Origin: Cellulosimicrobium protaetiae | GTDB taxonomy: Bacteria > Actinomycetota > Actinomycetes > Actinomycetales > Cellulomonadaceae | Direction of reading: 5' to 3' | NCBI RefSeq assembly: GCF_009708005.2 | Contig: NZ_CP052757.1 | Location: 1,550,001-1,614,000, forward strand | Length of the DNA: 64,000 nucleotides | Shown: positions 1 through 64,000 of the stretch, in pieces | Layout of the letters: every line of letters begins with the position of its first letter | How positions within the stretch are numbered: the stretch's first letter is position 1 | Notes under the pieces: generated by a model | Database searches by the model: none | What the model was told of the DNA's origin: nothing | What the model saw: only the letters and a program-made list of their open reading frames with translations | Position numbers and translations under genes: made by a program

Positions 1-283
1 CGCCGCGCTCTACCGGCTCGCGCAGGAGTCGCTGACCAACGCCGTGCGGCACGCGAGGAGCGCGACCCGCGTCGGGATCGACGTCCGCCGGGAGGGCGCC
101 GCCGTCAGGCTGCGTGTCTGCGACGACGGTCAGACCGAGCCGGGGCCGACCCCGGAACCCGGGTTCGGCCTGCTGGGCATGGCGGAGCGCGCCCAGCTCC
201 TCGGCGGATCGCTCTCGGCGGGACCGGGGCCCGACGGCGGCTGGGTGGTCGAGGCCGTGCTGCCTGCGGAGGCGCCGGCGTGA
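1..283 (+). CDS. Sensor histidine kinase, C-terminal fragment
   Basis: 3' end of a two-component sensor kinase; the start lies before the window and the frame opens at base 2. The visible part is the ATP-binding (HATPase_c) half: an N-box-like ESLTNAVRHA, a short acidic CDDG segment, then a G-box GFGLLGMAERAQLLGG and a GGW..EAVLP ending, as in the NarX/DesK (HisKA_3) group. It would phosphorylate the response regulator encoded next, whose GTG start overlaps this stop (GTGA), so the two are translationally coupled. The sensory domain is not visible, so the signal is unknown. Confidence 0.9.
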   Translation, partial: AALYRLAQESLTNAVRHARSATRVGIDVRREGAAVRLRVCDDGQTEPGPTPEPGFGLLGMAERAQLLGGSLSAGPGPDGGWVVEAVLPAEAPA

Positions 284-936
284 GCATCCGCGTCGTCGTG
301 GCCGACGACCAGGACCTGGTCCGGACCGGGCTGGTCATGATCCTCGGCGCGCACCCCGACCTCGAGGTGGTGGGGGAGGCCGCCGACGGGCTCGCAGCCC
401 TCGACCTGGCGACCCGGCTGCGTCCCGACGTCCTCCTCGTCGACATCCGGATGCCCGGGCTCGACGGCGTCGAGGTGACGCGGCGCCTGGCCGGACCCGG
501 CGTGACGAGCCCGATGGCGGTCGTCGTCATCACCACGTTCGACCTCGACGAGTACGTCCTCGGCGCGCTGCGCGCCGGCGCCCGGGGCTTCCTGCTCAAG
601 GACGCCGGGCCGGAGCTCCTCGTGCAGGCCGTCCACGCGGCGGCGGCCGGGGACGCGCTGATCGCCCCCAACGTCACCCGCCGCCTGCTGGCGACCTTCG
701 CGGACCGGGCGCCTGGGCTGCCGGTCCAGCCCACCGACCCGCTCACCGGGCGGGAGGAGGAGGTCCTCGCGCTCGTGGCACGCGGCCGGACCAACGCCGA
801 GATCGCCGCCGAGCTCTTCGTGGGTCTGAGCACGGCCAAGTCCCACGTCGCGTCGTTGATGACCAAGCTCGGCGCCCGCAACCGTGTCGAGGTCGCGATG
901 TGGGCCTACGACACCGGGCGTGCGAGAGCCGAGTAG
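280..936 (+). CDS. NarL/FixJ-family response regulator
   Basis: 218 aa DNA-binding partner of the upstream kinase. The receiver domain (about 1-120) has acidic D9-D10, phosphoacceptor D55 in LLVDIRMPG, a switch Thr in VITTF and the conserved Lys in FLLKDAG. A LuxR-type helix-turn-helix follows (about 150-213; LTGREEEVLALVARGRTNAEIA). Length and order are typical of NarL/DesR proteins. The start is the GTG overlapping the kinase stop. Its targets cannot be read from the window. Confidence 0.95.
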   Translation: MSIRVVVADDQDLVRTGLVMILGAHPDLEVVGEAADGLAALDLATRLRPDVLLVDIRMPGLDGVEVTRRLAGPGVTSPMAVVVITTFDLDEYVLGALRAGARGFLLKDAGPELLVQAVHAAAAGDALIAPNVTRRLLATFADRAPGLPVQPTDPLTGREEEVLALVARGRTNAEIAAELFVGLSTAKSHVASLMTKLGARNRVEVAMWAYDTGRARAE

Positions 937-997
937 CCGGTTCGGGTCGGCGCGCAGGCGCCCGGGGTCCGGCACCCGGACGAGGGTCGCGACCCGG

Positions 998-1630
998 CTA
1001 CGGGAGCCAGCGCCAGCCGAGGGGGGTCGCGACGGCGTCGACGGTCCGGTCGTGGGGCTCGACCGGGAGCGGACGGTCGGAGGCGTCGTAGACCTCCTCG
1101 GGGAAGACGACGGCGACGACCTTGGTCCCGGGTCGGACGTGCTCGAGGGCGCGGTCGTACCAGCCGCCGCCCTGCCCGAGGCGGACCCCGCGCGAGTCGA
1201 CGGCGAGCGCGGGTGCGATGACGACGTCGGCCTGGGCGATGGCCTCCGCCCCGAGGGCGGGGGTTCCGGGTTCGGGCGGGCGGCCGGGGGCGCGCACCTG
1301 GAGGTCGGCCGGGCCGTCGTACTGCGCCCAGTCGCGCTGGAGCCCTGCGCCGAGGACGGGGAGCAGGACGCGCACGCCGCGTGCGGCGAGGCGTTCGAGG
1401 GTCTCCACCGTCCCGGGTTCCGCGGGGCGGGCGGCGTAGGTCGCGACGCACGTCGCGGCCGCGACCTCGGGGATGGTCTCGACGACGTCGGCGATCGCGG
1501 CGGCCGCTTCCTTGCGGAGCCGCTCGGACCGCGCCTGGCGGTTGGTGCGGATGGCCTTGCGGAGGATCTCCTTCGCGTCCTCGGCTTCGATGCTTCCGTG
1601 CAGGGGGTACGGCTGGACCGGGCCACTCAT
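998..1630 (-). CDS. 5-formyltetrahydrofolate cyclo-ligase
   Basis: 210 aa, the normal size for the 5-FTHF cyclo-ligase family, which converts 5-formyl-THF to 5,10-methenyl-THF with ATP in the cytoplasm. Evidence is an N-terminal basic helix (KAIRTNRQARSERLR), a substrate/Mg region around VRVLLPV and the C-terminal signature GQGGGWYDRAL followed by VAVVFPEEVYD. I chose the ATG at 1630 because it aligns with the family start; upstream in-frame extension runs through the divergent promoter region. It converges on the response regulator with a 61-bp gap. Confidence 0.9.
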   Translation of the reverse strand: MSGPVQPYPLHGSIEAEDAKEILRKAIRTNRQARSERLRKEAAAAIADVVETIPEVAAATCVATYAARPAEPGTVETLERLAARGVRVLLPVLGAGLQRDWAQYDGPADLQVRAPGRPPEPGTPALGAEAIAQADVVIAPALAVDSRGVRLGQGGGWYDRALEHVRPGTKVVAVVFPEEVYDASDRPLPVEPHDRTVDAVATPLGWRWLP

Positions 1631-1731
1631 GTCCCTATTGTCACCCGGCGCGGCGTTCTCCGCGGACGCGGCACGGGTGACGTTCGGCCCTGGTGGGCCG
1701 GATCGGGTTCCGTGGACGGGTCCCGGGTGCC

Positions 1732-1737
1732 TATGAT
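1732..1737 (+). promoter_or_regulatory. Candidate -10 box for the mutase/phosphorylase operon
   Basis: TATGAT, with a weak TTCCGT 18 bp upstream. It lies 72 bp before the chosen start at 1809. An imperfect inverted repeat (GGACTC ... GAGTCGGGTCC, about 1757-1783) follows and could be an operator. Only sequence resemblance supports this. Confidence 0.4.
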
Positions 1738-1808
1738 CGGGGAGAGCCAGTAGTTCGGACTCCTGACAAATGAGTCGGGTCCGACGGAGGTCGACCAGTG
1801 AGGACGCC

Positions 1809-4052
1809 ATGACCGCGACGACGCCCGCGATGCCCAGCGCGACGACCACGCGACCCCGAGGTGCGCGCACCCGGACGGCGAGGGCCGCCGTCGTGCTCGC
1901 GGCAGGGCACGACGACGCGTCGCGCGAGCTGCTGTCCCGGCCGCTGGGCGGTGCCACGGTCGTCGAGCTCGCCGTCGCGAACGTCCGGCGGGTCGTCGAC
2001 GCGAGCCGCATCGTCGTCGTCGTGGCGCCGGACGACCCGACGGTGCGCGAGCTGCTCGGGGAGGACGTCGTCTACGTGGAGCAGGCGGAGCCGCTCGGCA
2101 CGGGCGACGCGGTGCTCGCGGCGCGGGGCGCGGTCGCGTCCGTGCTCGGGGCGGGCGTCGACGAGCCGGTGCTCGTCGCGTACGCCGACACGCCGCTGCT
2201 GCGCTCGGAGTCGCTCCTCGGCCTGCTCACGCGCCACACGCTCACGGGGGCGGACCTCTCGCTGCTCTCGGCCGTCGTCGACGACCCGGACGGCTACGGG
2301 CGCGTCGTCCGCGCCGAGGGCGAGATCGCGGCGATCCTCGAGTCGTCCGAGGCCGGCGGCATCGCCGAGCCGCGCACCGAGATCAACGTCGGCGCGTACG
2401 TCGCGTCCCCCGGCCTCCTGTTCGGCGAGCTCGAGCGCATGGCGTCCGACGGCGAGCACCGGCTCACGGAGCTGGCCCGCCGCGTCATCGGCGCGGGCAA
2501 GCGGATCTCGTCGTACCGGATCGTCGACGTCGACGAGGTGCGCGGCATCAACACTCCCGACGAGCTCGCGCAGGCGGCGGACATCGTCCTCAAGCGCCTG
2601 TTCGTCCCGAAGAAGAACACGGACACGAAGATCGTCTTCGGGACGGGCGGGTGGCGCGCCGTCATCGGCGAGGGGTACACGCTCGCGAACGTGCGGCGGC
2701 TGTGCCAGGCGATCGCCAACGAGACGATCCGCCAGGGTCTCGACGCGAAGGGCGTCGTGATCGGCGGCGACCGGCGCTTCCTGTCGCGCGAGTCGGCCAT
2801 CGCGGCGGCCGAGGTGTTCGCGGGCAACAACATCGCCGTCACGCTCCTGCCCGACGACGTCCCGACCCCGCTCGTGACGTTCGCCGCGCCGCACCTCGGC
2901 GCGGCGTACGGCATCATCGTCACCTCCAGCCACAACCCGCCCGAGTGGAACGGCATGAAGGTGTTCCGCCAGGACGGCTCGCTCCCGCTCGACGACGAGA
3001 CGGACCGCTACCAGGACGAGGCCAACGCCCTCTCGGTGGACGACGTCATCACCCTCGACATCGACGTCGCCCGCCGCACGGGCGTCGTGGTGGACCGCGT
3101 CCTCACCGACCCGTACGTCGACGCGATCGAGCGGATCATCGACGTCGAGGCCGTCCGCGGCTCCGACCTGCAGGTGATCGTCGACCCGATGTACGGCACG
3201 AGCCAGCTCACGCTCGGGACGATCCTGTCGGACATGCGGGTGCGGTCGGAGTTCATCCACGCCACGCACAACCCGCTGTTCGGCGGCGTCGCGCCCGCGC
3301 CGGACCTGCAGCGGCTGAGCACGCTCGTGACGATGATCCAGCAGGGCGGGGGGCGCTACGACCTCGGCATGGCGACGGACGGCGACTCCGACCGCATCGG
3401 CATCGTCGACGAGACCGGCGAGTACATCTCGACCAACGACCTGCTCCTCCTCCTGTACTGGTACCTGCACGAGGTGCGCGGCGAGAAGGGCGGCGTGGTC
3501 CGCAACCTCGCGACGACGCACCTGCTCGACCGTCTCGCCGCCCACTTCGGCGAGGAGTCCCGCGAGGTCAAGGTCGGCTTCAAGCACGTCACGGCGGGCA
3601 TGGAGGCCATCGACGCCGTGCTGGGCGGGGAGTCGTCGGGCGGTCTGACGATCCGCGGCTGGATCCTCGGCAAGGACGGGATCTTCGCGTGCGCGCTCGT
3701 GGCCGAGATGCTCGCCCGCACGGGCAAGCGGATCTCCGAGCTGCGCGCCATGATCTACGAGATCACCGGTCGCCTGTACACGCTCGAGGCGGGCGTCCCG
3801 GCGACTCCCGAGATGCGCGTCGAGGTGCCGCGCCGGCTGGAGGCCGAGCCGCTCACGCACGTCGGCCCGTACCCTGTCGTCTCGGTCTCGCACCTCGACG
3901 GCACCAAGATCCTCCTCGAGAACGACAACTGGGCGCTCCTGCGGTTCTCCGGCACCGAGCCCGTCCTGCGCATGTTCGTCGAGGCAGACTCGCCCGCGAA
4001 GGCCACCGAGCTCCTCGACTGGCTCCAGGGCTTCGTCACGGCCGGCGTCTGA
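1809..4052 (+). CDS. Fusion of GlmU-like nucleotidyltransferase domain and phosphohexomutase
   Basis: 747 aa in two parts. Residues ~25-260 resemble the pyrophosphorylase domain of GlmU (VVLAAG, EPLGTGDAVLAA, AYADTPLL, DGYGRVVR, TEINVGAY). Residues ~275-745 are a complete alpha-D-phosphohexomutase: FGTGGWRA, catalytic-Ser loop TSSHNP near 373, metal loop DGDSDR near 523, sugar loop GGESSGG near 607 and phosphate loop RFSGTEP near 711. The mutase should interconvert hexose- or HexNAc-1-P and -6-P. The nucleotidyltransferase half lacks the G-x-G-T-R-M...PK signature seen in the true GlmU at 62360, so its activity is doubtful. It lies 58 bp before the chitobiose phosphorylase, so GlcNAc-1-P is the likely substrate. 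ATG 1809 has AGGA just upstream; ATG 1770 is an alternative. Confidence 0.85.
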   Translation: MTATTPAMPSATTTRPRGARTRTARAAVVLAAGHDDASRELLSRPLGGATVVELAVANVRRVVDASRIVVVVAPDDPTVRELLGEDVVYVEQAEPLGTGDAVLAARGAVASVLGAGVDEPVLVAYADTPLLRSESLLGLLTRHTLTGADLSLLSAVVDDPDGYGRVVRAEGEIAAILESSEAGGIAEPRTEINVGAYVASPGLLFGELERMASDGEHRLTELARRVIGAGKRISSYRIVDVDEVRGINTPDELAQAADIVLKRLFVPKKNTDTKIVFGTGGWRAVIGEGYTLANVRRLCQAIANETIRQGLDAKGVVIGGDRRFLSRESAIAAAEVFAGNNIAVTLLPDDVPTPLVTFAAPHLGAAYGIIVTSSHNPPEWNGMKVFRQDGSLPLDDETDRYQDEANALSVDDVITLDIDVARRTGVVVDRVLTDPYVDAIERIIDVEAVRGSDLQVIVDPMYGTSQLTLGTILSDMRVRSEFIHATHNPLFGGVAPAPDLQRLSTLVTMIQQGGGRYDLGMATDGDSDRIGIVDETGEYISTNDLLLLLYWYLHEVRGEKGGVVRNLATTHLLDRLAAHFGEESREVKVGFKHVTAGMEAIDAVLGGESSGGLTIRGWILGKDGIFACALVAEMLARTGKRISELRAMIYEITGRLYTLEAGVPATPEMRVEVPRRLEAEPLTHVGPYPVVSVSHLDGTKILLENDNWALLRFSGTEPVLRMFVEADSPAKATELLDWLQGFVTAGV

Positions 4053-4110
4053 CGCCGCCCGCCCCCCGCACCCCAGCCCCCACCACCCCACGACAGGAAC
4101 CAGAGCAACG

Positions 4111-6567
4111 ATGCGCTACGGCCACTTCGACACCGCGCACGACGAGTACGTCGTCGAGCGTCCCGACGTCCCCGTCTCGTGGACGAACTACCTGGGCAGC
4201 AAGAACCTGTGCACGGTCCTGTCGCACACGGGTGGCGGCTACTCGTACTACAAGAGCTCGCAGTACGGCCGGATCACGCGATTCCGGCAGAACGGCGTGC
4301 CGGTGGACCGCCCCGGGCACTACGTCTACCTGCGCGACGACGCCGACGGCGACTTCTGGTCGGTCTCGTGGCAGCCGGTCGGCAAGCCCTTCGTCGGGCC
4401 GGGCGAGGAGCTCGACCCCGCGGGCGGCGCGGGCCGCTGGACGACGCGTCACGGGCTCGGCTACTCGACGTTCCGTGCCGAGTACAAGGGCGTGGACGCG
4501 GAGCAGACCGTCTTCATCCCCGTGGACGACGACGTCGAGGTCTGGGACGTGCGCCTGACCAACACGACGGACGAGGTGCGTGAGCTCACGGTCGGGTCGT
4601 ACGTGGAGTTCAGCTTCCACACGATCACGATCGACAACCAGAACCTGCAGATGTCGCTCTACGCGTCCGGCTCCTCCTACGAGGACGGGATCATCGAGTA
4701 CGACTTCTACTACGAGCCGTGGACGTACCACTTCTTCGCGTCCAGCGAGACGCCGTCGTCGTACGACTCGCTGCGCGACAACTTCATCGGCCCGTACCGC
4801 TCCGAGGCGAACCCGATCGCGATCGAGCGCGGGCACGGTTCGAACGAGTCCGCGACGACGCAGAACCACTGCGGCTCGCTCCAGCACAAGATCACGCTCG
4901 CACCGGGCGAGACCAAGCGCCTCGTCTACATGCTCGGCTACGGCTCGCGCGACGCTGCGGGGCGCGCGATGCAGGCGAAGTACTCCGACGTCGCGACGGT
5001 CGACGCCGAGCGCGCCCGGCTCCGCGCGTTCTGGCGCACCAAGCAGGACAAGCTGCGGATCCGCACGCCCCACGAGGGCATGAACACGATGATCAACGCG
5101 TGGACCCTCCTCCAGGCGGAGACGTGCGTGCAGTGGTCGCGCTTCGCGTCGTTCGTCGAGGTCGGTGGGCGGGCGGGGCTCGGCTACCGCGACACGGCGC
5201 AGGACGTCATGAGCGTCATCCACTCGAACCCGACGAAGACGCGCCAGCGCATCGTCGAGCTCCTGCGGGCGCAGACCGCGGCCGGGTACGGCCTGCACCT
5301 GTTCGACCCGAAGGCGTTCGACCCGGACGCCGAGAAGCTGCCCGACGTCCCGTCGCCGACGATCGTGCCCACGGTCGACCCGAAGGACCTCATCCACGGG
5401 CTCGAGGACACGTGCTCGGACGACCACCTGTGGCTCGTGCCGTCGGTCGTCGAGTACGTCAAGGAGACGGGGGACCGCTCGTTCCTCGACCTGGAGATCC
5501 CGTTCGCCGAGGGCACGCCCGCGACGGTCTACGACCACCTCGTCAAGGCGCTCGAGTTCTCCGCCGAGCAGGTCGGCCAGAACGGCGTCGCGCTCGGGCT
5601 GCGCGCCGACTGGAACGACTGCCTCAACCTCGGTGGCGGCGAGACGTCGCTCGTGACGTTCCTGCACGCGTGGGCGATCGGCGCGTTCCTCGAGATCGCG
5701 GAGCCGCTCGCGGCCGCGGGCGACGAGCGGGCCGAGGCCGACGTCGCGCGCTTCACGGCGGAGCGCGAGCGCATCGCGAAGGTCGCGGACGCCCAGCTCT
5801 GGGACGGCCGCTGGTGGATCCGCGGGTACACGCGCGACGGCGTGAAGATCGGCTCGGCCGAGAACGAGGAGGGCAAGATCTTCCTCGAGCACCAGGCGTG
5901 GCCGGTCATCGCGGGCATCACGAGCCAGGAGCGCGGCGAGGCGTCGATGGACTCCGTGCGCGAGCTGCTCGGCTCCGAGTACGGCAACCACCTCAACTGG
6001 CCCGCGTTCACGAAGGTCGACGACACCGTCGGGTTCGTCACGCGTGTCTACCCGGGCATCAAGGAGAACGCCGCGATCTTCTCGCACCCCAACGCGTGGC
6101 CGATCATCGCCGAGGCGATGCTCGGGCGCGGCGACGAGGCGGTCCAGTTCTACGACGCGATCCTGCCGTACCACCAGAACGACAACATCGAGGTCCGTGG
6201 CGCCGAGCCGTACGCGTACGTCCAGTTCCTCTACGGCCGCGACCACGAGTGGTTCGGCAAGGCCCAGAACCCGTGGCTCACGGGCACGGCCGGCTGGATG
6301 TACACCGCCGTGACGAAGTACGTCCTCGGCGTGCGTCTCGCGCTCGACGGCCTCGTCGTCGATCCGTCGATCCCGAAGGACTGGGACGGGTTCGAGGTGC
6401 GCCGCGAGTGGCGTGGCGCCGTCTACGACATCGAGGTCCGCAACCCCGACCACGTGTCGAAGGGCGTGCGCTCGGTGACGGTCGACGGCGTCGAGCACGA
6501 CCCGACGACCCCGATCCCGGCGCTGCCGGAGGGCACCGAGGCGAAGGTCGTCGTGACCCTCGGCTGA
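4111..6567 (+). CDS. chbP: N,N'-diacetylchitobiose phosphorylase (GH94)
   Basis: 818 aa GH94 inverting phosphorylase, predicted to cleave chitobiose with phosphate to GlcNAc-1-P and GlcNAc. From what I know of the family it matches Vibrio chitobiose phosphorylase better than cellobiose phosphorylase: WTNYLGS, WSRFASFVEVGGRAGLGYRD, AGYGLHLFDP and CLNLGGGET. Cellobiose phosphorylases instead have MSRSASFFETG and a long insert after CLNLN. The general acid lies in DWND at 500-503. There is no signal peptide, so it is cytoplasmic. It follows the mutase fusion in one operon with AGGA before the ATG. The GH20 gene at 12662 supports a chitin-oligosaccharide role. Specificity is inferred from motifs. 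Confidence 0.88.
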   Translation: MRYGHFDTAHDEYVVERPDVPVSWTNYLGSKNLCTVLSHTGGGYSYYKSSQYGRITRFRQNGVPVDRPGHYVYLRDDADGDFWSVSWQPVGKPFVGPGEELDPAGGAGRWTTRHGLGYSTFRAEYKGVDAEQTVFIPVDDDVEVWDVRLTNTTDEVRELTVGSYVEFSFHTITIDNQNLQMSLYASGSSYEDGIIEYDFYYEPWTYHFFASSETPSSYDSLRDNFIGPYRSEANPIAIERGHGSNESATTQNHCGSLQHKITLAPGETKRLVYMLGYGSRDAAGRAMQAKYSDVATVDAERARLRAFWRTKQDKLRIRTPHEGMNTMINAWTLLQAETCVQWSRFASFVEVGGRAGLGYRDTAQDVMSVIHSNPTKTRQRIVELLRAQTAAGYGLHLFDPKAFDPDAEKLPDVPSPTIVPTVDPKDLIHGLEDTCSDDHLWLVPSVVEYVKETGDRSFLDLEIPFAEGTPATVYDHLVKALEFSAEQVGQNGVALGLRADWNDCLNLGGGETSLVTFLHAWAIGAFLEIAEPLAAAGDERAEADVARFTAERERIAKVADAQLWDGRWWIRGYTRDGVKIGSAENEEGKIFLEHQAWPVIAGITSQERGEASMDSVRELLGSEYGNHLNWPAFTKVDDTVGFVTRVYPGIKENAAIFSHPNAWPIIAEAMLGRGDEAVQFYDAILPYHQNDNIEVRGAEPYAYVQFLYGRDHEWFGKAQNPWLTGTAGWMYTAVTKYVLGVRLALDGLVVDPSIPKDWDGFEVRREWRGAVYDIEVRNPDHVSKGVRSVTVDGVEHDPTTPIPALPEGTEAKVVVTLG

Positions 6568-6621
6568 CGAGCACGGACGCGCGGTCCCAGAGGACCGGCC
6601 CTCGCGCGTCTCCCCGCGCGA

Positions 6622-6668
6622 CCCGACGGCCCGTGCGCCCACCAGCCGGTGGCGCACGGGCCGTCGGG
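6622..6668. terminator. Perfect 18-bp hairpin after chitobiose phosphorylase
   Basis: Arms 6622-6639 and 6651-6668 are perfectly complementary (CCCGACGGCCCGTGCGCC and its reverse complement) around an 11-base loop, 54 bp after the stop. No T-run follows, as is common for strong hairpins in high-GC actinobacteria. It probably ends the mutase-phosphorylase transcript. Confidence 0.7.
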
Positions 6669-6741
6669 GGTGCCACCCTGTGCACCGAGGACCGGGCGCC
6701 CGCCCGTGCCCGCACCCAGCCCCGAGGACGGTCACCGCCGG

Positions 6742-7392
6742 ATGACGCACAAGATCACGCGCGGCTGGACCGTCACCAAGCCGTGGCCCGTGACGCTGCG
6801 GGACGACACCCTGGGTGGGTCGATCGTCCTGCGCCCGCTGCGCCGTCGGGACGCGCAGGCATGGATGCGCCTGCGCGCGCACAACGCGGACTGGCTCGAA
6901 CGCTGGGAGGGCACGTCGCCGCGCCCGGGCAGCGGGGGAGGGCCGCCGACGTTCGCCGAGTACGTCCGCGTCCTGTCCGCCCAGGCGCGCGCCGGGTCGT
7001 CGCTGCCGTTCGCCGTCGAGCTGGACGGCGAGCTCGTCGGCCAGCTCACGGTCTCCTCGATCACGTACGGCTCGCTGTGCGGCGCGAGCATCGGGTACTG
7101 GGTGAGCGAGCACGTCGCGGGCCGCGGGGTCATCCCCACCTCCGTGGCCATGGCGACGGACTACTGCTTCGCGGTCCTCGGGCTGCACCGGATCGAGATC
7201 AACATCCGCCCGGAGAACGGCCCGAGCCTGCGCGTCGTGGAGAAGCTGGGCCTGCGCGACGAGGGCGTGCGCGAGCGGTACCTGCACATCCAGGGTGCGT
7301 GGCGCGACCACCGCACGTTCGCGATCACGAGCGAGGAGGTGCCCGACGGGCTCCTCGCTCGCTGGCAGGCGACCCGCCGCGAGAGCATCTGA
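6742..7392 (+). CDS. GNAT acetyltransferase, RimJ-like
   Basis: 216 aa. RimJ/RimL-type GNAT fold: IVLRPLRRRDAQAWMRLR at the N-terminus, acyl-CoA region SIGYWVSEHVAGRGVIPT and the late motif HRIEINIRPENGPSLRVVEKLGL typical of ribosomal-protein N-alpha-acetyltransferases. It would transfer acetyl from acetyl-CoA to a protein N-terminus or small amine; the substrate cannot be told. The ATG at 6742 follows GAGGACGG at a usable distance. It is separated from the phosphorylase by the hairpin at 6622, so probably its own unit. An identical arrangement next to glmU-like functions is not implied. Confidence 0.88.
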   Translation: MTHKITRGWTVTKPWPVTLRDDTLGGSIVLRPLRRRDAQAWMRLRAHNADWLERWEGTSPRPGSGGGPPTFAEYVRVLSAQARAGSSLPFAVELDGELVGQLTVSSITYGSLCGASIGYWVSEHVAGRGVIPTSVAMATDYCFAVLGLHRIEINIRPENGPSLRVVEKLGLRDEGVRERYLHIQGAWRDHRTFAITSEEVPDGLLARWQATRRESI

Positions 7393-7441
7393 GCCGACCG
7401 ACACGCCGGACCGCGTGCGGAGCGAGGCCGCACGCCTCGCC

Positions 7442-7447
7442 TACCGT
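7442..7447 (+). promoter_or_regulatory. -10 box of a leaderless gene
   Basis: TACCGT ends 6 bases before the GTG at 7454, so transcription probably starts at or next to the start codon. No Shine-Dalgarno sequence is present. Confidence 0.5.
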
Positions 7448-7453
7448 CGTGAT

Positions 7454-8716
7454 GTGGAATCGGCCTCGGGGATCGTCGCGCTCGCGGTGTTCCTGCTGTG
7501 GGTCGGGTTCTACGTCCCGCACCGGGTGCGTCACCGGCAGCAGCTGCTGGAGGCGCGCACGGACGACCGCTTCTCCGGCTCCCTGCGCGTCCTGGCCGTC
7601 GCCGGCCCGGGCGGCGGGGTCCCGGGCGGCTGGGACGCACGGCTCGACGGCGTCACGGCCGTCGCGTCGATCGGCCCGGGACCGTCCGCGGACGGGGGTC
7701 GCGCCCTCCTCGGGGGAGCGGGGCCGCAGGACCGGCCGGAGAGCCGGACGCACGACGAGGAGGGAACGCACGCCATGGGGAGCACCGTCAGCGCGTCGCC
7801 CTCGCGCGGGGCACCGCCGCGCCGTCAGCCGGCGTCCGAGCAGTCCCGCCTCGCCCTCCTCGAGCGGCGTGCCGCCGCGGCCCGCCGTCGCCTCGCGCTC
7901 ACGGTCGTGCTGCTCCTCGCGAGCGTCGCGGTGTGGGTCGTCGTCGCGCTCGGGTACGTCTCGTGGTGGGCCGGCGTGGTCCCGACGGCGTTCCTCGGTC
8001 TCGTCCTCGTGCTGGGCCGTCGCGCGGTGCTCGCCGCGCAGCGGTCCGACGCCGCATGGCTGGCCGAGCGCCGGGCCGCGGCCCGAGCCGCACGCGGGAC
8101 CGTCCTGGGAGCGCCGCCCGCGCCCCGGGGCGCACGTCCGCGCGTCACCGGACGTGCCGTGCACGGGTCGCAGGTGAGCACGCAGATGATCCCGCGCGTC
8201 ACGCCGAAGGACCTCGCGCGGGCCAACGCCACCGCTGCCGCGCTCTCCGGGGGGTCCGCGGTCCCGTCGCCGCGCGAGCGGGCCACGTCGTCGAGCACGA
8301 CGGTGGCCGAGGACCCCGGCTCCGAGGAGCCCGCCTCTGCGAGTGCCGGTCCGGCCGCCGTCGTCACGGAGGTCGCGGTCGAGGTCGCGGAGGTCGTCGA
8401 GGTCGACGTCGCACCTGCCGACGAGGACCACGTGCCCTCGGGCCGCGCCTGGGACCCGGTCCCCGTGCCGCCGCCGACGTACACGATGAAGCCCACGGCC
8501 CCGCGCCGCGAGCCCGTCCCGCTCACGGACGACGACGTCGTCTCGCCCACCCGGGCGGGCTCGACGCCCGCCCCGGTGGTCGTGGCGGAGGCGGGCGCGG
8601 ACGCACCGTCGAGGGCGCCCGAACCCGCCGTGGGAGACGAGCGCAAGCCGTCGACCGAGACGCTGGGACTCGACCTCAACGAGATCCTCGCCCGCCGCCG
8701 GGCTGCGGGGCAGTAG
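7454..8716 (+). CDS. Hypothetical membrane protein with long proline/alanine-rich tail
   Basis: 420 aa of unknown function. An N-terminal hydrophobic segment (GIVALAVFLLWVGFYVP, about 6-22) is followed by a charged linker. A second membrane region lies near 145-190 (LALTVVLLLASVAVWVVVALG and VVPTAFLGLVLVLG). The remaining half is a low-complexity Ala/Pro/Val-rich region ending LGLDLNEILARRRAAGQ. I chose GTG 7454 because the membrane segment begins right after it and a -10 box lies 6 bases upstream. It sits between a GNAT gene and tRNA-Ala, a neighbourhood I recall as common in actinobacteria, but I cannot assign a job. Confidence 0.75.
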   Translation: MESASGIVALAVFLLWVGFYVPHRVRHRQQLLEARTDDRFSGSLRVLAVAGPGGGVPGGWDARLDGVTAVASIGPGPSADGGRALLGGAGPQDRPESRTHDEEGTHAMGSTVSASPSRGAPPRRQPASEQSRLALLERRAAAARRRLALTVVLLLASVAVWVVVALGYVSWWAGVVPTAFLGLVLVLGRRAVLAAQRSDAAWLAERRAAARAARGTVLGAPPAPRGARPRVTGRAVHGSQVSTQMIPRVTPKDLARANATAAALSGGSAVPSPRERATSSSTTVAEDPGSEEPASASAGPAAVVTEVAVEVAEVVEVDVAPADEDHVPSGRAWDPVPVPPPTYTMKPTAPRREPVPLTDDDVVSPTRAGSTPAPVVVAEAGADAPSRAPEPAVGDERKPSTETLGLDLNEILARRRAAGQ

Positions 8717-8748
8717 CTCCCGCAGACCCGTCGGTCGGGTATGCCGGT

Positions 8749-8779
8749 TTGGTAGACCCCGCCCTCGGGGTGCTAGTCT
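8749..8779 (+). promoter_or_regulatory. tRNA-Ala promoter
   Basis: TTGGTA (8749-8754) and TAGTCT (8774-8779), 19 bp apart, end 13 bp before the tRNA 5' end. Spacing and position fit a housekeeping promoter. Confidence 0.55.
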
Positions 8780-8792
8780 GTTCCTCGCTTGA

Positions 8793-8865
8793 GGGGCTAT
8801 GGCGCAGTTGGTAGCGCGTCTCGTTCGCAATGAGAAGGTCGGGGGTTCGAATCCCCCTAGCTCCA
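8793..8865 (+). tRNA. tRNA-Ala (anticodon CGC)
   Basis: 73-nt cloverleaf. The acceptor stem GGGGCTA pairs with TAGCTCC (one G-U), the D-arm contains GGCGCAGTTGGTAGCGC, the anticodon loop TTCGCAA places CGC at 8826-8828, the T-arm is GGGGGTTCGAATCCCCC and the discriminator is A. CCA is not encoded. It reads GCG codons, which are abundant in this genome. A strong terminator follows. Confidence 0.95.
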
Positions 8866-8870
8866 CCGGA

Positions 8871-8924
8871 GAGACCCTCGCCAGACCAGGTCCACGACCT
8901 GCGACGGCGAGGGTCTCGTCTTTT
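8871..8924 (+). terminator. Intrinsic terminator after tRNA-Ala
   Basis: Arms 8871-8882 (GAGACCCTCGCC) and 8906-8917 are perfectly complementary and are followed by GTCTTTT, a rare T-tract in this sequence. It ends the tRNA transcript and may also serve the convergent small gene at 8967. Confidence 0.85.
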
Positions 8925-8966
8925 CTCCGCAGCTCGCGGGGCGCTTCGCGAACCGCCCGCCGGTGG

Positions 8967-9137
8967 CTAGAAGTCCTCGCGACGGATGCCGAGGCGTGCG
9001 CGCTCGGCCGTGACGCGGTCGCGGTCCGACGTCGCCACGTGACCCACCGTCACACGGTCGCGGCGGAGCACGGCGAGCCCGTCCTCGAACGCGTCGAGGA
9101 CGGGCTCGGGTGCGGGCTCTCTCCGGCGGTGGCGCAC
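8967..9137 (-). CDS. Small basic protein of unknown function
   Basis: 56 aa from GTG 9137. Codon use is strongly coding-like: nearly every third base is G or C through to the stop. The sequence is charged and predicted helical (EPVLDAFEDGLAVLRRDRVTV, then HVATSDRDRVTAERARLGIRREDF), with no signal peptide or membrane segment. It faces the tRNA-Ala terminator and is divergent from the FGE gene, sharing an 88-bp upstream region. I do not recognise the family. A purine-rich stretch upstream (GAGAGGA) could be its ribosome-binding site. Confidence 0.55.
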   Translation of the reverse strand: MRHRRREPAPEPVLDAFEDGLAVLRRDRVTVGHVATSDRDRVTAERARLGIRREDF

Positions 9138-9213
9138 GGGTCCATCCTCTCCCGGCAGTGTGCGCAGGGGAAGCGATCGCCGTGGTCGCTGCGCCGCCCG
9201 GACGCGCCGCACC

Positions 9214-9219
9214 TATGCT
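9214..9219 (+). promoter_or_regulatory. -10 box of the FGE gene (leaderless)
   Basis: TATGCT ends 6 bases before GTG 9226. There is no ribosome-binding site, so this is a leaderless arrangement. Confidence 0.5.
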
Positions 9220-9225
9220 GGCCGC

Positions 9226-10122
9226 GTGGCGCTCACCGAGCTCGTCCGCGTCCCCGGCGGGACGTTCCGCATGGGTTCCGACCGGCACTACCCCGAGGAA
9301 GGGCCGGCGCACGACCGGGAGGTCGAGCCGTTCCTGCTGGAGCGGCACGCGGTGACGAACGCGCAGTACGCGGCGTTCGTCGCGGACACCGGCTACGTGA
9401 CCGTCGCGGAGCGCGCGCTCGACCCGGCCGACTTCCCCGGGGCCGACCCGGCGGACCTCGTGCCCGGGGGTCTCGTGTTCACCCCGACGGCGGGGCCGGT
9501 CGACCTGCGCGACTGGCGGCAGTGGTGGCGTTGGCAGCCTGGGGCGTCGTGGCGCTCGCCGCAGGGGCCGGGGTCCGAGGTCGACGACCGCCCGGACCAC
9601 CCGGTGGTGCTCGTCGCGTTCGAGGACGCGTCGGCGTACGCGGCGTGGGCGGGGCGGCGGCTGCCGACGGAGGCCGAGTGGGAGCGTGCGGCCCGCGGCG
9701 GGCTGGAGGGCGCCGAGTTCGCCTGGGGCGACGAGTTCGCGCCGGGCGGACGCCCGATGGCGAACACGTGGCGGGGCCGGTTCCCCTACCTGAACGAGGG
9801 CTGGGGCGGCACGTCGCCCGTCGGCTCCTACGCACCGAACGCGTACGGGCAGGTGGACATGGTCGGGAACACGTGGGAGTGGACCGTCGACACGTTCACG
9901 CCCCGCCACGTCGTCCCGGGGGCGTGCGGCCCGGACGCCGGTGCGCGGCCGAACCTGCTCGCCCCGACGACGTCGCCACAGGTCCTGCGGGTCACCAAGG
10001 GCGGGTCGCACCTCTGCGCGCCCGAGTACTGCCGCCGCTACCGGCCGGCGGCGCGCTCGCCGCAGTCGGACGACAGCGCGACGACGCACCTCGGCTTCCG
10101 TTGCGCCGCCGACATCGCCTGA
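9226..10122 (+). CDS. Formylglycine-generating enzyme (SUMF1/FGE family)
   Basis: 298 aa. Full FGE-sulfatase domain: PGGTFRMGS at the N-terminus, RLPTEAEWERAARGG in the middle, MVGNTWEWTVD, and near the end GGSHLC...YCRRYRPAAR. Cysteines 264 and 269 match the spacing of the copper-binding active-site pair of Streptomyces FGE, so this looks like a true oxidase converting a sulfatase Cys to formylglycine rather than a SUMF1-like relative. It has no signal peptide and should act in the cytoplasm before sulfatase export. No sulfatase lies in the window, so its client is elsewhere. Confidence 0.9.
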   Translation: MALTELVRVPGGTFRMGSDRHYPEEGPAHDREVEPFLLERHAVTNAQYAAFVADTGYVTVAERALDPADFPGADPADLVPGGLVFTPTAGPVDLRDWRQWWRWQPGASWRSPQGPGSEVDDRPDHPVVLVAFEDASAYAAWAGRRLPTEAEWERAARGGLEGAEFAWGDEFAPGGRPMANTWRGRFPYLNEGWGGTSPVGSYAPNAYGQVDMVGNTWEWTVDTFTPRHVVPGACGPDAGARPNLLAPTTSPQVLRVTKGGSHLCAPEYCRRYRPAARSPQSDDSATTHLGFRCAADIA

Positions 10123-10167
10123 CGCGGGGACGTCCCGACGCCGTGCGACGGCGGACGGGCGGGCACG

Positions 10168-10200
10168 ACGAAGGCCCCCGCCGTCGACAGGGGCCCTCGT
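10168..10200. terminator. Bidirectional hairpin between FGE and DUF4190 genes
   Basis: Arms ACGAAGGCCCC (10168-10178) and GGGGCCCTCGT (10190-10200) pair with one mismatch, between convergent genes. It likely stops both transcripts. Confidence 0.6.
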
Positions 10201-10234
10201 GGATCCGGGAGCCGGGGACGGACCCCGGTGCGGG

Positions 10235-10732
10235 TCAGGAGCAGGTGTAGGTGACGCCGTCCTCGAAGTGCGTGCCCGGGCCGAGCTCGGAGCACTTCTC
10301 GACGAGCGCGGCCGTCCCGATGCCCAGGATGATGCCGACCACGATCGAGATGACGAGCACGATCGCACCGACGATGATGCCGGCGAGGGCGAGGTTGTTC
10401 TTGTAGCCGGCCTTCTTCGACTTGTTGAAGGCCACGATGCTGAGGATCAGGCCGACGATCGACAGGCAGCCGAGGAACGACAGCACGAGGCCGACGATGC
10501 CCATGGTCTTGCCGGGGTCCTGCGCCGGGGCGGAGTACCCGGGCGTGCCGCCCTGCGGGGCGTTGTACTGCGGTGCCTGCGGCGCGCCGTACTGGGGTGC
10601 CTGCGGGGCGCCGTACTGCGGGGCCTGCGGCGGCTGCTGGGGCTGGCCGGGCTGCGGCGCGCCGTACGCGGGCGGGCCCGACGGCGTCGCGCCGGGCTGC
10701 GGGTTCTGGTCGGGCTGGTCGGGGGTCGACAT
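10235..10732 (-). CDS. DUF4190-type membrane protein with Pro/Gln-rich repeats
   Basis: 165 aa. The N-terminal ~70 residues are a proline/glutamine-rich region with near-identical repeats of the type APQYGAPQ (three in tandem). Two hydrophobic helices follow (MGIVGLVLSFLGCLSIVGLILSIVA and LALAGIIVGAIVLVISIVVGIILGIG) with a short KSKKAGYKNN loop, as in DUF4190. The C-terminus carries two Cys and is probably extracytoplasmic. Function is unknown; such proteins are widespread in actinobacteria. The repeats could bind SH3-like or WW-like partners, but that is speculation. Confidence 0.85.
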   Translation of the reverse strand: MSTPDQPDQNPQPGATPSGPPAYGAPQPGQPQQPPQAPQYGAPQAPQYGAPQAPQYNAPQGGTPGYSAPAQDPGKTMGIVGLVLSFLGCLSIVGLILSIVAFNKSKKAGYKNNLALAGIIVGAIVLVISIVVGIILGIGTAALVEKCSELGPGTHFEDGVTYTCS

Positions 10733-10933
10733 GCGATCTCCTCGGCGGTGGGTCAGGGCCTGGCCAGTATGCCCGCCGGGGCCCCTCGGCGTCCCGTGTT
10801 TCCACGGCGCGTCCGTGACCTCGGCAGGACACGGGGTCTGCCGGCGCGGGCCCGTCCACCCGACGGGCCGACCGTCACGACTCCCTCACATCCGAGGGTC
10901 GGCGGCACGCACGCGGTGCGCGATGATGGGGTC

Positions 10934-12562
10934 GTGAAATCTCGGAAGGTCCGATTCGTCCCTGTCGCACTACCGGTAGTCCTCACCCTCGGCGCCGGTG
11001 CCGTGCTGGGCGGGTGCGCCGCCGAGAGCGCGAAGGCCGACGGGCCGTCGTCGGGCGAGACCGGGCTCGTCGCCCGTGCCGCCGAGCCGAGCGACAGCGT
11101 CCTCGTCCTCGACTCGACCGACCCGGCGGAGCTCGCGCTCACGAGCAGCCAGGCGTTCTTCACGTCCGCGCCGGTCGTCGTCCTCGCCGTCGCGGACGAC
11201 GAGGCGGCGCGCGCCACCGCGGCGGCCGCCGCCGTCGAGCTCGCGGCTCCCGTCCTGCTGGTCGGCGGGGCGATCTCCGACGGCGGCCTGCGCACCGAGC
11301 TCGCGCGCCTGGGCGTCGTGGCCGTCGTCGAGGTCGGCGAGGCGGACGCTCCCCCGGGGCAGGAGGACACCGGCGAGGGCCCCGTGCGGGCCACGGTGGG
11401 CGACGTCGACGGCGTCGAACGAGTCCTGCTCGACGTCGGTGCCCTGGGCTCCGACGGGACGATCGACCCGCACGACCTCGACGAGGTCCGGGCCGCGCTC
11501 CCCGAGCGCGGCGAGCCGGAGACCCTGACGGAGGTCCTCGCGCTCACGGAGCCCGGAGGCCTGGACACTCCCGGCGGGCCGCAGGCGGCGGCGATCGCGA
11601 CCGCCCGGGCGGCGGGCGCGGTGCCGCTCGAGGTGCCGCAGGGCGACCCGCGTGCCTCGGCGGAGGTCGTCGACGCGCTCGCCGCGGCGAAGGCGCTCGC
11701 CGTCGTCGGGATCGGGGAGAGCTTCGGTGCCGCGGACGACCTCGCGTGGCGGCTGCGCACCGCCGAGGAGGGCACCCTGCTCCCGAGCGGGTCGCAGCTC
11801 GTCCTCGCGGACGGCGTGCGCTACGTGGCGGTGGAGGCGGACGCCGTGACGTCGAGTCTCGTCGCGGTGGGTGAGCGCGCGGCGTCGGAGGCGGTCTCCC
11901 GGGCGCAGGACGCGGCCGCCTCGTACGCGGAGGCCGTGCCGGAGGAGACCGTGGTCCCGGTGCTCGAGGTCCCGGCGACCCGGGCGTCGACGAGCGCCGG
12001 GAGCGACCGGGACTACTCGACGGAGATCCCGTCCGTGGAGCTCCTGCCGCTCGTGGACGCCGCGGCGGAGGCGGGCGTGCTGGTCGTGCTGCGGCTCGAG
12101 CCGGGCCGCGCGACGTTCGACGAGCAGGTGACCGAGTACGCGGACGTCCTCGCGCGCCCGACCGTCGGTGTCGCCCTCGACGTCGACGCGCGCAGGCCGA
12201 CGGACGGGTCGCCCGCCGGGACGGTCGACGCCGCCGAGCTCGGCGCGGCGATCGACGCGGTCGGCGAGGTCGTGCGGGAGGGGGCCCTCCCGCAGAAGCT
12301 GGTCGTGGTGCAGCGTCCGGACGCGGACGCGGTCCGGGACGCCGCGGCGCTGGACCTGGGTGCGGGCGAGGCCGCCGTGGTCCTGCGCTCCACGTCCGGT
12401 GACGGGTACGCCGCGCGGGTGCGGGACTGGGGTCTCCTGCTCGACGGCCTCCCGGACGGGATGGTCGGCGGGTGGACCACCGGGTCCTCCGACCCGGCCC
12501 GCGACGTCGAGGGCGTGCTCTCGCTCGACCCGAGCCCGCGGTACGTCGCTCCCTCGCCGTAG
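10934..12562 (+). CDS. Predicted surface lipoprotein with cell-wall-binding-repeat-like N-terminal region
   Basis: 542 aa. The signal peptide ends in a lipobox VLGGC (Cys about 30). The following ~100 residues (VLVLDSTDPAELALTSSQAFF ..., then APVLLVGGAISDGGLRTELARLGVVAVVEVG) resemble the CWB2 repeat: asset-like LLVGG and ELARLG motifs in the same order. This similarity is weak. The C-terminal half alternates hydrophobic strands and helices like a TIM-barrel or polysaccharide-deacetylase-like protein but I see no catalytic motif. GTG 10934 is chosen because the signal peptide follows directly and a GATGAT box lies 6 bases upstream. Function unknown. Confidence 0.65.
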   Translation: MKSRKVRFVPVALPVVLTLGAGAVLGGCAAESAKADGPSSGETGLVARAAEPSDSVLVLDSTDPAELALTSSQAFFTSAPVVVLAVADDEAARATAAAAAVELAAPVLLVGGAISDGGLRTELARLGVVAVVEVGEADAPPGQEDTGEGPVRATVGDVDGVERVLLDVGALGSDGTIDPHDLDEVRAALPERGEPETLTEVLALTEPGGLDTPGGPQAAAIATARAAGAVPLEVPQGDPRASAEVVDALAAAKALAVVGIGESFGAADDLAWRLRTAEEGTLLPSGSQLVLADGVRYVAVEADAVTSSLVAVGERAASEAVSRAQDAAASYAEAVPEETVVPVLEVPATRASTSAGSDRDYSTEIPSVELLPLVDAAAEAGVLVVLRLEPGRATFDEQVTEYADVLARPTVGVALDVDARRPTDGSPAGTVDAAELGAAIDAVGEVVREGALPQKLVVVQRPDADAVRDAAALDLGAGEAAVVLRSTSGDGYAARVRDWGLLLDGLPDGMVGGWTTGSSDPARDVEGVLSLDPSPRYVAPSP

Positions 12563-12574
12563 TCCCCGGGGCAC

Positions 12575-12604
12575 TTGGCCGCTCCTCCACGTGCGGGTTA
12601 GGGT
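12575..12604 (+). promoter_or_regulatory. Promoter of the GH20 gene
   Basis: TTGGCC (12575-12580), 18 bp spacer, TAGGGT (12599-12604). The start of transcription would fall near 12611, immediately before the palindrome at 12621. Confidence 0.6.
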
Positions 12605-12620
12605 GGGTCGCTCGCAAAGC

Positions 12621-12632
12621 CGAATCGATTCG
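12621..12632. promoter_or_regulatory. Palindromic operator candidate upstream of GH20
   Basis: CGAATCGATTCG is a perfect 12-bp palindrome 16 bp after the -10 box and 29 bp before the GH20 start. A central CG flanked by AT is a LacI-family habit, and the position would block early transcription. No cognate regulator is adjacent. Confidence 0.5.
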
Positions 12633-12661
12633 ATCCACCGCACCAGACGACGAGGTTCCCG

Positions 12662-14158
12662 ATGCTCTCGGTCATCCCCCAGCCCCTGCAGGTCGAGCCC
12701 GGCACGGGCCACGTGCCCGCCGCCGCTCTGGAGGTGACCGTGCTCGGGATCGAGCACGCCGCCCCGTGGCTCGGTGACCTGACCGCTGCGCTGCTGAGCG
12801 GCGTCGAGGGCGTGACCGCGACGCACGACGACCTCACGTCCGGCGGAGGGTCCTCCGCGCCCGGGACGCCGACGCCCGTCGTCCTGCGCATCGACGAGCA
12901 GGCCGGACCGGAGGGCTCCACGAGCCCCGAGCGGTACAGCCTCGTCGTCGACGACGCGGGCGTCACCGCGACCGCGGCGGAGCCCGCCGGCCTGTTCCAC
13001 GCGGTGCAGACGCTGCGGCAGATCCTCGAGACGCCCGACGCGGGTGACGCGTCCGCGCGGGCGCCCCACGTCGTCGTCCACGACGCCCCCCGGTACCCCT
13101 GGCGCGGGCTGTCCGTCGACCTCGCGCGGACCTTCTTCGGCCTCGACGCGCTGCGCGCCGTGATCGACGTCGCCGCCGCGTACAAGCTCAACGTGCTCCA
13201 CCTGCACCTCACGGACGACCAGGGCTGGCGCATCGAGTCGCCGTCGCGCCCCGAGCTCGCGAAGCTCTCGTCCGGCAGCGACACGACCGGCGGGAAGGGC
13301 GGGCACCTGTCGCTCGCGGACTTCCGTGCGCTGCAGGACCACGCGGCGGAGCGGTTCGTGCGCGTCGTGCCGGAGATCGACGTCCCCGGTCACATCAACG
13401 CCGCGACGCACGTGTACGGCGACCTCATGCCCGACGGCGTCCCGACCGACGCGTACACCGGGACCGAGGTCGGGTTCTCCCGCCTCACGTTCGACCTGCC
13501 CGCGACCGAGCCGTTCCTGCGCGACGTGTTCACCGACCTCGCGCACGCGACCGACGGCGAGCACGTGCACCTCGGCGGTGACGAGGTGCTGAAGATGGAG
13601 CCCGCGGAGTACGCGCGGTTCGTCGAGCTGTGCGAGCGACTCGTGGTCGAGGCCGGCAAGAAGCCGGTCGCGTGGCAGGAGGCGGCGAAGGCGCCGCTGC
13701 GCCCGGGCACGCTCGTGCAGTACTGGGACACGCACCCGATGGACCTCACGTACCTCGTCGACGCCGCGAAGGCCGGGGCCCGCGTCATCCTGTCGCCCGC
13801 GAACCGCGTGTACCTCGACATGCGGTACACGGCCGACTTCGACCCCGCCCTCGGCCAGGACTGGGCCGGTCTCGTCGAGGTCCGCGACGCGTACGACTGG
13901 GAGCCGGAGGAGGTCGTGCCGGGTCTGCCGGCCGACACGATCGAGGGTGTCGAGGCCGCCGTCTGGACCGAGAACATCCCCACGCTCGACGCGCTGTTCA
14001 CCATGCTGCTGCCGCGCCTGAGCGCGGCGGCCGAGGTCGCGTGGACGGCCCCCGCGCGCAAGGACTGGGACGACTACCGTCGGCGCGTCGCCCGCGAGGC
14101 CCACGCGTGGCGACGCGCCGGGGTCGCGTTCCACGCGTCCGAGCAGGTCGACTGGTGA
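12662..14158 (+). CDS. Beta-N-acetylhexosaminidase (GH20)
   Basis: 498 aa. N-terminal GH20b domain (about 1-125) then a catalytic barrel beginning YPWRGLSVDLARTFF, with LHLHLTDDQGWRIE, VPEIDVPGHINAA and the catalytic Asp-Glu pair D307-E308 in HLGGDEVL. The WTEN near the end completes the substrate pocket. It releases terminal GlcNAc/GalNAc by substrate-assisted catalysis. No signal peptide is visible, so it probably acts on imported chito-oligosaccharides, feeding the same pool as the chitobiose phosphorylase at 4111. GAGG precedes the ATG. A promoter and palindrome lie just upstream. Confidence 0.92.
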   Translation: MLSVIPQPLQVEPGTGHVPAAALEVTVLGIEHAAPWLGDLTAALLSGVEGVTATHDDLTSGGGSSAPGTPTPVVLRIDEQAGPEGSTSPERYSLVVDDAGVTATAAEPAGLFHAVQTLRQILETPDAGDASARAPHVVVHDAPRYPWRGLSVDLARTFFGLDALRAVIDVAAAYKLNVLHLHLTDDQGWRIESPSRPELAKLSSGSDTTGGKGGHLSLADFRALQDHAAERFVRVVPEIDVPGHINAATHVYGDLMPDGVPTDAYTGTEVGFSRLTFDLPATEPFLRDVFTDLAHATDGEHVHLGGDEVLKMEPAEYARFVELCERLVVEAGKKPVAWQEAAKAPLRPGTLVQYWDTHPMDLTYLVDAAKAGARVILSPANRVYLDMRYTADFDPALGQDWAGLVEVRDAYDWEPEEVVPGLPADTIEGVEAAVWTENIPTLDALFTMLLPRLSAAAEVAWTAPARKDWDDYRRRVAREAHAWRRAGVAFHASEQVDW

Positions 14159-14162
14159 CGCG

Positions 14163-15911
14163 TCAGATCCAGGTCGGCAGCCACATGTGCATGCGCCAGA
14201 ACCAGTACGGCACCTGCCAGGCGGTCCAGATCGGGTAGAAGAACACGCTGACGGCACCGATCGTCGTGAGCAGCACCGTGATCCCGACGCGCACGCGTGC
14301 CCGCGCGGTCTCGCGACGCTCGGTGCGTTCGAGCGCGAGCGTCATCGCGTAGACCAGCGTGAGCACGACCCACGGGGTGAACACGATCGAGTAGAACGTG
14401 AAGATGGTCCGCTCGGCGTAGAGGAACCACGGCCCCCACCCGGCGACGATCCCGCTCAGCACGGCGAGCGCCCGCCAGTCCTTGAGCCGGACGAGCGCGT
14501 ACAGCGCGACGAGGATCGCGAGCGCCGCCGTCCACCAGAGCACGGGGTTGCCGATCGACGTGATCGCGCGGGCGCACCGCTCCACCTCGCACCCGGCCTC
14601 GCCGGGGTCGTAGGAGCGCCAGTAGAACGACGTGGGCCGCCACTGGAGGATCCACCCGAGCGGGTGCGCCTCGTACGTGTGCTCGGACGTGAGCCCGTTG
14701 TGGAAGTCCCACATCTTGAGGTGGTACTCCCACAGGGACCGTAGGCCGGGCGGGAGCCACTGGACGCCCTCCCCGGGGTGCTCGACCGCCCACTGGCGCA
14801 TGTACGCGCCGGGGGTGCGGAACCACGACGTCCACGCGCCGAGGTAGGCGAGCGCCGCCGTCGGGAGCATGACGAGCGCGGCCGGGATCGCGTCGCGCAC
14901 GAGCGCGTCCTCCCACCAGCGCCCGACGCCCGCGGTGCGCCGCGCCGTCGCGTCCCACAGCACCGACACGACGGCGAAGACCGCGAGGAAGTACAGCCCC
15001 GACCACTTGACCCCGCACGCGAGACCCAGCGCGACGGCCGCGGCGAACCGCCACCACCGCCACCCGAGGCCGGGCCCGTAGCGCCCGATCGCCCCGCCCG
15101 CGTCGAGGATCGCCCCGCAGCGGTCGGCGAGGCGGCGTCGTGCCTGCTCGCGGTCGAGGAGCAGGCACCCGAACGCGACGAGCACCCAGATCATGAGCAT
15201 GTTGTCGAGAAGGCCGGTGCGGGAGTGCACGATCGCCTCGCCGTCGACGGCCATGAGCGCGCCCGCGACGATCCCCATCGCGGTGGAGGAGAAGAGGCGC
15301 CGCGCGATCCGCGCCACGAGCACGACGGCGACCACCCCGACGACCGCGGAGGCGATGCGCCACGACCACGGGTTCTCCGCGCCACCGAAGAACCTCATCC
15401 CCAGCGCGATCATCCACTTGCCGAGCGGGGGGTGGACCACGTAGTCGGCCGTCGGGAGGAACGAGTTCACGTCTCCGGCCTCGAACGCCGGGTTCGGCTC
15501 CTCGGGCCAGTCGGCCTCGTACCCGACCTGCAGCAGCGTCCACGCCTGCTTGACGTAGTACGTCTCGTCGAACACCAGCGTGCCCGGGCGGCCGAGGTTC
15601 CACAGCCGCAGCACCGCCGCGACGGCGGCGACGATCGCGACCCCGAGCCACCCCCACAGGCGGTCGTGCGCGGTCGCGCCGAGGGCCAGACGGCGGGGCC
15701 CGAGCAGCGCGAGCAGGAGGCGCTCGCGGTGGGTCAGGTCGGGCGAGTCGTCCCGGCCGTCCGCGGTGCCGCCGGCCGGAGCCTCGTCGGGCCCGGCGCC
15801 GGGCTCGTCGTCCGACGGTCGCGGAGGGTCGACGGCGGGGTCGTCGGAGACGCCGGTCGCGGGGAGAGGCCCGGGGTGCGCGTCGGCGGGCGGCTGGGAC
15901 ACGCAGGCCAT
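14163..15911 (-). CDS. pmt: Polyprenyl-phosphate-mannose protein O-mannosyltransferase
   Basis: 582 aa membrane enzyme of the PMT (GT39) family that transfers mannose from polyprenyl-P-mannose to Ser/Thr of secreted proteins on the outer face of the membrane. An 80-residue Pro/Asp-rich cytoplasmic tail precedes the first membrane helix. The catalytic acidic pair D115-E116 lies in LVFDETYYVK. YVVHPPLGKW, DNMLMIWV and about ten hydrophobic segments follow, ending in an aromatic WFWRMHMWLPTW. It is divergent from rsmI with only 34 bp between starts, the same pairing as Rv1002c/Rv1003. ATG 15911 is the first start after the shared gap. Confidence 0.92.
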   Translation of the reverse strand: MACVSQPPADAHPGPLPATGVSDDPAVDPPRPSDDEPGAGPDEAPAGGTADGRDDSPDLTHRERLLLALLGPRRLALGATAHDRLWGWLGVAIVAAVAAVLRLWNLGRPGTLVFDETYYVKQAWTLLQVGYEADWPEEPNPAFEAGDVNSFLPTADYVVHPPLGKWMIALGMRFFGGAENPWSWRIASAVVGVVAVVLVARIARRLFSSTAMGIVAGALMAVDGEAIVHSRTGLLDNMLMIWVLVAFGCLLLDREQARRRLADRCGAILDAGGAIGRYGPGLGWRWWRFAAAVALGLACGVKWSGLYFLAVFAVVSVLWDATARRTAGVGRWWEDALVRDAIPAALVMLPTAALAYLGAWTSWFRTPGAYMRQWAVEHPGEGVQWLPPGLRSLWEYHLKMWDFHNGLTSEHTYEAHPLGWILQWRPTSFYWRSYDPGEAGCEVERCARAITSIGNPVLWWTAALAILVALYALVRLKDWRALAVLSGIVAGWGPWFLYAERTIFTFYSIVFTPWVVLTLVYAMTLALERTERRETARARVRVGITVLLTTIGAVSVFFYPIWTAWQVPYWFWRMHMWLPTWI

Positions 15912-15945
15912 CGTAGGGGCACGTCCGTGTGGAACCCTGGGAGCC

Positions 15946-16836
15946 ATGTCCTCCTCGACCGACGCGCCCGACGCCGACCGGCCCACGACCCCGCGGGAGG
16001 CCGGGCACCTGGTGCTGGGCGGCACCCCCATCGGCAACGCGGAGGACGCGAGCCCGCGGCTGCGGCGCCTGCTCGCGGAGGCCGACGTCGTCGCGGCGGA
16101 GGACACGCGCCGCCTGCACGCGCTCGCGGGCCGCCTGGGCGTGCAGGTCGGCGGGCGGGTCCTCAGCTTCCACGAGCACAACGAGTCCGACCGCGCGGAC
16201 GACCTGCTCGACATCGTCGACGGGGGTGGGACGGTGCTCGTCGTCTCGGACGCGGGGATGCCGAGCGTGTCCGACCCCGGGTTCCGCGTCGTGGCACGCG
16301 CCGTCGAGCGCGGCGTCCCGGTCACGACGGCGCCGGGGCCGAGCGCGGTGCTCACCGCCCTCGCGCTCTCCGGGCTCCCGACGGACCGCTTCTGCTTCGA
16401 GGGGTTCCTGCCGCGCAAGGCCGGCGACCGGTCGCGCGCGCTCGCCGCGCTCGCCGACGAGCCGCGCACGCTCGTGTTCTTCGAGGCGCCCCACCGGGTG
16501 GCGGAGACGCTCGCCGCGATGGCCGAGGCGTTCGGCGCGGACCGGGCCGCCGCCGTCGCGCGCGAGCTCACCAAGACGTACGAGGAGGTGCTGCGCGGCC
16601 CCCTCGCCGAGCTCGCGGAGCGCGCCGCCGACGAGCAGCTCCGCGGGGAGATCTGCGTCGTCGTCGGCGGGGCGCCGCCGCGCGGTCCCGTGCCGCTCGC
16701 CGAGCTCGTGCCGCACGTCCTCGCGCGCGTCGACGGCGGGGAACGGCTCAAGGAGGTCGTCGCGGACGTCGCCCAGGACGCGGGCGTCGCGAAGCGCGAC
16801 CTCTACGCGGCGACGCTGGAGGCGCGCAAGCGCTGA
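15946..16836 (+). CDS. rsmI: 16S rRNA (cytidine-1402-2'-O)-methyltransferase
   Basis: 296 aa. SAM-dependent tetrapyrrole-methylase fold: GGTPIGNAEDASPR near the start, AAEDTR, SDAGMPSVSDPG, then APGPSAVLTALALSGLP and GFLPRK. These are the RsmI signatures. It 2'-O-methylates C1402 in the ribosomal P-site. The C-terminal 60 residues (KEVVADVAQDAGVAKRDLY) form the usual helical tail. GGGAG precedes the ATG at short spacing. It is divergent from pmt. Confidence 0.93.
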   Translation: MSSSTDAPDADRPTTPREAGHLVLGGTPIGNAEDASPRLRRLLAEADVVAAEDTRRLHALAGRLGVQVGGRVLSFHEHNESDRADDLLDIVDGGGTVLVVSDAGMPSVSDPGFRVVARAVERGVPVTTAPGPSAVLTALALSGLPTDRFCFEGFLPRKAGDRSRALAALADEPRTLVFFEAPHRVAETLAAMAEAFGADRAAAVARELTKTYEEVLRGPLAELAERAADEQLRGEICVVVGGAPPRGPVPLAELVPHVLARVDGGERLKEVVADVAQDAGVAKRDLYAATLEARKR

Positions 16837-16903
16837 CCTGCTCGCTCCCGGGCCGTCCGCAGGAGGGCGCCCGACCGCCCCCACCCGCCGACGGCTCGCG
16901 GGG

Positions 16904-17503
16904 TCAGCGCCCGACGGCGGTGCTCGGCTCCAGCGCGACACCCGCCGCCGCGAGCTCCTCGCGCGCCGCGGCACCGAGCTCGGGCGTGACCGGCACGGTG
17001 AGGTCGGTCAGCACCCGGGTGGCGAGGCCGAGCGCGTGGGCGTCGAGCGCCGTCGCGCGCACGCAGTGGGACTCGGCGATGCCGACGACGTCGACCGCCT
17101 CGATCCCGGCGTCGCGCAGGAGGTCGGCCAGCGGCCGGCCACCGACGTCGACCCCCTCGAAGCCGGAGTATGCCGCCTGGTACTCGCCCTTCTTCACGCC
17201 GGCGTCGGGCGCGAGGCCGGCGAGCGCGGGGTGGAGCTCGGCGTTCGGGCTGCCCGCGATCCCGTGCGGCGGCCACGTGTCGACGAAGTCCGGCTCGGGG
17301 CTCCAGTGCTCTCCCGGGTCCACGTGCCAGTCCTGGGTCGTGACGACGAGGTCGTAGGCGTCGCGGTGGTCGCGCGCGTGGTCGGCGATGCGCTGCGCGA
17401 CCGCGTTCCCGCCCTCGACCCCCAGCTCCCCGCCCTCGCAGAACGTGGGCTGGACGTCGACGACGATCAGCGCGCGGCGCACCGCGGGAGTGTTCTCGCT
17501 CAT
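16904..17503 (-). CDS. pncA: Nicotinamidase/pyrazinamidase
   Basis: 199 aa isochorismatase-fold hydrolase converting nicotinamide to nicotinate in NAD salvage. The catalytic triad is visible: D16 in VVDVQ, a Lys in GVKKGEY (104/105) and C147 in ESHCVRAT. Metal ligands are likely D58, H60 and H66 in TQDWHVDPGEHW. Length fits the family (about 190-210). It converges on rsmI with a 67-bp gap in which I see no clear hairpin, and is divergent from the bacteriocin gene. Confidence 0.92.
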   Translation of the reverse strand: MSENTPAVRRALIVVDVQPTFCEGGELGVEGGNAVAQRIADHARDHRDAYDLVVTTQDWHVDPGEHWSPEPDFVDTWPPHGIAGSPNAELHPALAGLAPDAGVKKGEYQAAYSGFEGVDVGGRPLADLLRDAGIEAVDVVGIAESHCVRATALDAHALGLATRVLTDLTVPVTPELGAAAREELAAAGVALEPSTAVGR

Positions 17504-17555
17504 GGACCCACCCTCCCATGGCGGGTACGGGTGACGCCGGGTCGGGCTGCCGTCG

Positions 17556-17585
17556 TTGACTGACCGACCGGTCTATCAGTAGGGT
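17556..17585 (+). promoter_or_regulatory. Bacteriocin promoter
   Basis: TTGACT (17556-17561), 18-bp spacer, TAGGGT (17580-17585): one of the best consensus matches in the window. Transcription would begin near 17592, about 40 bp before the start codon. Confidence 0.75.
17559..17580. promoter_or_regulatory. Gamma-butyrolactone-receptor-type (ARE-like) operator in the bacteriocin promoter
   Basis: A 22-bp near-palindrome: left half ACTGACCGACC, right half GGTCTATCAGT, 9 of 11 positions symmetric. It fills the space between the -35 and -10 boxes, so a bound protein would exclude RNA polymerase. The GACCGG/ACCGGTC centre resembles autoregulatory elements bound by ArpA/ScbR-type repressors, and the TetR at 20925 is of that type. 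Confidence 0.6.
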
Positions 17586-17634
17586 CCCCGCGGGGGGCAA
17601 CAGCCTCGCCTCACGATGACGAGAGGAGAGACAC

Positions 17635-18015
17635 ATGTCAGTCATGACGAGCGACGTCCGTGTCGCACACGCCGAGGTCGTACCGGGGGAGACGCGCCGC
17701 CCGCGACGCGGTCGAGTCCGCCGGGCGTTCATCGGTGCGGCGCTGAGCGTCGGGATCGTCGCGGCCGGTGCGACGGCGGCGTACGCGACCCGGGTCTCGG
17801 CCGGTGGCGGGACATGGGACTACGGCGTCACGAGCCTGACCGCGAGCTACAACTGGTCGGACTACTACCACGGCTCGCGCTCGCACGGCTCGAGCGTCAC
17901 CGGCGACGACGGTCTGGACCGTTCGCCCTGCCGGTCTCGCGGCACCTGGTCGTACTCCAGCGCCTGGGACAGCAACCCGTTCCGGGTCGACAAGGCGTAC
18001 TGGCGCTACTGCTGA
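17635..18015 (+). CDS. Lactococcin-972-family bacteriocin precursor
   Basis: 126 aa secreted peptide. A long N-region with RRPRRGRVRR, hydrophobic core AFIGAALSVGIVAAGATA and AYA at 49-51 make a signal peptide; cleavage after residue 51 leaves about 75 residues. The mature part has the family pattern: GGTWDYGV at the start, then WSDYYHGSRSHGSS, and a late RGTWSYSSAW. Lactococcin 972 blocks septum formation by binding lipid II in sensitive cells. Two Cys (in RSPCRSRG and at the very C-terminus) could form a disulfide. GAGAGGAGAG precedes ATG 17635. The next two genes are the usual accessory pair for this family. Confidence 0.85.
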   Translation: MSVMTSDVRVAHAEVVPGETRRPRRGRVRRAFIGAALSVGIVAAGATAAYATRVSAGGGTWDYGVTSLTASYNWSDYYHGSRSHGSSVTGDDGLDRSPCRSRGTWSYSSAWDSNPFRVDKAYWRYC

Positions 18016-18032
18016 TCACGGGAACCGCATGA

Positions 18033-18068
18033 CACCGGGCCGGGCGCTCACGAGCACCCGGCCCGGTG
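18033..18068 (+). terminator. Hairpin between bacteriocin and accessory genes
   Basis: Arms 18033-18044 (CACCGGGCCGGG) and 18057-18068 pair perfectly around a 12-base loop, just after the bacteriocin stop and before the ribosome-binding site of the next gene. It could attenuate read-through so the peptide is made in excess of its transporter/immunity proteins. Confidence 0.65.
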
Positions 18069-18110
18069 GGTGCGGCGCGTCGGGCCGGCGCTCGAGAGGA
18101 GGGGACGAGC

Positions 18111-20168
18111 ATGAGGAGTCGAGGGATCCGGCTCGCCTACGCGATCCTGGCCGTGTACGCGTCGCTCGCGGCGTTCGTGTTCCTGCGGGCGATGGACGAC
18201 CTCGGGCCGCTCGGCGCGACGGACATCGTGCACGTGAGCGGCTCCGCCCCGAGCGTGCCGAGCGCCGAGACGATCGCGACGATCGAGCACGTCGCCGCGC
18301 AGCACGACGTGAACGTCGTGCGCTTCGTCGAGGACCTCGACGACCCGGCAGGAGCCCGGCACCTGTTCCTCGCGGTCGGCGACCCGCAGCTCGCGTCCGG
18401 GTCGTGGCTGGAGGACGGCTACCCGTCGTTCAGCCAGGACGTGCGCACGAGCGTGCACCCCCTGGCGGAGCGCGCGGACATGGACCCGCGGGGGCACTAC
18501 TTCACGTTCGGCGAGGCGGCGGCGACCCCCGTCCTCGCCCAGGCGCTGCGTGCCCAGGGGTACACGGTCGAGACGCGGGCCTACTACGCACCCCCGCAGA
18601 TCATGGGGTGGCTCGTCACGCAGCCCCTGGCCCTGAGCGCGCTCGTGGCCGCACTCCTCGTGGTCGTGGTCGTGGCCGCGAGCGTGCTCACGAACGTCCG
18701 CGGCTACGCGGTCCAACGGCTGCACGGCGTGGCGCCGGGACGTGTCCTCGCCCGGGACCTGCGCCGGGCACTCCCGTCGCTCCTCGCGACGCTCGTCGCC
18801 GTCGCGATCGCGGACGCCGTCCTGCTGGCCGTGTACAACGGCGGAGCGCAGTGGCCCGCGTTCGCCGCCGCCACGGCGATCCTGACCGCGGCCTTCGTCC
18901 TTCTCGCGCTCGGCACGCACGCGCTGGCACTCGCGCTCGCGGCCGAGCGCCCCGTCCTGGAGGCGTTGAAGGGCAGGCTGCCGGCGCGGGCGACCGGTGT
19001 CGCCGTGTACCTGGTGCGCCTACCGGCACTGCTCGTCGCGATCGCCGCCGTGGTGGGGGCAGGTGTCGCAGGCGTCCAGCTCGTCGCGCAGGCCGAGGCG
19101 AGCGAACGCTGGGCGGCCGCGGGCACAGCCGTGCACGTCCTGTTCTCACCCAACCTCTCCCAGGAGGAGTTCGACGCGCTCGCCGTGCCCGCGGGCGAGT
19201 GGATGCTCGCGGCGGAGGCCGACGGGGAGATCGCCCTCGCCGCGCAGGAGGAGGTCGTCTGGGGTCAGGGGCTGCCCGGACGGCACGAGTCGTTGCTCGT
19301 CAACAACGCCTACCTCGCGCAGCAGGACGTGCGGGACGTCGAGGGAGCGCGGATCGTCGACCTTCCTCAGGACGTGGTGACCGTGCTCGTCCCGAGCCGT
19401 TACGCCGACGCCGCGGCGTCGATCGCCGACGACGTGCGGACCTGGACCGACGGGGTCTCCCGGGGCGTCCAGGGCGTCGAGATCCGCACGCGCGTCCTCG
19501 CGCCGGGTCAGGAGCTGTTCACGTACGGGGGAGCGTCGCGACCGAACCAGCCTCCCCTGCTGCGCGACGCCGTCGCCGTCGTCGTGAACGGTGGGTCCGG
19601 GGTCCTCGACCCCGACACGTACACGTCGCTCGCGACCGGGCAGGGCGTGGTGGTCGACGACGCCGAGACGGCGCGTGCCGGGTTGACCTCGGTCGGCGCG
19701 CAGGAGATCGCGATGGCGTTCCGGCCGGTCGCGCTCGACGCGGCGCAGGAGCGTGCGGCGCTCGTGAACGACACCCGGCTCCACGTGTTCAACGCCGTGG
19801 TGGCGCTCGCCGTCCTGCTGGCCACGTCCGTCGCCGTCGCCCAGGTCTCCACGCGCAAGAACGCCCAGGCGATCTTCGCCCGGTCCATCAGCGGGTGGGG
19901 CTTCGTCCGCACGCACCGGGGTCTGCTGGGGGCCGAGCTCGTGCTGGCGCTGGCGGTCGTGGCGTGGTCCGCGTGGAGCACGGTCGTCGGTCTCACCGCC
20001 ACCGTGCGGCCCGGGGGCGCCGCGACGTCGTCGCAGGCGCTCGTCGTCCTCGGCCCATGGCAACCGGTGCTCCTCGCCGGCGTCGTCGCGGCGAGCCTCG
20101 CCGCGCTCGCGGCCGCGCTCAGCGTCCTCGGGCGCCGCCTCGTCCGTACCCGATCCTCGGAGGCCTGA
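18111..20168 (+). CDS. Bacteriocin-associated integral membrane protein (DUF1430 type)
   Basis: 685 aa. One N-terminal membrane helix (LAYAILAVYASLAAFVFL), a large extracytoplasmic region, then clusters of helices near 175-205, 230-290, 305-330 and 555-680. This layout of two FtsX/MacB-like halves is that of the large membrane protein always paired with lactococcin-972 peptides. With the ATPase that follows (2 bp away) it would form the exporter or self-immunity complex at the membrane. GAGAGGAGGGG sets ATG 18111. I cannot tell export from immunity. Confidence 0.8.
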   Translation: MRSRGIRLAYAILAVYASLAAFVFLRAMDDLGPLGATDIVHVSGSAPSVPSAETIATIEHVAAQHDVNVVRFVEDLDDPAGARHLFLAVGDPQLASGSWLEDGYPSFSQDVRTSVHPLAERADMDPRGHYFTFGEAAATPVLAQALRAQGYTVETRAYYAPPQIMGWLVTQPLALSALVAALLVVVVVAASVLTNVRGYAVQRLHGVAPGRVLARDLRRALPSLLATLVAVAIADAVLLAVYNGGAQWPAFAAATAILTAAFVLLALGTHALALALAAERPVLEALKGRLPARATGVAVYLVRLPALLVAIAAVVGAGVAGVQLVAQAEASERWAAAGTAVHVLFSPNLSQEEFDALAVPAGEWMLAAEADGEIALAAQEEVVWGQGLPGRHESLLVNNAYLAQQDVRDVEGARIVDLPQDVVTVLVPSRYADAAASIADDVRTWTDGVSRGVQGVEIRTRVLAPGQELFTYGGASRPNQPPLLRDAVAVVVNGGSGVLDPDTYTSLATGQGVVVDDAETARAGLTSVGAQEIAMAFRPVALDAAQERAALVNDTRLHVFNAVVALAVLLATSVAVAQVSTRKNAQAIFARSISGWGFVRTHRGLLGAELVLALAVVAWSAWSTVVGLTATVRPGGAATSSQALVVLGPWQPVLLAGVVAASLAALAAALSVLGRRLVRTRSSEA

Positions 20169-20170
20169 CC

Positions 20171-20851
20171 ATGACCCGACCGACGACCCTCGTGGTCGAC
20201 GAGCTCAGCAAGGCCTTCGGCCGCCGAGTGCTGTGGGAGGGGCTGTCGTTCACCGTGGAGCCCGGGAGCATGGTCGCGCTCACGGGCCGCAGCGGGTCGG
20301 GCAAGTCCACGCTCCTCAACTGCGTCGGTCTGCTCGAGCCCGTGACCGCGGGCCGGATCGTCGTGGACGGCGCCGACCTGACCAGGTTCGGGCGTCGTCG
20401 CACGCGGCAGTTCCGTCGGGACGCGCTGGGCTACCTGTTCCAGAACTACGCCCTGATCGACAACGCGTCGATCGACGAGAACCTCGCCGTCGTGGCCCGC
20501 GGACGCGGCCGTGCGAGCCGCCGGGCGGCGTTCGACACCGCGCTCGAGCAGGTCGGGCTCGCGGGCCGGGGTGGCGAGCCGGTCTACCAGCTCAGCGGAG
20601 GGGAGCAGCAGCGGGTCGCGCTCGCACGCCTGGTCGTCAAGGCGCCGTCCGTCGTCCTCGCCGACGAGCCGACCGGCGCGCTCGACCACGACAACGCCGA
20701 CATGGTCGTCGCCTCGCTCCGGTCGTTCGCCGAGGGCGGCGCGACCGTCGTCGTCGCGACCCACTCCGAGCAGGTGGCCGCGGCGTGCGACCGCCGCGTC
20801 GACCTCGACGGGGTACGCACGGAAGGGCTCACGACCTCGATCGGTGCGTGA
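20171..20851 (+). CDS. ABC transporter ATPase, lactococcin-972 group
   Basis: 226 aa, complete nucleotide-binding domain of the MacB/LolD type: Walker A GRSGSGKST, Q-loop FQNYALI, signature LSGGEQQRVALARL, Walker B VVLADEPTGALD and switch His in VATHSEQ. It starts 2 bp after the stop of the membrane partner, so the pair is one operon. It energises the membrane protein, probably for bacteriocin export or self-protection. Confidence 0.9.
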   Translation: MTRPTTLVVDELSKAFGRRVLWEGLSFTVEPGSMVALTGRSGSGKSTLLNCVGLLEPVTAGRIVVDGADLTRFGRRRTRQFRRDALGYLFQNYALIDNASIDENLAVVARGRGRASRRAAFDTALEQVGLAGRGGEPVYQLSGGEQQRVALARLVVKAPSVVLADEPTGALDHDNADMVVASLRSFAEGGATVVVATHSEQVAAACDRRVDLDGVRTEGLTTSIGA

Positions 20852-20924
20852 CGCGCGCGGGCGCCGTCGTCTCGTACCCTGGCGCAGGGGGGAGCGATCC
20901 TGGACGACGACGTGAAGAGGTGCC

Positions 20925-21551
20925 GTGCCCCCGACGACCCGAAGCGAGCAGAAGGCAGCGACCCGACGGCGGATCCTCGAGGTCGCCGCTCAGCACTTCG
21001 CCGCGAGGGGCTATGCCGCGACGTCGCTGAACGACCTCTCCACCGCGCTCGGCCTCACCAAGGGCACGATCTTCTTCCACTTCACCTCCAAGGCAGAGCT
21101 CGCCCGCGCGATCTCCGAGGACGTCGCCGACCAGTGGGTCCCGTTGCACGCAGCGCACGAGGAACGAGGAACCCGGGGCCTGGTCGCGCTCGTCGAGTCG
21201 TCGCGACAGGTGGCGCACCTCTACCGGGAGAGCGCGGTGTTCCGCGCGGCGTCCCGGTTGCGGCTCGAGGCGGAGAACATCGACGCGGAGCTTCCCGTCC
21301 CGTTCGTCGGCTGGATCGACCTGGCGCGGACCTACCTCGCCCAGGCGCAGGCGGACGGCGAGCTGGTCGAGGGAGTCGACGTCGACGAGACGGCGTGGCA
21401 CGTCGTCGCCTGGTTCGCCGGGGTGCAGGAGGTGTCGACCCATCTCTCGCACCTGGACGACCTCACGTCCCGGGTCGAGGGCATGTGGCGGATCCTCCTG
21501 CGCGCCGTCGCGCGCGATCCGGAGGCCGTGCTCGGCACGTCGGGGCGCTGA
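20925..21551 (+). CDS. TetR-family regulator, gamma-butyrolactone-receptor-like
   Basis: 208 aa. N-terminal helix-turn-helix (about 10-56) with LTKGTIFFHFTSKAELA. The C-terminal region matches ScbR/ArpA over its length as I recall those sequences: VFRAASRLRLEAE, a Trp at 130 in FVGWIDLAR (ArpA's ligand-binding Trp position), AQADGELVEGV and WFAGVQEVS.....DDLTSRVEGMW. It starts at GTG 20925 after GAAGAGG, 73 bp after the bacteriocin ABC ATPase on the same strand. The near-palindrome at 17559 fits this class, suggesting it represses the bacteriocin and responds to a diffusible signal. Ligand and target are inferred. Confidence 0.75.
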   Translation: MPPTTRSEQKAATRRRILEVAAQHFAARGYAATSLNDLSTALGLTKGTIFFHFTSKAELARAISEDVADQWVPLHAAHEERGTRGLVALVESSRQVAHLYRESAVFRAASRLRLEAENIDAELPVPFVGWIDLARTYLAQAQADGELVEGVDVDETAWHVVAWFAGVQEVSTHLSHLDDLTSRVEGMWRILLRAVARDPEAVLGTSGR

Positions 21552-21589
21552 CCGCCGCAGCGCTGACCGTCGCGGCGCTGACCGGTCGC
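21545..21589. repeat. Three 15-bp tandem repeats
   Basis: GCGCTGACCGYCGCR repeats begin at 21545, 21560 and 21575, at the end of the TetR gene and in the gap before the next. The first overlaps the TetR stop codon. No function is apparent. Confidence 0.6.
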
Positions 21590-21660
21590 GCGGCGTGGCG
21601 GGCGTGGGGCCGGGGTGCGAGAGTGGACGGACCCGCCGACGACGAGCACCGGAGGTTCCG

Positions 21661-22113
21661 TTGACCGACCAGGAGTCGCCCCCGCCCGGCCCGCCGGAGC
21701 GCCCCATCGGGTACTGGCTCAAGCTCGTGGACCGGCTCATCGACGAGAACCTCGACGGTGTGTTCCAGCACTCGGGGCTCACGCGCCGGCACTGGCAGGT
21801 GCTCAACACCATCCGGGACGGGGTGAGTGAGACGACGGCGATCGACGGCGTCCTGTCGCCGTTCACGGGCGGCGCGTCCGGCGCGACGGCGGCCGTGGCC
21901 GCGGAGGTCGACGACCTCGTGCGACGCGGCTGGGTCGCCCGGTCGGACGCGGGCCTGGCGGTGACGGTGGCGGGCAACCACGCCTACCACGACCTGCTCG
22001 ACGCCGTGTCGCTCTCCCGCGAGCGCGTCGCCGAGGGCGTGAGCCGCGAGGAGTACGCCCAGACGGTCGCGACGCTCGAGCGCATGGCGCGCAACCTCGG
22101 CCGGCAGGGCTGA
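21661..22113 (+). CDS. MarR-like winged-helix protein
   Basis: 150 aa. The segment LKLVDRLIDENLDGVFQHSGLTRRHWQVLNTI, followed by VDDLVRRGWVARSDAGLAVTVAG and a helical C-terminus, reads as a MarR-type winged helix. The usual charged wing (DRR) is replaced by a short SDAG turn. I chose TTG 21661 because GGAGG lies 5 bases upstream; no ATG/GTG start fits. It follows the TetR gene on the same strand after 109 bp, but no link to the bacteriocin is shown. Target unknown. Confidence 0.7.
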   Translation: MTDQESPPPGPPERPIGYWLKLVDRLIDENLDGVFQHSGLTRRHWQVLNTIRDGVSETTAIDGVLSPFTGGASGATAAVAAEVDDLVRRGWVARSDAGLAVTVAGNHAYHDLLDAVSLSRERVAEGVSREEYAQTVATLERMARNLGRQG

Positions 22114-22288
22114 GCCTCCTGCGAGTCGTCAGCGGCTCGTCGCGCCCCCGCGCGACCACGTGCTGACAGGTCGGTGCGGCACGCGCGAGACGCGACGACG
22201 GGGCGTCGGGCAGCAGGCGTACGCTGCGAGACCCGCGACCCGCGCGCACCCCCGCGCCCGGGCGCCCGCACAGAGCTGGAGCACTGCG

Positions 22289-23473
22289 ATGGAGTTCCGC
22301 CGGATCCCCGGTCTGCCGCCCTACGTCTTCACGATCATCGACGGGCTCAAGATCGAGGCACGCCGAGCGGGACGCGACGTCGTGGACCTCGGGTTCGGCA
22401 ACCCCGACCTGCCCAGCCCGCAGATCGCCGTCGACAAGCTCGCCGAGGCCGCGCAGAACTCGCGCAACCACCGCTACTCCGCGTCGCGCGGCATCCCCAA
22501 GCTCCGCGAGGCCGTCGCGGGCCTCTACCAGCGCCGGTTCGGCGTGAGCCTCGACCCGGACACCGAGATCATCTCGACCATCGGCGCCAAGGAGGGCTTC
22601 AGCCACCTCATGTGGGTGCTGCTGCAGCCGGGCGACGTCGCGCTCGTCCCGACGCCGAGCTACCCGATCCACATCTGGGGCCCGTACTTCGCCGGCGCCG
22701 ACGCGCGCCAGGTGCCCATCGGCGACGGGACCGACGCCGCGGGGTACATCGACCGCATCATCGAGGCGTGGGAGCTGGGCTGGCCCAAGCCGCGCGTCGT
22801 CGTGCTGTCGTTCCCGCACAACCCGACGACGACGGTCGCGACCAAGGAGGACCTGCAGCGCCTCGTCGACTGGGCGCGGGACAAGGACGTCGTGCTCGTG
22901 CACGACCTCGCCTACGCGGACATGACGTTCGACGGGTTCGAGCCGCCGTCGATCATGGAGTGCGAGGGCGCGCGCGAGGTCGCGGTCGAGCTCTACTCGA
23001 TGACCAAGTCATTCTCCATGGCAGGCTGGCGCGTCGCGTTCCTCGTGGGGCGCCGCGACGTCGTCGGGGCGCTCGCCAAGCTCAAGAGCTACCTCGACTA
23101 CGGCACGTTCCAGCCGATCCAGATCGCCGCGACCGTGACGCTCAACGAGGCGACGGAGTTCCCGCAGGAGATCTCGTCCGTCTACGAGTCGCGACGCGAC
23201 GCCCTCCACGACGGTCTGCAGCGGATCGGCTGGGACATCCACAAGCCCGGCGGCACCATGTTCGCGTGGGCCCGCATCCCCGAGCCCTACCGCGACATGG
23301 GCTCGATCGAGTTCGCGACGCACCTCGTCGAGGAGTGCGACGTCGCGGTCTCCCCGGGCGTCGGGTTCGGGCCCGGCGGCGACGAGTTCGTCCGGTTCGC
23401 GCTCATCGAGAACGAGCACCGCATCGGTCAGGCCATCCGCGGCCTCAAGCGCGGACTCACCCGGCTCGCGTAG
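22289..23473 (+). CDS. alaC: Glutamate-pyruvate aminotransferase, AlaC-like
   Basis: 394 aa PLP-dependent fold-type I aminotransferase. It resembles E. coli AlaC closely: RIPGLPPYVFTIIDGLKIEAR, LGFGNPDLPSP, YSASRGIPKLREAV, IGAKEGFSHLM, PTPSYPIHIWG, HDLAYADMTFDG, the PLP-Lys loop SMTKSFSMAGWR and SPGVGFGPGGDEFVRFALIEN. It makes alanine from pyruvate and glutamate. GGAG precedes ATG 22289. Its 3' end overlaps the convergent SDR gene by 17 bp, so no terminator lies between them. Confidence 0.88.
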   Translation: MEFRRIPGLPPYVFTIIDGLKIEARRAGRDVVDLGFGNPDLPSPQIAVDKLAEAAQNSRNHRYSASRGIPKLREAVAGLYQRRFGVSLDPDTEIISTIGAKEGFSHLMWVLLQPGDVALVPTPSYPIHIWGPYFAGADARQVPIGDGTDAAGYIDRIIEAWELGWPKPRVVVLSFPHNPTTTVATKEDLQRLVDWARDKDVVLVHDLAYADMTFDGFEPPSIMECEGAREVAVELYSMTKSFSMAGWRVAFLVGRRDVVGALAKLKSYLDYGTFQPIQIAATVTLNEATEFPQEISSVYESRRDALHDGLQRIGWDIHKPGGTMFAWARIPEPYRDMGSIEFATHLVEECDVAVSPGVGFGPGGDEFVRFALIENEHRIGQAIRGLKRGLTRLA

Positions 23474-24266
23474 GCGTCGTCGCCGTCCACACGTCGTCCC
23501 CGCGCAGCACGGCGTCGGCGCCGCCGTCGTCGTAGATCGTCTGCCCGGTGACGTGCGTGTTCGCCGGGTCGGTGAGCCAGAGCAGCAGGCTCGCGACCGA
23601 CTCGGGCGACTGGTGCCCGTGCAGGGGCATCGGGACGGCGGCGTCGACCATCGCGGCGGACTCCGGGGTCGCGAGCAGCGAGGACGTCATGGGCGTGAGC
23701 ACCGTCCCTGGGGCGACAGCGTTGAGCGGGATCCCCCGACCCGCCCACGCCGGGGTGACGCACTCGCGCCGCACCCACCGCGAGAGCGCGCGCTTGGACG
23801 ACGGGTAGCTGAGGTAGCCGACCTCGGGCCCCTGGTCCGCGAGCGCCGCGGCGACGCGCAGCGCCGCGTCCTCGTCGTCCGCGAGGCAGGCGGCGACGAG
23901 CTCGTCGGACACCGTCTGCAGGGTCGCCATCGACGACACGACGGCGACGCGCGGCGCGTCCGACCGCTCGAGCGCCGGGAGCAGCGCGGCGAGGAGCCGC
24001 GTTACGCCGAAGAAGTTCACGGCGACGGTCTTCGGCACCGGGGCGGCGATACCCGCGCACGCGACAACCCCGTCGACGCGGCCGTCGGTGAGCGTCGTGA
24101 CGCGGTCGACGGCGGCCGCCCGGCCGTCGGGGGTGCTCAGGTCGGCCTCGACCTCGGCGTCGCGCAGGTCGACACCGACCACGCGGTCTCCCCGGCCGCG
24201 CAGCAGCGCGGCGGTGGACGCACCGACTCCCGACGCCGAACCCGTGACCACGTACGTCCGCGACAT
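23457..24266 (-). CDS. Short-chain dehydrogenase/reductase
   Basis: 269 aa classical SDR. NAD(P)-binding TGSASGVG at 8-15, VVACAG (NAG-like) near 70, catalytic S112 in VVSSMA, Y154 and K158 in YPSSK, then NAVAPGTVLTPM. An acidic D33 after the third strand (VGVDLRD) favours NAD. The C-terminus has the usual substrate-loop helix and GQTIYDDGGADA. It resembles 3-alpha-hydroxysteroid/carveol-type dehydrogenases but the substrate cannot be read. It overlaps alaC tail to tail. Confidence 0.88.
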   Translation of the reverse strand: MSRTYVVTGSASGVGASTAALLRGRGDRVVGVDLRDAEVEADLSTPDGRAAAVDRVTTLTDGRVDGVVACAGIAAPVPKTVAVNFFGVTRLLAALLPALERSDAPRVAVVSSMATLQTVSDELVAACLADDEDAALRVAAALADQGPEVGYLSYPSSKRALSRWVRRECVTPAWAGRGIPLNAVAPGTVLTPMTSSLLATPESAAMVDAAVPMPLHGHQSPESVASLLLWLTDPANTHVTGQTIYDDGGADAVLRGDDVWTATTPTRAG

Positions 24267-24396
24267 GCGTACCGACCTCCTCGCCGGGTCCTCCGGCCCT
24301 CGGAGGAGACCCCGGTACCAGCGTGCCTGGCCGCGGGCGCGTGCGTGGCCGCCGAAGGGCCGCTGCGTCGGGCCGGAGGTCCTGAGGAGCCGGGCG

Positions 24397-24831
24397 TCAG
24401 GCGGGCGCCGCCGTCGGCGGGGTCCGGCCGTGCCGCCCCCGGCGGTCGTCGATCTGGCGGCCCGCCGCGGCGACGGCGCGGTCGTCGACGAGGTCGTACA
24501 CGACCGTCCCGACCCAGACGATGAGCGTCGCCCACACCCAGGTCCAGAACCCGTCGATGTCGAACCCGCTCGACGGCGAGAGCAGGGTCGTGACGATCAG
24601 CGAGCCGAGCACGGTGACGATCCCGAGCGTCCAGGTCCAGCCGTGGACGTGCTTGCCGAGGAGCCGCACCACGAGCGGGCGCAGGAGGGTGATCGTCACG
24701 GTGAACAGCGCGACCGCGACGAGCCCCCACAGCCAGCCCATGGTCATCCCCTCGAGCACCAGGTTGGCGATGACGAGCGTCACCCCGTACGCGACCGCGG
24801 CGACGACGAAGCTGAGCACCTTCGGGTTCAT
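24397..24831 (-). CDS. Small phage-holin-family/DUF membrane protein
   Basis: 144 aa. Four hydrophobic segments (VLSFVVAAVAYGVTLVIA; MGWLWGLVAVALFTVTITLL; TWTLGIVTVLGSLIVTTLL; FWTWVWATLIVWVGTVVYDLV) with a charged C-terminal tail. This matches the actinobacterial four-helix superfamily-IV holin/DUF360-type proteins. GGGAGGGG precedes ATG 24831. It is divergent from the sugar dehydrogenase. There are no phage genes nearby, so this is a chromosomal housekeeping membrane protein of unknown role. Confidence 0.75.
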   Translation of the reverse strand: MNPKVLSFVVAAVAYGVTLVIANLVLEGMTMGWLWGLVAVALFTVTITLLRPLVVRLLGKHVHGWTWTLGIVTVLGSLIVTTLLSPSSGFDIDGFWTWVWATLIVWVGTVVYDLVDDRAVAAAGRQIDDRRGRHGRTPPTAAPA

Positions 24832-24960
24832 GGCGCCCCTCCCTGTGGGCCGGTGAGGCGGGAGGACCCGCCTCCTTCTCTCCAGTGTGGCGCGGATCGG
24901 CCGTCGTGCGCGCCGAGACCGGCTCGTGCGGCGGCGGCCCGTGCGCGCGACGATGGGCAC

Positions 24961-26226
24961 ATGCGTGCCAACGGGTCGTCGTCCCGCCGTGCGCGGCTCA
25001 CCGTCGCCGCGGGAGTCGCCGCCGCCGTGCTGCTGGCCGGGTGCACGGGCGACGACGGCGGGGAACCCTCGCCGGTGCCGTCGGCCTCGACGGCCACGCC
25101 CGAGACGACGGAGCGCACCGAGCCCACCGAGCCGGAGCCGTCGTCCCCCACGCCGGAGCCGGGTCGCGTCGTCGTGCCCGAGGTGCGGGTGAACGTGACC
25201 GAGGTGGCGACAGGGCTCCCCGCGCCGTGGGGGATGGCGGCGCTCGCGGACGGGACCCTGCTGGTCTCGTTGCGGGACGAGCGCCGCCTGGTCGTCGTGG
25301 ACCCGGCGTCGGGCGCCGTCGAGCCGGTCACGGGGCCGGGCGCGGACGACCTGCGCGACGGCACGGTCGCACGGGGCGAGTCGGGCCTGCTCGGGGTCGC
25401 GGTCGGGCCCGACGGGAGCGCCGCGCCGGGGGAGGTGTTCGTCTACCGCACCGCCGCGGACGGCAACGAGGTCCTGCGCGGGACGCTCGCGGGCCGGGAG
25501 CTGTCCGCGCTCACGCCGATCGTGCAGGGCATCCCCGCGGCGTCGACGCACGACGGCGGACGGCTCGCGTTCGGGCCGGACGGCTCTCTCCACGTGACGA
25601 CGGGGGACGCGCAGCAGCGCGGCGCGGCGCAGGACGCGGGTGCGCTGAACGGCAAGATCCTGCGCGTCGCGGTCGACGGTGCGCCGGCACCAGGCAACCC
25701 GGACCCGGCGTCGCCCGTGTGGAGCCTGGGGCACCGCAACGTCCAGGGGGTCGCGTGGGACGTGACGGGCCGGATGCTCGCGTCGGAGTTCGGGCAGGAG
25801 ACGTTCGACGAGCTCAACGTCGTCGTGCCGGGCGGGAACTACGGCTGGCCCGACGTCGAGGGCGTGGGCGGCGCGGGCGCCGGGTTCGTCGACCCGGTGG
25901 TGACGTGGTCGACGTCGGACGCGTCCCCGAGCGGTCTGGCCGTCACGCGGGAGGGCGCCTATCTCGCGGGCCTGCGCGGCGAGACGCTGTGGCGCGTGCC
26001 GTTCGCGTCGCCCGACGGCGGGGCGTCGGCGGACGCGTTCGGCGCGCCCCAGGCGGTGCTCACCGACCGGGGGCGGCTGCGCGCGGTGCTGGTCGACCCG
26101 GCGACGCCGCTCGGGGACGACGGGAGCGCGGTGCTCTACGTGCTGACCAACAACACGGACGGGCGGGGGGACCCGCGCGACGGCGACGACCGGCTGCTCC
26201 GGGTCGTGGTGACGCCGACGGGGTGA
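24961..26226 (+). CDS. PQQ-dependent sugar dehydrogenase-type lipoprotein
   Basis: 421 aa. Lipoprotein signal ending LLAGC (Cys 28), a Thr/Glu/Pro-rich linker to about 75, then a six-bladed glucose/sorbosone dehydrogenase propeller: LPAPWGMAALADGTLLVSLRDE, STHDGGRLAFGPDGSLHVTTGD, GHRNVQGVAWD, GQETFDELNVVVPGGNYGWP. It sits on the outer membrane face and may oxidise aldoses with PQQ. The catalytic His in THDGG and the GHRN motif are present. GACGAT 6 bases before the ATG suggests a leaderless transcript. Whether the cell makes PQQ is not visible. Confidence 0.87.
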   Translation: MRANGSSSRRARLTVAAGVAAAVLLAGCTGDDGGEPSPVPSASTATPETTERTEPTEPEPSSPTPEPGRVVVPEVRVNVTEVATGLPAPWGMAALADGTLLVSLRDERRLVVVDPASGAVEPVTGPGADDLRDGTVARGESGLLGVAVGPDGSAAPGEVFVYRTAADGNEVLRGTLAGRELSALTPIVQGIPAASTHDGGRLAFGPDGSLHVTTGDAQQRGAAQDAGALNGKILRVAVDGAPAPGNPDPASPVWSLGHRNVQGVAWDVTGRMLASEFGQETFDELNVVVPGGNYGWPDVEGVGGAGAGFVDPVVTWSTSDASPSGLAVTREGAYLAGLRGETLWRVPFASPDGGASADAFGAPQAVLTDRGRLRAVLVDPATPLGDDGSAVLYVLTNNTDGRGDPRDGDDRLLRVVVTPTG

Positions 26227-26257
26227 GCCGTCGCGTCTCTGCCGCTGACCAGTCGGT

Positions 26258-26286
26258 TTGGAGCACGATAACGAATCGGTTACGGT
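26258..26286 (+). promoter_or_regulatory. Promoter and putative operator of the first DUF348/G5 gene
   Basis: TTGGAG (26258-26263), 17-bp spacer, TACGGT (26281-26286). The spacer holds TAAC-N6-GTTA (26269-26282) overlapping the -10 box. The same geometry occurs before rpfB (33871) and, with two changes, at 30895. Confidence 0.65.
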
Positions 26287-26488
26287 CGAGTGTCTCGCGT
26301 TGCCGCTCACCGGGTACAGGTGTAATGGCCGGCCGTGAGGCGCGGTCTCCGCAGAGCACCGAGGGTGCCGGGGTCCGCAGGACGGCCGGATCGGCTGGTC
26401 GAGTGACGCCCGCGCCGTGGCGCGGAGCGCCCTGGCGCGTGCGCGCCGTCGACCCCGTGCCCGGGACCCCCGACGACTGGACCCAGAG
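26287..26488 (+). promoter_or_regulatory. Conserved 5' leader of the first DUF348/G5 gene
   Basis: About 200 nt untranslated. Two blocks recur in the rpfB leader: one around 26366-26412 (GCCGGGGT ... GCCGGATCGGC ... CGAG) and one ending at the start codon with 34 identical bases (26454-26487). The reading frames differ between the two genes across the second block, so it is conserved as nucleic acid rather than protein. A structured regulatory RNA is likely; the start codon has no Shine-Dalgarno. Confidence 0.55.
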
Positions 26489-27772
26489 TTGCACAACCTC
26501 TTCCGCTTCCGCGCGCCCCAGAACCGCGACGTCTCGACCACCACTTCGGACGCCGCCCCCGCCGAGACCGCACCGGAGACCACCGAGACGCCCAGCCGTC
26601 GCGCCGCCCGCTCCGCGCGGGCCCTCAGCGCGACGCGCCGGCGCCGCTGGTCGATCGTCGGTGCCGCCACCGCCGTCGTCCTGGTCGGCTCGGGTGCCGT
26701 CGCCTACGGCGAGGCCAGCAAGACCGTGACGATCGACGTCGACGGCGAGCTGACGACCGTCAGCACGCTCGCCGGCTCGGTCTCCGGCGCGCTCGACGCG
26801 GCCGGCGTCGAGGTCGGCGCGCGCGACCAGGTCGCGCCCGAACCCGGCTCGGCGCTCGACGACGGCGACCAGGTCGTGGTCCGCCTCGGCAAGAAGGTCA
26901 CCGTCCAGACCGACGGCGCGCAGTCCGACGTCTGGCTCACCGCGCTCGACGCGGACGAGGCGCTGAAGTCCCTCGCGGAGCGCGGCGGCGACGTGCGCCT
27001 CGTCGCGTCGCGGTCCGGTGAGCGCGCGTCGCTCGACCTGCGCCTCGACACCGACGGCCCGGTGAACGTCGTCGCCGACGGCACGACGGCGGTCGCCCCC
27101 GACGGCAGCATCGGCATCTCCGCGATCCTCGAGCAGCAGGGCGTCGAACTCACCGACCTCGACCGCGTGAGCGTCCAGCGCGTCGACGCGACCGAGCCGG
27201 GCGCACCGACGGTCTCCCTCGTCGTCCAGCGCGTCGTCGTCGAGCAGCAGCAGACGGCGACGCCCGTCCCGCACGGGACGGTCCAGCAGCCTGACGACTC
27301 GAAGTACACGGACGAGTCCGCCGTCGCCCAGGCCGGGGCCGACGGCGTCACCACGACGACGTTCGAGGTCACCCTCGTGGACGGCGTCGAGGAGTCGCGC
27401 GAGCAGCTCTCGCAGGAGGTCACGACCGCGCCCGTGGACGAGGTCGTCGTCACCGGCACGCAGGAGCGCCCGAAGGACCCGCGCACGATCGGGCAGACCA
27501 TGGCCGCCGCGCGCGGCTGGACCGGGTCGCAGTGGACGTGCCTCGAGAAGCTGTGGACCAAGGAGTCCAACTGGAACCCCTCGGCGGACAACCCGACGTC
27601 CAGCGCCTACGGCATCCCGCAGTCGCTGCCCGGCTCGAAGATGGCGAGCAAGGGCGCCGACTGGGCGACCAACCCCGCGACCCAGATCGCGTGGGGCCTC
27701 GACTACATCGCCGGCTCCTACGGCTCGCCGTGCGGCGCCTGGTCCCACTCGCAGGCCGTCAACTGGTACTGA
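26489..27772 (+). CDS. DUF348/G5-domain protein with lytic-transglycosylase-like C-terminus
   Basis: 427 aa secreted or anchored wall protein. A basic region and one membrane segment (WSIVGAATAVVLVGSGAVAYG, about 53-73), two to three DUF348 repeats (KTVTIDVDGELTTVSTLAGSV...), a G5-type region (PVPHGTV ... GVEESREQLSQEVTTAP) and a C-terminal ~80-residue domain WTCLEKLWTKESNWNPSADNPTSSAYG...W with a likely catalytic Glu in TKESNW. It probably cleaves or remodels peptidoglycan, as RpfB does with a different catalytic domain. TTG 26489 aligns with the GTG start of rpfB (LHNLFRFR versus VKNPFHRT). Its close paralogue lies at 31019. Confidence 0.82.
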   Translation: MHNLFRFRAPQNRDVSTTTSDAAPAETAPETTETPSRRAARSARALSATRRRRWSIVGAATAVVLVGSGAVAYGEASKTVTIDVDGELTTVSTLAGSVSGALDAAGVEVGARDQVAPEPGSALDDGDQVVVRLGKKVTVQTDGAQSDVWLTALDADEALKSLAERGGDVRLVASRSGERASLDLRLDTDGPVNVVADGTTAVAPDGSIGISAILEQQGVELTDLDRVSVQRVDATEPGAPTVSLVVQRVVVEQQQTATPVPHGTVQQPDDSKYTDESAVAQAGADGVTTTTFEVTLVDGVEESREQLSQEVTTAPVDEVVVTGTQERPKDPRTIGQTMAAARGWTGSQWTCLEKLWTKESNWNPSADNPTSSAYGIPQSLPGSKMASKGADWATNPATQIAWGLDYIAGSYGSPCGAWSHSQAVNWY

Positions 27773-27851
27773 GCCGTCGGACGTAGCGCGCCGGGTCGGG
27801 TCCGCGGTCCTGCACCGAAGGGCACGCGGACCAGGGCGAGCGAGCAGCTGA

Positions 27852-27956
27852 GGACGGGACGGGCGGACGGGGCGACGGGTCGTGGCGGGCCTGGCGGGAG
27901 CCGCGAGGCACGAGCGGCGGATGGTAGACCCGTCGCCCCGTCCGCCCGTCCCGTCC
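27852..27956. repeat. Hairpin element copy 1 (conserved loop, variant stem)
   Basis: Arms 27852-27880 and 27928-27956 form a perfect 29-bp stem around a 47-base loop. The loop (GGCCTGGCGGGAGCCGCGAG ... CGAGCGGCGGATGG) is nearly identical to those at 37650-37695 (inverted) and 58121-58166, but the stem sequence is wholly different. It lies between a DUF348/G5 gene and metG, 68 bp before metG, and has no flanking 21-bp arrays. It could end the upstream transcript. Confidence 0.85.
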
Positions 27957-28010
27957 GGACCTGACCTTCCCGGAGACCGGACGGCACCCCGACCCGGCGG
28001 TGGTCCCGAC

Positions 28011-28016
28011 TAGGAT
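28011..28016 (+). promoter_or_regulatory. -10 box of metG (leaderless)
   Basis: TAGGAT followed by 8 bases and ATG 28025; no ribosome-binding site. Confidence 0.6.
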
Positions 28017-28024
28017 CGGGCACC

Positions 28025-29818
28025 ATGACCCACATCCTCTCGGCCGTGGCCTGGCCGTATGCCAACGGGCCGCGCCACATCGGCCACGTCGCAGGTTTCG
28101 GTGTCCCGTCGGACGTCTTCAGCCGGCACATGCGCATGGCGGGTCACGACGTCCTCATGGTCTCGGGCACCGACGAGCACGGGACGCCGATTCTCGTCCA
28201 GGCCGACAAGGAGGGCGTGACGCCTCAGGAGCTCGCGGACCGGTACAACCGGGTCATCGTCGAGGACCTGCACCAGCTCGGGCTGTCGTACGACCTGTTC
28301 ACGCGGACCACGACGCGCAACCACTACGCCGTCGTGCAGGAGATGTTCCGCACGGTCCACAAGAACGGGTACATGGTCGAGCAGACGACCATGGGAGCGA
28401 TCTCGCCGTCGACGGGCCGCACGCTGCCGGACCGCTACATCGAGGGCACGTGCCCCATCTGTGGCTACGACGGCGCGCGCGGCGACCAGTGCGACAACTG
28501 CGGCAACCAGCTCGACGCGATCGACCTCATCAACCCGCACAGCCGCATCAACGGCGAGACGCCCAAGTTCGTCGAGTCGAACCACTTCTTCCTCGACCTG
28601 CCCGCGTTCGTCGACGCGCTCGGGGACTGGCTGCGCACGCGCACCGAGTGGCGCCCGAACGTCCTGAAGTTCTCGCTCAACCTGCTCGACGACGTGCGCC
28701 CGCGCGCCATGACGCGCGACATCGACTGGGGCATCCCCGTCCCGCTGGAGGGTTGGGAGTCCAACCCGAGCAAGCGCCTCTACGTGTGGTTCGACGCGGT
28801 GATCGGCTACCTGTCGGCGTCGATCGAGTGGGCGCGGCGCAGCGGCGACCCGGACGCGTGGCGCGCGTTCTGGAACGACCCCGAGGCCCGCTCGTACTAC
28901 TTCATGGGCAAGGACAACATCACGTTCCACTCCCAGATCTGGCCGGCCGAGCTGCTCGGCTACGACGGTCGGGGGAGCAAGGGCGGTGCGCCGGGTGCCT
29001 ACGGGAACCTCCAGCTCCCGACGGAGGTCGTGTCGAGCGAGTTCCTCAACGTCGAGGGCCAGAAGTTCTCCTCGTCGCGCGGCGTCGTGATCTACGTGCG
29101 CGACATGCTGGCCCGCTACCAGCCGGACGCGTTCCGGTACTACGTGGCGTCGGCCGGTCCGGAGACGCAGGACGTCGACTTCACGTGGGCGGACTTCCAG
29201 CGCCGCACGAACGACGAGCTCGTGGCCGGCTGGGGCAACCTCGTGAACCGCACGGCGAACCTCGTGCACAAGAACTTCGGGGCGATCCCGGAGCCGGGGC
29301 AGCGCCAGCCGATCGACGAGGGCGTCCTCGCCACGACGACGACCGCGTTCGGGCGCGTGGGGGAGCTCATCGCGACGCACCGCCAGCGTGCGGCCGTCGC
29401 GGAGGCGATGAAGACCGTCGGCGAGGTGAACAAGTACGTGTCCGACACCGAGCCGTGGAAGCTCAAGACCGACCCGGACCGCCTCGCGACCGTGCTGCAC
29501 ACCGTGACCCAGGCGGTGAGCGACCTGAACACGATCCTGTCGCCGTTCCTGCCGCACTCGGCGCAGCAGGTGCACGAGGCGTTCGGCGGCACGGGCACCA
29601 TCGCGCCGCAGCCGCGCATCGACGAGGTGACCGACCTCGACGACGACTCGCGCCACTACCCGATCATCACGGGCGACTACCGGGCCGAGGGTCTGGCGAC
29701 GTGGGAGCCGAAGGCCGTCGTGCCGGGCACCCCGGTCGCCAAGCCGACGCCGATCTTCACCAAGCTCGACGACTCGATCGTCGAGGAGGAGCTCGACCGC
29801 CTGCGCGAGACCGCCTGA
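28025..29818 (+). CDS. metG: Methionyl-tRNA synthetase
   Basis: 597 aa class I synthetase charging tRNA-Met. HIGH motif HIGH at 18-21, a single zinc knuckle [18 protein letters not shown], the substrate region [12 protein letters not shown], and the KMSKS equivalent KFSSS at 347-351. The anticodon-binding helical domain runs to about 540. There is no C-terminal tRNA-binding (EMAPII-like) domain, as usual for the short actinobacterial form. It starts the classic metG-tatD-rpfB-rsmA-ispE block and is separated by 3 bp from tatD. Confidence 0.96.
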
Positions 29819-29821
29819 CCC

Positions 29822-30829
29822 GTGGCGAAGCAGCGCGAACGCGGGTGGCCGCCCGACCCGGAGCCGCTGCCCGTCCCGGTGGTGGACAACCACACGCACC
29901 TCGACTCGATCGCTCACGTCCTCCCCGAGGACGAACGGGCGCCGAGCGTGTCGGATCACCTCGCACGCGCGGTGGCCGCGGGGGTGGACCGCATCGTGCA
30001 GGTCGGCTGCGACCTCCCCGCGGCCCGCTGGACCGACGCCCTGCTGCGCGGCGACCAGGCGATCTGGGGGGTCGAGCAGGCGGATCTGGCGCGTCCATCG
30101 GCGCGGACGAGCCAGGACCGCCTGGTCGGCCGCGCGGGGGCGGTCGGGGTGGGGCGGGTGCTCGGGGCGGTTGCGATCCATCCCAACGAGGCGGTGCTGC
30201 ACGGTGGGGTGCGCGAGGTGGGGCCGGACGGGCTCGCGCCCGACCCTCGGGCGCACCACGACGTGCCCCTCGACGACGCCGTCGCCGAGATCGCCGCGAT
30301 CGCGCGCGGCAACGACCGCGTGCGGGCGATCGGCGAGACGGGCATGGACCTGTTCCGTACAGGAGCACAGGGCGAGGCTGTACAGCGGGAGTCGTTCCGC
30401 GCGCACGTCGCGCTCGCGAAGGAGCTGGGCCTCGCGCTGCAGATCCACGACCGCGACGCGCACGCCGAGGTGCTCGACGTCCTCGCCCGCGACGGAGCGC
30501 CCGAGCGGACCGTCTTCCACTGCTACTCGGGCGACGCCGCGATGGCCCGGTTCTGCGCGGACCAGGGCTGGTTCCTGTCGTTCGCGGGCCCGGTGACGTT
30601 CCGCGCGAACGACGAGCTGCGGGCCGCGCTGCGCGACGTCCCGCTGGGTCAGGTCCTGGTCGAGACGGACGCGCCGTACCTCACGCCGCACCCGTACCGC
30701 GGCCGCCCCAACGCGCCGTACGTCCTGCCGGCGACCGTCCGTACCGTCGCCGAGGTGGTGGACCTGCCGCTCGCGGACGTGTGCGAGCGCCTGGCCGCGA
30801 CCTCGGTCGGGGTCTACGGGCCCTGGTGA
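29822..30829 (+). CDS. tatD: TatD-family metal-dependent hydrolase with an internal insertion
   Basis: 335 aa, against about 260-290 for most TatD proteins. Metal ligands of the TIM barrel are present: H24 and H26 in DNHTHLD, E in GETGMD, H in QIHDRDA, H in FHCYSGD and D in VETDAPYL. An extra Gly/Arg-rich stretch of roughly 40 residues (about 77-117) lies between the second and third strands before VGRVLGAVAIHPNEA. TatD proteins are 3'-5' DNA exonucleases or DNases. GTG 29822 begins 3 bp after metG, so both are co-transcribed. Confidence 0.88.
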   Translation: MAKQRERGWPPDPEPLPVPVVDNHTHLDSIAHVLPEDERAPSVSDHLARAVAAGVDRIVQVGCDLPAARWTDALLRGDQAIWGVEQADLARPSARTSQDRLVGRAGAVGVGRVLGAVAIHPNEAVLHGGVREVGPDGLAPDPRAHHDVPLDDAVAEIAAIARGNDRVRAIGETGMDLFRTGAQGEAVQRESFRAHVALAKELGLALQIHDRDAHAEVLDVLARDGAPERTVFHCYSGDAAMARFCADQGWFLSFAGPVTFRANDELRAALRDVPLGQVLVETDAPYLTPHPYRGRPNAPYVLPATVRTVAEVVDLPLADVCERLAATSVGVYGPW

Positions 30830-30834
30830 CGCGG

Positions 30835-30857
30835 GACGGGGCGGCGAGCCGCCCGTC
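30835..30857 (+). terminator. Imperfect hairpin after tatD
   Basis: GACGGG/CCCGTC arms with CGGC/GCCG inside and one bulge, beginning 6 bp after the tatD stop. No T-run. Weak candidate. Confidence 0.35.
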
Positions 30858-30894
30858 ACGACCGGTCGCCGCCCGTTCCGGGCGAACCGGAGGT

Positions 30895-30923
30895 TTCGCC
30901 CGGGGTCACGGTTCGGCTACGGT
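30895..30923 (+). promoter_or_regulatory. Promoter of the second DUF348/G5 gene
   Basis: TTCGCC, 17-bp spacer, TACGGT (30918-30923). Overlapping the -10 is TCAC-N6-GCTA (30906-30919), a two-base variant of the TAAC-N6-GTTA element found at the same position before the other two genes of this family. Confidence 0.5.
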
Positions 30924-31018
30924 CGGGTCCGTGCGTCGCGCGCAGTGCGCCGACGACGCGCCCCACCTCGCCCCCGGCGCTCGCCGAGGGCCGTTGCCCC
31001 GCAGAAGGGACCGCGCGC

Positions 31019-32185
31019 GTGCTCGCACCTGACGGAACCGGTCGCCGACGCCTGCAGCGTCTGGCGGCCCAGGGCGTCGTCGTCGCGAGCCTCGTGGTCG
31101 TCACGGGCGCGTTCGCCTCGCTCCAGAAGAGCGTCACGCTCGACGTCGACGGGGAGCTGCACGACGTCTCCGCCTACGGGCGCACGGTCGCGGAGGTGCT
31201 CGACTACCAGGACGTCGCGGTCGGCGCCGAGGACCTCGTCGAGCCGGGCCTCGCGGACCCGGCGCGCGACGGCGCCACCATCGTCGTCCGGACCGCTCAC
31301 GACGTGACGATCGAGATCGACGGGCAGGTGCAGACGATCTCCACGACGGCGCGGACCGTCGGCGAGCTCCTCACGTACCTCGGCCCGCGCGCCGAGGGCG
31401 CCGTCACCGAGGTCTCCCGCACGCAGGCCCTGGGCCGCGACCCGATCCGCGTCTCGACGCTCAAGACCGTCCACGTCGCCGTGGACGGCGCCGTCCTGCC
31501 GATCACGACGGCGGAGCCGACGGTGCGCGGCGTGCTCGCCACCGCGGGCATCGTCCTCGCGGAGGGTGACGGCACCTCGGCGCCGCTCGACGCGGCCGCG
31601 GTGGACGGCATGCTCGTCCTCGTGAGCCGAGCCGCGGCGACGGCCGCCACGGTGACCGAGGTGCTCCCGTTCACGACGGAGGAGGTCGAGGACCCCAACC
31701 TGCCGGAGGGGCACCGGGTCGTCGTCCAGTCGGGCCGGGTCGGCGAGGCGGTCACGACGTACTCGGTCCAGACCCTCGGCGGCGCCGAGGTCTCGCGCAC
31801 GGTGCTCACGCGCACGGTCACGACCGAGCCGCGCAACGAGATCATCAAGGTCGGGACGATGGACGTCTCGGTCTCCGTGGACCCCGGCTCGGCGCGGGCG
31901 ATCGGCCGCTCGCTCGCGGCCCAGCGCGGCTGGGGCGACGACGAGTTCACGTGCCTCGACAAGCTCTGGACCAAGGAGAGCAACTGGCGCGTCGACGCCG
32001 ACAACCCGAGCTCGAGCGCGTACGGGATCCCGCAGGCGCTGCCCGGGTCGAAGATGTCGAGCGCGGGCGCCGACTGGCGCACGAACCCGGCGACCCAGAT
32101 CACCTGGGGTCTCGGGTACATCGAGGGCCGGTACGGCACCCCGTGCTCGGCCTGGTCGCACTCGGTCGCCAAGGGCTGGTACTGA
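31019..32185 (+). CDS. DUF348/G5-domain protein with lytic-transglycosylase-like C-terminus (second paralogue)
   Basis: 388 aa. A short basic N-terminus and one signal-anchor helix (GVVVASLVVVTGAFASLQ, about 18-35), three DUF348 repeats (SVTLDVDGELHDVS, VTIEIDGQVQTIS, VHVAVDGAVLPIT), a G5 domain (EVLPFTTEEVEDPNLPEGHRVV...) and a C-terminal domain FTCLDKLWTKESNWRVDADNPSSSAYG...W almost identical in pattern to the protein at 26489. It occupies the exact place of rpfB in the mycobacterial gene order, downstream of tatD. GTG 31019 follows AAGGGA. Likely a secreted wall hydrolase. Confidence 0.82.
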   Translation: MLAPDGTGRRRLQRLAAQGVVVASLVVVTGAFASLQKSVTLDVDGELHDVSAYGRTVAEVLDYQDVAVGAEDLVEPGLADPARDGATIVVRTAHDVTIEIDGQVQTISTTARTVGELLTYLGPRAEGAVTEVSRTQALGRDPIRVSTLKTVHVAVDGAVLPITTAEPTVRGVLATAGIVLAEGDGTSAPLDAAAVDGMLVLVSRAAATAATVTEVLPFTTEEVEDPNLPEGHRVVVQSGRVGEAVTTYSVQTLGGAEVSRTVLTRTVTTEPRNEIIKVGTMDVSVSVDPGSARAIGRSLAAQRGWGDDEFTCLDKLWTKESNWRVDADNPSSSAYGIPQALPGSKMSSAGADWRTNPATQITWGLGYIEGRYGTPCSAWSHSVAKGWY

Positions 32186-32258
32186 CGCTCGCGACGGCAC
32201 GACGGCGGCGCCCGCGGTCCGCAGGCACCGCGCCTCGGGCAGGTCGGCGGGAGATCGG

Positions 32259-32657
32259 CTAGCGCTCGAGCATCTCCAGGTAGTGCGGGTTCTGCATGAT
32301 CCCCAGCACGTTGCCGAACGGGTCCACCACCGACGCCGTGACGAAGCCCTCGCCCTCCCCGCGCTCGACCACGCCCTCGTACTCGGTCGCGCCCAGGGCG
32401 AGCAGCCGGGCGAACGCGTCCCGCACGTCGTCGACGTGCCAGTTCACGATCGCGCCCCCGGGCGTCTCCGGCTGCGGTCGCGGTGACCACGACCGGGCGA
32501 TGATCCCGAGCTCGTCCTGACGGTCGCCGACGCGGAACTCCACGTACCCGCCCGGCACCACGTAGTAGGGCTCCGTCCCGAGCACCTCGGCGTACCACGC
32601 GGACGCGGCCTCCAGGTCGTCGGCCCACAGGTTCAGCGTCGCCATCCCACGCAGCAT
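32259..32657 (-). CDS. Glyoxalase/VOC-fold protein
   Basis: 132 aa. Two beta-alpha-beta-beta-beta VOC modules: MATLNLWADDLEAASAWYAEVLG...YYVVPGGYVEFRVGD and GAIVNWHVDDVRDAFARLLALGATEYEG...VTASVVDPFGNVLGIM. The DPFGN turn and H in NWHVDD are family hallmarks; the metal site and substrate cannot be fixed. ATG 32657 has AAGGAG 6 bases upstream. It is divergent from the WYL regulator, with a palindrome between them, suggesting it is that regulator's target. Confidence 0.85.
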   Translation of the reverse strand: MLRGMATLNLWADDLEAASAWYAEVLGTEPYYVVPGGYVEFRVGDRQDELGIIARSWSPRPQPETPGGAIVNWHVDDVRDAFARLLALGATEYEGVVERGEGEGFVTASVVDPFGNVLGIMQNPHYLEMLER

Positions 32658-32747
32658 GCTCGTCTCCTTCGTCGTCGCCCGGGCTCGTGCCCGAGGTTCG
32701 CGGCCGTCGTGTCCCCGGCGGGACCGACACCACGACAGTAGGACGCC

Positions 32748-32770
32748 ATGCGGAACGTGCGGTTCCGCAT
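32748..32770. promoter_or_regulatory. Palindromic operator between VOC and WYL genes
   Basis: ATGCGGAAC - GTGCG - GTTCCGCAT: perfect 9-bp arms with a 5-bp centre, 20 bp before the WYL regulator start and 90 bp from the VOC start. A likely binding site of the regulator. Confidence 0.6.
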
Positions 32771-32790
32771 GGTGCGCGAGGATGGGTTCC

Positions 32791-33798
32791 GTGCTCGACA
32801 CCTCCGTGCGACTCCTGCGCCTCCTCGCGCTCCTCCCCACGCGGCCGACGTGGTCGGGCCCCGAGCTGGCCGAGCGGCTCGGCGTCACGACCCGCACCGT
32901 CCGCAGCGACGTGGAGCGGCTGCGGATCCTCGGGTACGAGGTCCGCTCGGCGCCGGGGGTCGCGGGCGGCTACCGCCTCGGGTCGGGGACGGCGCTGCCG
33001 CCGCTCCTGCTCGACGACGAGGAGGCCACCGTCGTCACCGTGGCCCTGCGGGCGGCGGTCGCCGGGTCGGTCACCGGCGCCGAGGACGCCGCGCTCCGGG
33101 CGCTCGGCAAGCTCGACACGGTCCTGCCCTCCCGGCTGCGCGCCCGTGCGGACGCGTTGCGTGCCGCCGTGGCGAGCGCGCCCGAGGCGGGGTCGGGGGT
33201 CGACGCGGGGGTGCTCGCCGAGATCGCGACGGCGGTCGCCTCCCGGACGGGACTGCGCCTCGAGTACCGCGCCCACGACGGGACGACGACGTCCCGTGCG
33301 GTCGAGCCGTACCGCCTCGTCCGCGTCGGGCGTCGGTGGTACCTGCTGGCGTTCGACCTCGACCGCGACGACTGGCGGACGTTCCGCGTCGACCGACTGC
33401 GGTTGCGCACACCCGGGGGGCGTCGCTTCGTGCCGCGCCCCGTCCCGGGCGGGGACGCCGTCGCCCACGTCGTGCGAGGCGTGGGGTCGGTCGCGTGGGC
33501 GTACCCGGCCCGGGTGCGGCTGCACGCACCCGCGAGCGCGGTGGCCGACCGGCTCGCGCCGGGATCGGGCGTGCTCGTCGACGACGGCCCGGACGCGTGC
33601 GTGCTGGAGGCCGGGGGGACGTCGCTCGTCCAGCTCGCGGGGTTCCTGCTCGGGCTCGACGTCGACCTCACGGTGCTGGCCCCGCCCGAGCTCGCGGCGA
33701 CGCTCGCGCGGGTCGGGGACCGGGCAGCGCGCGCCGGGCGCTCGCGCGGGGCGTCGGGCGCCGGCGTCGAGCGTGCCCCGGACGGTGGTGTCGGGTGA
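32791..33798 (+). CDS. HTH/WYL-domain transcriptional regulator
   Basis: 335 aa YafY-type regulator. The N-terminal winged helix VLDTSVRLLRLLALLPTRPTWSGPELAERLGVTTRTVRSDVERLR begins right at GTG 32791, which has GAGGAT upstream; ATG 32782 in frame is an alternative. A WYL ligand-sensing domain follows (LEYRAHDGTTTSRAVEPYRLVRVGRRWYLLAFDLDRDDWRTFRVDRL) and a WCX-like C-terminal part. It is divergent from a VOC gene and near a strong palindrome, so probably controls both. It splits the mycobacterial tatD-rpfB pair. Confidence 0.87.
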   Translation: MLDTSVRLLRLLALLPTRPTWSGPELAERLGVTTRTVRSDVERLRILGYEVRSAPGVAGGYRLGSGTALPPLLLDDEEATVVTVALRAAVAGSVTGAEDAALRALGKLDTVLPSRLRARADALRAAVASAPEAGSGVDAGVLAEIATAVASRTGLRLEYRAHDGTTTSRAVEPYRLVRVGRRWYLLAFDLDRDDWRTFRVDRLRLRTPGGRRFVPRPVPGGDAVAHVVRGVGSVAWAYPARVRLHAPASAVADRLAPGSGVLVDDGPDACVLEAGGTSLVQLAGFLLGLDVDLTVLAPPELAATLARVGDRAARAGRSRGASGAGVERAPDGGVG

Positions 33799-33870
33799 GG
33801 AGCGCGTGGAGATGCTCGTGACATACGAGCAGAAATCCGGACAGAACCTCTCACCGTACCGGCCCAGGGG

Positions 33871-33899
33871 TTGGAGTTCGATAACGGATCGGTTACGGT
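33871..33899 (+). promoter_or_regulatory. rpfB promoter and putative operator
   Basis: TTGGAG (33871-33876), 17-bp spacer, TACGGT (33894-33899), with TAAC-N6-GTTA (33882-33895) overlapping the -10. Near-identical to the promoter at 26258 for about 30 bp. Confidence 0.65.
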
Positions 33900-34161
33900 C
33901 GATCGTCGCTCGCGCGTGAACGGCAGCCTCCCGCGGTCCGCCCGGACCGGAGGAGTCGTGCCCGGACCCCGCGAGCGGTGCGCCGTCGTCGGGCCCTGGG
34001 GAAGGGGCGCCGGGGTTGGCGCCGGCAGCCGGATCGGCCGCTCGAGACCCGCGGACGCACCTGTGCGCCCGCCACGGAGGACGCACGTCCGCCGTGGGCC
34101 GCGGGTGGTGCTCACGCGCCGTCGAGCCCCCGTGCCCGGGACCCCCGACGACTGGACCCAG
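33900..34161 (+). promoter_or_regulatory. rpfB 5' leader
   Basis: A 262-nt untranslated stretch, most of the 363-bp gap before rpfB. It carries the same two conserved blocks as the leader at 26287: one near 34007-34053 and 34 identical bases ending at the start codon (34128-34161). Actinobacterial rpf genes often have c-di-AMP (ydaO) riboswitches, but I could not find the ydaO core here. The blocks may form another regulatory RNA. Confidence 0.55.
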
Positions 34162-35538
34162 GTGAAGAACCCCTTCCACCGGACCGCTGACGCGGCCGGC
34201 GCCCCCGAGAGCGCCGACACGAACCCCCAGACCCCCTTCGAGACCTCCACCGACGGCCCCGCGGAGAGCCCCCAGAGCCCCGCGACCACCGCCCGCCGTC
34301 GCCGCCGCTGGCCTCTCGTGGCCGGCGCCACCGCCGTCGTCCTCCTCGCGACCGGCGCCGTCGCCTACGGCAACGCGCGCAAGACGGTCCAGCTCGACGT
34401 CGACGGCCAGATCACCACCGTCACGACCTTCGCCGGGTCCGTCGAGGGCCTGCTCGCCGAGCAGGAGGTCGCCGTCGGGGACCGCGACCTCGTCGTCCCC
34501 GACGTCGACTCCGCCCTGCGCGGCGGCGGCGACGTCGTCGTCCGCTACGGGCGCGAGGTGCCCGTCCAGGTCGACGGCTCCCAGTCCTCCGTCTGGCTCA
34601 CCGCGCTCGACGCGGACGAGGCCCTGACGACCCTCGCCTCGCGCGGCAGCGACGTGCGCCTCGTGGCGTCGCGCTCCGGCGAGCGCGCGTCGCTCCCGAT
34701 CCGCCTCGACGCGGACGGCCCCGTGAACGTCGTCGCCGACGGCGAGACCAAGGTCGCGCCCGACGGCAGCATCGGCATCGACGCGATCCTCGACCAGCAG
34801 GGCGTCCAGCTCGGCGACCTCGACCGCGTCCACGTGGAGAAGTCGGACCAGATCGCCGCGGCCCAGGCTGACGCCGCCGCCGAGGCGGCCCCCGCCGCCG
34901 CGACCGAGGACGCCGAGGCCGCGGCCGACGCCGCGCCGGTCTCGCTCGTCGTGCAGCGCGTGAAGGTCGAGGAGGTGCCCACCACGACGGCCGTGCCGTT
35001 CGAGACGGTCACCGAGGAGGACGCGAACCGGTTCAAGGACCTCGACCCCGCCGTCAAGCAGGAGGGCGCGGACGGCGTCCACACGACCGTCCACCGCGTC
35101 ACGACCGTCGACGGCGTGGAGGAGTCACGCGAGCTCGTCTCCGAGGGCGTCACGACGCCCCCGGTGAACAAGATCCTGGTGCAGGGCACCAAGGAGCGCC
35201 CGAAGCCGGAGCCGAAGGCCACGACGCCGCAGCGCTCGTCGTCGTCGTCCTCCTCGTCCGGGGCGTCCCCCGCGCCGGCCGCGGACCTCGGCTCCGCGCC
35301 CGAGGGTGTCTGGTCCGCGCTCGCGCAGTGCGAGTCGGGCGGCAACCCGGCGACGAACACGGGCAACGGCTACTACGGCCTCTACCAGTTCTCGCTCCCG
35401 ACGTGGCGCGCGATGGGCGGCTCCGGCCTCCCGTCCGAGGCCTCGGCCGCCGAGCAGACGCAGCGCGCCCAGGCGCTCCAGGCCCGTTCGGGCTGGGGCC
35501 AGTGGCCGGCGTGCGCGCGCAAGCTCGGGCTCCTCTGA
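34162..35538 (+). CDS. rpfB: Resuscitation-promoting factor RpfB
   Basis: 458 aa. A membrane/signal segment (WPLVAGATAVVLLATGAVAYG, about 52-72), DUF348 repeats from TVQLDVDGQITTVTTFAGSV, an Ala/Glu-rich linker (AAAEAAPAAATEDAEAAADAA), a G5 domain (TTTAVPFETVTEED ...), a Ser-rich linker, and the Rpf lysozyme-like domain: WSALAQCESGGNPATNTGNGYYGLYQFSLPTW with catalytic Glu 391. It cleaves peptidoglycan to restart growth. GTG 34162 aligns with the TTG of the paralogue at 26489; in-frame GTG 34132 lies inside the conserved leader. It precedes rsmA-ispE as in mycobacteria. Confidence 0.93.
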   Translation: MKNPFHRTADAAGAPESADTNPQTPFETSTDGPAESPQSPATTARRRRRWPLVAGATAVVLLATGAVAYGNARKTVQLDVDGQITTVTTFAGSVEGLLAEQEVAVGDRDLVVPDVDSALRGGGDVVVRYGREVPVQVDGSQSSVWLTALDADEALTTLASRGSDVRLVASRSGERASLPIRLDADGPVNVVADGETKVAPDGSIGIDAILDQQGVQLGDLDRVHVEKSDQIAAAQADAAAEAAPAAATEDAEAAADAAPVSLVVQRVKVEEVPTTTAVPFETVTEEDANRFKDLDPAVKQEGADGVHTTVHRVTTVDGVEESRELVSEGVTTPPVNKILVQGTKERPKPEPKATTPQRSSSSSSSSGASPAPAADLGSAPEGVWSALAQCESGGNPATNTGNGYYGLYQFSLPTWRAMGGSGLPSEASAAEQTQRAQALQARSGWGQWPACARKLGLL

Positions 35539-35571
35539 GCCTGGCCTGAGCGCGGAGGCGTGAACGGACGG

Positions 35572-35598
35572 AGGGCGGGTCGCACGGCGGCCCGCCCT
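35572..35598 (+). terminator. Hairpin after rpfB
   Basis: AGGGCGGG (35572-35579) pairs with CCCGCCCT (35591-35598) over an 11-base loop, followed by TCGTCGTCC. It lies between rpfB and the leaderless promoter of rsmA. Confidence 0.6.
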
Positions 35599-35619
35599 TC
35601 GTCGTCCCCGGCGGGTCGG

Positions 35620-35625
35620 TAGGCT
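35620..35625 (+). promoter_or_regulatory. -10 box of rsmA (leaderless)
   Basis: TAGGCT, then 8 bases, then ATG 35634; no ribosome-binding site. Confidence 0.55.
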
Positions 35626-35633
35626 TGCCGACC

Positions 35634-36575
35634 ATGAACGACACCCGAGGCGCCCTGCTGGGTCCGGCCGAGATCCGCGACCTGGCAGGGCGCCTCGGCG
35701 TCCGCCCGACCAAGACGCTCGGCCAGAACTTCGTGCACGACGGCGGGACCGTCCGCAAGATCGTCCGCGCGGCCGACGTGCGGTCGGGGGAGCGTGTCGT
35801 CGAGGTCGGACCGGGCCTCGGCTCGCTCACGCTGGGCCTGCTCGAGGCGGGCGCGAGCGTCGTCGCGGTCGAGATCGACCCCGTCCTCGCGAAGCAGCTC
35901 CCCACGACCGTCGCCGGGCACGTCCCGGACCTCGGCGACCGGCTCGAGGTCGTCGGTGCCGACGCGCTGGAGGTCACGACCCTCCCCGGGGAGGCGCCGA
36001 CGGCGCTCGTCGCGAACCTCCCGTACAACGTGGCCGTGCCCGTGCTGCTCACGTTCCTCGAGCGGTTCGACTCGCTCGAGCGCGTGCTCGTCATGGTGCA
36101 GGCCGAGGTCGCGGACCGGCTCGCCGCGCCCCCCGGGTCGCGCACGTACGGCGTCCCGTCGGTCAAGGCCGCCTGGTACGCCGACGCCCGCCGCGCCGGG
36201 ACCATCGGGCGTAGCGTCTTCTGGCCCGTGCCGAACGTCGACTCGGCTCTCGTCGCGCTCGACCGGCGCGAGCCGCCGGTCACGGCCGCGACGCGCGAGC
36301 AGGTGTTCGCCGTCGTCGACGCCGCGTTCGCCCAGCGCCGCAAGATGCTCCGGTCCGCGCTGTCCGGGATCGCCGGCTCCGCGACGGCCGCCGCGGAGGC
36401 GCTCGAGGCCGCCGGGGTCGACCCTCAGGCACGCGGGGAGGTGCTCGACGTGGAGGCGTTCGCGCGCGTCGCCGAGCAGCTCGTCCACCGTGGCGTGCTC
36501 GACGAGCGGCCGTCGCGCGGTCAGGCGCCCGCCGCGGGGCGCTCCACGGACCGACCTGGCACAGTGGACGCGTGA
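35634..36575 (+). CDS. rsmA: 16S rRNA dimethyladenosine transferase
   Basis: 313 aa KsgA/RsmA, which dimethylates A1518 and A1519 of 16S rRNA. Motifs: [21 protein letters not shown]-binding [26 protein letters not shown], and catalytic [15 protein letters not shown]; then [25 protein letters not shown] and the C-terminal helical domain [12 protein letters not shown]. The leaderless ATG at 35634 is preferred to an upstream in-frame ATG 35625 because the -10 box overlaps the latter. Its stop overlaps the ispE start. Confidence 0.95.
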
Positions 36576-37522
36576 CACCCCCGCCACCGCCGAGCATCGC
36601 CCTCGCGCCGCCCCCGTCCGTCCGCGTGCGCGCACCCGGCAAGGTCAACCTCTCGCTGCGGGTCGGGGCGCTGCAGGACGACGGCTACCACCCCCTCGTG
36701 ACGATCTTCCAGGCGGTCGGGCTCAGCGAGGACGTCGTCGCGCACCAGGTGCCGCCCGGCTCGGGCGTCTCGCTGAGCGTGACCGGTCTCCAGGCCGACG
36801 CCGTGCCGACCGACGAGACGAACCTCGCGTGGCGGGCCGCCGTCGCGCTCGCCGAGCACGTCGGAGTCGACCCCGACGTGCGGCTCGAGATCCACAAGGA
36901 GGTCCCCGTCGCAGGGGGCATGGCGGGCGGCTCCGCCGACGCCGCGGCCGCGCTCGTCGCGTGCGACGCGCTGTGGGAGGCCGGGGTGTCGCGTGCGGAC
37001 CTCGTCCGCATCGCCGCGGGGCTCGGCGCCGACGTCGCGTTCGGGCTCGTGGGCCACACCGCCGTCGGGACGGGCCGGGGCGACGTGCTCACGCCCGCGA
37101 TGACGCGCGGGGAGTTCCACTGGGTCTTCGCGGTCCAGGCCGAGGGCCTGTCGACCGCGCAGGTCTACCGGACGTACGACGAGACCGTCGGAGGCCCGGC
37201 CGAGCTCGACCTCACCGAGGACACCGCGCTCATGCAGGCGCTGCGCGCCGGCGACGCCGTCGGCCTCGGGCAGGTGCTGCGCAACGACCTCCAGGGCCCC
37301 GCGCTCGCCCTGCGCCCCGAGCTGCAGCGCACGATCGACGTCGCGACCGAGGCCGGCGCGCTCGGTGCCGTCGTGTCCGGATCCGGCCCGACCGTCGCCG
37401 CCCTCGCGCGCAGCCGCCAGCACGCGCTCGCGATCGCCGCGTCGTGGACCGCGAACGACGCGTGCGACACCGTCTGGTGCACCACCGCCCCCGCCGCCGG
37501 CGCCCGCGTGGTCGCCCACTGA
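36572..37522 (+). CDS. ispE: 4-diphosphocytidyl-2-C-methyl-D-erythritol kinase
   Basis: 316 aa GHMP kinase of the MEP isoprenoid pathway. Substrate motif [17 protein letters not shown] loop [19 protein letters not shown], then [20 protein letters not shown] and C-terminal [17 protein letters not shown] 36572 overlaps the rsmA stop (GTGA), so the two are coupled. A 21-bp repeat array begins 2 bp after the stop codon. Confidence 0.95.
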
Positions 37523-37523
37523 C

Positions 37524-37590
37524 GGTCGCGCGAGATAGAACCCTGGTCGCGCGAGGTAGAACCCTGGTCGGCCGAGGTAGAACCCTGGTT
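37524..37590 (+). repeat. 21-bp tandem array, forward (A)
   Basis: Units start at 37537, 37558 and 37579 after a partial one: AGAACCCTGGTC followed by GCGCGAGGT or GGCCGAGGT. Spacing is exactly 21 bp, two helical turns. Confidence 0.85.
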
Positions 37591-37625
37591 CTTGTGCCCG
37601 ACGGCGCGTGGCTGGGTGGGGTGGT

Positions 37626-37719
37626 CGGGGTGGGTGGTGGTGCCGCGTCTACCATCCGCCGCTCGTTCCTCGCGGCTCCCGCCAGGCCTGACCACGACGC
37701 GGCACCACCACCCACCCCG
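37626..37719 (-). repeat. Hairpin element copy 2 (inverted)
   Basis: Perfect 24-bp stem (37626-37649 with 37696-37719) and a 46-base loop that is the reverse complement of the loops at 27881 and 58121 with 1-4 changes. Similarity to copy 3 extends past the stem on both sides (about 37594-37780). Confidence 0.88.
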
Positions 37720-37963
37720 CCCGGCTTCGTCTCACCCTCGGCGTCGCTCACCTGGGCGACTACCCGCGGTGTCGGGTCCTCCCATCCCGTCCCGTCCCGC
37801 GCGTCGGTGCCGGGCCGTGTCGGGCCGGCGCCGAGCGGTAGGTCGGTCGGGCCGCGGCCTGCCTGGTCGACACCGGGACCGCCTAACCTGATCAGAGGCC
37901 GCGTGACCCGGGCGATCCGACCGCAGCACGGGGCCGTCGTCAGGCAGATCTACGGCTCTTCCC

Positions 37964-38104
37964 CGCGCGACCAGGGTTCTACCTCACGCGACCAGGGTTC
38001 CATTTCGCGTAGTCAGGGTTCTATTTCGCGCGACCAGGGTTCTCCCTCGCGCCACCGGGGTTCTGCTTCGACGGGCCAGGGGTCCCTCGCGCGACCACGG
38101 TTCT
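37964..38104 (-). repeat. 21-bp tandem array, reverse (A')
   Basis: Seven units read on the minus strand as AGAACCCTGGTC + GCGCG...; unit ends on the plus strand fall at 37980, 38001, 38022, 38043, 38064, 38085 and 38104, i.e. 21-bp steps except the last (19). Confidence 0.85.
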
Positions 38105-38149
38105 GAGGGGACGGCCGCGCGGGGTCGTGCGGGTGCGGTGCGCGGGGAG

Positions 38150-39178
38150 CTATCGGGTGTGCTCGCGGAGCCAGGCGAGCTGGCGGGCGAAGCGGTAGGC
38201 CTGGCCGCCCTCGTGCTCGTTGAAGCGGTAGACGTCGATCGCGCGCTCGACGCGCTCCGAGCCGTCGGCGCCGGTGGCCCAGCCGTTGTAGGCCGCGTAG
38301 ACGGTGGACGGCGGGCAGACGGGGTCCATGAGCGCCACGGAGAACAGGCCGGGCGCGGTCGCGCGGCGGGCGAGGCTCGCGCCGTCGAGGTAGGAGAGGG
38401 TGCGGAAGACGACGTCCTCGTGCTCGCGGTGGACGGCGAGGTAGCGCGTGATCTCGGAGTACGGGGCGCGGTCGGTGATCTCGACGGCGCGGCGGTAGTG
38501 GCTCAGGAACGGGACGTCGGGCATCGCGGCGACGAGGCCGTCGGACAGGCCGGCGACGGCGATCGTCAGGCCGCCGCCCTGGCTCGCGCCGGTCACGGCG
38601 ACGCGCGCAGGGTCGATCCCGTCGACCGCACGGACGGCGTCGACCGCACGGACGGCGTCGGTGATCACTCGGCGGTAGTAGTGCTCGTGCGGGTCGAGGA
38701 TGCCGCGCGTGAGGTAGCCCGGGGTGGCGGGGCCCGAACCGACCGGGTCGGGGGTGTCGCCGCCCGCGCCCCAGCCGCTGCCCTGGCCGCGCGTGTCGAC
38801 CACCAGGTGCGCGTACCCCGCGCTCGCCCACACCAGGTGCTCGTGCGGCAGGCCGCGCCCACCCCCGTACCCCAGGTACTCGACGACGGCGGGGAGCGGT
38901 GCGCCACCCCCGGCCGCCGCCGCGCGTGCGGCCGCGGCCGGCCGCACGAGCCAGCCCTTGACCGGCTGGCCATGGAAGCCCGGGAACGTGACGTCGTCGA
39001 CGACGACCGTCTCCAGCCCGGCGTCGACGCGCTCGAGGCGGACGGTCTCGGCGAGGTCGCCGCCCGCTGCGCGGGACTCCGCGAGCGTCCGTGCCCAGAA
39101 CGCGTCGAGGTCGGCGGGCTCGTCGAGCGTGGGAGCGTAGGCCTCGAGCTCGGCGAGGGGCAGGTCGAAGAGCGGCAC
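38150..39178 (-). CDS. Acetyl xylan esterase/cephalosporin C deacetylase (CE7)
   Basis: 342 aa alpha/beta hydrolase of the AXE1 family, which removes acetyl groups from xylo-oligosaccharides and related esters. Family markers: YAPTLDEPADLDAFW at the N-terminus, GYGGGRGLPHEHLVWASAGYAHLVVDTRGQGS, nucleophile GASQGGG and a late catalytic His in FNEHEGG. No signal peptide, so intracellular. An in-frame 18-bp tandem duplication (near 38625-38660) encodes AVRAVD twice. GTG 39178 follows GGAGG. It is divergent from the GH43-like gene, in the LacI-boxed locus. Confidence 0.88.
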   Translation of the reverse strand: MPLFDLPLAELEAYAPTLDEPADLDAFWARTLAESRAAGGDLAETVRLERVDAGLETVVVDDVTFPGFHGQPVKGWLVRPAAAARAAAAGGGAPLPAVVEYLGYGGGRGLPHEHLVWASAGYAHLVVDTRGQGSGWGAGGDTPDPVGSGPATPGYLTRGILDPHEHYYRRVITDAVRAVDAVRAVDGIDPARVAVTGASQGGGLTIAVAGLSDGLVAAMPDVPFLSHYRRAVEITDRAPYSEITRYLAVHREHEDVVFRTLSYLDGASLARRATAPGLFSVALMDPVCPPSTVYAAYNGWATGADGSERVERAIDVYRFNEHEGGQAYRFARQLAWLREHTR

Positions 39179-39201
39179 GGTGGCGATCCTCCGGGGGCGC
39201 G

Positions 39202-39223
39202 CATCAGTCTGATGTCGGACATC
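39202..39223. promoter_or_regulatory. Two overlapping palindromes upstream of the CE7 gene
   Basis: CATCAGTCTGATG (39202-39214) and GATGTCGGACATC (39211-39223), both perfect with one central base, share four bases and lie 24 bp before the CE7 start. ATGTC-N-GACAT is reminiscent of GntR-family sites. Confidence 0.5.
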
Positions 39224-39274
39224 GAGGGCGGGTCGGGAAGACTCTAGCGCCGCCGCGAGGACGCCGGGCCACGC

Positions 39275-39300
39275 TAATAATGCGCATCATCCCTTTGACC
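39275..39300 (+). promoter_or_regulatory. LacI-type operator and -35 box upstream of the GH43-like gene
   Basis: TAATAATGCGCATCAT (39275-39290) followed 4 bp later by TTGACC (39295-39300). The same element-plus-TTGACC arrangement occurs before the lacI gene at 41623-41648, implying common control. Confidence 0.65.
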
Positions 39301-39401
39301 GGGGCGGGGCCGGTCCGGCGAGACTGCCATCAGCCGTCGCCGTGCGCGCGGCGCCCGGTCGGCGACGAGGCCACCGGTGAGGAACCGATGGAGGTCCCCC
39401 T

Positions 39402-41450
39402 GTGAGAACCCGAGCAGCAGCCCTGCGCGGCAGGCCCGGCGTCGTCGCGACGGCGGTCGCCGCCCTGACGGCCGTGCTGGCCGCCGGTGCCGTCGTCCCC
39501 GCGAGCGCGCAGACCGGAGCGCCCCCGGCGGTCGGCGCGAGCGTGCCCGACGCGGGGCTCGCCACGGCGCCCGTTGCGGCCCGCACCGCCGCGGACGACG
39601 GTCCGTCCGCGTCCGACCTCCCGATGTTCGAGTACCGCGGCGTGATCACCGACAAGGAGTCGATGATCTACAACCCGACGGACGAGTTCATCTTCCCGAG
39701 CGTCTTCCACGCGGGTGCGTACCTCGACGACCCGCTGGGGGAGTGGTACCTGTACTACGCCCCGCACGACTCCCCGGGTGGCATCTCCCTGATGTACGCC
39801 GACTCGCTCGAGGGCCCGTGGACGGAGTACGCGCACAACCCGATCGTCGCGAACGAGTGGCTCCCGTTCTACGAGCGCGTCTCCCACGTCTCGTCGCCCG
39901 ACGTGCTGTGGGACGACGAGGCCGGGCAGGTGCTGCTGTACTTCCACGGCGAGAACTCGACGACCCGGTGGGCGACGTCGTCCGACGGCGTCACGTTCGA
40001 CGACTCCGGCGTCGCCGTGACCAACGCCGACGGCGGGGCCGGCACGACCGAGACGTCGTACGCGCGCGTCGTCGAGCACCCGGACCCGTCGTCGGGCTAC
40101 CGGTTCGCGATGACGTACATGCAGAACCGGACGGACAACATCCGGCGCATCAAGGTGGCCGAGTCGGTCGACGGCAAGGCGTGGGTCGTGCGACCCGACC
40201 CGCTCGTCGTCCCCGACGCCGCGACCGGGACGAACGTGTCCGGCGGCAACCTCTGGGTGTGGGAGGGGCAGCTCTACGTCGTCTACCACGGTTCCACGGG
40301 CATCACGTTCGCCCGCACGCTCGACCCGACGATGACCCAGGTCGGCCCGCGGTGGGAGCTGCACCGCGCCAGCGGGGCCGGTGCGGACACGGGCCGGGTC
40401 GCCGCGCCCGAGATCGTCACCGACGGCGACGAGACGTACCTGTTCTACGAGTCCGGGGACCGCCTGGGCGCGACGGTCGCGTGGGCGCAGCGCGACCCCG
40501 ACGCGGTCCGGCCGCCCGAGCCCGGCCAGGACCCCGACCCGCTGCGCGAGCAGTGCAGCGGCGCCGCCTCCGACGAGTTCGACGGCACCGCCCTCGACCC
40601 CGCGCTGTGGTCCGTCGTCCGCGGTGGCACGGCCCGGCACGAGCTCGCCGACGGCGCGCTCCGCGTCCCGACGTACCCGACCGGCGTCGCGGGCGCGTCG
40701 CTGCCGCTCCAGGCCGTCCCGAGCGGTCCGTGGGAGGTCACGACGGCCGTGTCCGTCTCCCCGACGGAGCGCTTCCAGCAGGGCGGCCTGCTGCTGTACC
40801 GCGACGACGCGAACTACGCGAAGCTCGACCTGGTGCACGGCTCGCTCGGACCCCGCGTGGAGTTCATCTGGCGCCAGAACGGCACGGACCGCAACACGGG
40901 GTTCGACTCGGTCGTGCCGCCGGCGGGCCTGGGCGACACCTTCTGGCTGCGTCTCACGAGCGACGGGAGCCTCGTGCAGGCGTCGGTGTCGGTCGACGGG
41001 GTCGACTTCGCCCCGTGGGGCCGGACGGTGGACGTCGGCGCGCTCGGCGCGACGGGCGTCGGTCCGTTCGCGATGCGCGGGTCGGCGACGCCCCCGGAGA
41101 TCGTCGCGTCCTTCGACTGGTTCCGGTGGACGCCGACCGCCGAGGAGGCGGCCGCGTGCGAGGACGACGGCCCCGCCGTCGAGGTGCAGACCGTGACCCG
41201 CTGCCTCGCGGGCCGCGCGTACGTCGCGGTGACGGCGCGCAACGAGGGTGACGGCCCGGCGACGGTCCGGCTCGTGACGCCCTTCGGGGAGCGCACCGTG
41301 GCCGACGTCGCGACCGGCCGCAGCGCCTACCAGTCCTTCGCGGCGCGGTCGACGGCGGTCGTGGCCGGCACGGCGACGGTCGAGGTCGTCCGCGCTGACG
41401 GTGCGGGCGGCTCGACGTCGGTGGCCTACGACGCGCTGACCTGCGGGTAG
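39402..41450 (+). CDS. Secreted GH43-like beta-propeller protein with DUF1349-type domain
   Basis: 682 aa. Signal peptide ending near ASA (36). Residues ~70-390 form a five-bladed propeller typical of clan GH-F/J: FIFPSVFHAGAYLDDPLGEWYLYYAPHD, HVSSPDVLWDDEAGQVLLYFHG, RVAAPEIVTDGDETYLFYES. A concanavalin-like region (~410-610; DEFDGTALDPALWSVV ... FQQGGLLLYRDDANYAKLDL ... FDWFRW) matches the beta-xylosidase C-terminal/DUF1349 fold. The last ~80 residues are an Ig-like module with a Cys pair. It is probably an extracellular glycosidase or glycan-binding protein; the substrate is unknown. GGAGG precedes GTG 39402. Confidence 0.75.
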   Translation: MRTRAAALRGRPGVVATAVAALTAVLAAGAVVPASAQTGAPPAVGASVPDAGLATAPVAARTAADDGPSASDLPMFEYRGVITDKESMIYNPTDEFIFPSVFHAGAYLDDPLGEWYLYYAPHDSPGGISLMYADSLEGPWTEYAHNPIVANEWLPFYERVSHVSSPDVLWDDEAGQVLLYFHGENSTTRWATSSDGVTFDDSGVAVTNADGGAGTTETSYARVVEHPDPSSGYRFAMTYMQNRTDNIRRIKVAESVDGKAWVVRPDPLVVPDAATGTNVSGGNLWVWEGQLYVVYHGSTGITFARTLDPTMTQVGPRWELHRASGAGADTGRVAAPEIVTDGDETYLFYESGDRLGATVAWAQRDPDAVRPPEPGQDPDPLREQCSGAASDEFDGTALDPALWSVVRGGTARHELADGALRVPTYPTGVAGASLPLQAVPSGPWEVTTAVSVSPTERFQQGGLLLYRDDANYAKLDLVHGSLGPRVEFIWRQNGTDRNTGFDSVVPPAGLGDTFWLRLTSDGSLVQASVSVDGVDFAPWGRTVDVGALGATGVGPFAMRGSATPPEIVASFDWFRWTPTAEEAAACEDDGPAVEVQTVTRCLAGRAYVAVTARNEGDGPATVRLVTPFGERTVADVATGRSAYQSFAARSTAVVAGTATVEVVRADGAGGSTSVAYDALTCG

Positions 41451-41475
41451 CCCCGCCGTCGAGCGCCGCCCGACC

Positions 41476-41512
41476 GGGCCCGGGAACGCACCGCGAGGTG
41501 CGTCCCGGGCCC
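41476..41512 (+). terminator. Strong hairpin after the GH43-like gene
   Basis: GGGCCCGGGAACGCACC (41476-41492) pairs with GGTGCG plus TCCCGGGCCC (41497-41512), one-base bulge, 4-base loop. It separates the secreted enzyme from the lacI operon. Confidence 0.7.
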
Positions 41513-41568
41513 GTCGTGCGTCTCCCGCCGATCCGGCGCCCCTCGGCCGAGGACCGACGCCCGCGGCC

Positions 41569-41648
41569 ATTATGCGGATCACCGCGGGTACGTCCAGGCC
41601 CGGAGTCCCGGCCCTCCCGACGTAATAATGCGTATTACCGCGTTGACC
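41569..41648 (+). promoter_or_regulatory. Two LacI-type boxes and -35 of the lacI operon
   Basis: ATTATGCGGATCA (41569-41581) and TAATAATGCGTATTA (41623-41637), the second followed by CCGCG and TTGACC (41643-41648). Centres are about 54 bp apart, which would permit looping. Autoregulation by the adjacent LacI protein is likely. Confidence 0.65.
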
Positions 41649-41709
41649 CGTGGGCACCGCGCTGGCGAGACTCCAGGCACGTCATCGACGACGTGATCGA
41701 GGAGGATCC

Positions 41710-42801
41710 ATGCCGAGGCACCGCATCACCCAGGCCGACGTCGCCGCCATGGCCGGCGTCAGCCAGGCGACGGTCTCGTTCGTGCTGAACGACAGCACGC
41801 CCGCCGGGGTGCGGATCAGCGAGGAGACGCGTCAGCGCGTGCTCGACGCCATCCGGATCACGGGCTACTCGGCGAACCCCGTGGCGCAGCGCCTCGCGGG
41901 CGGGCACAACCAGATCCTCGGCGTCTTCACCTACGAGGCGACGTTCCCGCGCGCGGGTCGCGACTTCTACGGCCCTTTCCTCGTGGGGATCGAGCACGCG
42001 GCCGAGAAGCTCGGCATCGACATCCTGCTCTTCACGAGCGCGCGCGTCGTCGACGGCCGCCGCCGCCTCACGCGCGACGGCTGGCAGCGGCTCGGGATCG
42101 CCGACGGCTGCCTGCTGCTCGGCCAGCACGAGGACCGCGGTGAGCTCCAGCACCTGCTCGACACGAACTACCCGTTCGTCTTCATCGGCAAGCGCGGCAG
42201 CGACGGCGGCCGCCTGCCCTACGTGGGCGCCGACTACGTCGCGGCGACGGCGCGCCAGGTCGAACGCCTCGTGGAGCTCGGGCACGAGCGCGTCGGCTAC
42301 GTCGGGCCGCGCGGCACCGACCAGCCGACGCTCGACCGCGTGGACGCCTACCGCGCGACGATGAAGGCGCACGGGCTCACGGTGCGCTTCGTCGAGCTGG
42401 ACGACGTCCCCGCGACGGCGGCGGAGATCGTCGACCAGCGCCTCACGGCCGTCGTCGTCGCCCCGGAGAACTACCCGGAGGAGCTCGTCGACGAGCTCGA
42501 GCGTCGCGGGGTCCGCGTTCCCGAGGACGTGTCCTTCCTCCTCCTGGGCCAGCCCCACCACGGGCGCCCGGGCGGGCGCCGGTGGTCCGGGTTCTCCATC
42601 CCGCGCGAGGAGATGGGCGCACGCGCGCTCGTCCTGCTCTCGCGCCTCGTCGCCGAGTCCGGGTCGGGTCGCTCCGACCGCAAGGCCGCGCGCGCCGCCC
42701 GGGTCCCCGAGGACGAGCTGCACCAGCTCCTCGAGTGCGTCGACGTCGACGGCGAGACCGTCGCGGCGCCGCCGGTCCCGGCGCACGTCCCCGGCGCCTG
42801 A
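41710..42801 (+). CDS. LacI-family transcriptional regulator
   Basis: 363 aa. HTH at the very N-terminus (ITQADVAAMAGVSQATVSFVLN) with hinge VAQRLAGG, then a periplasmic-binding-like sugar domain (LGVFTYEATFPRAGRDFYGPFLVGIEHAAEKLGIDILLFTS ...). ATG 41710 has GGAGG 4 bases upstream. It is the first gene of a five-gene operon with an FAD oxidoreductase and a sugar ABC importer, and likely binds the TAATAATGCG-type boxes upstream of itself and of the GH43-like gene. The effector sugar is unknown. Confidence 0.92.
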   Translation: MPRHRITQADVAAMAGVSQATVSFVLNDSTPAGVRISEETRQRVLDAIRITGYSANPVAQRLAGGHNQILGVFTYEATFPRAGRDFYGPFLVGIEHAAEKLGIDILLFTSARVVDGRRRLTRDGWQRLGIADGCLLLGQHEDRGELQHLLDTNYPFVFIGKRGSDGGRLPYVGADYVAATARQVERLVELGHERVGYVGPRGTDQPTLDRVDAYRATMKAHGLTVRFVELDDVPATAAEIVDQRLTAVVVAPENYPEELVDELERRGVRVPEDVSFLLLGQPHHGRPGGRRWSGFSIPREEMGARALVLLSRLVAESGSGRSDRKAARAARVPEDELHQLLECVDVDGETVAAPPVPAHVPGA

Positions 42802-42852
42802 CCACCGTCCAGACCTCAGAGCACCAGAGCACCAGAGAAACGGAACCCCAGC

Positions 42853-44493
42853 GTGACCCATCCAGACCTCCAGGCAGACGTCCTCGTCGTCGGTGCCGGG
42901 CTCGGCGGCGTCGCCGCCGCGCTCGCCGCGGCGGAGCGGGGCGCCCGCGTCGTCCTCACCGAGGAGCACCCGTGGATCGGCGGGCAGCTCACGTCGCAGG
43001 CGGTGCCGCCGGACGAGAGCGCGTGGGTCGAGCGGTTCGGCGTGACCGCGCGCTACCGCGCGCTGCGCGACGGCATCCGCGACGTCTACCGCCGCTCCTA
43101 CCCGCTCACCGACGCCGCGCGCACGTGGGACGCCCTCAACCCCGGCGCGGGCTGGGTCTCCAAGCTGTGCCACGAGCCGCGCGTCGCGGTCGGGGTGCTC
43201 GAGGAGATGCTCGCCCCGTGGCGGTCCGCGGGCCGGATCCGCCTCCTCGAGCGCGTGCGCCCGACGGCGGCCACGACCGACGGGGACCGCGTCACCTCGG
43301 TAACCCTCACCCCGGTCACCGACGGCGCGGCGGCGGGGGTCGGCGAGAGCGTCACCGTTCACGCCGCGTTCGTCGTCGACGCCACCGAGACGGGCGAGCT
43401 CCTGCCCCTCACGGGCACGGAGTACGTCACGGGCTTCGAGTCCAACCGCGAGACGGGGGAGCCGAGCGCGCCCGACGAGGCGCAGCCGGACAACGTGCAG
43501 GCGCTGAGCGTGTGCTTCGCCGTCGAGCACGTGGACGGCGACCACACGATCGACCGGCCCGAGCGCTACGACTTCTGGAGCACGTACACACCGGGCCCGT
43601 GGAACGGGCGGCGCATGCTGTCGTGGGAGGCGCCGAACCCGCGCACGCTCGCGATGGACGTGCGGTCCTTCACGCCGAACCCGGGCGACGACGCGCGCGC
43701 CGTGGACGCCGACCAGTCGAAGAACCCGGGCGACGGCAACCTGTGGACGTTCCGGCGCATCGCGGCGCGCGACCTGTTCGCGCCCGGCCACTACGCGAGC
43801 GACCTGTGCCTCGTGAACTGGCCGAGCATCGACTACTTCCTCGCGCCGGTGCTCGACGTGCCGCGCGACGTGGAGGAGGCGCGGATCGCCGACGCCCGGC
43901 AGCTCAGCCTCTCGATGCTCTACTGGATGCAGACCGAGGCGCCCCGCCCCGACGGCGGGACGGGGTTCCCCGGACTGCGCCTGCGACCGGACGTCATGGG
44001 CTCGGCCGACGGCCTCGCCCAGGCGGCCTACCACCGCGAGTCCCGCCGCCTGCGCGCGGTGACGACGGTGACGGAGAACGACGTCTCGTACGCCGTGCGC
44101 GGGGACCGGGGCGCGACGCGCTACGACGACTCGGTCGGCGTCGGCATGTACCGCATCGACCTGCACCCCTCGACGGGCGGCGACACGTACATCGACGTCG
44201 CGTCGACCCCGTTCGAGATCCCGCTCGGCGCGCTCCTCCCGCAGCGCGTGACCAACCTGCTCGCGGCCAACAAGAACATCGGCACGACGCACGTCACCAA
44301 CGGCTGCTACCGCCTGCACCCGGTCGAGTGGAACATCGGCGAGGCCGCCGGCCACCTCGCGGCCCACTGCCTCGCGACCGGGCGCACGCCGCACGCCGTC
44401 CAGTCCAAGGCCGACCTGCTCGCCGACTACCAGGACGAGCTCGTCCGGGCCGGCGTCGAGCTGCGCTGGCCCGCCGAGGCGCACCCCTACTGA
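42853..44493 (+). CDS. FAD-dependent oxidoreductase of a sugar-utilisation locus
   Basis: 546 aa. Rossmann ADP-binding VLVVGAGLGGVAAALAAAERGARVVLTEE at 10-38, then WIGGQLTSQAVPPDE, VDATETGELLPLTG and, near the end, LLAANKNIGTTHVTNGCYRLHPVEWNIGEAAGHLA. This is the FAD-oxidoreductase family (PF12831) often encoded in glycan loci. It may oxidise a sugar or polyol released by the GH43-like protein; the reaction is not established. GTG 42853 follows a short AGAGCACC direct repeat; spacing to lacI is 51 bp. The gene is co-oriented with the ABC importer. Confidence 0.82.
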   Translation: MTHPDLQADVLVVGAGLGGVAAALAAAERGARVVLTEEHPWIGGQLTSQAVPPDESAWVERFGVTARYRALRDGIRDVYRRSYPLTDAARTWDALNPGAGWVSKLCHEPRVAVGVLEEMLAPWRSAGRIRLLERVRPTAATTDGDRVTSVTLTPVTDGAAAGVGESVTVHAAFVVDATETGELLPLTGTEYVTGFESNRETGEPSAPDEAQPDNVQALSVCFAVEHVDGDHTIDRPERYDFWSTYTPGPWNGRRMLSWEAPNPRTLAMDVRSFTPNPGDDARAVDADQSKNPGDGNLWTFRRIAARDLFAPGHYASDLCLVNWPSIDYFLAPVLDVPRDVEEARIADARQLSLSMLYWMQTEAPRPDGGTGFPGLRLRPDVMGSADGLAQAAYHRESRRLRAVTTVTENDVSYAVRGDRGATRYDDSVGVGMYRIDLHPSTGGDTYIDVASTPFEIPLGALLPQRVTNLLAANKNIGTTHVTNGCYRLHPVEWNIGEAAGHLAAHCLATGRTPHAVQSKADLLADYQDELVRAGVELRWPAEAHPY

Positions 44494-44544
44494 CGCGGGC
44501 CCCGCCCGCACCGACACGGCCACCCTCAGTCCGAAGGAGAACTG

Positions 44545-45891
44545 ATGACCCCCCTGACCCCCCGCCGCGCACCCCGCCCGGCCCGCATCCGACACCGCCT
44601 CGTGAGCGCACCCCTGGCCGCAGGCGGCGTCGCGCTCGCCCTCGTCCTCACCGCGTGCTCCGGCGGCGGCGACGACGTCGCCGGCGAGCCGAGCACGCCG
44701 AGCGAGCCCGTCGAGCTGCGCATGACCGTCTGGACGGCCGACGAGACGCAGCTCGCGCAGTTCCAGGAGATCGCCGACGCGTACGTCGCGGACAACCCCG
44801 ACCTCGTCTCGGGCGTGACGTTCGAGACGATCCCGTTCGAGGACTACACGACGTCGCTCACGACGCAGCTCGCGGGCGGCAACGCCCCGGACCTCGCGTG
44901 GATCCTCGAGAGCTACGCGCCCGAGTTCGTCGCGAGCGGCGCGCTCGTGGACGTCGCCCCCAAGCTCCAGGAGGCCGAGGGGTACGAGTACGACGACCTC
45001 CTGGACTCCTCGCTCGCGCTGTGGGAGAAGGACGGCGGCCTCTACGCCTACCCGTTCTCCAACTCGCCGTTCGCGATGTTCGTCAACACCGACCAGGTCG
45101 CCGCCGCGGGCCAGCCGAACCCGGCCGACCTCGTCGCGTCGGGAGACTGGACCTACGACCAGGCCCGCGACATCTCGGCGGCCGCCGCGGCGACGTCGGG
45201 CAAGCAGGGCCTCGTGGTGCGCGACTTCGACTTCAAGGTGTGGGAGAACCTGTCGACCGTCTGGGACGGCTGGGACGCGGCGCCGTGGAACGAGGACGGC
45301 ACGCAGTGCACGTTCACCGACCCGGAGATGGTCGACGCGCTCACGTGGATCCACGACGCGACGTTCGTGGACAAGGCGATGCCCGGTCCGGGCACGACGG
45401 CCGACTTCTTCGCGGGCGACGCCGCGATGACGATCACGCAGATCAGCCGCGCGTCCGCGCTCGACGACTCGTTCGCGTGGGACGTCGTGCCGCTCCCGGC
45501 CGGTCCCGCGGGTCAGCAGAACGTCATCGGCCAGGCGGGCATCGGCGTCTTCGCGGCGGGCGAGCACCCGGACGTCGCCGCCGACTTCCTCGCGTGGTTC
45601 ACCAACCCGGAGAACGCCGAGACGCTCGCCGCGTACTTCCCGCCGCCGCGCGAGTCGCTCCTGAACGCGGAGACGCTCGGCGCGGCGAACCCGAAGCTCA
45701 GCGAGACCCAGCTCCAGGCGGTCGTGGTCGACGGCATCCAGGGCGCGGTGACCAAGCCGTCGCACCAGAACTTCGCCAAGCTGCAGGACACGGTGCGGGC
45801 CCAGCTCGACGCGCTGTGGACCGCGGACGCCGACGTCGAGGGCGTGCTCGCCGACACGTGCGCGGCGATCCAGCCCCTGCTCGGGGACTGA
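44545..45891 (+). CDS. ABC importer sugar-binding lipoprotein
   Basis: 448 aa family-1 extracellular solute-binding protein. Signal with lipobox LVLTACSG (Cys about 32). ELRMTVWTADETQLAQFQEIADAYVADNPDL starts the mature fold; GGNAPDLAWILES and a Trp/Tyr-rich C-lobe follow. It delivers a sugar or oligosaccharide to the two permeases downstream. GAAGGAG lies upstream of ATG 44545. Its stop is 2 bp before the first permease. The ATPase is not encoded here and is probably a shared MsiK-type protein. Confidence 0.92.
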   Translation: MTPLTPRRAPRPARIRHRLVSAPLAAGGVALALVLTACSGGGDDVAGEPSTPSEPVELRMTVWTADETQLAQFQEIADAYVADNPDLVSGVTFETIPFEDYTTSLTTQLAGGNAPDLAWILESYAPEFVASGALVDVAPKLQEAEGYEYDDLLDSSLALWEKDGGLYAYPFSNSPFAMFVNTDQVAAAGQPNPADLVASGDWTYDQARDISAAAAATSGKQGLVVRDFDFKVWENLSTVWDGWDAAPWNEDGTQCTFTDPEMVDALTWIHDATFVDKAMPGPGTTADFFAGDAAMTITQISRASALDDSFAWDVVPLPAGPAGQQNVIGQAGIGVFAAGEHPDVAADFLAWFTNPENAETLAAYFPPPRESLLNAETLGAANPKLSETQLQAVVVDGIQGAVTKPSHQNFAKLQDTVRAQLDALWTADADVEGVLADTCAAIQPLLGD

Positions 45892-45893
45892 GC

Positions 45894-46781
45894 GTGGCGT
45901 CCTCCGCACTCGCACGACGGGACGCGGCCGTGGGGTACACCATGGTCGCGCCCGCCGTGCTCGGCGCGCTCGCGTTCGTCGTCGCGCCGCTGGTCGCCGT
46001 CGTCTGGTACTCGCTGCACGAGTGGAACGTCCTCGCCAACACGTTCACGTTCGCGGGCGCCGACAACTACGAGCGCATGCTCTCCGACCCCGGCCTGCGC
46101 GACTCGCTCCTCGCGAGCCTGTGGTTCTCGATCGGCCTCGTGGTCCTCAACATCTCGCTCGCGCTGCTCCTCGCGGTGCTGCTCAACCAGAGGCTCCCGG
46201 GCACGACGACGTTCCGCACGTTCTTCTTCTCGCCGGTGGTCGTGTCGCTCGTCGCCTGGACGATCGTGTGGAGCTTCCTGCTCCAGGCGGACGGCGGGAT
46301 CAACGGGTTCCTTTCGCTGCTCGGCATCGAGGGACCGAACTGGCTGCGCGGCGAGACGACGGCCATGATCTCGGTGATCGTCGTCCAGGTGTTCAAGAAC
46401 GTCGGCCTCAACATGATCCTGTTCCTCGCGGCGCTGCAGGGGGTACCGGAGGAGGTCCAGGAGGCGGCGCGCATCGACGGCGCGGGCGCCTGGCGACGCT
46501 TCCGGTCGATCACGCTCCCGCTCATCAGCCCGACCCTCCTGCTCGTCTCGATCCTCACGATCGTCGGCTCGCTCGAGGTGTTCGCGCAGATCGCCGTGCT
46601 CACGGGTGGCGGCCCGGGGAACTCGACGACCGTGCTCGTCTACTACCTGTACCAGCAGGCGTTCCGCTTCAACGACTTCGGCTACGCGAGCGCGATCTCC
46701 GTCCTGCTGTTCGTCATCGTCCTCGTCCTGACACTCGTGCAGTGGCAGACGCGCAAGAGGTGGGTCTTCCATGAAGTCTGA
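45894..46781 (+). CDS. Sugar ABC transporter permease (MalF type)
   Basis: 295 aa, six hydrophobic segments beginning GYTMVAPAVLGALAFVVAPLVAVVWY. The EAA loop EAARIDGAGAWRRFRSITLPLISP, which docks on the ATPase, is present. Start at GTG 45894, two bases after the binding protein stop; its end overlaps the next gene by 11 bp. It forms the importer channel with the MalG-type partner. Confidence 0.92.
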   Translation: MASSALARRDAAVGYTMVAPAVLGALAFVVAPLVAVVWYSLHEWNVLANTFTFAGADNYERMLSDPGLRDSLLASLWFSIGLVVLNISLALLLAVLLNQRLPGTTTFRTFFFSPVVVSLVAWTIVWSFLLQADGGINGFLSLLGIEGPNWLRGETTAMISVIVVQVFKNVGLNMILFLAALQGVPEEVQEAARIDGAGAWRRFRSITLPLISPTLLLVSILTIVGSLEVFAQIAVLTGGGPGNSTTVLVYYLYQQAFRFNDFGYASAISVLLFVIVLVLTLVQWQTRKRWVFHEV

Positions 46782-47736
46782 CGTGATGCCCGGCCCGGCC
46801 ACGCTCCCGGGCGCGGACGGCGGACCGGACCGGCCTGCGCCGTCGGGCGACGGCACCGACGGGCCGCGGCACGCACCCGCGCGGCGCGACCGGGCCGCGC
46901 GGTCCCGGCGCCGGTGGGGACGCTGGGCCCTCGTGGCGCTGCTCGTCGTGCTCAGCGTGCCGTTCGTGTTCCCCACGTGGTGGATGGCGACGTCGAGCCT
47001 CAAGCCGATGAGCGAGATCCTGCGCGCCGTGCCGACGCTGTGGCCGCAGGACCCGTCGTTCGCGGCGTACGGGGAGGTGTTCCGGCTGCAGCCGTTCGCG
47101 CAGCAGTACTGGAACAGCCTCTACATCGCCGCGCTGGTGACGGTCGGGACGATCCTCGTGTCGTCGATGGCCGGGTACGCGTTCGCGCGCATCCGGTTCC
47201 CCGGGGCGAACGCGCTGTTCCTGCTCGTCCTCGTGGGGCTGCTCGTGCCGTCGGAGGTGACGATCGTCCCGCTGTTCCGGATGGTCAACTCGCTCGGGCT
47301 CATCGACACGCACTGGCCGCTCGTGGTCATCCCGATCCTCGGGGCGCCGAGCGTCCTGGCGACGTTCATCATGCGGCAGTTCTTCCTCGGGCTGCCGGGC
47401 GAGCTCGAGGAGGCCGGACGCATGGACGGACTGGGCCGCTGGGGGATCTTCTGGCGGATCGCGTTCCCGCTGTCGCGCTCGGCGATCTCGGCCGTCGCGA
47501 TCTTCACGTTCCTCAAGTCGTGGAACCTGTACCTCGAGCCGATCGTGTACCTGTCGAGCAAGGACCGGTTCACGCTGCCGCAGGCGCTCACGCAGTACGT
47601 CGACGCCTACGGCGGCCCGATGTGGAACGTGCAGCTCGCCGCGACGACGCTCACCGTGCTGCCGGTCCTCGCGGTGTTCCTCGTCGCGCAGAAGCAGTTC
47701 GTCCAGGGCCTGGCCCACTCGGGCCTCAAGGGCTGA
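46771..47736 (+). CDS. Sugar ABC transporter permease (MalG type)
   Basis: 321 aa. A 50-residue charged N-terminal tail, six membrane segments (WALVALLVVLSVPFVFPTWWMA ...) and EAA loop EEAGRMDGLGRWGIFWRIAFPLS. It overlaps the previous permease by 11 bp. It is the last gene of the lacI operon and is followed by the long hairpin at 47751. Confidence 0.92.
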   Translation: MKSDVMPGPATLPGADGGPDRPAPSGDGTDGPRHAPARRDRAARSRRRWGRWALVALLVVLSVPFVFPTWWMATSSLKPMSEILRAVPTLWPQDPSFAAYGEVFRLQPFAQQYWNSLYIAALVTVGTILVSSMAGYAFARIRFPGANALFLLVLVGLLVPSEVTIVPLFRMVNSLGLIDTHWPLVVIPILGAPSVLATFIMRQFFLGLPGELEEAGRMDGLGRWGIFWRIAFPLSRSAISAVAIFTFLKSWNLYLEPIVYLSSKDRFTLPQALTQYVDAYGGPMWNVQLAATTLTVLPVLAVFLVAQKQFVQGLAHSGLKG

Positions 47737-47750
47737 CGGACCGCCCACCC

Positions 47751-47809
47751 GTGAGTGCATGAAATAGTCGCCATCCTGCCCAGGATCGGCGACTATTTCA
47801 TGCACTCAC
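47751..47809. terminator. Long AT-containing perfect hairpin after the sugar importer
   Basis: Outer arms 47751-47772 and 47788-47809 are perfectly complementary over 22 bp and contain GCATGAAATAGTCG, unusually AT-rich for this genome. An inner ATCCT/AGGAT stem extends it, with one bulged C. It closes the sugar operon and lies 12 bp before the -10 box of the ABC-F gene. Confidence 0.7.
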
Positions 47810-47820
47810 CGGGGGCGGCC

Positions 47821-47826
47821 TAGGCT
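47821..47826 (+). promoter_or_regulatory. -10 box of the ABC-F gene (leaderless)
   Basis: TAGGCT then 7 bases to GTG 47834, no ribosome-binding site. Confidence 0.55.
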
Positions 47827-47833
47827 CGACCGC

Positions 47834-49699
47834 GTGGCTCACCTTCTCGGTGCCGACGGCATCTCGCTGACCGTCGGCACCCGCACCCTGCTCGACGACG
47901 TCTCGCTCGGCCTCGACGACGGCGACCGCGTCGGCATCGTCGGCCCCAACGGTGCCGGCAAGTCGACGCTGCTGCGCCTGCTCGCCGGCACGCAGCAGCC
48001 CGACGGCGGTCGCGTCACCCGGGTGGGCGGGCTGCGGGTCGGCCTGCTCGACCAGCGCGACGACGTCGGCACCGGCGCGACGATCCGCGACCTCGTGCAC
48101 GGCGACGCCGAGACGCACGCGTGGGCGTCCGACGCGAGCATCCGTACCGTGCACGCCGGCCTGCTGGCCGACCTCGACCTCGACGCCCCCGCGGACACGC
48201 TGTCCGGCGGGCAGCGTCGTCGCGTCGCGCTCGCGGCGCTGCTCGTCGCCGACCACGACGTGCTGTTCCTCGACGAGCCGACGAACCACCTCGACGTCGA
48301 GGGCGTCGCGTGGCTCGCCGCGCACCTGGGCGACCGGTTCGCGCGCCCGGGCGCGAAGGGCGCGCTCGTCGTGGTGACGCACGACCGCTGGTTCCTCGAC
48401 GCCGTCTGCTCGCGCATGTGGGAGGTGCGCGGCGACGGCTCCGGCGCGGTCGAGGGCTACGAGGGCGGGTACGCCGCCTACGTGCTCGCGCGCGCCGAGC
48501 GCCAGCGCACCGCGGCCGTCGCCGCGGAGAAGCGCGACAACCTGCTGCGCAAGGAGCTCGCGTGGCTGCGGCGCGGGGCGCCCGCGCGCACGTCCAAGCC
48601 CAAGTTCCGGCTCGACGCGGCGGCGGCGCTCATCGCCGACGTGCCACCCCCGCGCGACACGCTCGAGCTCACGCGCACCGCGACCAAGCGGCTCGGCAAG
48701 GACGTGCTCGACCTCGAGGACGTCACGGTCGCGGTGCCTCGCCAGGACGGGCAGGGTGAGCGGGTGCTGCTCGACGACGTCACGTGGCGCCTCGGCCCGG
48801 GCGACCGGTACGGGGTCGTCGGCGTCAACGGCGCCGGGAAGACGACCCTCCTCGCCCTGCTCGCCGGGCGGCGCGGGCCCGACGCGGGCCGGGTCAAGCG
48901 CGGCAAGACGGTGCACGTCGCCGAGCTGTCCCAGGACGTCGGCGAGCTCGACGACATCGCCGGGTCGCGCGTCATCCAGGTGATCGAGGACGAGAAGCGG
49001 TCGGTCGTCGTGGACGGCAAGGAGCTCACCGCGTCCCAGCTCGTCGAGCGGCTCGGGTTCACGCGCGAGCGGTCGCAGACCCTCGTGCGCGACCTCTCGG
49101 GCGGCGAGCGCCGCCGCCTCCAGCTCCTGCGCCTGCTCGTCGCCGAGCCCAACGTGCTCCTGCTCGACGAGCCCACGAACGACCTCGACACCGACACGCT
49201 CGCCGCGCTCGAGGACCTGCTCGACGGCTGGCCCGGAACGCTGATCGTCGTCTCGCACGACCGCTACCTGCTGGAGCGCGTGGCGGACCGCCAGGTCGCC
49301 CTGCTCGGGGACGGCAAGGTGCGCGACCTGCCGGGCGGCGTCGAGCAGTACCTCGAGCTGCGGCGCGCGGCGCTCGCGGGCACGACGTCGGGCGGGTTCG
49401 CGTCGTCGAGCGGCTTCGCGCCGTCGGCCGGGGGCGACGGCGTGGACGAGGGGTCCGCTGCGGACGTCCCGGCGGGCCCGAGCGCTGCCGAGGTGCGGGC
49501 CGCCAAGAAGGAGATCAACCGCATCGAGCGGCGGCTGTCGAAGATCGCCGAGGTCGAGGGCCGCCTGCACGAGAAGATCGCGGCGAACGCGACCGACTTC
49601 GCCGCCGTCGCGGAGCTCGACGCCGAGCTGCGCACGCTCGCGGCCGAGAAGGACGAGCTCGAGGCCGCCTGGCTCGAGGCGGCGGAGATCGCGGGATGA
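47834..49699 (+). CDS. ABC-F ATPase (Uup/EttA-like)
   Basis: 621 aa soluble protein with two ATPase domains: Walker A GPNGAGKST and GVNGAGKTT, signatures LSGGQRRRVALAALL and LSGGERRRLQLLRLL, Walker B LFLDEPTNHLD and LLLDEPTNDLD. The ~80-residue linker between them (RQRTAAVAAEKRDNLLRKELAWLRRG) is the P-site-tRNA interaction motif of ABC-F proteins. A C-terminal coiled coil (AAEVRAAKKEINRIERRLSKI...) resembles Uup. It probably acts on ribosomes or recombination intermediates, not as a transporter. Stop overlaps the next start (ATGA). Confidence 0.92.
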   Translation: MAHLLGADGISLTVGTRTLLDDVSLGLDDGDRVGIVGPNGAGKSTLLRLLAGTQQPDGGRVTRVGGLRVGLLDQRDDVGTGATIRDLVHGDAETHAWASDASIRTVHAGLLADLDLDAPADTLSGGQRRRVALAALLVADHDVLFLDEPTNHLDVEGVAWLAAHLGDRFARPGAKGALVVVTHDRWFLDAVCSRMWEVRGDGSGAVEGYEGGYAAYVLARAERQRTAAVAAEKRDNLLRKELAWLRRGAPARTSKPKFRLDAAAALIADVPPPRDTLELTRTATKRLGKDVLDLEDVTVAVPRQDGQGERVLLDDVTWRLGPGDRYGVVGVNGAGKTTLLALLAGRRGPDAGRVKRGKTVHVAELSQDVGELDDIAGSRVIQVIEDEKRSVVVDGKELTASQLVERLGFTRERSQTLVRDLSGGERRRLQLLRLLVAEPNVLLLDEPTNDLDTDTLAALEDLLDGWPGTLIVVSHDRYLLERVADRQVALLGDGKVRDLPGGVEQYLELRRAALAGTTSGGFASSSGFAPSAGGDGVDEGSAADVPAGPSAAEVRAAKKEINRIERRLSKIAEVEGRLHEKIAANATDFAAVAELDAELRTLAAEKDELEAAWLEAAEIAG

Positions 49700-50043
49700 C
49701 GGCGGGGGCGACACCCGGGCCGCGCGGGATGCGGGTCGGCGTCTCGGCGCGCGGCGTCGAGGTCGACGACGGGCAGGGCGGGGTCCTGGCCCCCTGGGCG
49801 GACGTGCGCCGCGTCACGGCGTTCGCGCTCGACGCCGTGGTCCGCACGGTGCGCTACGTGTCGTTCGACCTCGTGAACGGGCACAGCGTCGAGGTGGACG
49901 ACGCCGCCCCCGAGTGGGGCGACCTGGTCGCCACGCTGCCGGGCGTCGCGCGCCTCGGGGTGGCGGACCTCCCGGCGGCGCTGGACGCGCTCGCACCGGG
50001 GGGCGACGTGCTCGTGCTGGCGGAGCCCGCCCGCTCGCGCTGA
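49696..50043 (+). CDS. Small protein of unknown function coupled to the ABC-F gene
   Basis: 115 aa. The start ATG overlaps the ABC-F stop (ATGA), giving translational coupling. Sequence alternates strands (VGVSARGVEVDDGQGGVLAPWADVRRVTAF ... VRYVSFDLVNGHSVEVDDAAPEWGDLVATLPGVARLG), suggesting a small PH-like beta domain with a C-terminal helix. No signal peptide or motif. I do not recognise it. Confidence 0.75.
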   Translation: MTAGATPGPRGMRVGVSARGVEVDDGQGGVLAPWADVRRVTAFALDAVVRTVRYVSFDLVNGHSVEVDDAAPEWGDLVATLPGVARLGVADLPAALDALAPGGDVLVLAEPARSR

Positions 50044-50101
50044 GCCCCGGCCCGGGCGGGCGCGGGGAGCTGCGCGGAGCCGCGGGCAGGCGGCGCGGTG
50101 C

Positions 50102-50587
50102 TCAGCGGCGCAGGAAGCCCATGCGGTCGTCGGGGTCGACGCGCTCGAGGATCGCCCCGGCGATGGCGTCGAGCTGGGCGACCTGCTCGTCGGTGAGCGG
50201 GTCGATCACGTGGTCGCGGACGGTCGCGACGTGGCCCGGTGCGGTGGCGACGACCTTCTCCCACCCGGCGTCGGTGAGGTGCGCGTTCGTGGCCCGGCGG
50301 TCCTCGGGGCACGGGACGCGCTCGACGAGCCCGCGCTTCTCCAGGCGCGCGACGACGTGCGAGAGCCGGGGGAGCGTCGCGTTGGTGGCGCCGGCGAGGT
50401 CGGTCATGCGCAAGGTCCGGTCACGGGCCTCGGAGAGCATGGCGAGCACGTAGTACTCGAAGTGGCTGAGGTCGGCGTCTCGCCGGAGCTGGGAGTCCAG
50501 GACGCCCGGCAGCAGCTCCACGACCGCCACGAGCCGCTTCCACGCGTCGAGCTGCTGGTCGTCGAGCCAGCGGGGTTCAGTCGTCAT
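50102..50587 (-). CDS. MarR-family regulator
   Basis: 161 aa. Winged helix LSHFEYYVLAMLSEARDRTLRMTDLAGATNATLPRLSHVVARLEKRGLVERVPCPEDRRATNAHLTDAG, with the DRR wing, flanked by dimerisation helices. It is divergent from the NADP/F420-reductase-like gene. Two GTTG-N5-ACAA boxes in the shared region fit a MarR dimer, so it probably represses that gene and itself. Confidence 0.9.
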   Translation of the reverse strand: MTTEPRWLDDQQLDAWKRLVAVVELLPGVLDSQLRRDADLSHFEYYVLAMLSEARDRTLRMTDLAGATNATLPRLSHVVARLEKRGLVERVPCPEDRRATNAHLTDAGWEKVVATAPGHVATVRDHVIDPLTDEQVAQLDAIAGAILERVDPDDRMGFLRR

Positions 50588-50617
50588 CGGGCCTCCTCCG
50601 GTACGACCATCGTAATA

Positions 50618-50667
50618 GTTGACGCTACAAGTTTAGCGCGCTACCGTGATGGTTGTAGCAACAACCA
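50618..50667 (+). promoter_or_regulatory. Promoter with two MarR-type boxes
   Basis: TTGACG (50619-50624), 17 bp, TACCGT (50642-50647). Box 1 GTTGACGCTACAA (50618-50630) covers the -35; box 2 GTTGTAGCAACAA (50652-50664), inside the 18-bp near-palindrome 50650-50667, covers the start of transcription. Centres are 34 bp apart. The stretch is AT-rich for this genome. Confidence 0.7.
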
Positions 50668-50706
50668 ATAGCCGACCGTGCGGCCGGCGCAGGAAGGGAA
50701 GCCACC

Positions 50707-51309
50707 ATGAGCAGCATCACCATCATCGGCGCGGGCAACATGGGCTCCGCGATCACCGGCCTCGCGCTCGCCGCGGGCAGCGAGGTGCAGGTCCTCACAC
50801 GCGAGGCGACCGACCTGGACCCGCGGGTCGCGGCCGGCACGGTAGGCGACGAGCTCAAGGGCGACGTCGTCGTCCTCGCCCTCCCGTACGGGGCCGTCGC
50901 GGAGGTCGTCGACCTCTACGCCGACCGCCTCGACGGCAAGGTCGTCGTCGACATCACCAACCCGCTCGACTTCGCCACCTTCGACGCCCTCGTCGTGCCC
51001 GACGGCTCGTCGGCCGCGGCGCAGCTCCAGCAGCGTGTGCCGGGCGCGCGCGTGCTCAAGGCGTTCAACACGAACTTCGCCGCGACCCTCGCGTCCGGGC
51101 AGGTCGGCCCGCTCCCGACGACGGTCCTCGTCGCAGGCGACGACGCGGACGCCAAGGCGGCGCTCGCCGGCGCGGTGTCCGGCGTCCGCGTGGTCGACGC
51201 CGGCTCGCTGAAGCGCGCGCACGAGCTCGAGGCCCTCGGCTTCCTGCAGCTCACGCTCGCCGCGGGGGAGAAGACGTCCTGGACGACGGGCTTCGCGCTC
51301 GCCGAGTGA
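50707..51309 (+). CDS. NAD(P)-binding F420-reductase-like protein
   Basis: 200 aa. N-terminal dinucleotide fold ITIIGAGNMGSAITGLALAAGSEVQVLTRE, then VVVLALPYGAVAEVV, VVDITNPLD and FNTNFA, as in the NADPH:F420 oxidoreductase (NpdG/Fno) and related families. The TRE after the second strand suits NADP. Whether F420 is used is not shown. It is divergent from and probably repressed by the MarR protein. Confidence 0.82.
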   Translation: MSSITIIGAGNMGSAITGLALAAGSEVQVLTREATDLDPRVAAGTVGDELKGDVVVLALPYGAVAEVVDLYADRLDGKVVVDITNPLDFATFDALVVPDGSSAAAQLQQRVPGARVLKAFNTNFAATLASGQVGPLPTTVLVAGDDADAKAALAGAVSGVRVVDAGSLKRAHELEALGFLQLTLAAGEKTSWTTGFALAE

Positions 51310-51326
51310 CGACGCGTCCTCCTGCG

Positions 51327-51369
51327 CACGGCGGCCGGCCACCCCGGAGGAGGGTGACCGGCCGCCGTG
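51327..51369. terminator. Bidirectional hairpin
   Basis: CACGGCGGCCGGCCACC (51327-51343) pairs with 51353-51369 with one mismatch, between the convergent F420-reductase-like and TetR genes. Confidence 0.65.
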
Positions 51370-51381
51370 GTGCGCCCTGGG

Positions 51382-52419
51382 TCAGCCGCGAGCCTTCTCC
51401 ACCGCCGCCCGGGCCGTCTCGCGCTCGGCCTTCTCCGCCTCGCGCAGCGCCTTCTCGAGCTCGCGCACCCTCTTCTGCGCCTCCCGCACCCGACGCTCGG
51501 CGTCGCGCCGCTTGAGCGTCGCCTTCTTCACCTTCGGGTCCTTGACGTGCACAGCCACCTCTGGCGGGGCGACGGCGTCGCGCGGGTCGGTCTCCGTGCC
51601 CGTGCCGTGGGCCGGGCCGACCGCGTCGTCGGACGTACCGCCCGGGGCGGAGGAGTCTCGCCCCGCGCCGGGGGCACCCGCGTCCCGTGCGTCGACGTAG
51701 ACCGCGATCCCGTCGAGGACGCGCTCGAGGCCCCACGCGGTGTCATCGATCTCGCCGTCCTCCGCGTACGTGCCTGCCTCGACGAGCGGGCGCAGGTAGG
51801 GGAAGCGCACCTCGTCGACGAGCTCGCGCAACGCACCGCCCCAGCCGCCGCCCAGGACGGCCTCGTCGCCGCCGGCCGCGGTGACCGCGCGGGCCAGGTC
51901 CGTCTGGAGGCGGGCGGCGTTCCGCGCGTACCCGCTCACGAGGAGGATGACGGACATCTTCTCCTCGTCGTCGAGCGGCGTGGAGCGCAGGGCGCGCAGC
52001 CCGCTGTCCGCCCCGCGCAGGTTGTTCGGCGTGAGGGGCGCGCCGGTCACCGGGATGTCGAGGAACCACGGGTGGGACGCGAACACCGCCATGGTGAACT
52101 GCGCCCACTCGCGCAGCTCCGCGCGCCAGTCCGCGGGGTCGTGCGCGGGCGGGTACTCGACGTCGAGCGCGGCCTCCTGCATGAGGAGCAGCAGGTCGTC
52201 CTTGCTCGTCACGTACCGGTAGAGCGACATCGTCGTGAAGCCGAGGCTCTGCGCGACCTTCGCCATGGAGACCGCGCCCAGCCCGTCGGCGTCGGCGATC
52301 TCGATGGCGGTCTCGACGATCCGCTCGATGCTCAGCTCGCGCTTGGGCGTGCGCTCGGGACGTTCGGCGACGCCCCACGCGAGCGCGAGCCGGGGCGGGA
52401 GGTCGGGTGCGTCCGTCAT
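51382..52419 (-). CDS. TetR-family regulator with C-terminal coiled coil
   Basis: 345 aa, much longer than the usual ~200. HTH at 31-75 (IVETAIEIADADGLGAVSMAKVAQSLGFTTMSLYRYVTSKDDLL), ligand domain to ~245, then a Gly/Asp-rich linker and a highly charged helix, residues ~285-345 (KATLKRRDAERRVREAQKRV...), predicted as coiled coil. It sits directly downstream of the DrrAB exporter, in the same orientation but behind a hairpin. Palindromes upstream of the exporter ATPase (54372-54416) are candidate targets. The role of the tail is unknown. Confidence 0.87.
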   Translation of the reverse strand: MTDAPDLPPRLALAWGVAERPERTPKRELSIERIVETAIEIADADGLGAVSMAKVAQSLGFTTMSLYRYVTSKDDLLLLMQEAALDVEYPPAHDPADWRAELREWAQFTMAVFASHPWFLDIPVTGAPLTPNNLRGADSGLRALRSTPLDDEEKMSVILLVSGYARNAARLQTDLARAVTAAGGDEAVLGGGWGGALRELVDEVRFPYLRPLVEAGTYAEDGEIDDTAWGLERVLDGIAVYVDARDAGAPGAGRDSSAPGGTSDDAVGPAHGTGTETDPRDAVAPPEVAVHVKDPKVKKATLKRRDAERRVREAQKRVRELEKALREAEKAERETARAAVEKARG

Positions 52420-52487
52420 GGGTTCATCCTCCCCGACCGACGCCGGTCCCGTACGGACCGTCGCCGACCAGGCCCTCCCGGCGGCGC

Positions 52488-52541
52488 GAGCAGGTGGTCT
52501 TGGCGCGTCCGGTCGGCGGGACGCGCCAGGACCACCTGCTC
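52488..52541 (-). terminator. Hairpin after the DrrAB operon
   Basis: 23-bp arms 52488-52510 and 52519-52541 with one G-T pair and an 8-base loop (GGTCGGCG). Between it and the permease stop is a G-rich stretch on the plus strand (52551-52573: runs of 5, 4, 5 and 6 G), which could form a quadruplex. Confidence 0.7.
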
Positions 52542-52573
52542 GGCCGAGGTGGGGGTGGGGTGGGGGCGGGGGG

Positions 52574-53395
52574 TCAGCGGGCTGTGCGGCGGCGGTAGAG
52601 GATCGAGCCGGTGGCGCAGCTCGCGGCCAGGAAGCCGACGAGCCACGCGATCGCGGTGAGGACCGTCGTCGCGTCGGGTGCACCGGCCAGGAGGCCGCGG
52701 AACGTCTCGATGATCGGGGTGAACGGCTGGTTCTCGGCGAACCCGTGCAACCACGACGGCATCGTCTCGATCTCGACGAAGCCCGAGCTGAGGTAGGGCA
52801 CGAACAGGAAGAGGAAGTTCACCGACTGCGACGCCTCGACGCTCAGGACCAGGCCGAGCGCGACGCTCAGCCAGGTGAAGGTGAGCACCGCGAGCACGGC
52901 GAACGCGACGAGGCCCAGCCAGTCGCCCAGCCCGGCGTCGGGGCGGAAGCCCAGCGCGAGCGCCACGGCCACCACGACGACGGCGGACGCGAGGTTGCGC
53001 GCGACGCTCGCCACGACGTGCCCCCACAGGGCGGACGGCCCGAAGATCGGCAGCGTCTTGAACCGGTCGATCGTGCCCGACGTCATGTCCTGCGCGACGC
53101 CGACGGCGGCGGTCGCCGAGCCGAACCCGAGGCACATCACGAGCACGCCCGGGACGACGTAGTCGATGTAGTCGTCCCCGCCGATCGCGCCGCCGAAGAT
53201 GACGACGAACACGAGCATGATCATCACGGGCAGCGCGAACGCGGTGATGAGCCCGTCGACGCTGCGGAGCTGTCGTCGCGTCTCGCGCGCGACCATGGTG
53301 CGCACGTCGCGCGCGGCGGTCGCCGGGGTCTGCCGTGCGCGCGACGGCGTGGCGCTGCGGGGGCGGTCCAGGGTGGTCGCGGTCGAGGCGCTCAT
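52574..53395 (-). CDS. ABC-2 type permease (DrrB-like)
   Basis: 273 aa. Six hydrophobic segments with the ABC-2 pattern; DYVVPGVLVMCLGFGSATAAVGVAQDMTSGTIDRFKTLPI is the family signature. It starts at 53395, overlapping the ATPase stop by 4 bp (ATGA). Together they form a daunorubicin-resistance-type exporter. The substrate is unknown. Confidence 0.92.
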   Translation of the reverse strand: MSASTATTLDRPRSATPSRARQTPATAARDVRTMVARETRRQLRSVDGLITAFALPVMIMLVFVVIFGGAIGGDDYIDYVVPGVLVMCLGFGSATAAVGVAQDMTSGTIDRFKTLPIFGPSALWGHVVASVARNLASAVVVVAVALALGFRPDAGLGDWLGLVAFAVLAVLTFTWLSVALGLVLSVEASQSVNFLFLFVPYLSSGFVEIETMPSWLHGFAENQPFTPIIETFRGLLAGAPDATTVLTAIAWLVGFLAASCATGSILYRRRTAR

Positions 53396-54339
53396 CGGGC
53401 GCCCTCCTTCCGGGTCAGGGCGAGGAAGACGTCGTCGAGCGTGGGCTTGACGACGCTGACCCCGACGACGGCGAGATCGTGGGAGTCGGCCGCGGCGAGC
53501 ACGTCGCGGATCGTGCGGACGGGGTCGTCGCTCGGCGCGGTGAGCGACAGGTCCTTCTCGTCCGTGGTCGTGCGGGCGAGCCCCAGCGTCGGCGCGAGCC
53601 CGACGGCGGCCGCGAGGCTCGCGGGGTCGTCGAACGCGACGCGCACGTGGTCGCCCGCGACGAGAGCCTTGAGCTCGGCCGTCGTGCCACGCGCGGCGAC
53701 GCGGCCGTCGTGCAGGACGGCGATCGTGTCGGCGAGGCGGTCTGCCTCCTCCAGGTACTGGGTCGTCAGCAGGACCGTCGTCCCGTCGGCGGCCAGGCCG
53801 CGGACGACGTCCCAGAGCTGGGCGCGCGACGCCGGGTCGAGTCCCGTCGTCGGCTCGTCGAGGACCAGCACCGCCGGGTCGGCGACCAGGCTGATCGCGA
53901 GGTCGAGGCGACGGCGCATGCCGCCCGAGTACGTCCCGACCCGGCGGTCGGCGGCGTCGGTGAGGTCGAAGCGGGCGAGGAGCTCGTCCGCGCGTCGCCG
54001 CACCGCGCGCCGGGGGAGGTGCGCGAGCTCGCCCATCATGACGAGGTTCTCGCGGCCCGTCTGGAACTCGTCCACCGACGCGTACTGGCCCGTGAGCGCG
54101 ATCGTCTCGCGCACCCGCGCCGCGTCGTGCACGACGTCGGCGCCGGCGACGCGGGCCGTGCCGCCGTCGGGCCGCACGAGGGTCGTGAGGATGTTGACGG
54201 TCGTGGTCTTGCCCGCGCCGTTGGGCCCGAGCAGCGCGAAGATCTCGCCGCGGCGCACGGTCAGGTCGACACCGCGCAGCACGGCGTGGTCGCCGTAGGA
54301 CTTCTCGAGCCCCTGCACGGCGATCATCGGTTCGGTCAT
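53392..54339 (-). CDS. ABC exporter ATPase (DrrA-like)
   Basis: 315 aa. Walker A GPNGAGKTTT, Q-loop GQYASVDEF, signature YSGGMRRRLDLAISL, Walker B LVLDEPTTGLD, switch TTQYLEE. The C-terminal ~90 residues form the DrrA regulatory domain ending KPTLDDVFLALTRKEG. GAGAAGGAGAAGG lies before ATG 54339. Its promoter region contains three palindromes (54372-54416). Confidence 0.93.
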   Translation of the reverse strand: MTEPMIAVQGLEKSYGDHAVLRGVDLTVRRGEIFALLGPNGAGKTTTVNILTTLVRPDGGTARVAGADVVHDAARVRETIALTGQYASVDEFQTGRENLVMMGELAHLPRRAVRRRADELLARFDLTDAADRRVGTYSGGMRRRLDLAISLVADPAVLVLDEPTTGLDPASRAQLWDVVRGLAADGTTVLLTTQYLEEADRLADTIAVLHDGRVAARGTTAELKALVAGDHVRVAFDDPASLAAAVGLAPTLGLARTTTDEKDLSLTAPSDDPVRTIRDVLAAADSHDLAVVGVSVVKPTLDDVFLALTRKEGAR

Positions 54340-54371
54340 CGCCTTCTCCTTCTCGGTGGGACGTGCTACCT

Positions 54372-54416
54372 GTGTGCGGTGCACACTAGCGTGTATGGCA
54401 TACACGACGTGTACAC
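54372..54416. promoter_or_regulatory. Cluster of palindromes upstream of drrA
   Basis: GTGTGC-GGT-GCACAC (54372-54386), GTGTATGGCATACAC (54391-54405, perfect with one central base) and GTGTACAC (54409-54416). TetR-family sites often look like this. The stretch is notably AT-richer than its surroundings and ends 57 bp before the IS30 element. Confidence 0.6.
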
Positions 54417-54472
54417 CATAAACATGTGCTCCGAGGTCGGTCAAGGACTCGGGTGCACCGAAGGAGAACGGC

Positions 54473-55769
54473 GGTCTCAACTGGTCATCGCAACATCCTG
54501 ATTCGAGGGGTGTTTTCGGATGGTGCGTGGTGGGGTGTCGGTGCCGCGGCAGTGGCGGCGGGAGTTCTGGCGGGCGTTCGTCGATGGCGTGCCTGTGGTC
54601 GCGGCGGCCGCGGGGGTGGGCGTGTCGACCCGCACGGTGCAGGCCTGGATCGCTGAGTCTGGCGGGGTGCCTGATATCGATCTCGCCGCGCCCACGGGCC
54701 GGTTCGTGTCGTTCGAAGAACGCGAGCGGATGGCGTTGCTGCGTGCCGAGGGTCATTCGTACGCGGCGATCGGGCGGCGGCTGGGCCGTCCACGCTCGAC
54801 GATCTGGCGTGAGTTGACCAACCCGGGCCGGCGGGCGAGCGATGGTCGGTATGTGCCCTCGGTCGCGCAGGCCCACCGCGACCGGCAGGCCGCGCGTCCC
54901 AAACAGGATCGGCGCAAGCTCGCGCTCGACCCGCGCCTGGCGGGCTATGTCTGCGACCGGCTGGACGGCACCGTGCGACCGGACAGCCGCCGCGCACGGG
55001 TGTGGAGCCCGCAGCAGATCGCGAACCGCCTCCCGGTCGACTTCCCCGATGATGAGTCGATGCGGATCAGTCACGAGGCGATCTATCAGGCGTTGTATGT
55101 CCAGGGCCGTGGCGGGCTGCGCGCCGAGCTGCACACCGCGCTGCGGACCGGACGCGCCCGCCGCCGCCCTCGGGCCCAGGCCCGCACCAAGCGTCAGGGG
55201 CAACGCCTGCTACCGCCCGATGTCCTGATCAGCGAACGCCCGGCCGAGATCGCCGACCGCGCCGTGCCGGGCCACTGGGAGGGCGATCTGATCATCGGTG
55301 CCGGCAACAAGTCCGCGATCGGGACCCTGGTCGAGCGCAGCACCCGGTTCGTGATGCTGCTGCACCTGCCGCACGGCTACGCCGCCGAGCAGGTCGCAGA
55401 AGCGATGCGGACCAAGATCCGGGCCCTGCCCGAGCACCTACGACGCACCCTCACCTGGGACCGGGGCCGAGAGATGACACCGAACGTCGGCATCGACATC
55501 GGATTCACCGATCCCATCGACCTGTTCTTCTGCGACCCGCACGCACCCTGGCAGCGCGGCAGCAACGAGAACACCAACGGGCTCCTACGCCAGTACTACC
55601 CCAAAGGCACCGACCTGTCCGTGCACCCCGCATCCGACCTCGAAGACGTCGCAGACGCCCTCAACACCCGACCCCGCCAAACCCTCGGCTGGGCCACCCC
55701 CGCCGAGAAGCTCGCCGCGCTACTCTCACCAACCTGACCAACCCGATGTTGCGATGACCGGTTGAGACC
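54473..55769 (+). mobile_element. IS30-family insertion sequence, intact
   Basis: 1297 bp bounded by 25-bp terminal inverted repeats: GGTCTCAACTGGTCATCGCA at the left (54473-54497) and its complement at the right (55745-55769), with one mismatch. One transposase gene fills it. No target duplication is evident: GGC before the left end, AAG after the right. The right end directly abuts a 21-bp repeat array. Confidence 0.92.
54520..55737 (+). CDS. IS30-family transposase
   Basis: 405 aa, apparently intact. Two N-terminal HTH regions (VAAAAGVGVSTRTVQAWI and YAAIGRRLGRPRSTIWREL) and an integrase core with D256 (GHWEGDLI), D314 (LTWDRG) and E350 (GSNENTNGLLRQYYPKG), the IS30 DDE triad. Codon third positions are less extreme than in neighbouring genes, consistent with recent arrival. 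ATG 54520 lies 22 bp inside the left inverted repeat. Confidence 0.95.
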   Translation: MVRGGVSVPRQWRREFWRAFVDGVPVVAAAAGVGVSTRTVQAWIAESGGVPDIDLAAPTGRFVSFEERERMALLRAEGHSYAAIGRRLGRPRSTIWRELTNPGRRASDGRYVPSVAQAHRDRQAARPKQDRRKLALDPRLAGYVCDRLDGTVRPDSRRARVWSPQQIANRLPVDFPDDESMRISHEAIYQALYVQGRGGLRAELHTALRTGRARRRPRAQARTKRQGQRLLPPDVLISERPAEIADRAVPGHWEGDLIIGAGNKSAIGTLVERSTRFVMLLHLPHGYAAEQVAEAMRTKIRALPEHLRRTLTWDRGREMTPNVGIDIGFTDPIDLFFCDPHAPWQRGSNENTNGLLRQYYPKGTDLSVHPASDLEDVADALNTRPRQTLGWATPAEKLAALLSPT

Positions 55770-55770
55770 A

Positions 55771-55893
55771 AGAACCCCGGTACCCCGAGGTAGAAGCCTG
55801 GTCCCGCGAGAGAGAACCGTGGTCCCGCGAGAGAGAACCGTGGTCGCGCGAGGTAGGGCGGTGGTTCGCGAGGGAGAACCCTGGGAGCGCCGG
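55771..55893 (+). repeat. 21-bp tandem array B, forward, next to IS30
   Basis: Units start at 55771, 55792, 55813, 55834, 55855 and 55875; AGAACCGTGGTC + CCGCGAGAG is the commonest form. It begins 1 bp after the IS end and stops 2 bp before the stop codon of the convergent MFS gene. No hairpin or reverse array is present, so this looks like half of a composite element. Confidence 0.85.
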
Positions 55894-55895
55894 CC

Positions 55896-57290
55896 CTACC
55901 TTGCGCGGGGGCGGGGGGAGCCCGTAAGTGCGAGGCCGATCACCGTCATCGCCACGAGCGCGCCGAGCACGACGGCGACCGGTGCGGCCCACGTGCCCGT
56001 CGCCGAGTGCAGGGCGCCGGCCAGCGTCGGGGCGACCGCCGCGAGGCAGTACCCCACGGACTGCACCGTCGCCGACGCCTGGCGCCCGCGCCGGATGGTC
56101 GGGAAGTGCTGCGCGACGAGCGTGAAGATGACGACGAAGTTCGCCGCCTGCGCGACACCCGCCATCGACGCCCACACCGCCCACAGACCGGGCGCGGCGA
56201 GAAGGCCCACGGGCAGCGCGAGCCACAGCACCGCGATCACGGCGAAGCTCGTCCGCATCGACCAGCGGCGCACTGCGAGCGGCACCGCGAGCCCGCCGAC
56301 GATCGCGAAGCCCTGGAACAACGACGCCGCGCCACCCGACGCCGCGCGCGGGATCCCCGCAAGGTCCTCCAGGATGAGCGGCAGCCACGCCGTGAGCGCG
56401 TAGAAGCTCGACGACTGGAGCGCGAACATCGCGCACAGCCACCACGTGAACGGCGTCGCGAGGACGTGGCGCTCGCGCGCGGCGGAGGGGTCGGTTCCCG
56501 TGACCCCCTCGGCCGCCGCGGTGGCGAGAGCGTCGGCGTCGGCGTCGGGGTCGGGACCGGTCGAGCCCGGGTCGCTCGACCCGCCCCTGTCGCCCGGCCG
56601 CGCGGTGTCGGGCGAGGATGTCGTTCCTGACGACGTCCCGCTCCCCGTGCCCTGTGCCGTCGGTCGCGGCGCGCTCGCCTCGCGCGGGACGGCGCGCAGC
56701 CACCAGACGAGCGCGACGACGGCGAGCACGGACCAGGACGCCAGCGCCCAGCGCCACCCGACGGCGTCGGCCAGGGGTGCGGTGAGCGCCGTCGTCGCGA
56801 CGGTCCCCACGTTGATCGCCGCCGTGTACAGGCCGGTCACGGTCGCGACGTGCCCGGGGAAGTCGCGCTGCGCGATCATCGGGACCGCGAGGTTCGCCGT
56901 CGTGATGCCGAGCCCGAGGAGCACCGTCCCGGCGAAGGTCCCCGCCGTGCCGAGGGTGTCGGCGCCGAGGGCGGCGAGGTCCGCCGACCGCAGGAGCGTC
57001 CCGGCGAGGATCAGCCCGAGCGCGACCGCGATCGCCGTCCGCAGCGACGATCGTCCGAGCAGCCCGGCGACGGCGGGGGTCGCGAGCGCGAAGCACAGGA
57101 CGGGGATGCCGGTGAGCAGGCCCGCGGCCGCGGCCGTCAGGTGGAGGTCGGCGGCGACGTCCGCGACGACGGGCGGCAGCGCCGTGAGCGGCGCGCGCAG
57201 GTTGACCGCGACCAGCAGCACCGCGACGAGCAGCACGCCGTCGATCCCGCCGCGGAACGTGCTCGGGCGGGGCGGCCGGGACGGCGGCAT
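55896..57290 (-). CDS. MFS transporter, CynX/NimT type
   Basis: 464 aa. Twelve hydrophobic segments in two groups split by a central loop of about 80 residues rich in Thr/Ser/Gly/Asp (near 205-280). LRAPLTALPPVVADVAADLHL at the start and NLAVPMIAQRDFPGHVATVTGLYTAAINVGT are typical of the cyanate/nitroimidazole (CP) subfamily. The substrate is unknown. It lies 64 bp after a MarR gene on the same strand, likely one operon under MarR control. GGAGG is 11 bases before ATG 57290. Confidence 0.88.
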   Translation of the reverse strand: MPPSRPPRPSTFRGGIDGVLLVAVLLVAVNLRAPLTALPPVVADVAADLHLTAAAAGLLTGIPVLCFALATPAVAGLLGRSSLRTAIAVALGLILAGTLLRSADLAALGADTLGTAGTFAGTVLLGLGITTANLAVPMIAQRDFPGHVATVTGLYTAAINVGTVATTALTAPLADAVGWRWALASWSVLAVVALVWWLRAVPREASAPRPTAQGTGSGTSSGTTSSPDTARPGDRGGSSDPGSTGPDPDADADALATAAAEGVTGTDPSAARERHVLATPFTWWLCAMFALQSSSFYALTAWLPLILEDLAGIPRAASGGAASLFQGFAIVGGLAVPLAVRRWSMRTSFAVIAVLWLALPVGLLAAPGLWAVWASMAGVAQAANFVVIFTLVAQHFPTIRRGRQASATVQSVGYCLAAVAPTLAGALHSATGTWAAPVAVVLGALVAMTVIGLALTGSPRPRAR

Positions 57291-57354
57291 CGGGCGGTGA
57301 CCTCCGGGTGCGGGGCGTGAGCGACGCCGCACGCCCGGTCAGCCGGGCCGTCGG

Positions 57355-57852
57355 TCAGTCGTCGAACTGTCCTCCGACTGTACGCAGGAGCGCCGCGAGC
57401 GCAGGGCGGCCGCCGGGCTCGAGCGCGTCGAGGATGCGGGCCTCCACCGCGAGCAGGTCGGTCATCGCCGTGTCCACGCGTTCCAGTCCCTCGGGCGTGA
57501 GCTCGACGAGCACACCGCGCCGGTCGTCGGGGGACCGGCGGCGCACGACGAGCCCGCGCTCCTCCAGCCGGTCGATGCGGTTCGTCATGGTCCCGCTCGT
57601 CACGAGCGTCTGCGTGACGAGGGCCCCGGGCGAGAGCCGGTACGGCTCGCCGGCCCGCCGCAGCGCGGACAGGACGTCGAACTCCCACGTCTCGAGGTGC
57701 CCCCGCGCGAACGCGGTCCGGCGCGCGCGGTCGAGGTGCCGGGCGAGGCGGTCGACGCGCGAGAAGACGGTGAGCGGCTCGACGTCGAGGTCTGGCCGCT
57801 CGCGCTGCCAGGCCGCGACGATGCGGTCGACCTCGTCCTCGTGCTGCTGCTC
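57355..57852 (-). CDS. MarR-family regulator
   Basis: 165 aa. Winged helix LETWEFDVLSALRRAGEPYRLSPGALVTQTLVTSGTMTNRIDRLEERGLVVRRRSPDDRRGVLVELTPEG with the DRR wing. First gene of a two-gene operon with the MFS transporter. ATG 57852 is preferred; an upstream in-frame ATG would place the start inside the operator. A MarR-type box lies 22 bp upstream. Confidence 0.9.
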   Translation of the reverse strand, partial: EQQHEDEVDRIVAAWQRERPDLDVEPLTVFSRVDRLARHLDRARRTAFARGHLETWEFDVLSALRRAGEPYRLSPGALVTQTLVTSGTMTNRIDRLEERGLVVRRRSPDDRRGVLVELTPEGLERVDTAMTDLLAVEARILDALEPGGRPALAALLRTVGGQFDD

Positions 57853-57873
57853 CATGACGCGAGGGTACTCGAT

Positions 57874-57895
57874 ATGTCTCGACATCAAGACTCTT
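57874..57895. promoter_or_regulatory. MarR-type operator
   Basis: TCTCGACATCAAGA (57874-57887), nearly palindromic, overlaps the perfect palindrome ATCAAG-ACT-CTTGAT (57881-57895). It lies 22-43 bp before the MarR start, in a locally AT-rich stretch. Confidence 0.6.
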
Positions 57896-57919
57896 GATGC
57901 CCGCCCGCCTAGCTGTAGC

Positions 57920-58011
57920 CGGCCGAGAGAACCGCGGTCGCGCGAGAGAGAACCGTGGTCGCGCGAAGTAGAACCGTGGTCAGCCGAGGTAGAACCCTGG
58001 TCTCCCCGAGT
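57920..58011 (+). repeat. 21-bp tandem array, forward (C)
   Basis: Units start at 57928, 57949, 57970 and 57991: AGAACCGTGGTC followed by GCGCGARRK-type ends. Exact 21-bp steps. Confidence 0.85.
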
Positions 58012-58096
58012 GCGGCACGCAGGGCGAGGCGAGGACGATCCTGGCACCGCGGGCAGTCGCCCGGGTGCGCCAAGACCAGGGTGGGACGACGCCGGG

Positions 58097-58190
58097 CGGG
58101 GTGGGTGGTGGTGCCGCGTCGTGGTCGGGCCTGGCGGGAGCCGCGAGGAACGAGCGGCGGATGGCAGACGCGGCACCACCACCCACCCCG
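58097..58190 (+). repeat. Hairpin element copy 3
   Basis: Perfect 24-bp stem (58097-58120 with 58167-58190) and a 46-base loop. Stem and loop match copy 2 almost exactly; the loop alone matches copy 1. A small GCCGC/GCGGC stem lies inside the loop. Confidence 0.88.
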
Positions 58191-58213
58191 ACCACCCAGC
58201 GCGACCACGCGCC

Positions 58214-58324
58214 GTCGGGCACGACCACGGTTCTACGTCGCGAGACCACGGTTCTACCTCGGCAGACCACGGTTCTACTTCGGCCCACCAGTGTTCTGTC
58301 TCGTGCGACCGGGGTTCTCCCTCG
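58214..58324 (-). repeat. 21-bp tandem array, reverse (C')
   Basis: Units on the plus strand end in TTCT at 58234, 58255, 58276, 58297 and 58318, exact 21-bp steps. It finishes about 4 bp before the stop codon of the minus-strand permease. Confidence 0.85.
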
Positions 58325-58327
58325 GCG

Positions 58328-59536
58328 TCAGGTGGTGCGGAGGGCGTCCTTGAGGCGGACGCGGGCTCCGGTACGCAGGACCGCGTTGGAGTAGATCTTC
58401 GCGGCGAGCCACACGAGGACCGGGATGACGACGATCGACAGGCCGAGCGCGAGGAGGGCCTCCCAGGTCTCGGCGCTGCCGAGCGCGATGCGCACGGGCA
58501 TGAGGAGCGGCGAGCACAGGGGGACGTACGACAGCCACACGACGAGCGGGTTGTCCGGGGCCCACGGCGCGACGGACACGCCGACGATGTACGGCACGAC
58601 CATGAGGAACGTGACGGGCGTGGTCACCGCCCCGACGTCCTCCTGGCGCGAGACGAGCGCGCCGAGCCCGGCCATGAGGAGCGCGTAGCTGACGAACCCG
58701 ACGACGAACCAGACGAGTGCCCAGACGGCAGCGGTGCCGAGGTCGATGGTCGACGTGTCGACCAGACCGAGGCCGAGCGCGGTGCCGACGCCCGCGAGCA
58801 CGACGAGCGCGACCTGCCCGAGCCCGACGAGCCCGATGCCGAGCACCTTGCCCGCCATGAGCTGCCAGGGCCGGACGGTCGAGAGCAGGAGCTCGACGAC
58901 GCGGCTCGTCTTCTCCTCGACGACGCCCTGCGCGATGAGCTGCCCGCTGATCATGATGGCCATGAAGAGCAGGATGCCGGTGACGAGGCCGGTGACGTAG
59001 CGGGTCGGGTCGAACTCGCTGGGCTCGCCGATCGTGCGGACGGTCGGCGCGGCCGTCGCGACGTCGCCCGCGACCTGGGCGGGGTCGCCGCCGAGGCTCG
59101 CGACGGCGTCGGACAGCGCGGTCTGCTGGGCGAGGGTCGTGAAGACCGCCGTGAGACCGGGGGAGAGCTCGGTGTCCACGACGACGGTGGGGGCGTCGGC
59201 CGTCCCGGTGACGAGAGCGTCGAGATCCCCGTCCTGTACCTGGGCCTCGCCTGCGGCGTCGTCCGCGACGTCGACCGTCTCGACCTCGGTCCCGAGCGTG
59301 CTGCCCGTGGTCTCGATCGACTCCGCGAGGGCCGACGTCTCGGGCGTGACGCCCACGCGCTCGGCGGTCGGGCCGGACGAGCTCGCGGCGTTGAGCACGA
59401 ACCCGCCGAGCACGACGGCGCCGACGAGGATCACCGTCAGCCACACGAACGACTTCGAGCGCAGCCGCGTCATGATCTCGCGGCTCGCGACGAGGCGGAT
59501 GGCGCCCCAGGACGTCAACGAGGTTCCCGTGCTCAT
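58328..59536 (-). CDS. ABC-2 family permease (NatB-like)
   Basis: 402 aa. One N-terminal helix (FVWLTVILVGAVVLGGFVL), a ~150-residue extracytoplasmic domain, then five to six C-terminal helices starting YVTGLVTGILLFMAIMISGQLIAQGVVEEKTSRVVELLLSTVRPWQLMAGKVLGIG, the NatB/YhaP signature. It overlaps the ATPase stop by 4 bp. It probably exports ions or small molecules with that ATPase. A composite repeat element begins right after its stop. Confidence 0.9.
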   Translation of the reverse strand: MSTGTSLTSWGAIRLVASREIMTRLRSKSFVWLTVILVGAVVLGGFVLNAASSSGPTAERVGVTPETSALAESIETTGSTLGTEVETVDVADDAAGEAQVQDGDLDALVTGTADAPTVVVDTELSPGLTAVFTTLAQQTALSDAVASLGGDPAQVAGDVATAAPTVRTIGEPSEFDPTRYVTGLVTGILLFMAIMISGQLIAQGVVEEKTSRVVELLLSTVRPWQLMAGKVLGIGLVGLGQVALVVLAGVGTALGLGLVDTSTIDLGTAAVWALVWFVVGFVSYALLMAGLGALVSRQEDVGAVTTPVTFLMVVPYIVGVSVAPWAPDNPLVVWLSYVPLCSPLLMPVRIALGSAETWEALLALGLSIVVIPVLVWLAAKIYSNAVLRTGARVRLKDALRTT

Positions 59537-60498
59537 GCCCCCACCCCCACGGTCTCGGCGGCCGCGTCGGCAGGCGCATCCTCGGCGCTGACGACGTCGC
59601 GGTACAGCTCGGTGAGCGACGGCCGCACGAGCGAGAACTCGTGCACCGGCCCGGCGGCGAGCGCGGCGCGCAGCACGGCCTGCTCGCGCCCGCTCGTCCC
59701 GTCGATCCCGGTCCCGTCGCCCGGCGTGAGCTCGACGACGCTGCGCGACCCCTCGAGGCGGACGGCCCGCGCGTCGGGCACGGCCCCGATCCAGCTCGCT
59801 CCCGGCGGCCCGTCCACGACCCATCGTTCGGTCTCGGTCCGCCGCAGCTCGTCGATCGTGCCGACCTCGACCATCGCGCCGTCCTTGATGATCCCGACGC
59901 GGTCGCACAGGCGTTCCACGAGGTCGAGCTGGTGCGAGGAGAAGACGACGGGGACGCCCGCGTCCGCGCGGTCGCGCAGGACGCCGCTCATGACGTCGAC
60001 GGCGACCGGGTCGAGCCCGCTGAACGGCTCGTCGAGCACGAGCAGCTCCGGGTCGTGCGTGAGCGCCGCCGCGAGCTGCACGCGCTGCTGGTTGCCGAGC
60101 GAGAGCTTCTGCACCTCGTCGCCGCGGCGGGCGTCGACGCCGAGCGTCTGGGTCCAGCGCTCCATGGCGTCCTTCGCCTCGGTCGCTGACAGGCCGTGGA
60201 GCCGGGCGAGGTAGACGAGCTGCTCGCCGACCTTCATGCGCGGGTAGAGCCCGCGCTCCTCGGGCATGTAGCCGATGCGGCGGCGCGCGGCGAGGTCGAT
60301 CGGCCTGCCGTCCCACCGCACCTCGCCGCCGTCGGCGGCGAGCACGCCGAGGACGATGCGCATCGTCGTGGTCTTGCCGGCCCCGTTGGAGCCGACGAAG
60401 CCGAAGATCTCCCCGGCACGCACGTCGAACGACGTCCCGCGCAGGGCGCGCACGTCGCCGTAGGTCTTGGTGAGCGAGTCGATCTCGAGTGTCGCCAT
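59533..60498 (-). CDS. ABC exporter ATPase (NatA-like)
   Basis: 321 aa. Walker A GSNGAGKTTT, Q-loop YMPEERGLY (the E-E-R-G form typical of NatA/YhaQ), signature LSLGNQQRVQLAAAL, Walker B LVLDEPFSGLD, switch SSHQLD. The C-terminal ~90 residues end SLVRPSLTELYRDVV. The ATG at 60498 is chosen; the in-frame codon at 60510 is a TTG. No good Shine-Dalgarno is visible. Confidence 0.91.
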   Translation of the reverse strand: MATLEIDSLTKTYGDVRALRGTSFDVRAGEIFGFVGSNGAGKTTTMRIVLGVLAADGGEVRWDGRPIDLAARRRIGYMPEERGLYPRMKVGEQLVYLARLHGLSATEAKDAMERWTQTLGVDARRGDEVQKLSLGNQQRVQLAAALTHDPELLVLDEPFSGLDPVAVDVMSGVLRDRADAGVPVVFSSHQLDLVERLCDRVGIIKDGAMVEVGTIDELRRTETERWVVDGPPGASWIGAVPDARAVRLEGSRSVVELTPGDGTGIDGTSGREQAVLRAALAAGPVHEFSLVRPSLTELYRDVVSAEDAPADAAAETVGVGA

Positions 60499-60604
60499 GC
60501 GCCCAGACAACCACGGCCCCGCGCGGGGGGCACGGGACAGATGTCATGTCCTGCCCCTGCGGAGGGCGGGGGCAAGGACCTCCCGACGTCGGGGGCCGGC
60601 GCGG

Positions 60605-61297
60605 TCAGCCCAGGTGCTCGTCGCGCACGGGCGGCAGCGGCGTGCGCGCGGCGCGCACGGTGAGCCGGAGCATCGCCCCGGTCGCCTCGTCGACGGCCGC
60701 GACGTCGTCGCGCCGGACCGCGTCGAGCGCGACCCACAGGAGCTCGCGCGCGATCGCCGCCTCCCGATCGTCGAGCCGGCCGGAGATCGACTCGACCGCG
60801 CTCATCGAGACGAGGACCCGCATGCCCGCGGACGTGGGCGGTGCGACGCGGACGCGCCGGATCTCGACGGCGTCGCGCAGCGCCCTCCGCTCGGCGCGCG
60901 AGAGCCGGGGGCCGGCGACGTGCAGCAGCCCGCGTGCCAGCAGCGCGGCCGCGACGCCGAGCGTCGCCGCGACGACGACGAGGGTCGCGGGCGACTGACC
61001 TTGTGCCGCGCCGACCCCGAGCACCGCGAGCGCGGTCAGCGTGCCCGCGACCAGGCCCAGCCGGACCCCGTCGACCGACGCGTGCCACTCGGCGTGCCGC
61101 CGCACCCGGTCGAGCTCGCGCGGCGTCAGGCCGGGGACCAGCACGTCGGTGCGCTGGACGATGCGACCCGGCGACCCGGCGACGCCGCCCTGGGCGCAGC
61201 GCGCCGTCGTCCAGGTCGAGTATCCCCAGACCGTGGGACGGATCTCGTCCCGGCAGTCGTCGTGCGTGCGGTCGGTGGACCGGTCGTGCCCGTTCAT
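60605..61297 (-). CDS. Hypothetical membrane protein
   Basis: 230 aa. After a polar N-terminus, QRTDVLVPGLTPRELDRVRRHAEW precedes two membrane helices (LGLVAGTLTALAVLGVG and TLVVVAATLGVAAALLARGLL), then a basic cytoplasmic domain containing VSMSAVESISGRLDDREAAIARELLWVALDAV. I do not recognise it. The start is uncertain: ATG 61297 or a further upstream ATG. It lies 106 bp upstream of the NatA gene on the same strand. Confidence 0.65.
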   Translation of the reverse strand: MNGHDRSTDRTHDDCRDEIRPTVWGYSTWTTARCAQGGVAGSPGRIVQRTDVLVPGLTPRELDRVRRHAEWHASVDGVRLGLVAGTLTALAVLGVGAAQGQSPATLVVVAATLGVAAALLARGLLHVAGPRLSRAERRALRDAVEIRRVRVAPPTSAGMRVLVSMSAVESISGRLDDREAAIARELLWVALDAVRRDDVAAVDEATGAMLRLTVRAARTPLPPVRDEHLG

Positions 61298-61324
61298 GAA
61301 GTGCCCCGTCTTCGTCGGTCTGTC

Positions 61325-61347
61325 GTTCCGTCTGGAGAGACCGGAAC
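61325..61347 (-). terminator. Weak hairpin after the TetR gene
   Basis: GTTCCG-T-CT pairs with AGA-C-CGGAAC around GGAG, downstream of the minus-strand TetR stop at 61419. One bulge; no T-run. Confidence 0.35.
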
Positions 61348-61418
61348 GGTCGCGGGTCATGACGCGGGTTCTGGGAAGTTTCCCGGGGCGACCGGTGGAG
61401 GTGCGTGTCGGTCCGCGC

Positions 61419-62066
61419 TCACGAGCCGGGTGTCGTGATGAGGCGAGGTCGCTTCTCCATGTCGGCCAGGCCGTTCCACGCGAGGTTGACGAGGTGGGCC
61501 GCGACCTCGGTCTTCTTCGGCGAGCGCGCGTCGAGCCAGTACTGCCCCGTGAGGGCGACCATGCCGACGAGCATCTGCGCGTAGATCGGCGCGACCTTCG
61601 GGTCGAGCCCGCGCGTGCGGAACTGGTGGGCGAGCAGGTGCTCGACCTGGGTCGCGACGTCGCCGATGAGGCTGGAGAACGTGCCGGTGGCCTGGGCGAC
61701 GGGGGAGTCGCGGACGAGGATGCGGAACCCGTCCTCGGACGCCTCGATGTACGACAGCAGCGCGAGCGCGGTGCGCTCGAGCAGGACCTTGGGGTGCCCG
61801 CCCTCGTCGAGCGCGCCGGAGAGCGCGGCGGTGAGCGCCTGGACCTCGCGGTCGACGACGACGGCGTAGATGCCCTCCTTGCCCCCGAAGTGCTCGTACA
61901 CGACCGGCTTGGACACCTCGGCGCGCGCCGCGATCTCCTCGACGCTCGTCCCGTCGAACCCCTTCTCGGCGAACAGGCCGCGGCTCACCGCGAGCAGCTG
62001 CTCGCGCCGCTGGCTCGCGGTCATGCGGGATCGGGGGGTACGTCTGGACTCGGCCACGAGGACCAT
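61419..62066 (-). CDS. TetR-family regulator
   Basis: 215 aa. HTH: QLLAVSRGLFAEKGFDGTSVEEIAARAEVSKPVVYEHFGGKEGIYAVVVDREV. The ligand-binding half (LLERTALALLSYIEASEDGFRILVRDSP ... MLVGMVALTGQYWLD) is of a type common upstream of glmU in actinobacteria as I recall. Start at ATG 62066; ATG 62069 is immediately before it. Target unknown. Confidence 0.88.
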   Translation of the reverse strand: MVLVAESRRTPRSRMTASQRREQLLAVSRGLFAEKGFDGTSVEEIAARAEVSKPVVYEHFGGKEGIYAVVVDREVQALTAALSGALDEGGHPKVLLERTALALLSYIEASEDGFRILVRDSPVAQATGTFSSLIGDVATQVEHLLAHQFRTRGLDPKVAPIYAQMLVGMVALTGQYWLDARSPKKTEVAAHLVNLAWNGLADMEKRPRLITTPGS

Positions 62067-62257
62067 CATGCCGTGCTGTGCGCGACGGCGTCCGGAGCGT
62101 CCGACGCGCCCGGGTGCGGCCCGGTGCGCCTCGGGTGTGGCGCGGCCCACGCCGCGACCGGGGTGCGGATGGGGCGAGACGGGCGCAGGCGGCGTCGGGC
62201 ACGCAGGCCGACCTGGCAGACTGTTCCAGGACCCACCCCGCACGGCAGCGGGTCCGA

Positions 62258-62329
62258 TCCGCCTTGGTGTAATCGGCAGCACAAGGGTTTTTGGTGCCCT
62301 TGGTCCAGGTTCGAGTCCTGGGGGCGGAG
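62258..62329 (+). tRNA. tRNA-Gln (anticodon TTG)
   Basis: 72-nt cloverleaf. Acceptor TCCGCCT with GGGCGGA (one T-G), D-arm with GGTGTAATCGGCAGCAC, anticodon loop TTTTGGT with TTG at 62291-62293, T-arm CCAGGTTCGAGTCCTGG, discriminator G. CCA is not encoded. It lies 30 bp before glmU, its usual neighbour in actinobacteria. Confidence 0.95.
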
Positions 62330-62359
62330 CTCGTGCCACCGATCCCGAGGGGAACACCC

Positions 62360-64000
62360 ATGGAAGCTCAGCAGGGCACCGACACCACCGTCGCCCCCGC
62401 TGCCGTGATCGTCCTCGCCGCAGGCGAGGGCACGCGGATGAAGTCGTCCACCCCCAAGATGCTCCACACCCTCGCGGGCCGCAGCCTGCTCGGGCACGTG
62501 CTCGTCGCGGCGCGCTCGCTCGACCCGGCGCTGCTCGCCGTCGTCGTGCGGCACGAGCGCGACCGCGTCGCCGAGCACGCGGTCTCGGTCGACCCGGACG
62601 CCGTCGTCGTGGACCAGGACGAGATCCCCGGGACCGGGCGCGCCGTGCAGTGCGCGCTCGTCGCGCTCGACGCGAAGGCCCACGCGCAGGCCCTCGTGGC
62701 CGGGGTGCCCGACGGCGAGGAGGGGCGCGGCCTGGGCGACGGGCTGGAGGGCCCGGTGGTCGTCACGGCGGGCGACACCCCGCTGCTCGACGGCGGCACG
62801 CTCGCCCAGCTCCTCGCCGCGCACGTCGCGGACGGCAACGCGGTGACGATGCTGACGACGGAGCTCGAGGACGCGACCGGGTACGGGCGCGTCGTGCGCG
62901 ACGGCGCGGGCGACGTGCAGCGGATCGTCGAGCACAAGGACGCGTCGGCCGACGAGCGTGCGATCCGCGAGATCAACGCGTCGATCTACGTGTTCGACGC
63001 CGCGGTCCTGCGCCGCGGCCTGGGCACGCTCGGTCGCGACAACGCGCAGGGCGAGGTGTACCTCACGGACGTCGTCGCGGCGGCGCGCGCCGAGGGCGGC
63101 TCGGTCCGGGCGCTCGTGTCGGCGGACCCGACGATCGTCGAGGGCGTCAACGACCGCGTGCAGCTCGCGACGCTGCGCGCGGAGCTCAACCGCCGGATCC
63201 TCGAGGACTGGATGCGCGAGGGCGTGACCGTCGTCGACCCGACCTCGACGTGGGTCGACGTCGACGTCGAGCTCGCGCGCGACGTCACCCTGCTCCCGGG
63301 CACGCAGCTCCACGGCGCGACGGTGGTCGCCGAGGGCGCCACCATCGGCCCGGACACGACGCTCACGGACACCGAGGTCGGTGCGGGCGCGACCGTGACC
63401 CGCACGCACGGCTCGCTCGCGGTCCTGGGCGCGGGGACGTCCGTCGGCCCGTTCGCCTACCTGCGCCCCGGCACCGTGCTGGGCGCGCGGGGCAAGATCG
63501 GCACGTTCGTCGAGACGAAGAACGCGGAGATCGGCGAGGGCTCCAAGATCCCGCACCTGTCCTACGTGGGCGACGCGACGATCGGCGAGCACACGAACAT
63601 CGGCGCCGCGTCGGTCACGGTCAACTACGACGGCGTGCACAAGCACCGCACGGTGATCGGCTCGCACGCGCGCACGGGCGCGGACAACATGTTCGTCGCT
63701 CCCGTGAGCGTCGGCGACGGCGCGTACACCGCGGCCGGGTCCGTCATCCGCCGCGACGTGCCCGCGGGTGCGCTCGGTGTGAGCGGTGGCCAGCAGCGCA
63801 ACATCGAGGGCTGGGTCGAGCGCCGTCGCCCGGGCACCGCCGCCGCCGACGCCGCGGCCGCCGCGCGCGCGAACGACCCCGAGGCGCCTCCGCTCGGCGC
63901 GCAGGCGCAGGCACAGCTCGCCGACCAGAACGTCGCCGCGACCGCCGAGCGCCCGACCCCGCCCCCGCCCGGCCCCGAGCTCGAGCACACGCTCGAGGCG
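62360..64000 (+). CDS. glmU: Bifunctional GlmU, UDP-GlcNAc pyrophosphorylase/GlcN-1-P acetyltransferase (partial)
   Basis: 547 codons visible; the 3' end is outside the window. N-terminal pyrophosphorylase: VIVLAAGEGTRMKSSTPKMLHTLAG, IPGTGRAVQ, VTAGDTPLL, TGYGRVVR, EINASIYVF. Left-handed beta-helix acetyltransferase from ~260: GPFAYLRPGTVLG, GTFVETKNAEIGEGSKIPHLSYVGDATIGEHTNIGAASVTVNYDG and AAGSVI. It makes UDP-GlcNAc for peptidoglycan. A Pro/Ala/Gln-rich tail begins near 495 and continues to the edge, longer than in most GlmU. GAGGGGA precedes the ATG. Confidence 0.95.
   Translation, partial: MEAQQGTDTTVAPAAVIVLAAGEGTRMKSSTPKMLHTLAGRSLLGHVLVAARSLDPALLAVVVRHERDRVAEHAVSVDPDAVVVDQDEIPGTGRAVQCALVALDAKAHAQALVAGVPDGEEGRGLGDGLEGPVVVTAGDTPLLDGGTLAQLLAAHVADGNAVTMLTTELEDATGYGRVVRDGAGDVQRIVEHKDASADERAIREINASIYVFDAAVLRRGLGTLGRDNAQGEVYLTDVVAAARAEGGSVRALVSADPTIVEGVNDRVQLATLRAELNRRILEDWMREGVTVVDPTSTWVDVDVELARDVTLLPGTQLHGATVVAEGATIGPDTTLTDTEVGAGATVTRTHGSLAVLGAGTSVGPFAYLRPGTVLGARGKIGTFVETKNAEIGEGSKIPHLSYVGDATIGEHTNIGAASVTVNYDGVHKHRTVIGSHARTGADNMFVAPVSVGDGAYTAAGSVIRRDVPAGALGVSGGQQRNIEGWVERRRPGTAAADAAAAARANDPEAPPLGAQAQAQLADQNVAATAERPTPPPPGPELEHTLEA

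Follow-up and report, generated by a model that had tools for sequence, protein, structure and literature searches.

The window, i.e. the entire 64-kb stretch of DNA analysed here, harbours two composite elements (A and C), a one-armed array (B) and a hairpin devoid of arrays (Table 1). As proposed by the sequence-only reading, A and C share one layout in opposite orientation: 3–4 forward units, a hairpin with a 24-bp stem and 46 nt between its arms, and 5–7 reverse units. The coordinates confirm this arrangement, with hairpin arms of 27 nt containing one mismatch (24 bp perfect) and forward cores beginning at 37537, 37558 and 37579 (A) and at 57928, 57949, 57970 and 57991 (C). Each unit comprises a 12-bp core and a 9-bp semi-conserved stretch, and the 21-bp step claimed for almost every case recurs throughout both elements, the sole exception being a step of 19 bp in the reverse array of A. 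Genes were called with a purpose-built codon-usage scorer trained on the window. Element A has a GHMP kinase gene (36626-37522) on its left and, on its right, an acetyl xylan esterase-like gene (38150-39178, -) whose 3′ end faces it. Element B separates an rve-domain transposase-like gene from an MFS gene, both with their 3′ ends towards it. On the left of element C, a MarR-family gene (57355-57855, -) starts 72 bases from the forward array; on its right, an ABC-2 permease gene (58328-59536, -) has its stop beside the reverse array. The rve-domain gene (54853-55737) scored 32.5 bits against a cut-off of 32.6. Arrays had been claimed to start within 2–4 bp of a stop codon at three of five junctions, which does not apply to the AGAACC core: 14 bases separate the GHMP kinase stop from the first core (A, left), and the other distances are 45 (A, right), 33 (B, left) and 9 bases (C, right). 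The array-free hairpin is located between a G5-domain gene and a methionyl-tRNA synthetase gene; at the same site, one relative (G012) carries a family member with a different stem and two others have hairpin-less spacers of 769 bp (G011) and 60 bp (G013).

Table 1. Positions of arrays and hairpins within the 64-kb window
Feature	Position	Strand	Description
Array-free conserved-core hairpin (L265:17850-17954)	27850..27954	-	stem differs from A/C
Element A, forward array	37537..37590	+	3 units, 21 bp each
Element A, hairpin	37623..37722	+ (model strand)	24-bp perfect stem, conserved 46-nt apical domain
Element A, reverse array	37969..38104	-	about 7 units
Element B, one-armed forward array	55771..55884	+	5.5 units, without hairpin
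Element C, forward array	57928..58002	+	4 units
Element C, hairpin	58094..58193	-	family and geometry of A, opposite orientation
Element C, reverse array	58223..58318	-	5 units

Further copies, the lack of which had been named as fatal to the sequence-only reading, are clearly present in the genome containing the window (source genome). A two-unit pattern matched 133 times in forward and 121 times in reverse orientation, the backward-pattern control 0 times in both. At least 35 hairpins are at least 91 % identical over the full 100 nt and 5 more are weaker, a lower bound as 40 of 101 candidates were scored. Independently of any pattern, repeated intergenic 8-mers in 400 kb of the source genome have spacing peaks at 21 (233 pairs), 42 (106) and 63 bp (51; next best 38). 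Pairs of AGAACC-type units were detected in 12 of 59 genomes (source genome counted), all 12 belonging to Cellulosimicrobium (12 of the 17 genomes of the genus), at 0 to 131 forward copies per genome within the genus, the places being, for at least some genomes, those among the matches listed. Similarity to the hairpin (E 0.001; at most 15 matches per genome, counts thus being lower bounds) was found in all 17 genomes of the genus and in 8 of 42 others, mostly weakly. The loop pattern recovered at least 120 stretches from the species collection, 111 titled Cellulosimicrobium and 9 otherwise. Three QAPD records with the hairpin (L114, L131, L154) are titled Sphaerisporangium cinnabarinum ATCC 31213, a title that looks wrong. 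Samples of 80 kb from five further genera of the family yielded 0, 1, 2, 4 and 9 repeat pairs at steps of 21, 42 and 63 bp, compared with hundreds in 400 kb of the source genome or of G011; judged from these searches, the 21-bp units look genus-specific. Several draft contigs (L098, L104, L118, L128, L130, L149, L150) start about 100 bases or less from a hairpin copy; the element therefore seems to interrupt assembly, and drafts may contain more copies than were counted.

Both arms are present at 25 of 30 hairpin loci of the source genome, with forward left of reverse at all 25, and the same order holds for all five clusters containing both unit orientations. In copies read as +, the last forward core mostly begins 41–46 bp ahead of the hairpin (exceptions L063 and L068), the other array being 30–650 bp distant from it. 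With respect to neighbouring genes, the 30 elements are distributed over 11 convergent, 16 tandem and 1 divergent spacers, a neighbour being missing for 2, and none of the elements contains the midpoint of a called gene. A gene 3′ end is found on at least one side of 27 of the 28 elements with both neighbours called, and in 17 of these 28 one arm faces a 5′ end. The folded strand is co-directional with the far-side gene in 19 of 30 (hand count), i.e. without strong bias.

Location at gene 3′ ends is likewise evident from pattern-independent counts. Repeat pairs (steps 21, 42 and 63 bp together) amount to 33.5, 8.9 and 0.5 per kb of convergent, tandem and divergent spacers, respectively, in the source genome, to 28.5, 3.1 and 2.2 in G011, to 28.0, 1.8 and 0.9 in G012, and to 3.2, 1.4 and 0.4 in G013; all four genomes display the order convergent > tandem > divergent. 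A stem of at least 18 bp (four genomes, composites included) is carried by 36 of 102 spacers between convergent genes, by 32 of 368 between tandem genes and by none of the 171 between divergent genes; the mononucleotide shuffles used as composition control contained no such stem. This distribution indicates that long hairpins mark 3′ ends in Cellulosimicrobium; divergent promoters are avoided. Two 400-kb stretches from two genomes contain 21 array-bearing spacers, 20 of them with a gene 3′ end. When order is set by the first forward and the last reverse unit, these spacers fall into forward-hairpin-reverse (8), forward-reverse (2), one arm without hairpin (9) and one arm with hairpin (2), the full layout being absent from 13 of 21. 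A looser count of single units (10/12 matches) near 313 genes of the source genome is weakly skewed, with 14 downstream and 11 upstream in sense and 7 downstream and 6 upstream in antisense orientation.

Units may also supply the stop codon itself. At 10 of 39 facing 3′ ends (30 hairpin loci of the source genome), the gene ends with the TAG that belongs to the first unit, and a looser rule yields 11 such gene ends; among gene stops in 400 kb of this genome, TGA accounts for 267 and TAG for 44. In the ortholog of strain MP1 (L069; G004:C18 205276-208375), units are translated as C-terminal heptads ARENPGL before a unit-borne TAG terminates the frame. This stop-codon register is common to several species, including L323 of G015 with its TAGTACC units. 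Comparisons of register, of unit shift and of hairpin identity (see below) were made at loci with an ortholog already identified.

Variants of the loop led to hairpins that share the 46-nt apical domain and have unrelated, near-perfect stems. Among 34 members, both sides have changed in 24 of 28 pairs, 85.7 % of paired cells are complementary (65.7 % when shuffled, 43–50 % when slid), and the covariation score is 0.427 (0.113 shuffled, 0.08–0.13 slid); a 5-bp inner helix within the loop covaries as well (3 of 5 pairs). A first clustering gave 40 hairpins, and the 34 resulted from re-clustering after exclusion of rows with N, of L109 (5′ arm missing), of L181 (masked) and of L257 (altered loop), a selection that favours pairing. 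Copying of one arm from its partner at replication could also have generated the covariation. Non-standard pairs flanked by good pairs, read on the model strand, comprise 19 A-C/C-A, 7 G-T/T-G and 17 others in 42 sequences, and 11, 3 and 21, respectively, in the 34-member set; these counts favour the complement of the model strand (GGCGGGAG...GCGGAUGG) as the folded RNA, which is suggestive only.

Model R1 of this family matched 25 of 396 genomes of the order (source genome included), representing 13 of 110 genera, with at least two matches in 17 of the 25; model R2 matched 2 among 396 genomes drawn from the phylum, namely the source genome and one of the same order. Both surveys employed stricter filters and at most 10 matches per genome, rendering the counts lower bounds. 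Within Cellulosimicrobium, the model retrieved 9 hairpins from 400 kb of the source genome (4 of them composites), 4 from 400 kb of G011, 2 from 155 kb of G012 and 0 from 200 kb of G013, and comparison with orthologous sites covered 11 of 15. Rfam 15 covariance models recognized two tRNAs and nothing else at family threshold in the window; element A (E up to 5) gave sub-threshold matches to a microRNA and one Streptomyces sRNA and no family, and 20 distant hairpin loci (E up to 1) gave no match. The hairpin family is a candidate for a new structured, probably mobile element. One member (L258:15143-15305) has about 60 nt extra in its internal loop; these are absent from the G011 ortholog, which displays a compensatory T-A to C-G difference in the stem. 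A recombination site at the internal loop was considered for three clear cases (L257, L258, L361), which are better read as degeneration.

Mobility of the hairpin family is suggested by copies inside reading frames. While 29 of 37 non-composite or distant hairpins are intergenic (on recount, 15 between convergent and 13 between tandem genes, none between divergent ones, and 1 lacking a neighbour), 8 overlap called genes. In all eight the frame stays open throughout and coding-like sequence is found on one or both sides, the coding score dipping at or near the hairpin in most of them. A profile scan placed parts of one protein on either side of the hairpin at five of the eight loci: LigD in G007 (L316) and G015 (L335), with primase/phosphoesterase domains before and ligase domains after hairpins of opposite orientation relative to the gene; DUF3418 (L363, G372), with profile positions 1-303 before and 304-581 after; NHL repeats (L351, G060); and a P-type ATPase (L361, G175). 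Such in-frame hairpins look like insertions and support mobility, and the family is probably mobile. The proposal of a mobile palindromic element made from the sequence alone is thereby strengthened for the hairpin, while its mobilizing enzyme was not found: none of the 17 genomes of the genus encodes a RAYT / Y1 transposase (PF01797), which was detected in 5 of 14 control genomes, and a RAYT/REP origin was rejected on this ground. A plasmid or phage origin was dismissed as well, the hairpin being absent from the plasmid and phage records searched. Nor did a partner gene emerge beside distant hairpins, since the apparent neighbours of 430-500 aa reflected the 1.5-kb flanks and the protein starts at 15 loci look unrelated by eye.

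At fixed sites, palindromes are exchanged. Inspection by eye of site C in 16 readable genomes revealed the full composite in 5 (G000, G001, G005, G011, G016), hairpin-less arrays or relics in 7 (G002, G006, G008, G010, G012, G013, G015), another palindrome in 3 (G007, G009, G014) and none in G003, the contig of G004 ending there. At site A (17 genomes, by eye), array and hairpin are present in 4 (G000, G001, G005, G006); G010 has degenerate arrays, G004 and G013 have short unit-like pieces, G002, G008, G011 and G016 have another neighbour gene, and nothing was recognized in the remaining 6. Across the 17 genomes, both sites comprise relics, other palindromes or unrelated spacers. The composite hairpin, in turn, is nearly constant: identity is 96.9 % between orthologs (27 pairs, the best-matching hairpin of each locus being taken as the ortholog, a choice that works in favour of orthologs), 96.4 % between paralogs of the source genome (378 pairs, 28 copies) and 96.8 % over all copies of this and other species, versus 67.9 % and 65.9 % for the adjoining 100 nt between orthologs and paralogs, respectively. 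At about 97 % against about 68 %, the hairpin has not followed the divergence of its surroundings and is constrained or homogenized.

The consensus of the units has shifted in whole lineages at sites that stayed in place. At 13 loci with orthologs, A occupies position 4 of the unit in 92 of 94 cases in the source genome, and G does so in 35 of 46 (PW), 38 of 55 (NBRC 15516) and 18 of 30 (funkei U11), MP1 being mixed with 22 A and 21 G of 46. Genome-wide, TAGAGCC pairs (forward + reverse) number 2+1 in the source genome, 67+69 in G005 and 34+28 in G011, and TAGTACC pairs 6+4 in G007, 22+12 in G012, 2+7 in G013 and 18+8 in G015, whereas matches of the latter search in the source genome, and nearly all in G004, are TAGAACC-type units reached via two mismatches. 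None of the three unit types (TAGAACC, TAGAGCC, TAGTACC) was found in G003 and G014. Neighbouring units share alleles above chance, which points to some tandem copying, and gene conversion or renewed spread could have produced the shift. The fixed two-turn step, the inward orientation and the genome-wide change of consensus at fixed sites fit a DNA-binding reader; no such protein was identified for the units.

The reading we tentatively prefer, with a probability of roughly 0.4, is that a mobile palindromic hairpin and arrays of probable protein sites together form a bidirectional 3′-end transcription boundary in Cellulosimicrobium. A dispersed, probably mobile palindromic element with a conserved structured core would supply the central hairpin, which in this genus is joined with 21-bp arrays in a module at gene 3′ ends. 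Whichever side polymerase arrives from, it would encounter the units in one and the same orientation before reaching the hairpin; the latter may act in the RNA as a stop or 3′-end structure, and the units, as sites for a sequence-specific DNA-binding protein on one helix face in two-turn steps, may constitute a polar roadblock. To our knowledge, the ending of transcripts without U-runs in GC-rich actinobacteria is poorly understood. The interpretation given in the sequence-only reading, whose observation was confirmed, is partly supported, each suggested role matching another component. A terminator or insulator agrees with the composites, given their location at 3′ ends, their avoidance of divergent promoters and the other palindromes at the same sites, but less well with the in-frame hairpins and with element C, where terminator-like sites were absent from 57800-58400 and no T-run follows the hairpin. 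A protein-binding platform agrees with the units, considering their fixed step, the lineage-wide shift and arms that are not matched to each other (see below), but no protein was found. In particular, the 8 of 37 in-frame hairpins count against a pure terminator, since a strong one would be intolerable there unless translation masks it; they weaken the boundary reading and strengthen its foremost rival.

According to this rival, which is nearly as likely, the entire composite is purely selfish, being a mobile palindromic repeat (like MITEs, REPs or RPEs) that persists where it is least harmful, i.e. after stops and in protein linkers, the arrays being inherited ends and any effect on transcription incidental. 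The open-frame positions between the phosphoesterase and ligase domains of LigD and within DUF3418, the highly variable copy number within the genus, presence and absence at orthologous sites and the single stem common to 35 composite hairpins of the source genome are all what such an element would leave behind. Less easily accommodated are the lack of a called gene within the 30 elements, of a Y1 transposase in the genus and of the hairpin in plasmid and phage records, and the fact that no clean empty site or target duplication was recognized at sites A and C. The hairpin held near 97 % beside a diverging neighbourhood and the stop-codon register kept in different species also argue against it.

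Gyrase binds BIMEs, and the arrays at gene ends might by analogy serve chromosome organisation as binding sites for gyrase, a nucleoid protein or a recombination factor. Enrichment between convergent genes, 21-bp phasing, scatter over the whole genome and the several partners bound by BIMEs and REPs (PMC2817692) are compatible with this role, which is nonetheless improbable, the conserved hairpin core being left unexplained. Still less probable is a duplex of forward and reverse array RNA as the working part, a giant hairpin per transcript that would terminate transcription or protect the 3′ end: whole elements do form much better folds than shuffled sequences (z -14.1 for C, -9.8 for A), and the predicted structure pairs their arms, but arms are no more alike within than between elements (25 elements of the source genome; z 0.53 for the whole unit, 1.16 for the core, -0.19 for the spacer), the own partner is not more stably paired (permutations as good or better out of 2000: 847 in the source genome with 21 elements, 1937 in MP1 with 9, 1093 in PW with 6, 432 in NBRC 15516 with 7), and 11 of 21 array-bearing spacers have a single arm. 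Arm likeness and duplex energies agree that selection does not act on arm pairing; the RNA pairing of forward with reverse arrays, mentioned as a possibility in the sequence-only reading, is not supported as a selected trait.

Returning to the boundary reading, a more specific form of it, unlikely as it stands, envisages the units as the bacterial equivalent of oriented terminator-protein arrays. At many gene ends, the phased units would be read by a lineage-specific DNA-binding protein that blocks RNA polymerase with polarity, the site consensus (TAGTACC, TAGAGCC or TAGAACC, depending on lineage) would have moved genome-wide in step with that protein, and a domesticated member of a new mobile hairpin family spread over the order would cooperate. 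In Sal-box / TTF-I or Reb1 systems, short oriented protein sites form terminator arrays after the gene end; the present arrays are similarly short, oriented and placed, with a polar roadblock as our proposal, and differ in being bacterial, present at many loci and combined with a hairpin, their protein sites being putative.

Among dispersed bacterial repeats, the REP unit is characterized in PMC3733652 as a palindrome of 20-40 bp that bears a GTAG or CGTC tag. The present elements resemble REPs and BIMEs in being dispersed, extragenic, often located after stop codons and inversely arranged, with some in-gene copies. They differ by a non-palindromic 21-mer unit (GTAG is present, an own palindrome absent by eye) in phased tandem arrays, by the lack of RAYT in the genus and by a separate 100-nt structured hairpin at the centre. 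Rickettsia palindromic elements also reside in-frame within genes, yet belong to another phylum, whereas the copies described here are mostly intergenic and, in one genus, framed by arrays. BOX and Correia-type MITEs are modular, with variable repeat number, stem-loop RNA potential and short terminal repeats; the first three traits recur here, whereas inverted tandem arrays take the place of short terminal repeats and no target duplication was seen, although the inward arrays do correspond to the terminal inverted repeats of MITEs. Tn7-like transposon ends contain several TnsB sites of ~22 bp, comparable to the several near-21-bp sites directed inward at both ends of the composites, which unlike a Tn7-like transposon enclose no called transposase gene. 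The Skipping-rope RNA motif has a long variable stem and a conserved apical domain similar to the present hairpin, and was not matched by element A or the 20 distant loci in the Rfam searches. The hairpins of A and C are GC-rich like classical intrinsic terminators and differ from them by the missing U-run at C, and the arrays differ from CRISPR by having no unique spacers between units. As defining features are lacking or not shown, the element was not filed as REP/BIME, MITE or transposon end; it is a variant of dispersed 3′-end repeats. A literature search (titles and starts of abstracts, with most subscription papers outside its scope) found no paper describing the element, and within this literature the arrays are a genus-specific 3′-end repeat not previously described.

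The elements amount to a large comparative set of 3′-end modules whose covarying core is unmatched in Rfam. Their phased DNA array has changed its consensus across entire lineages while keeping its sites, possibly a case of protein-site co-evolution over many loci. They furthermore supply testable terminator or boundary sites together with a hairpin element that also resides in-frame in genes such as ligD. A second hairpin family with a variable perfect stem and a conserved loop of ~80 nt, GCTCGGG...GCGCCGTCACC...GACGCCC-CTTCGCATCC, was noticed by eye at similar sites; it occurs in the source genome, G011 and G012, the places being 1517442-1518516 of the source genome (L262), L292:236-934 and the G012 ortholog.
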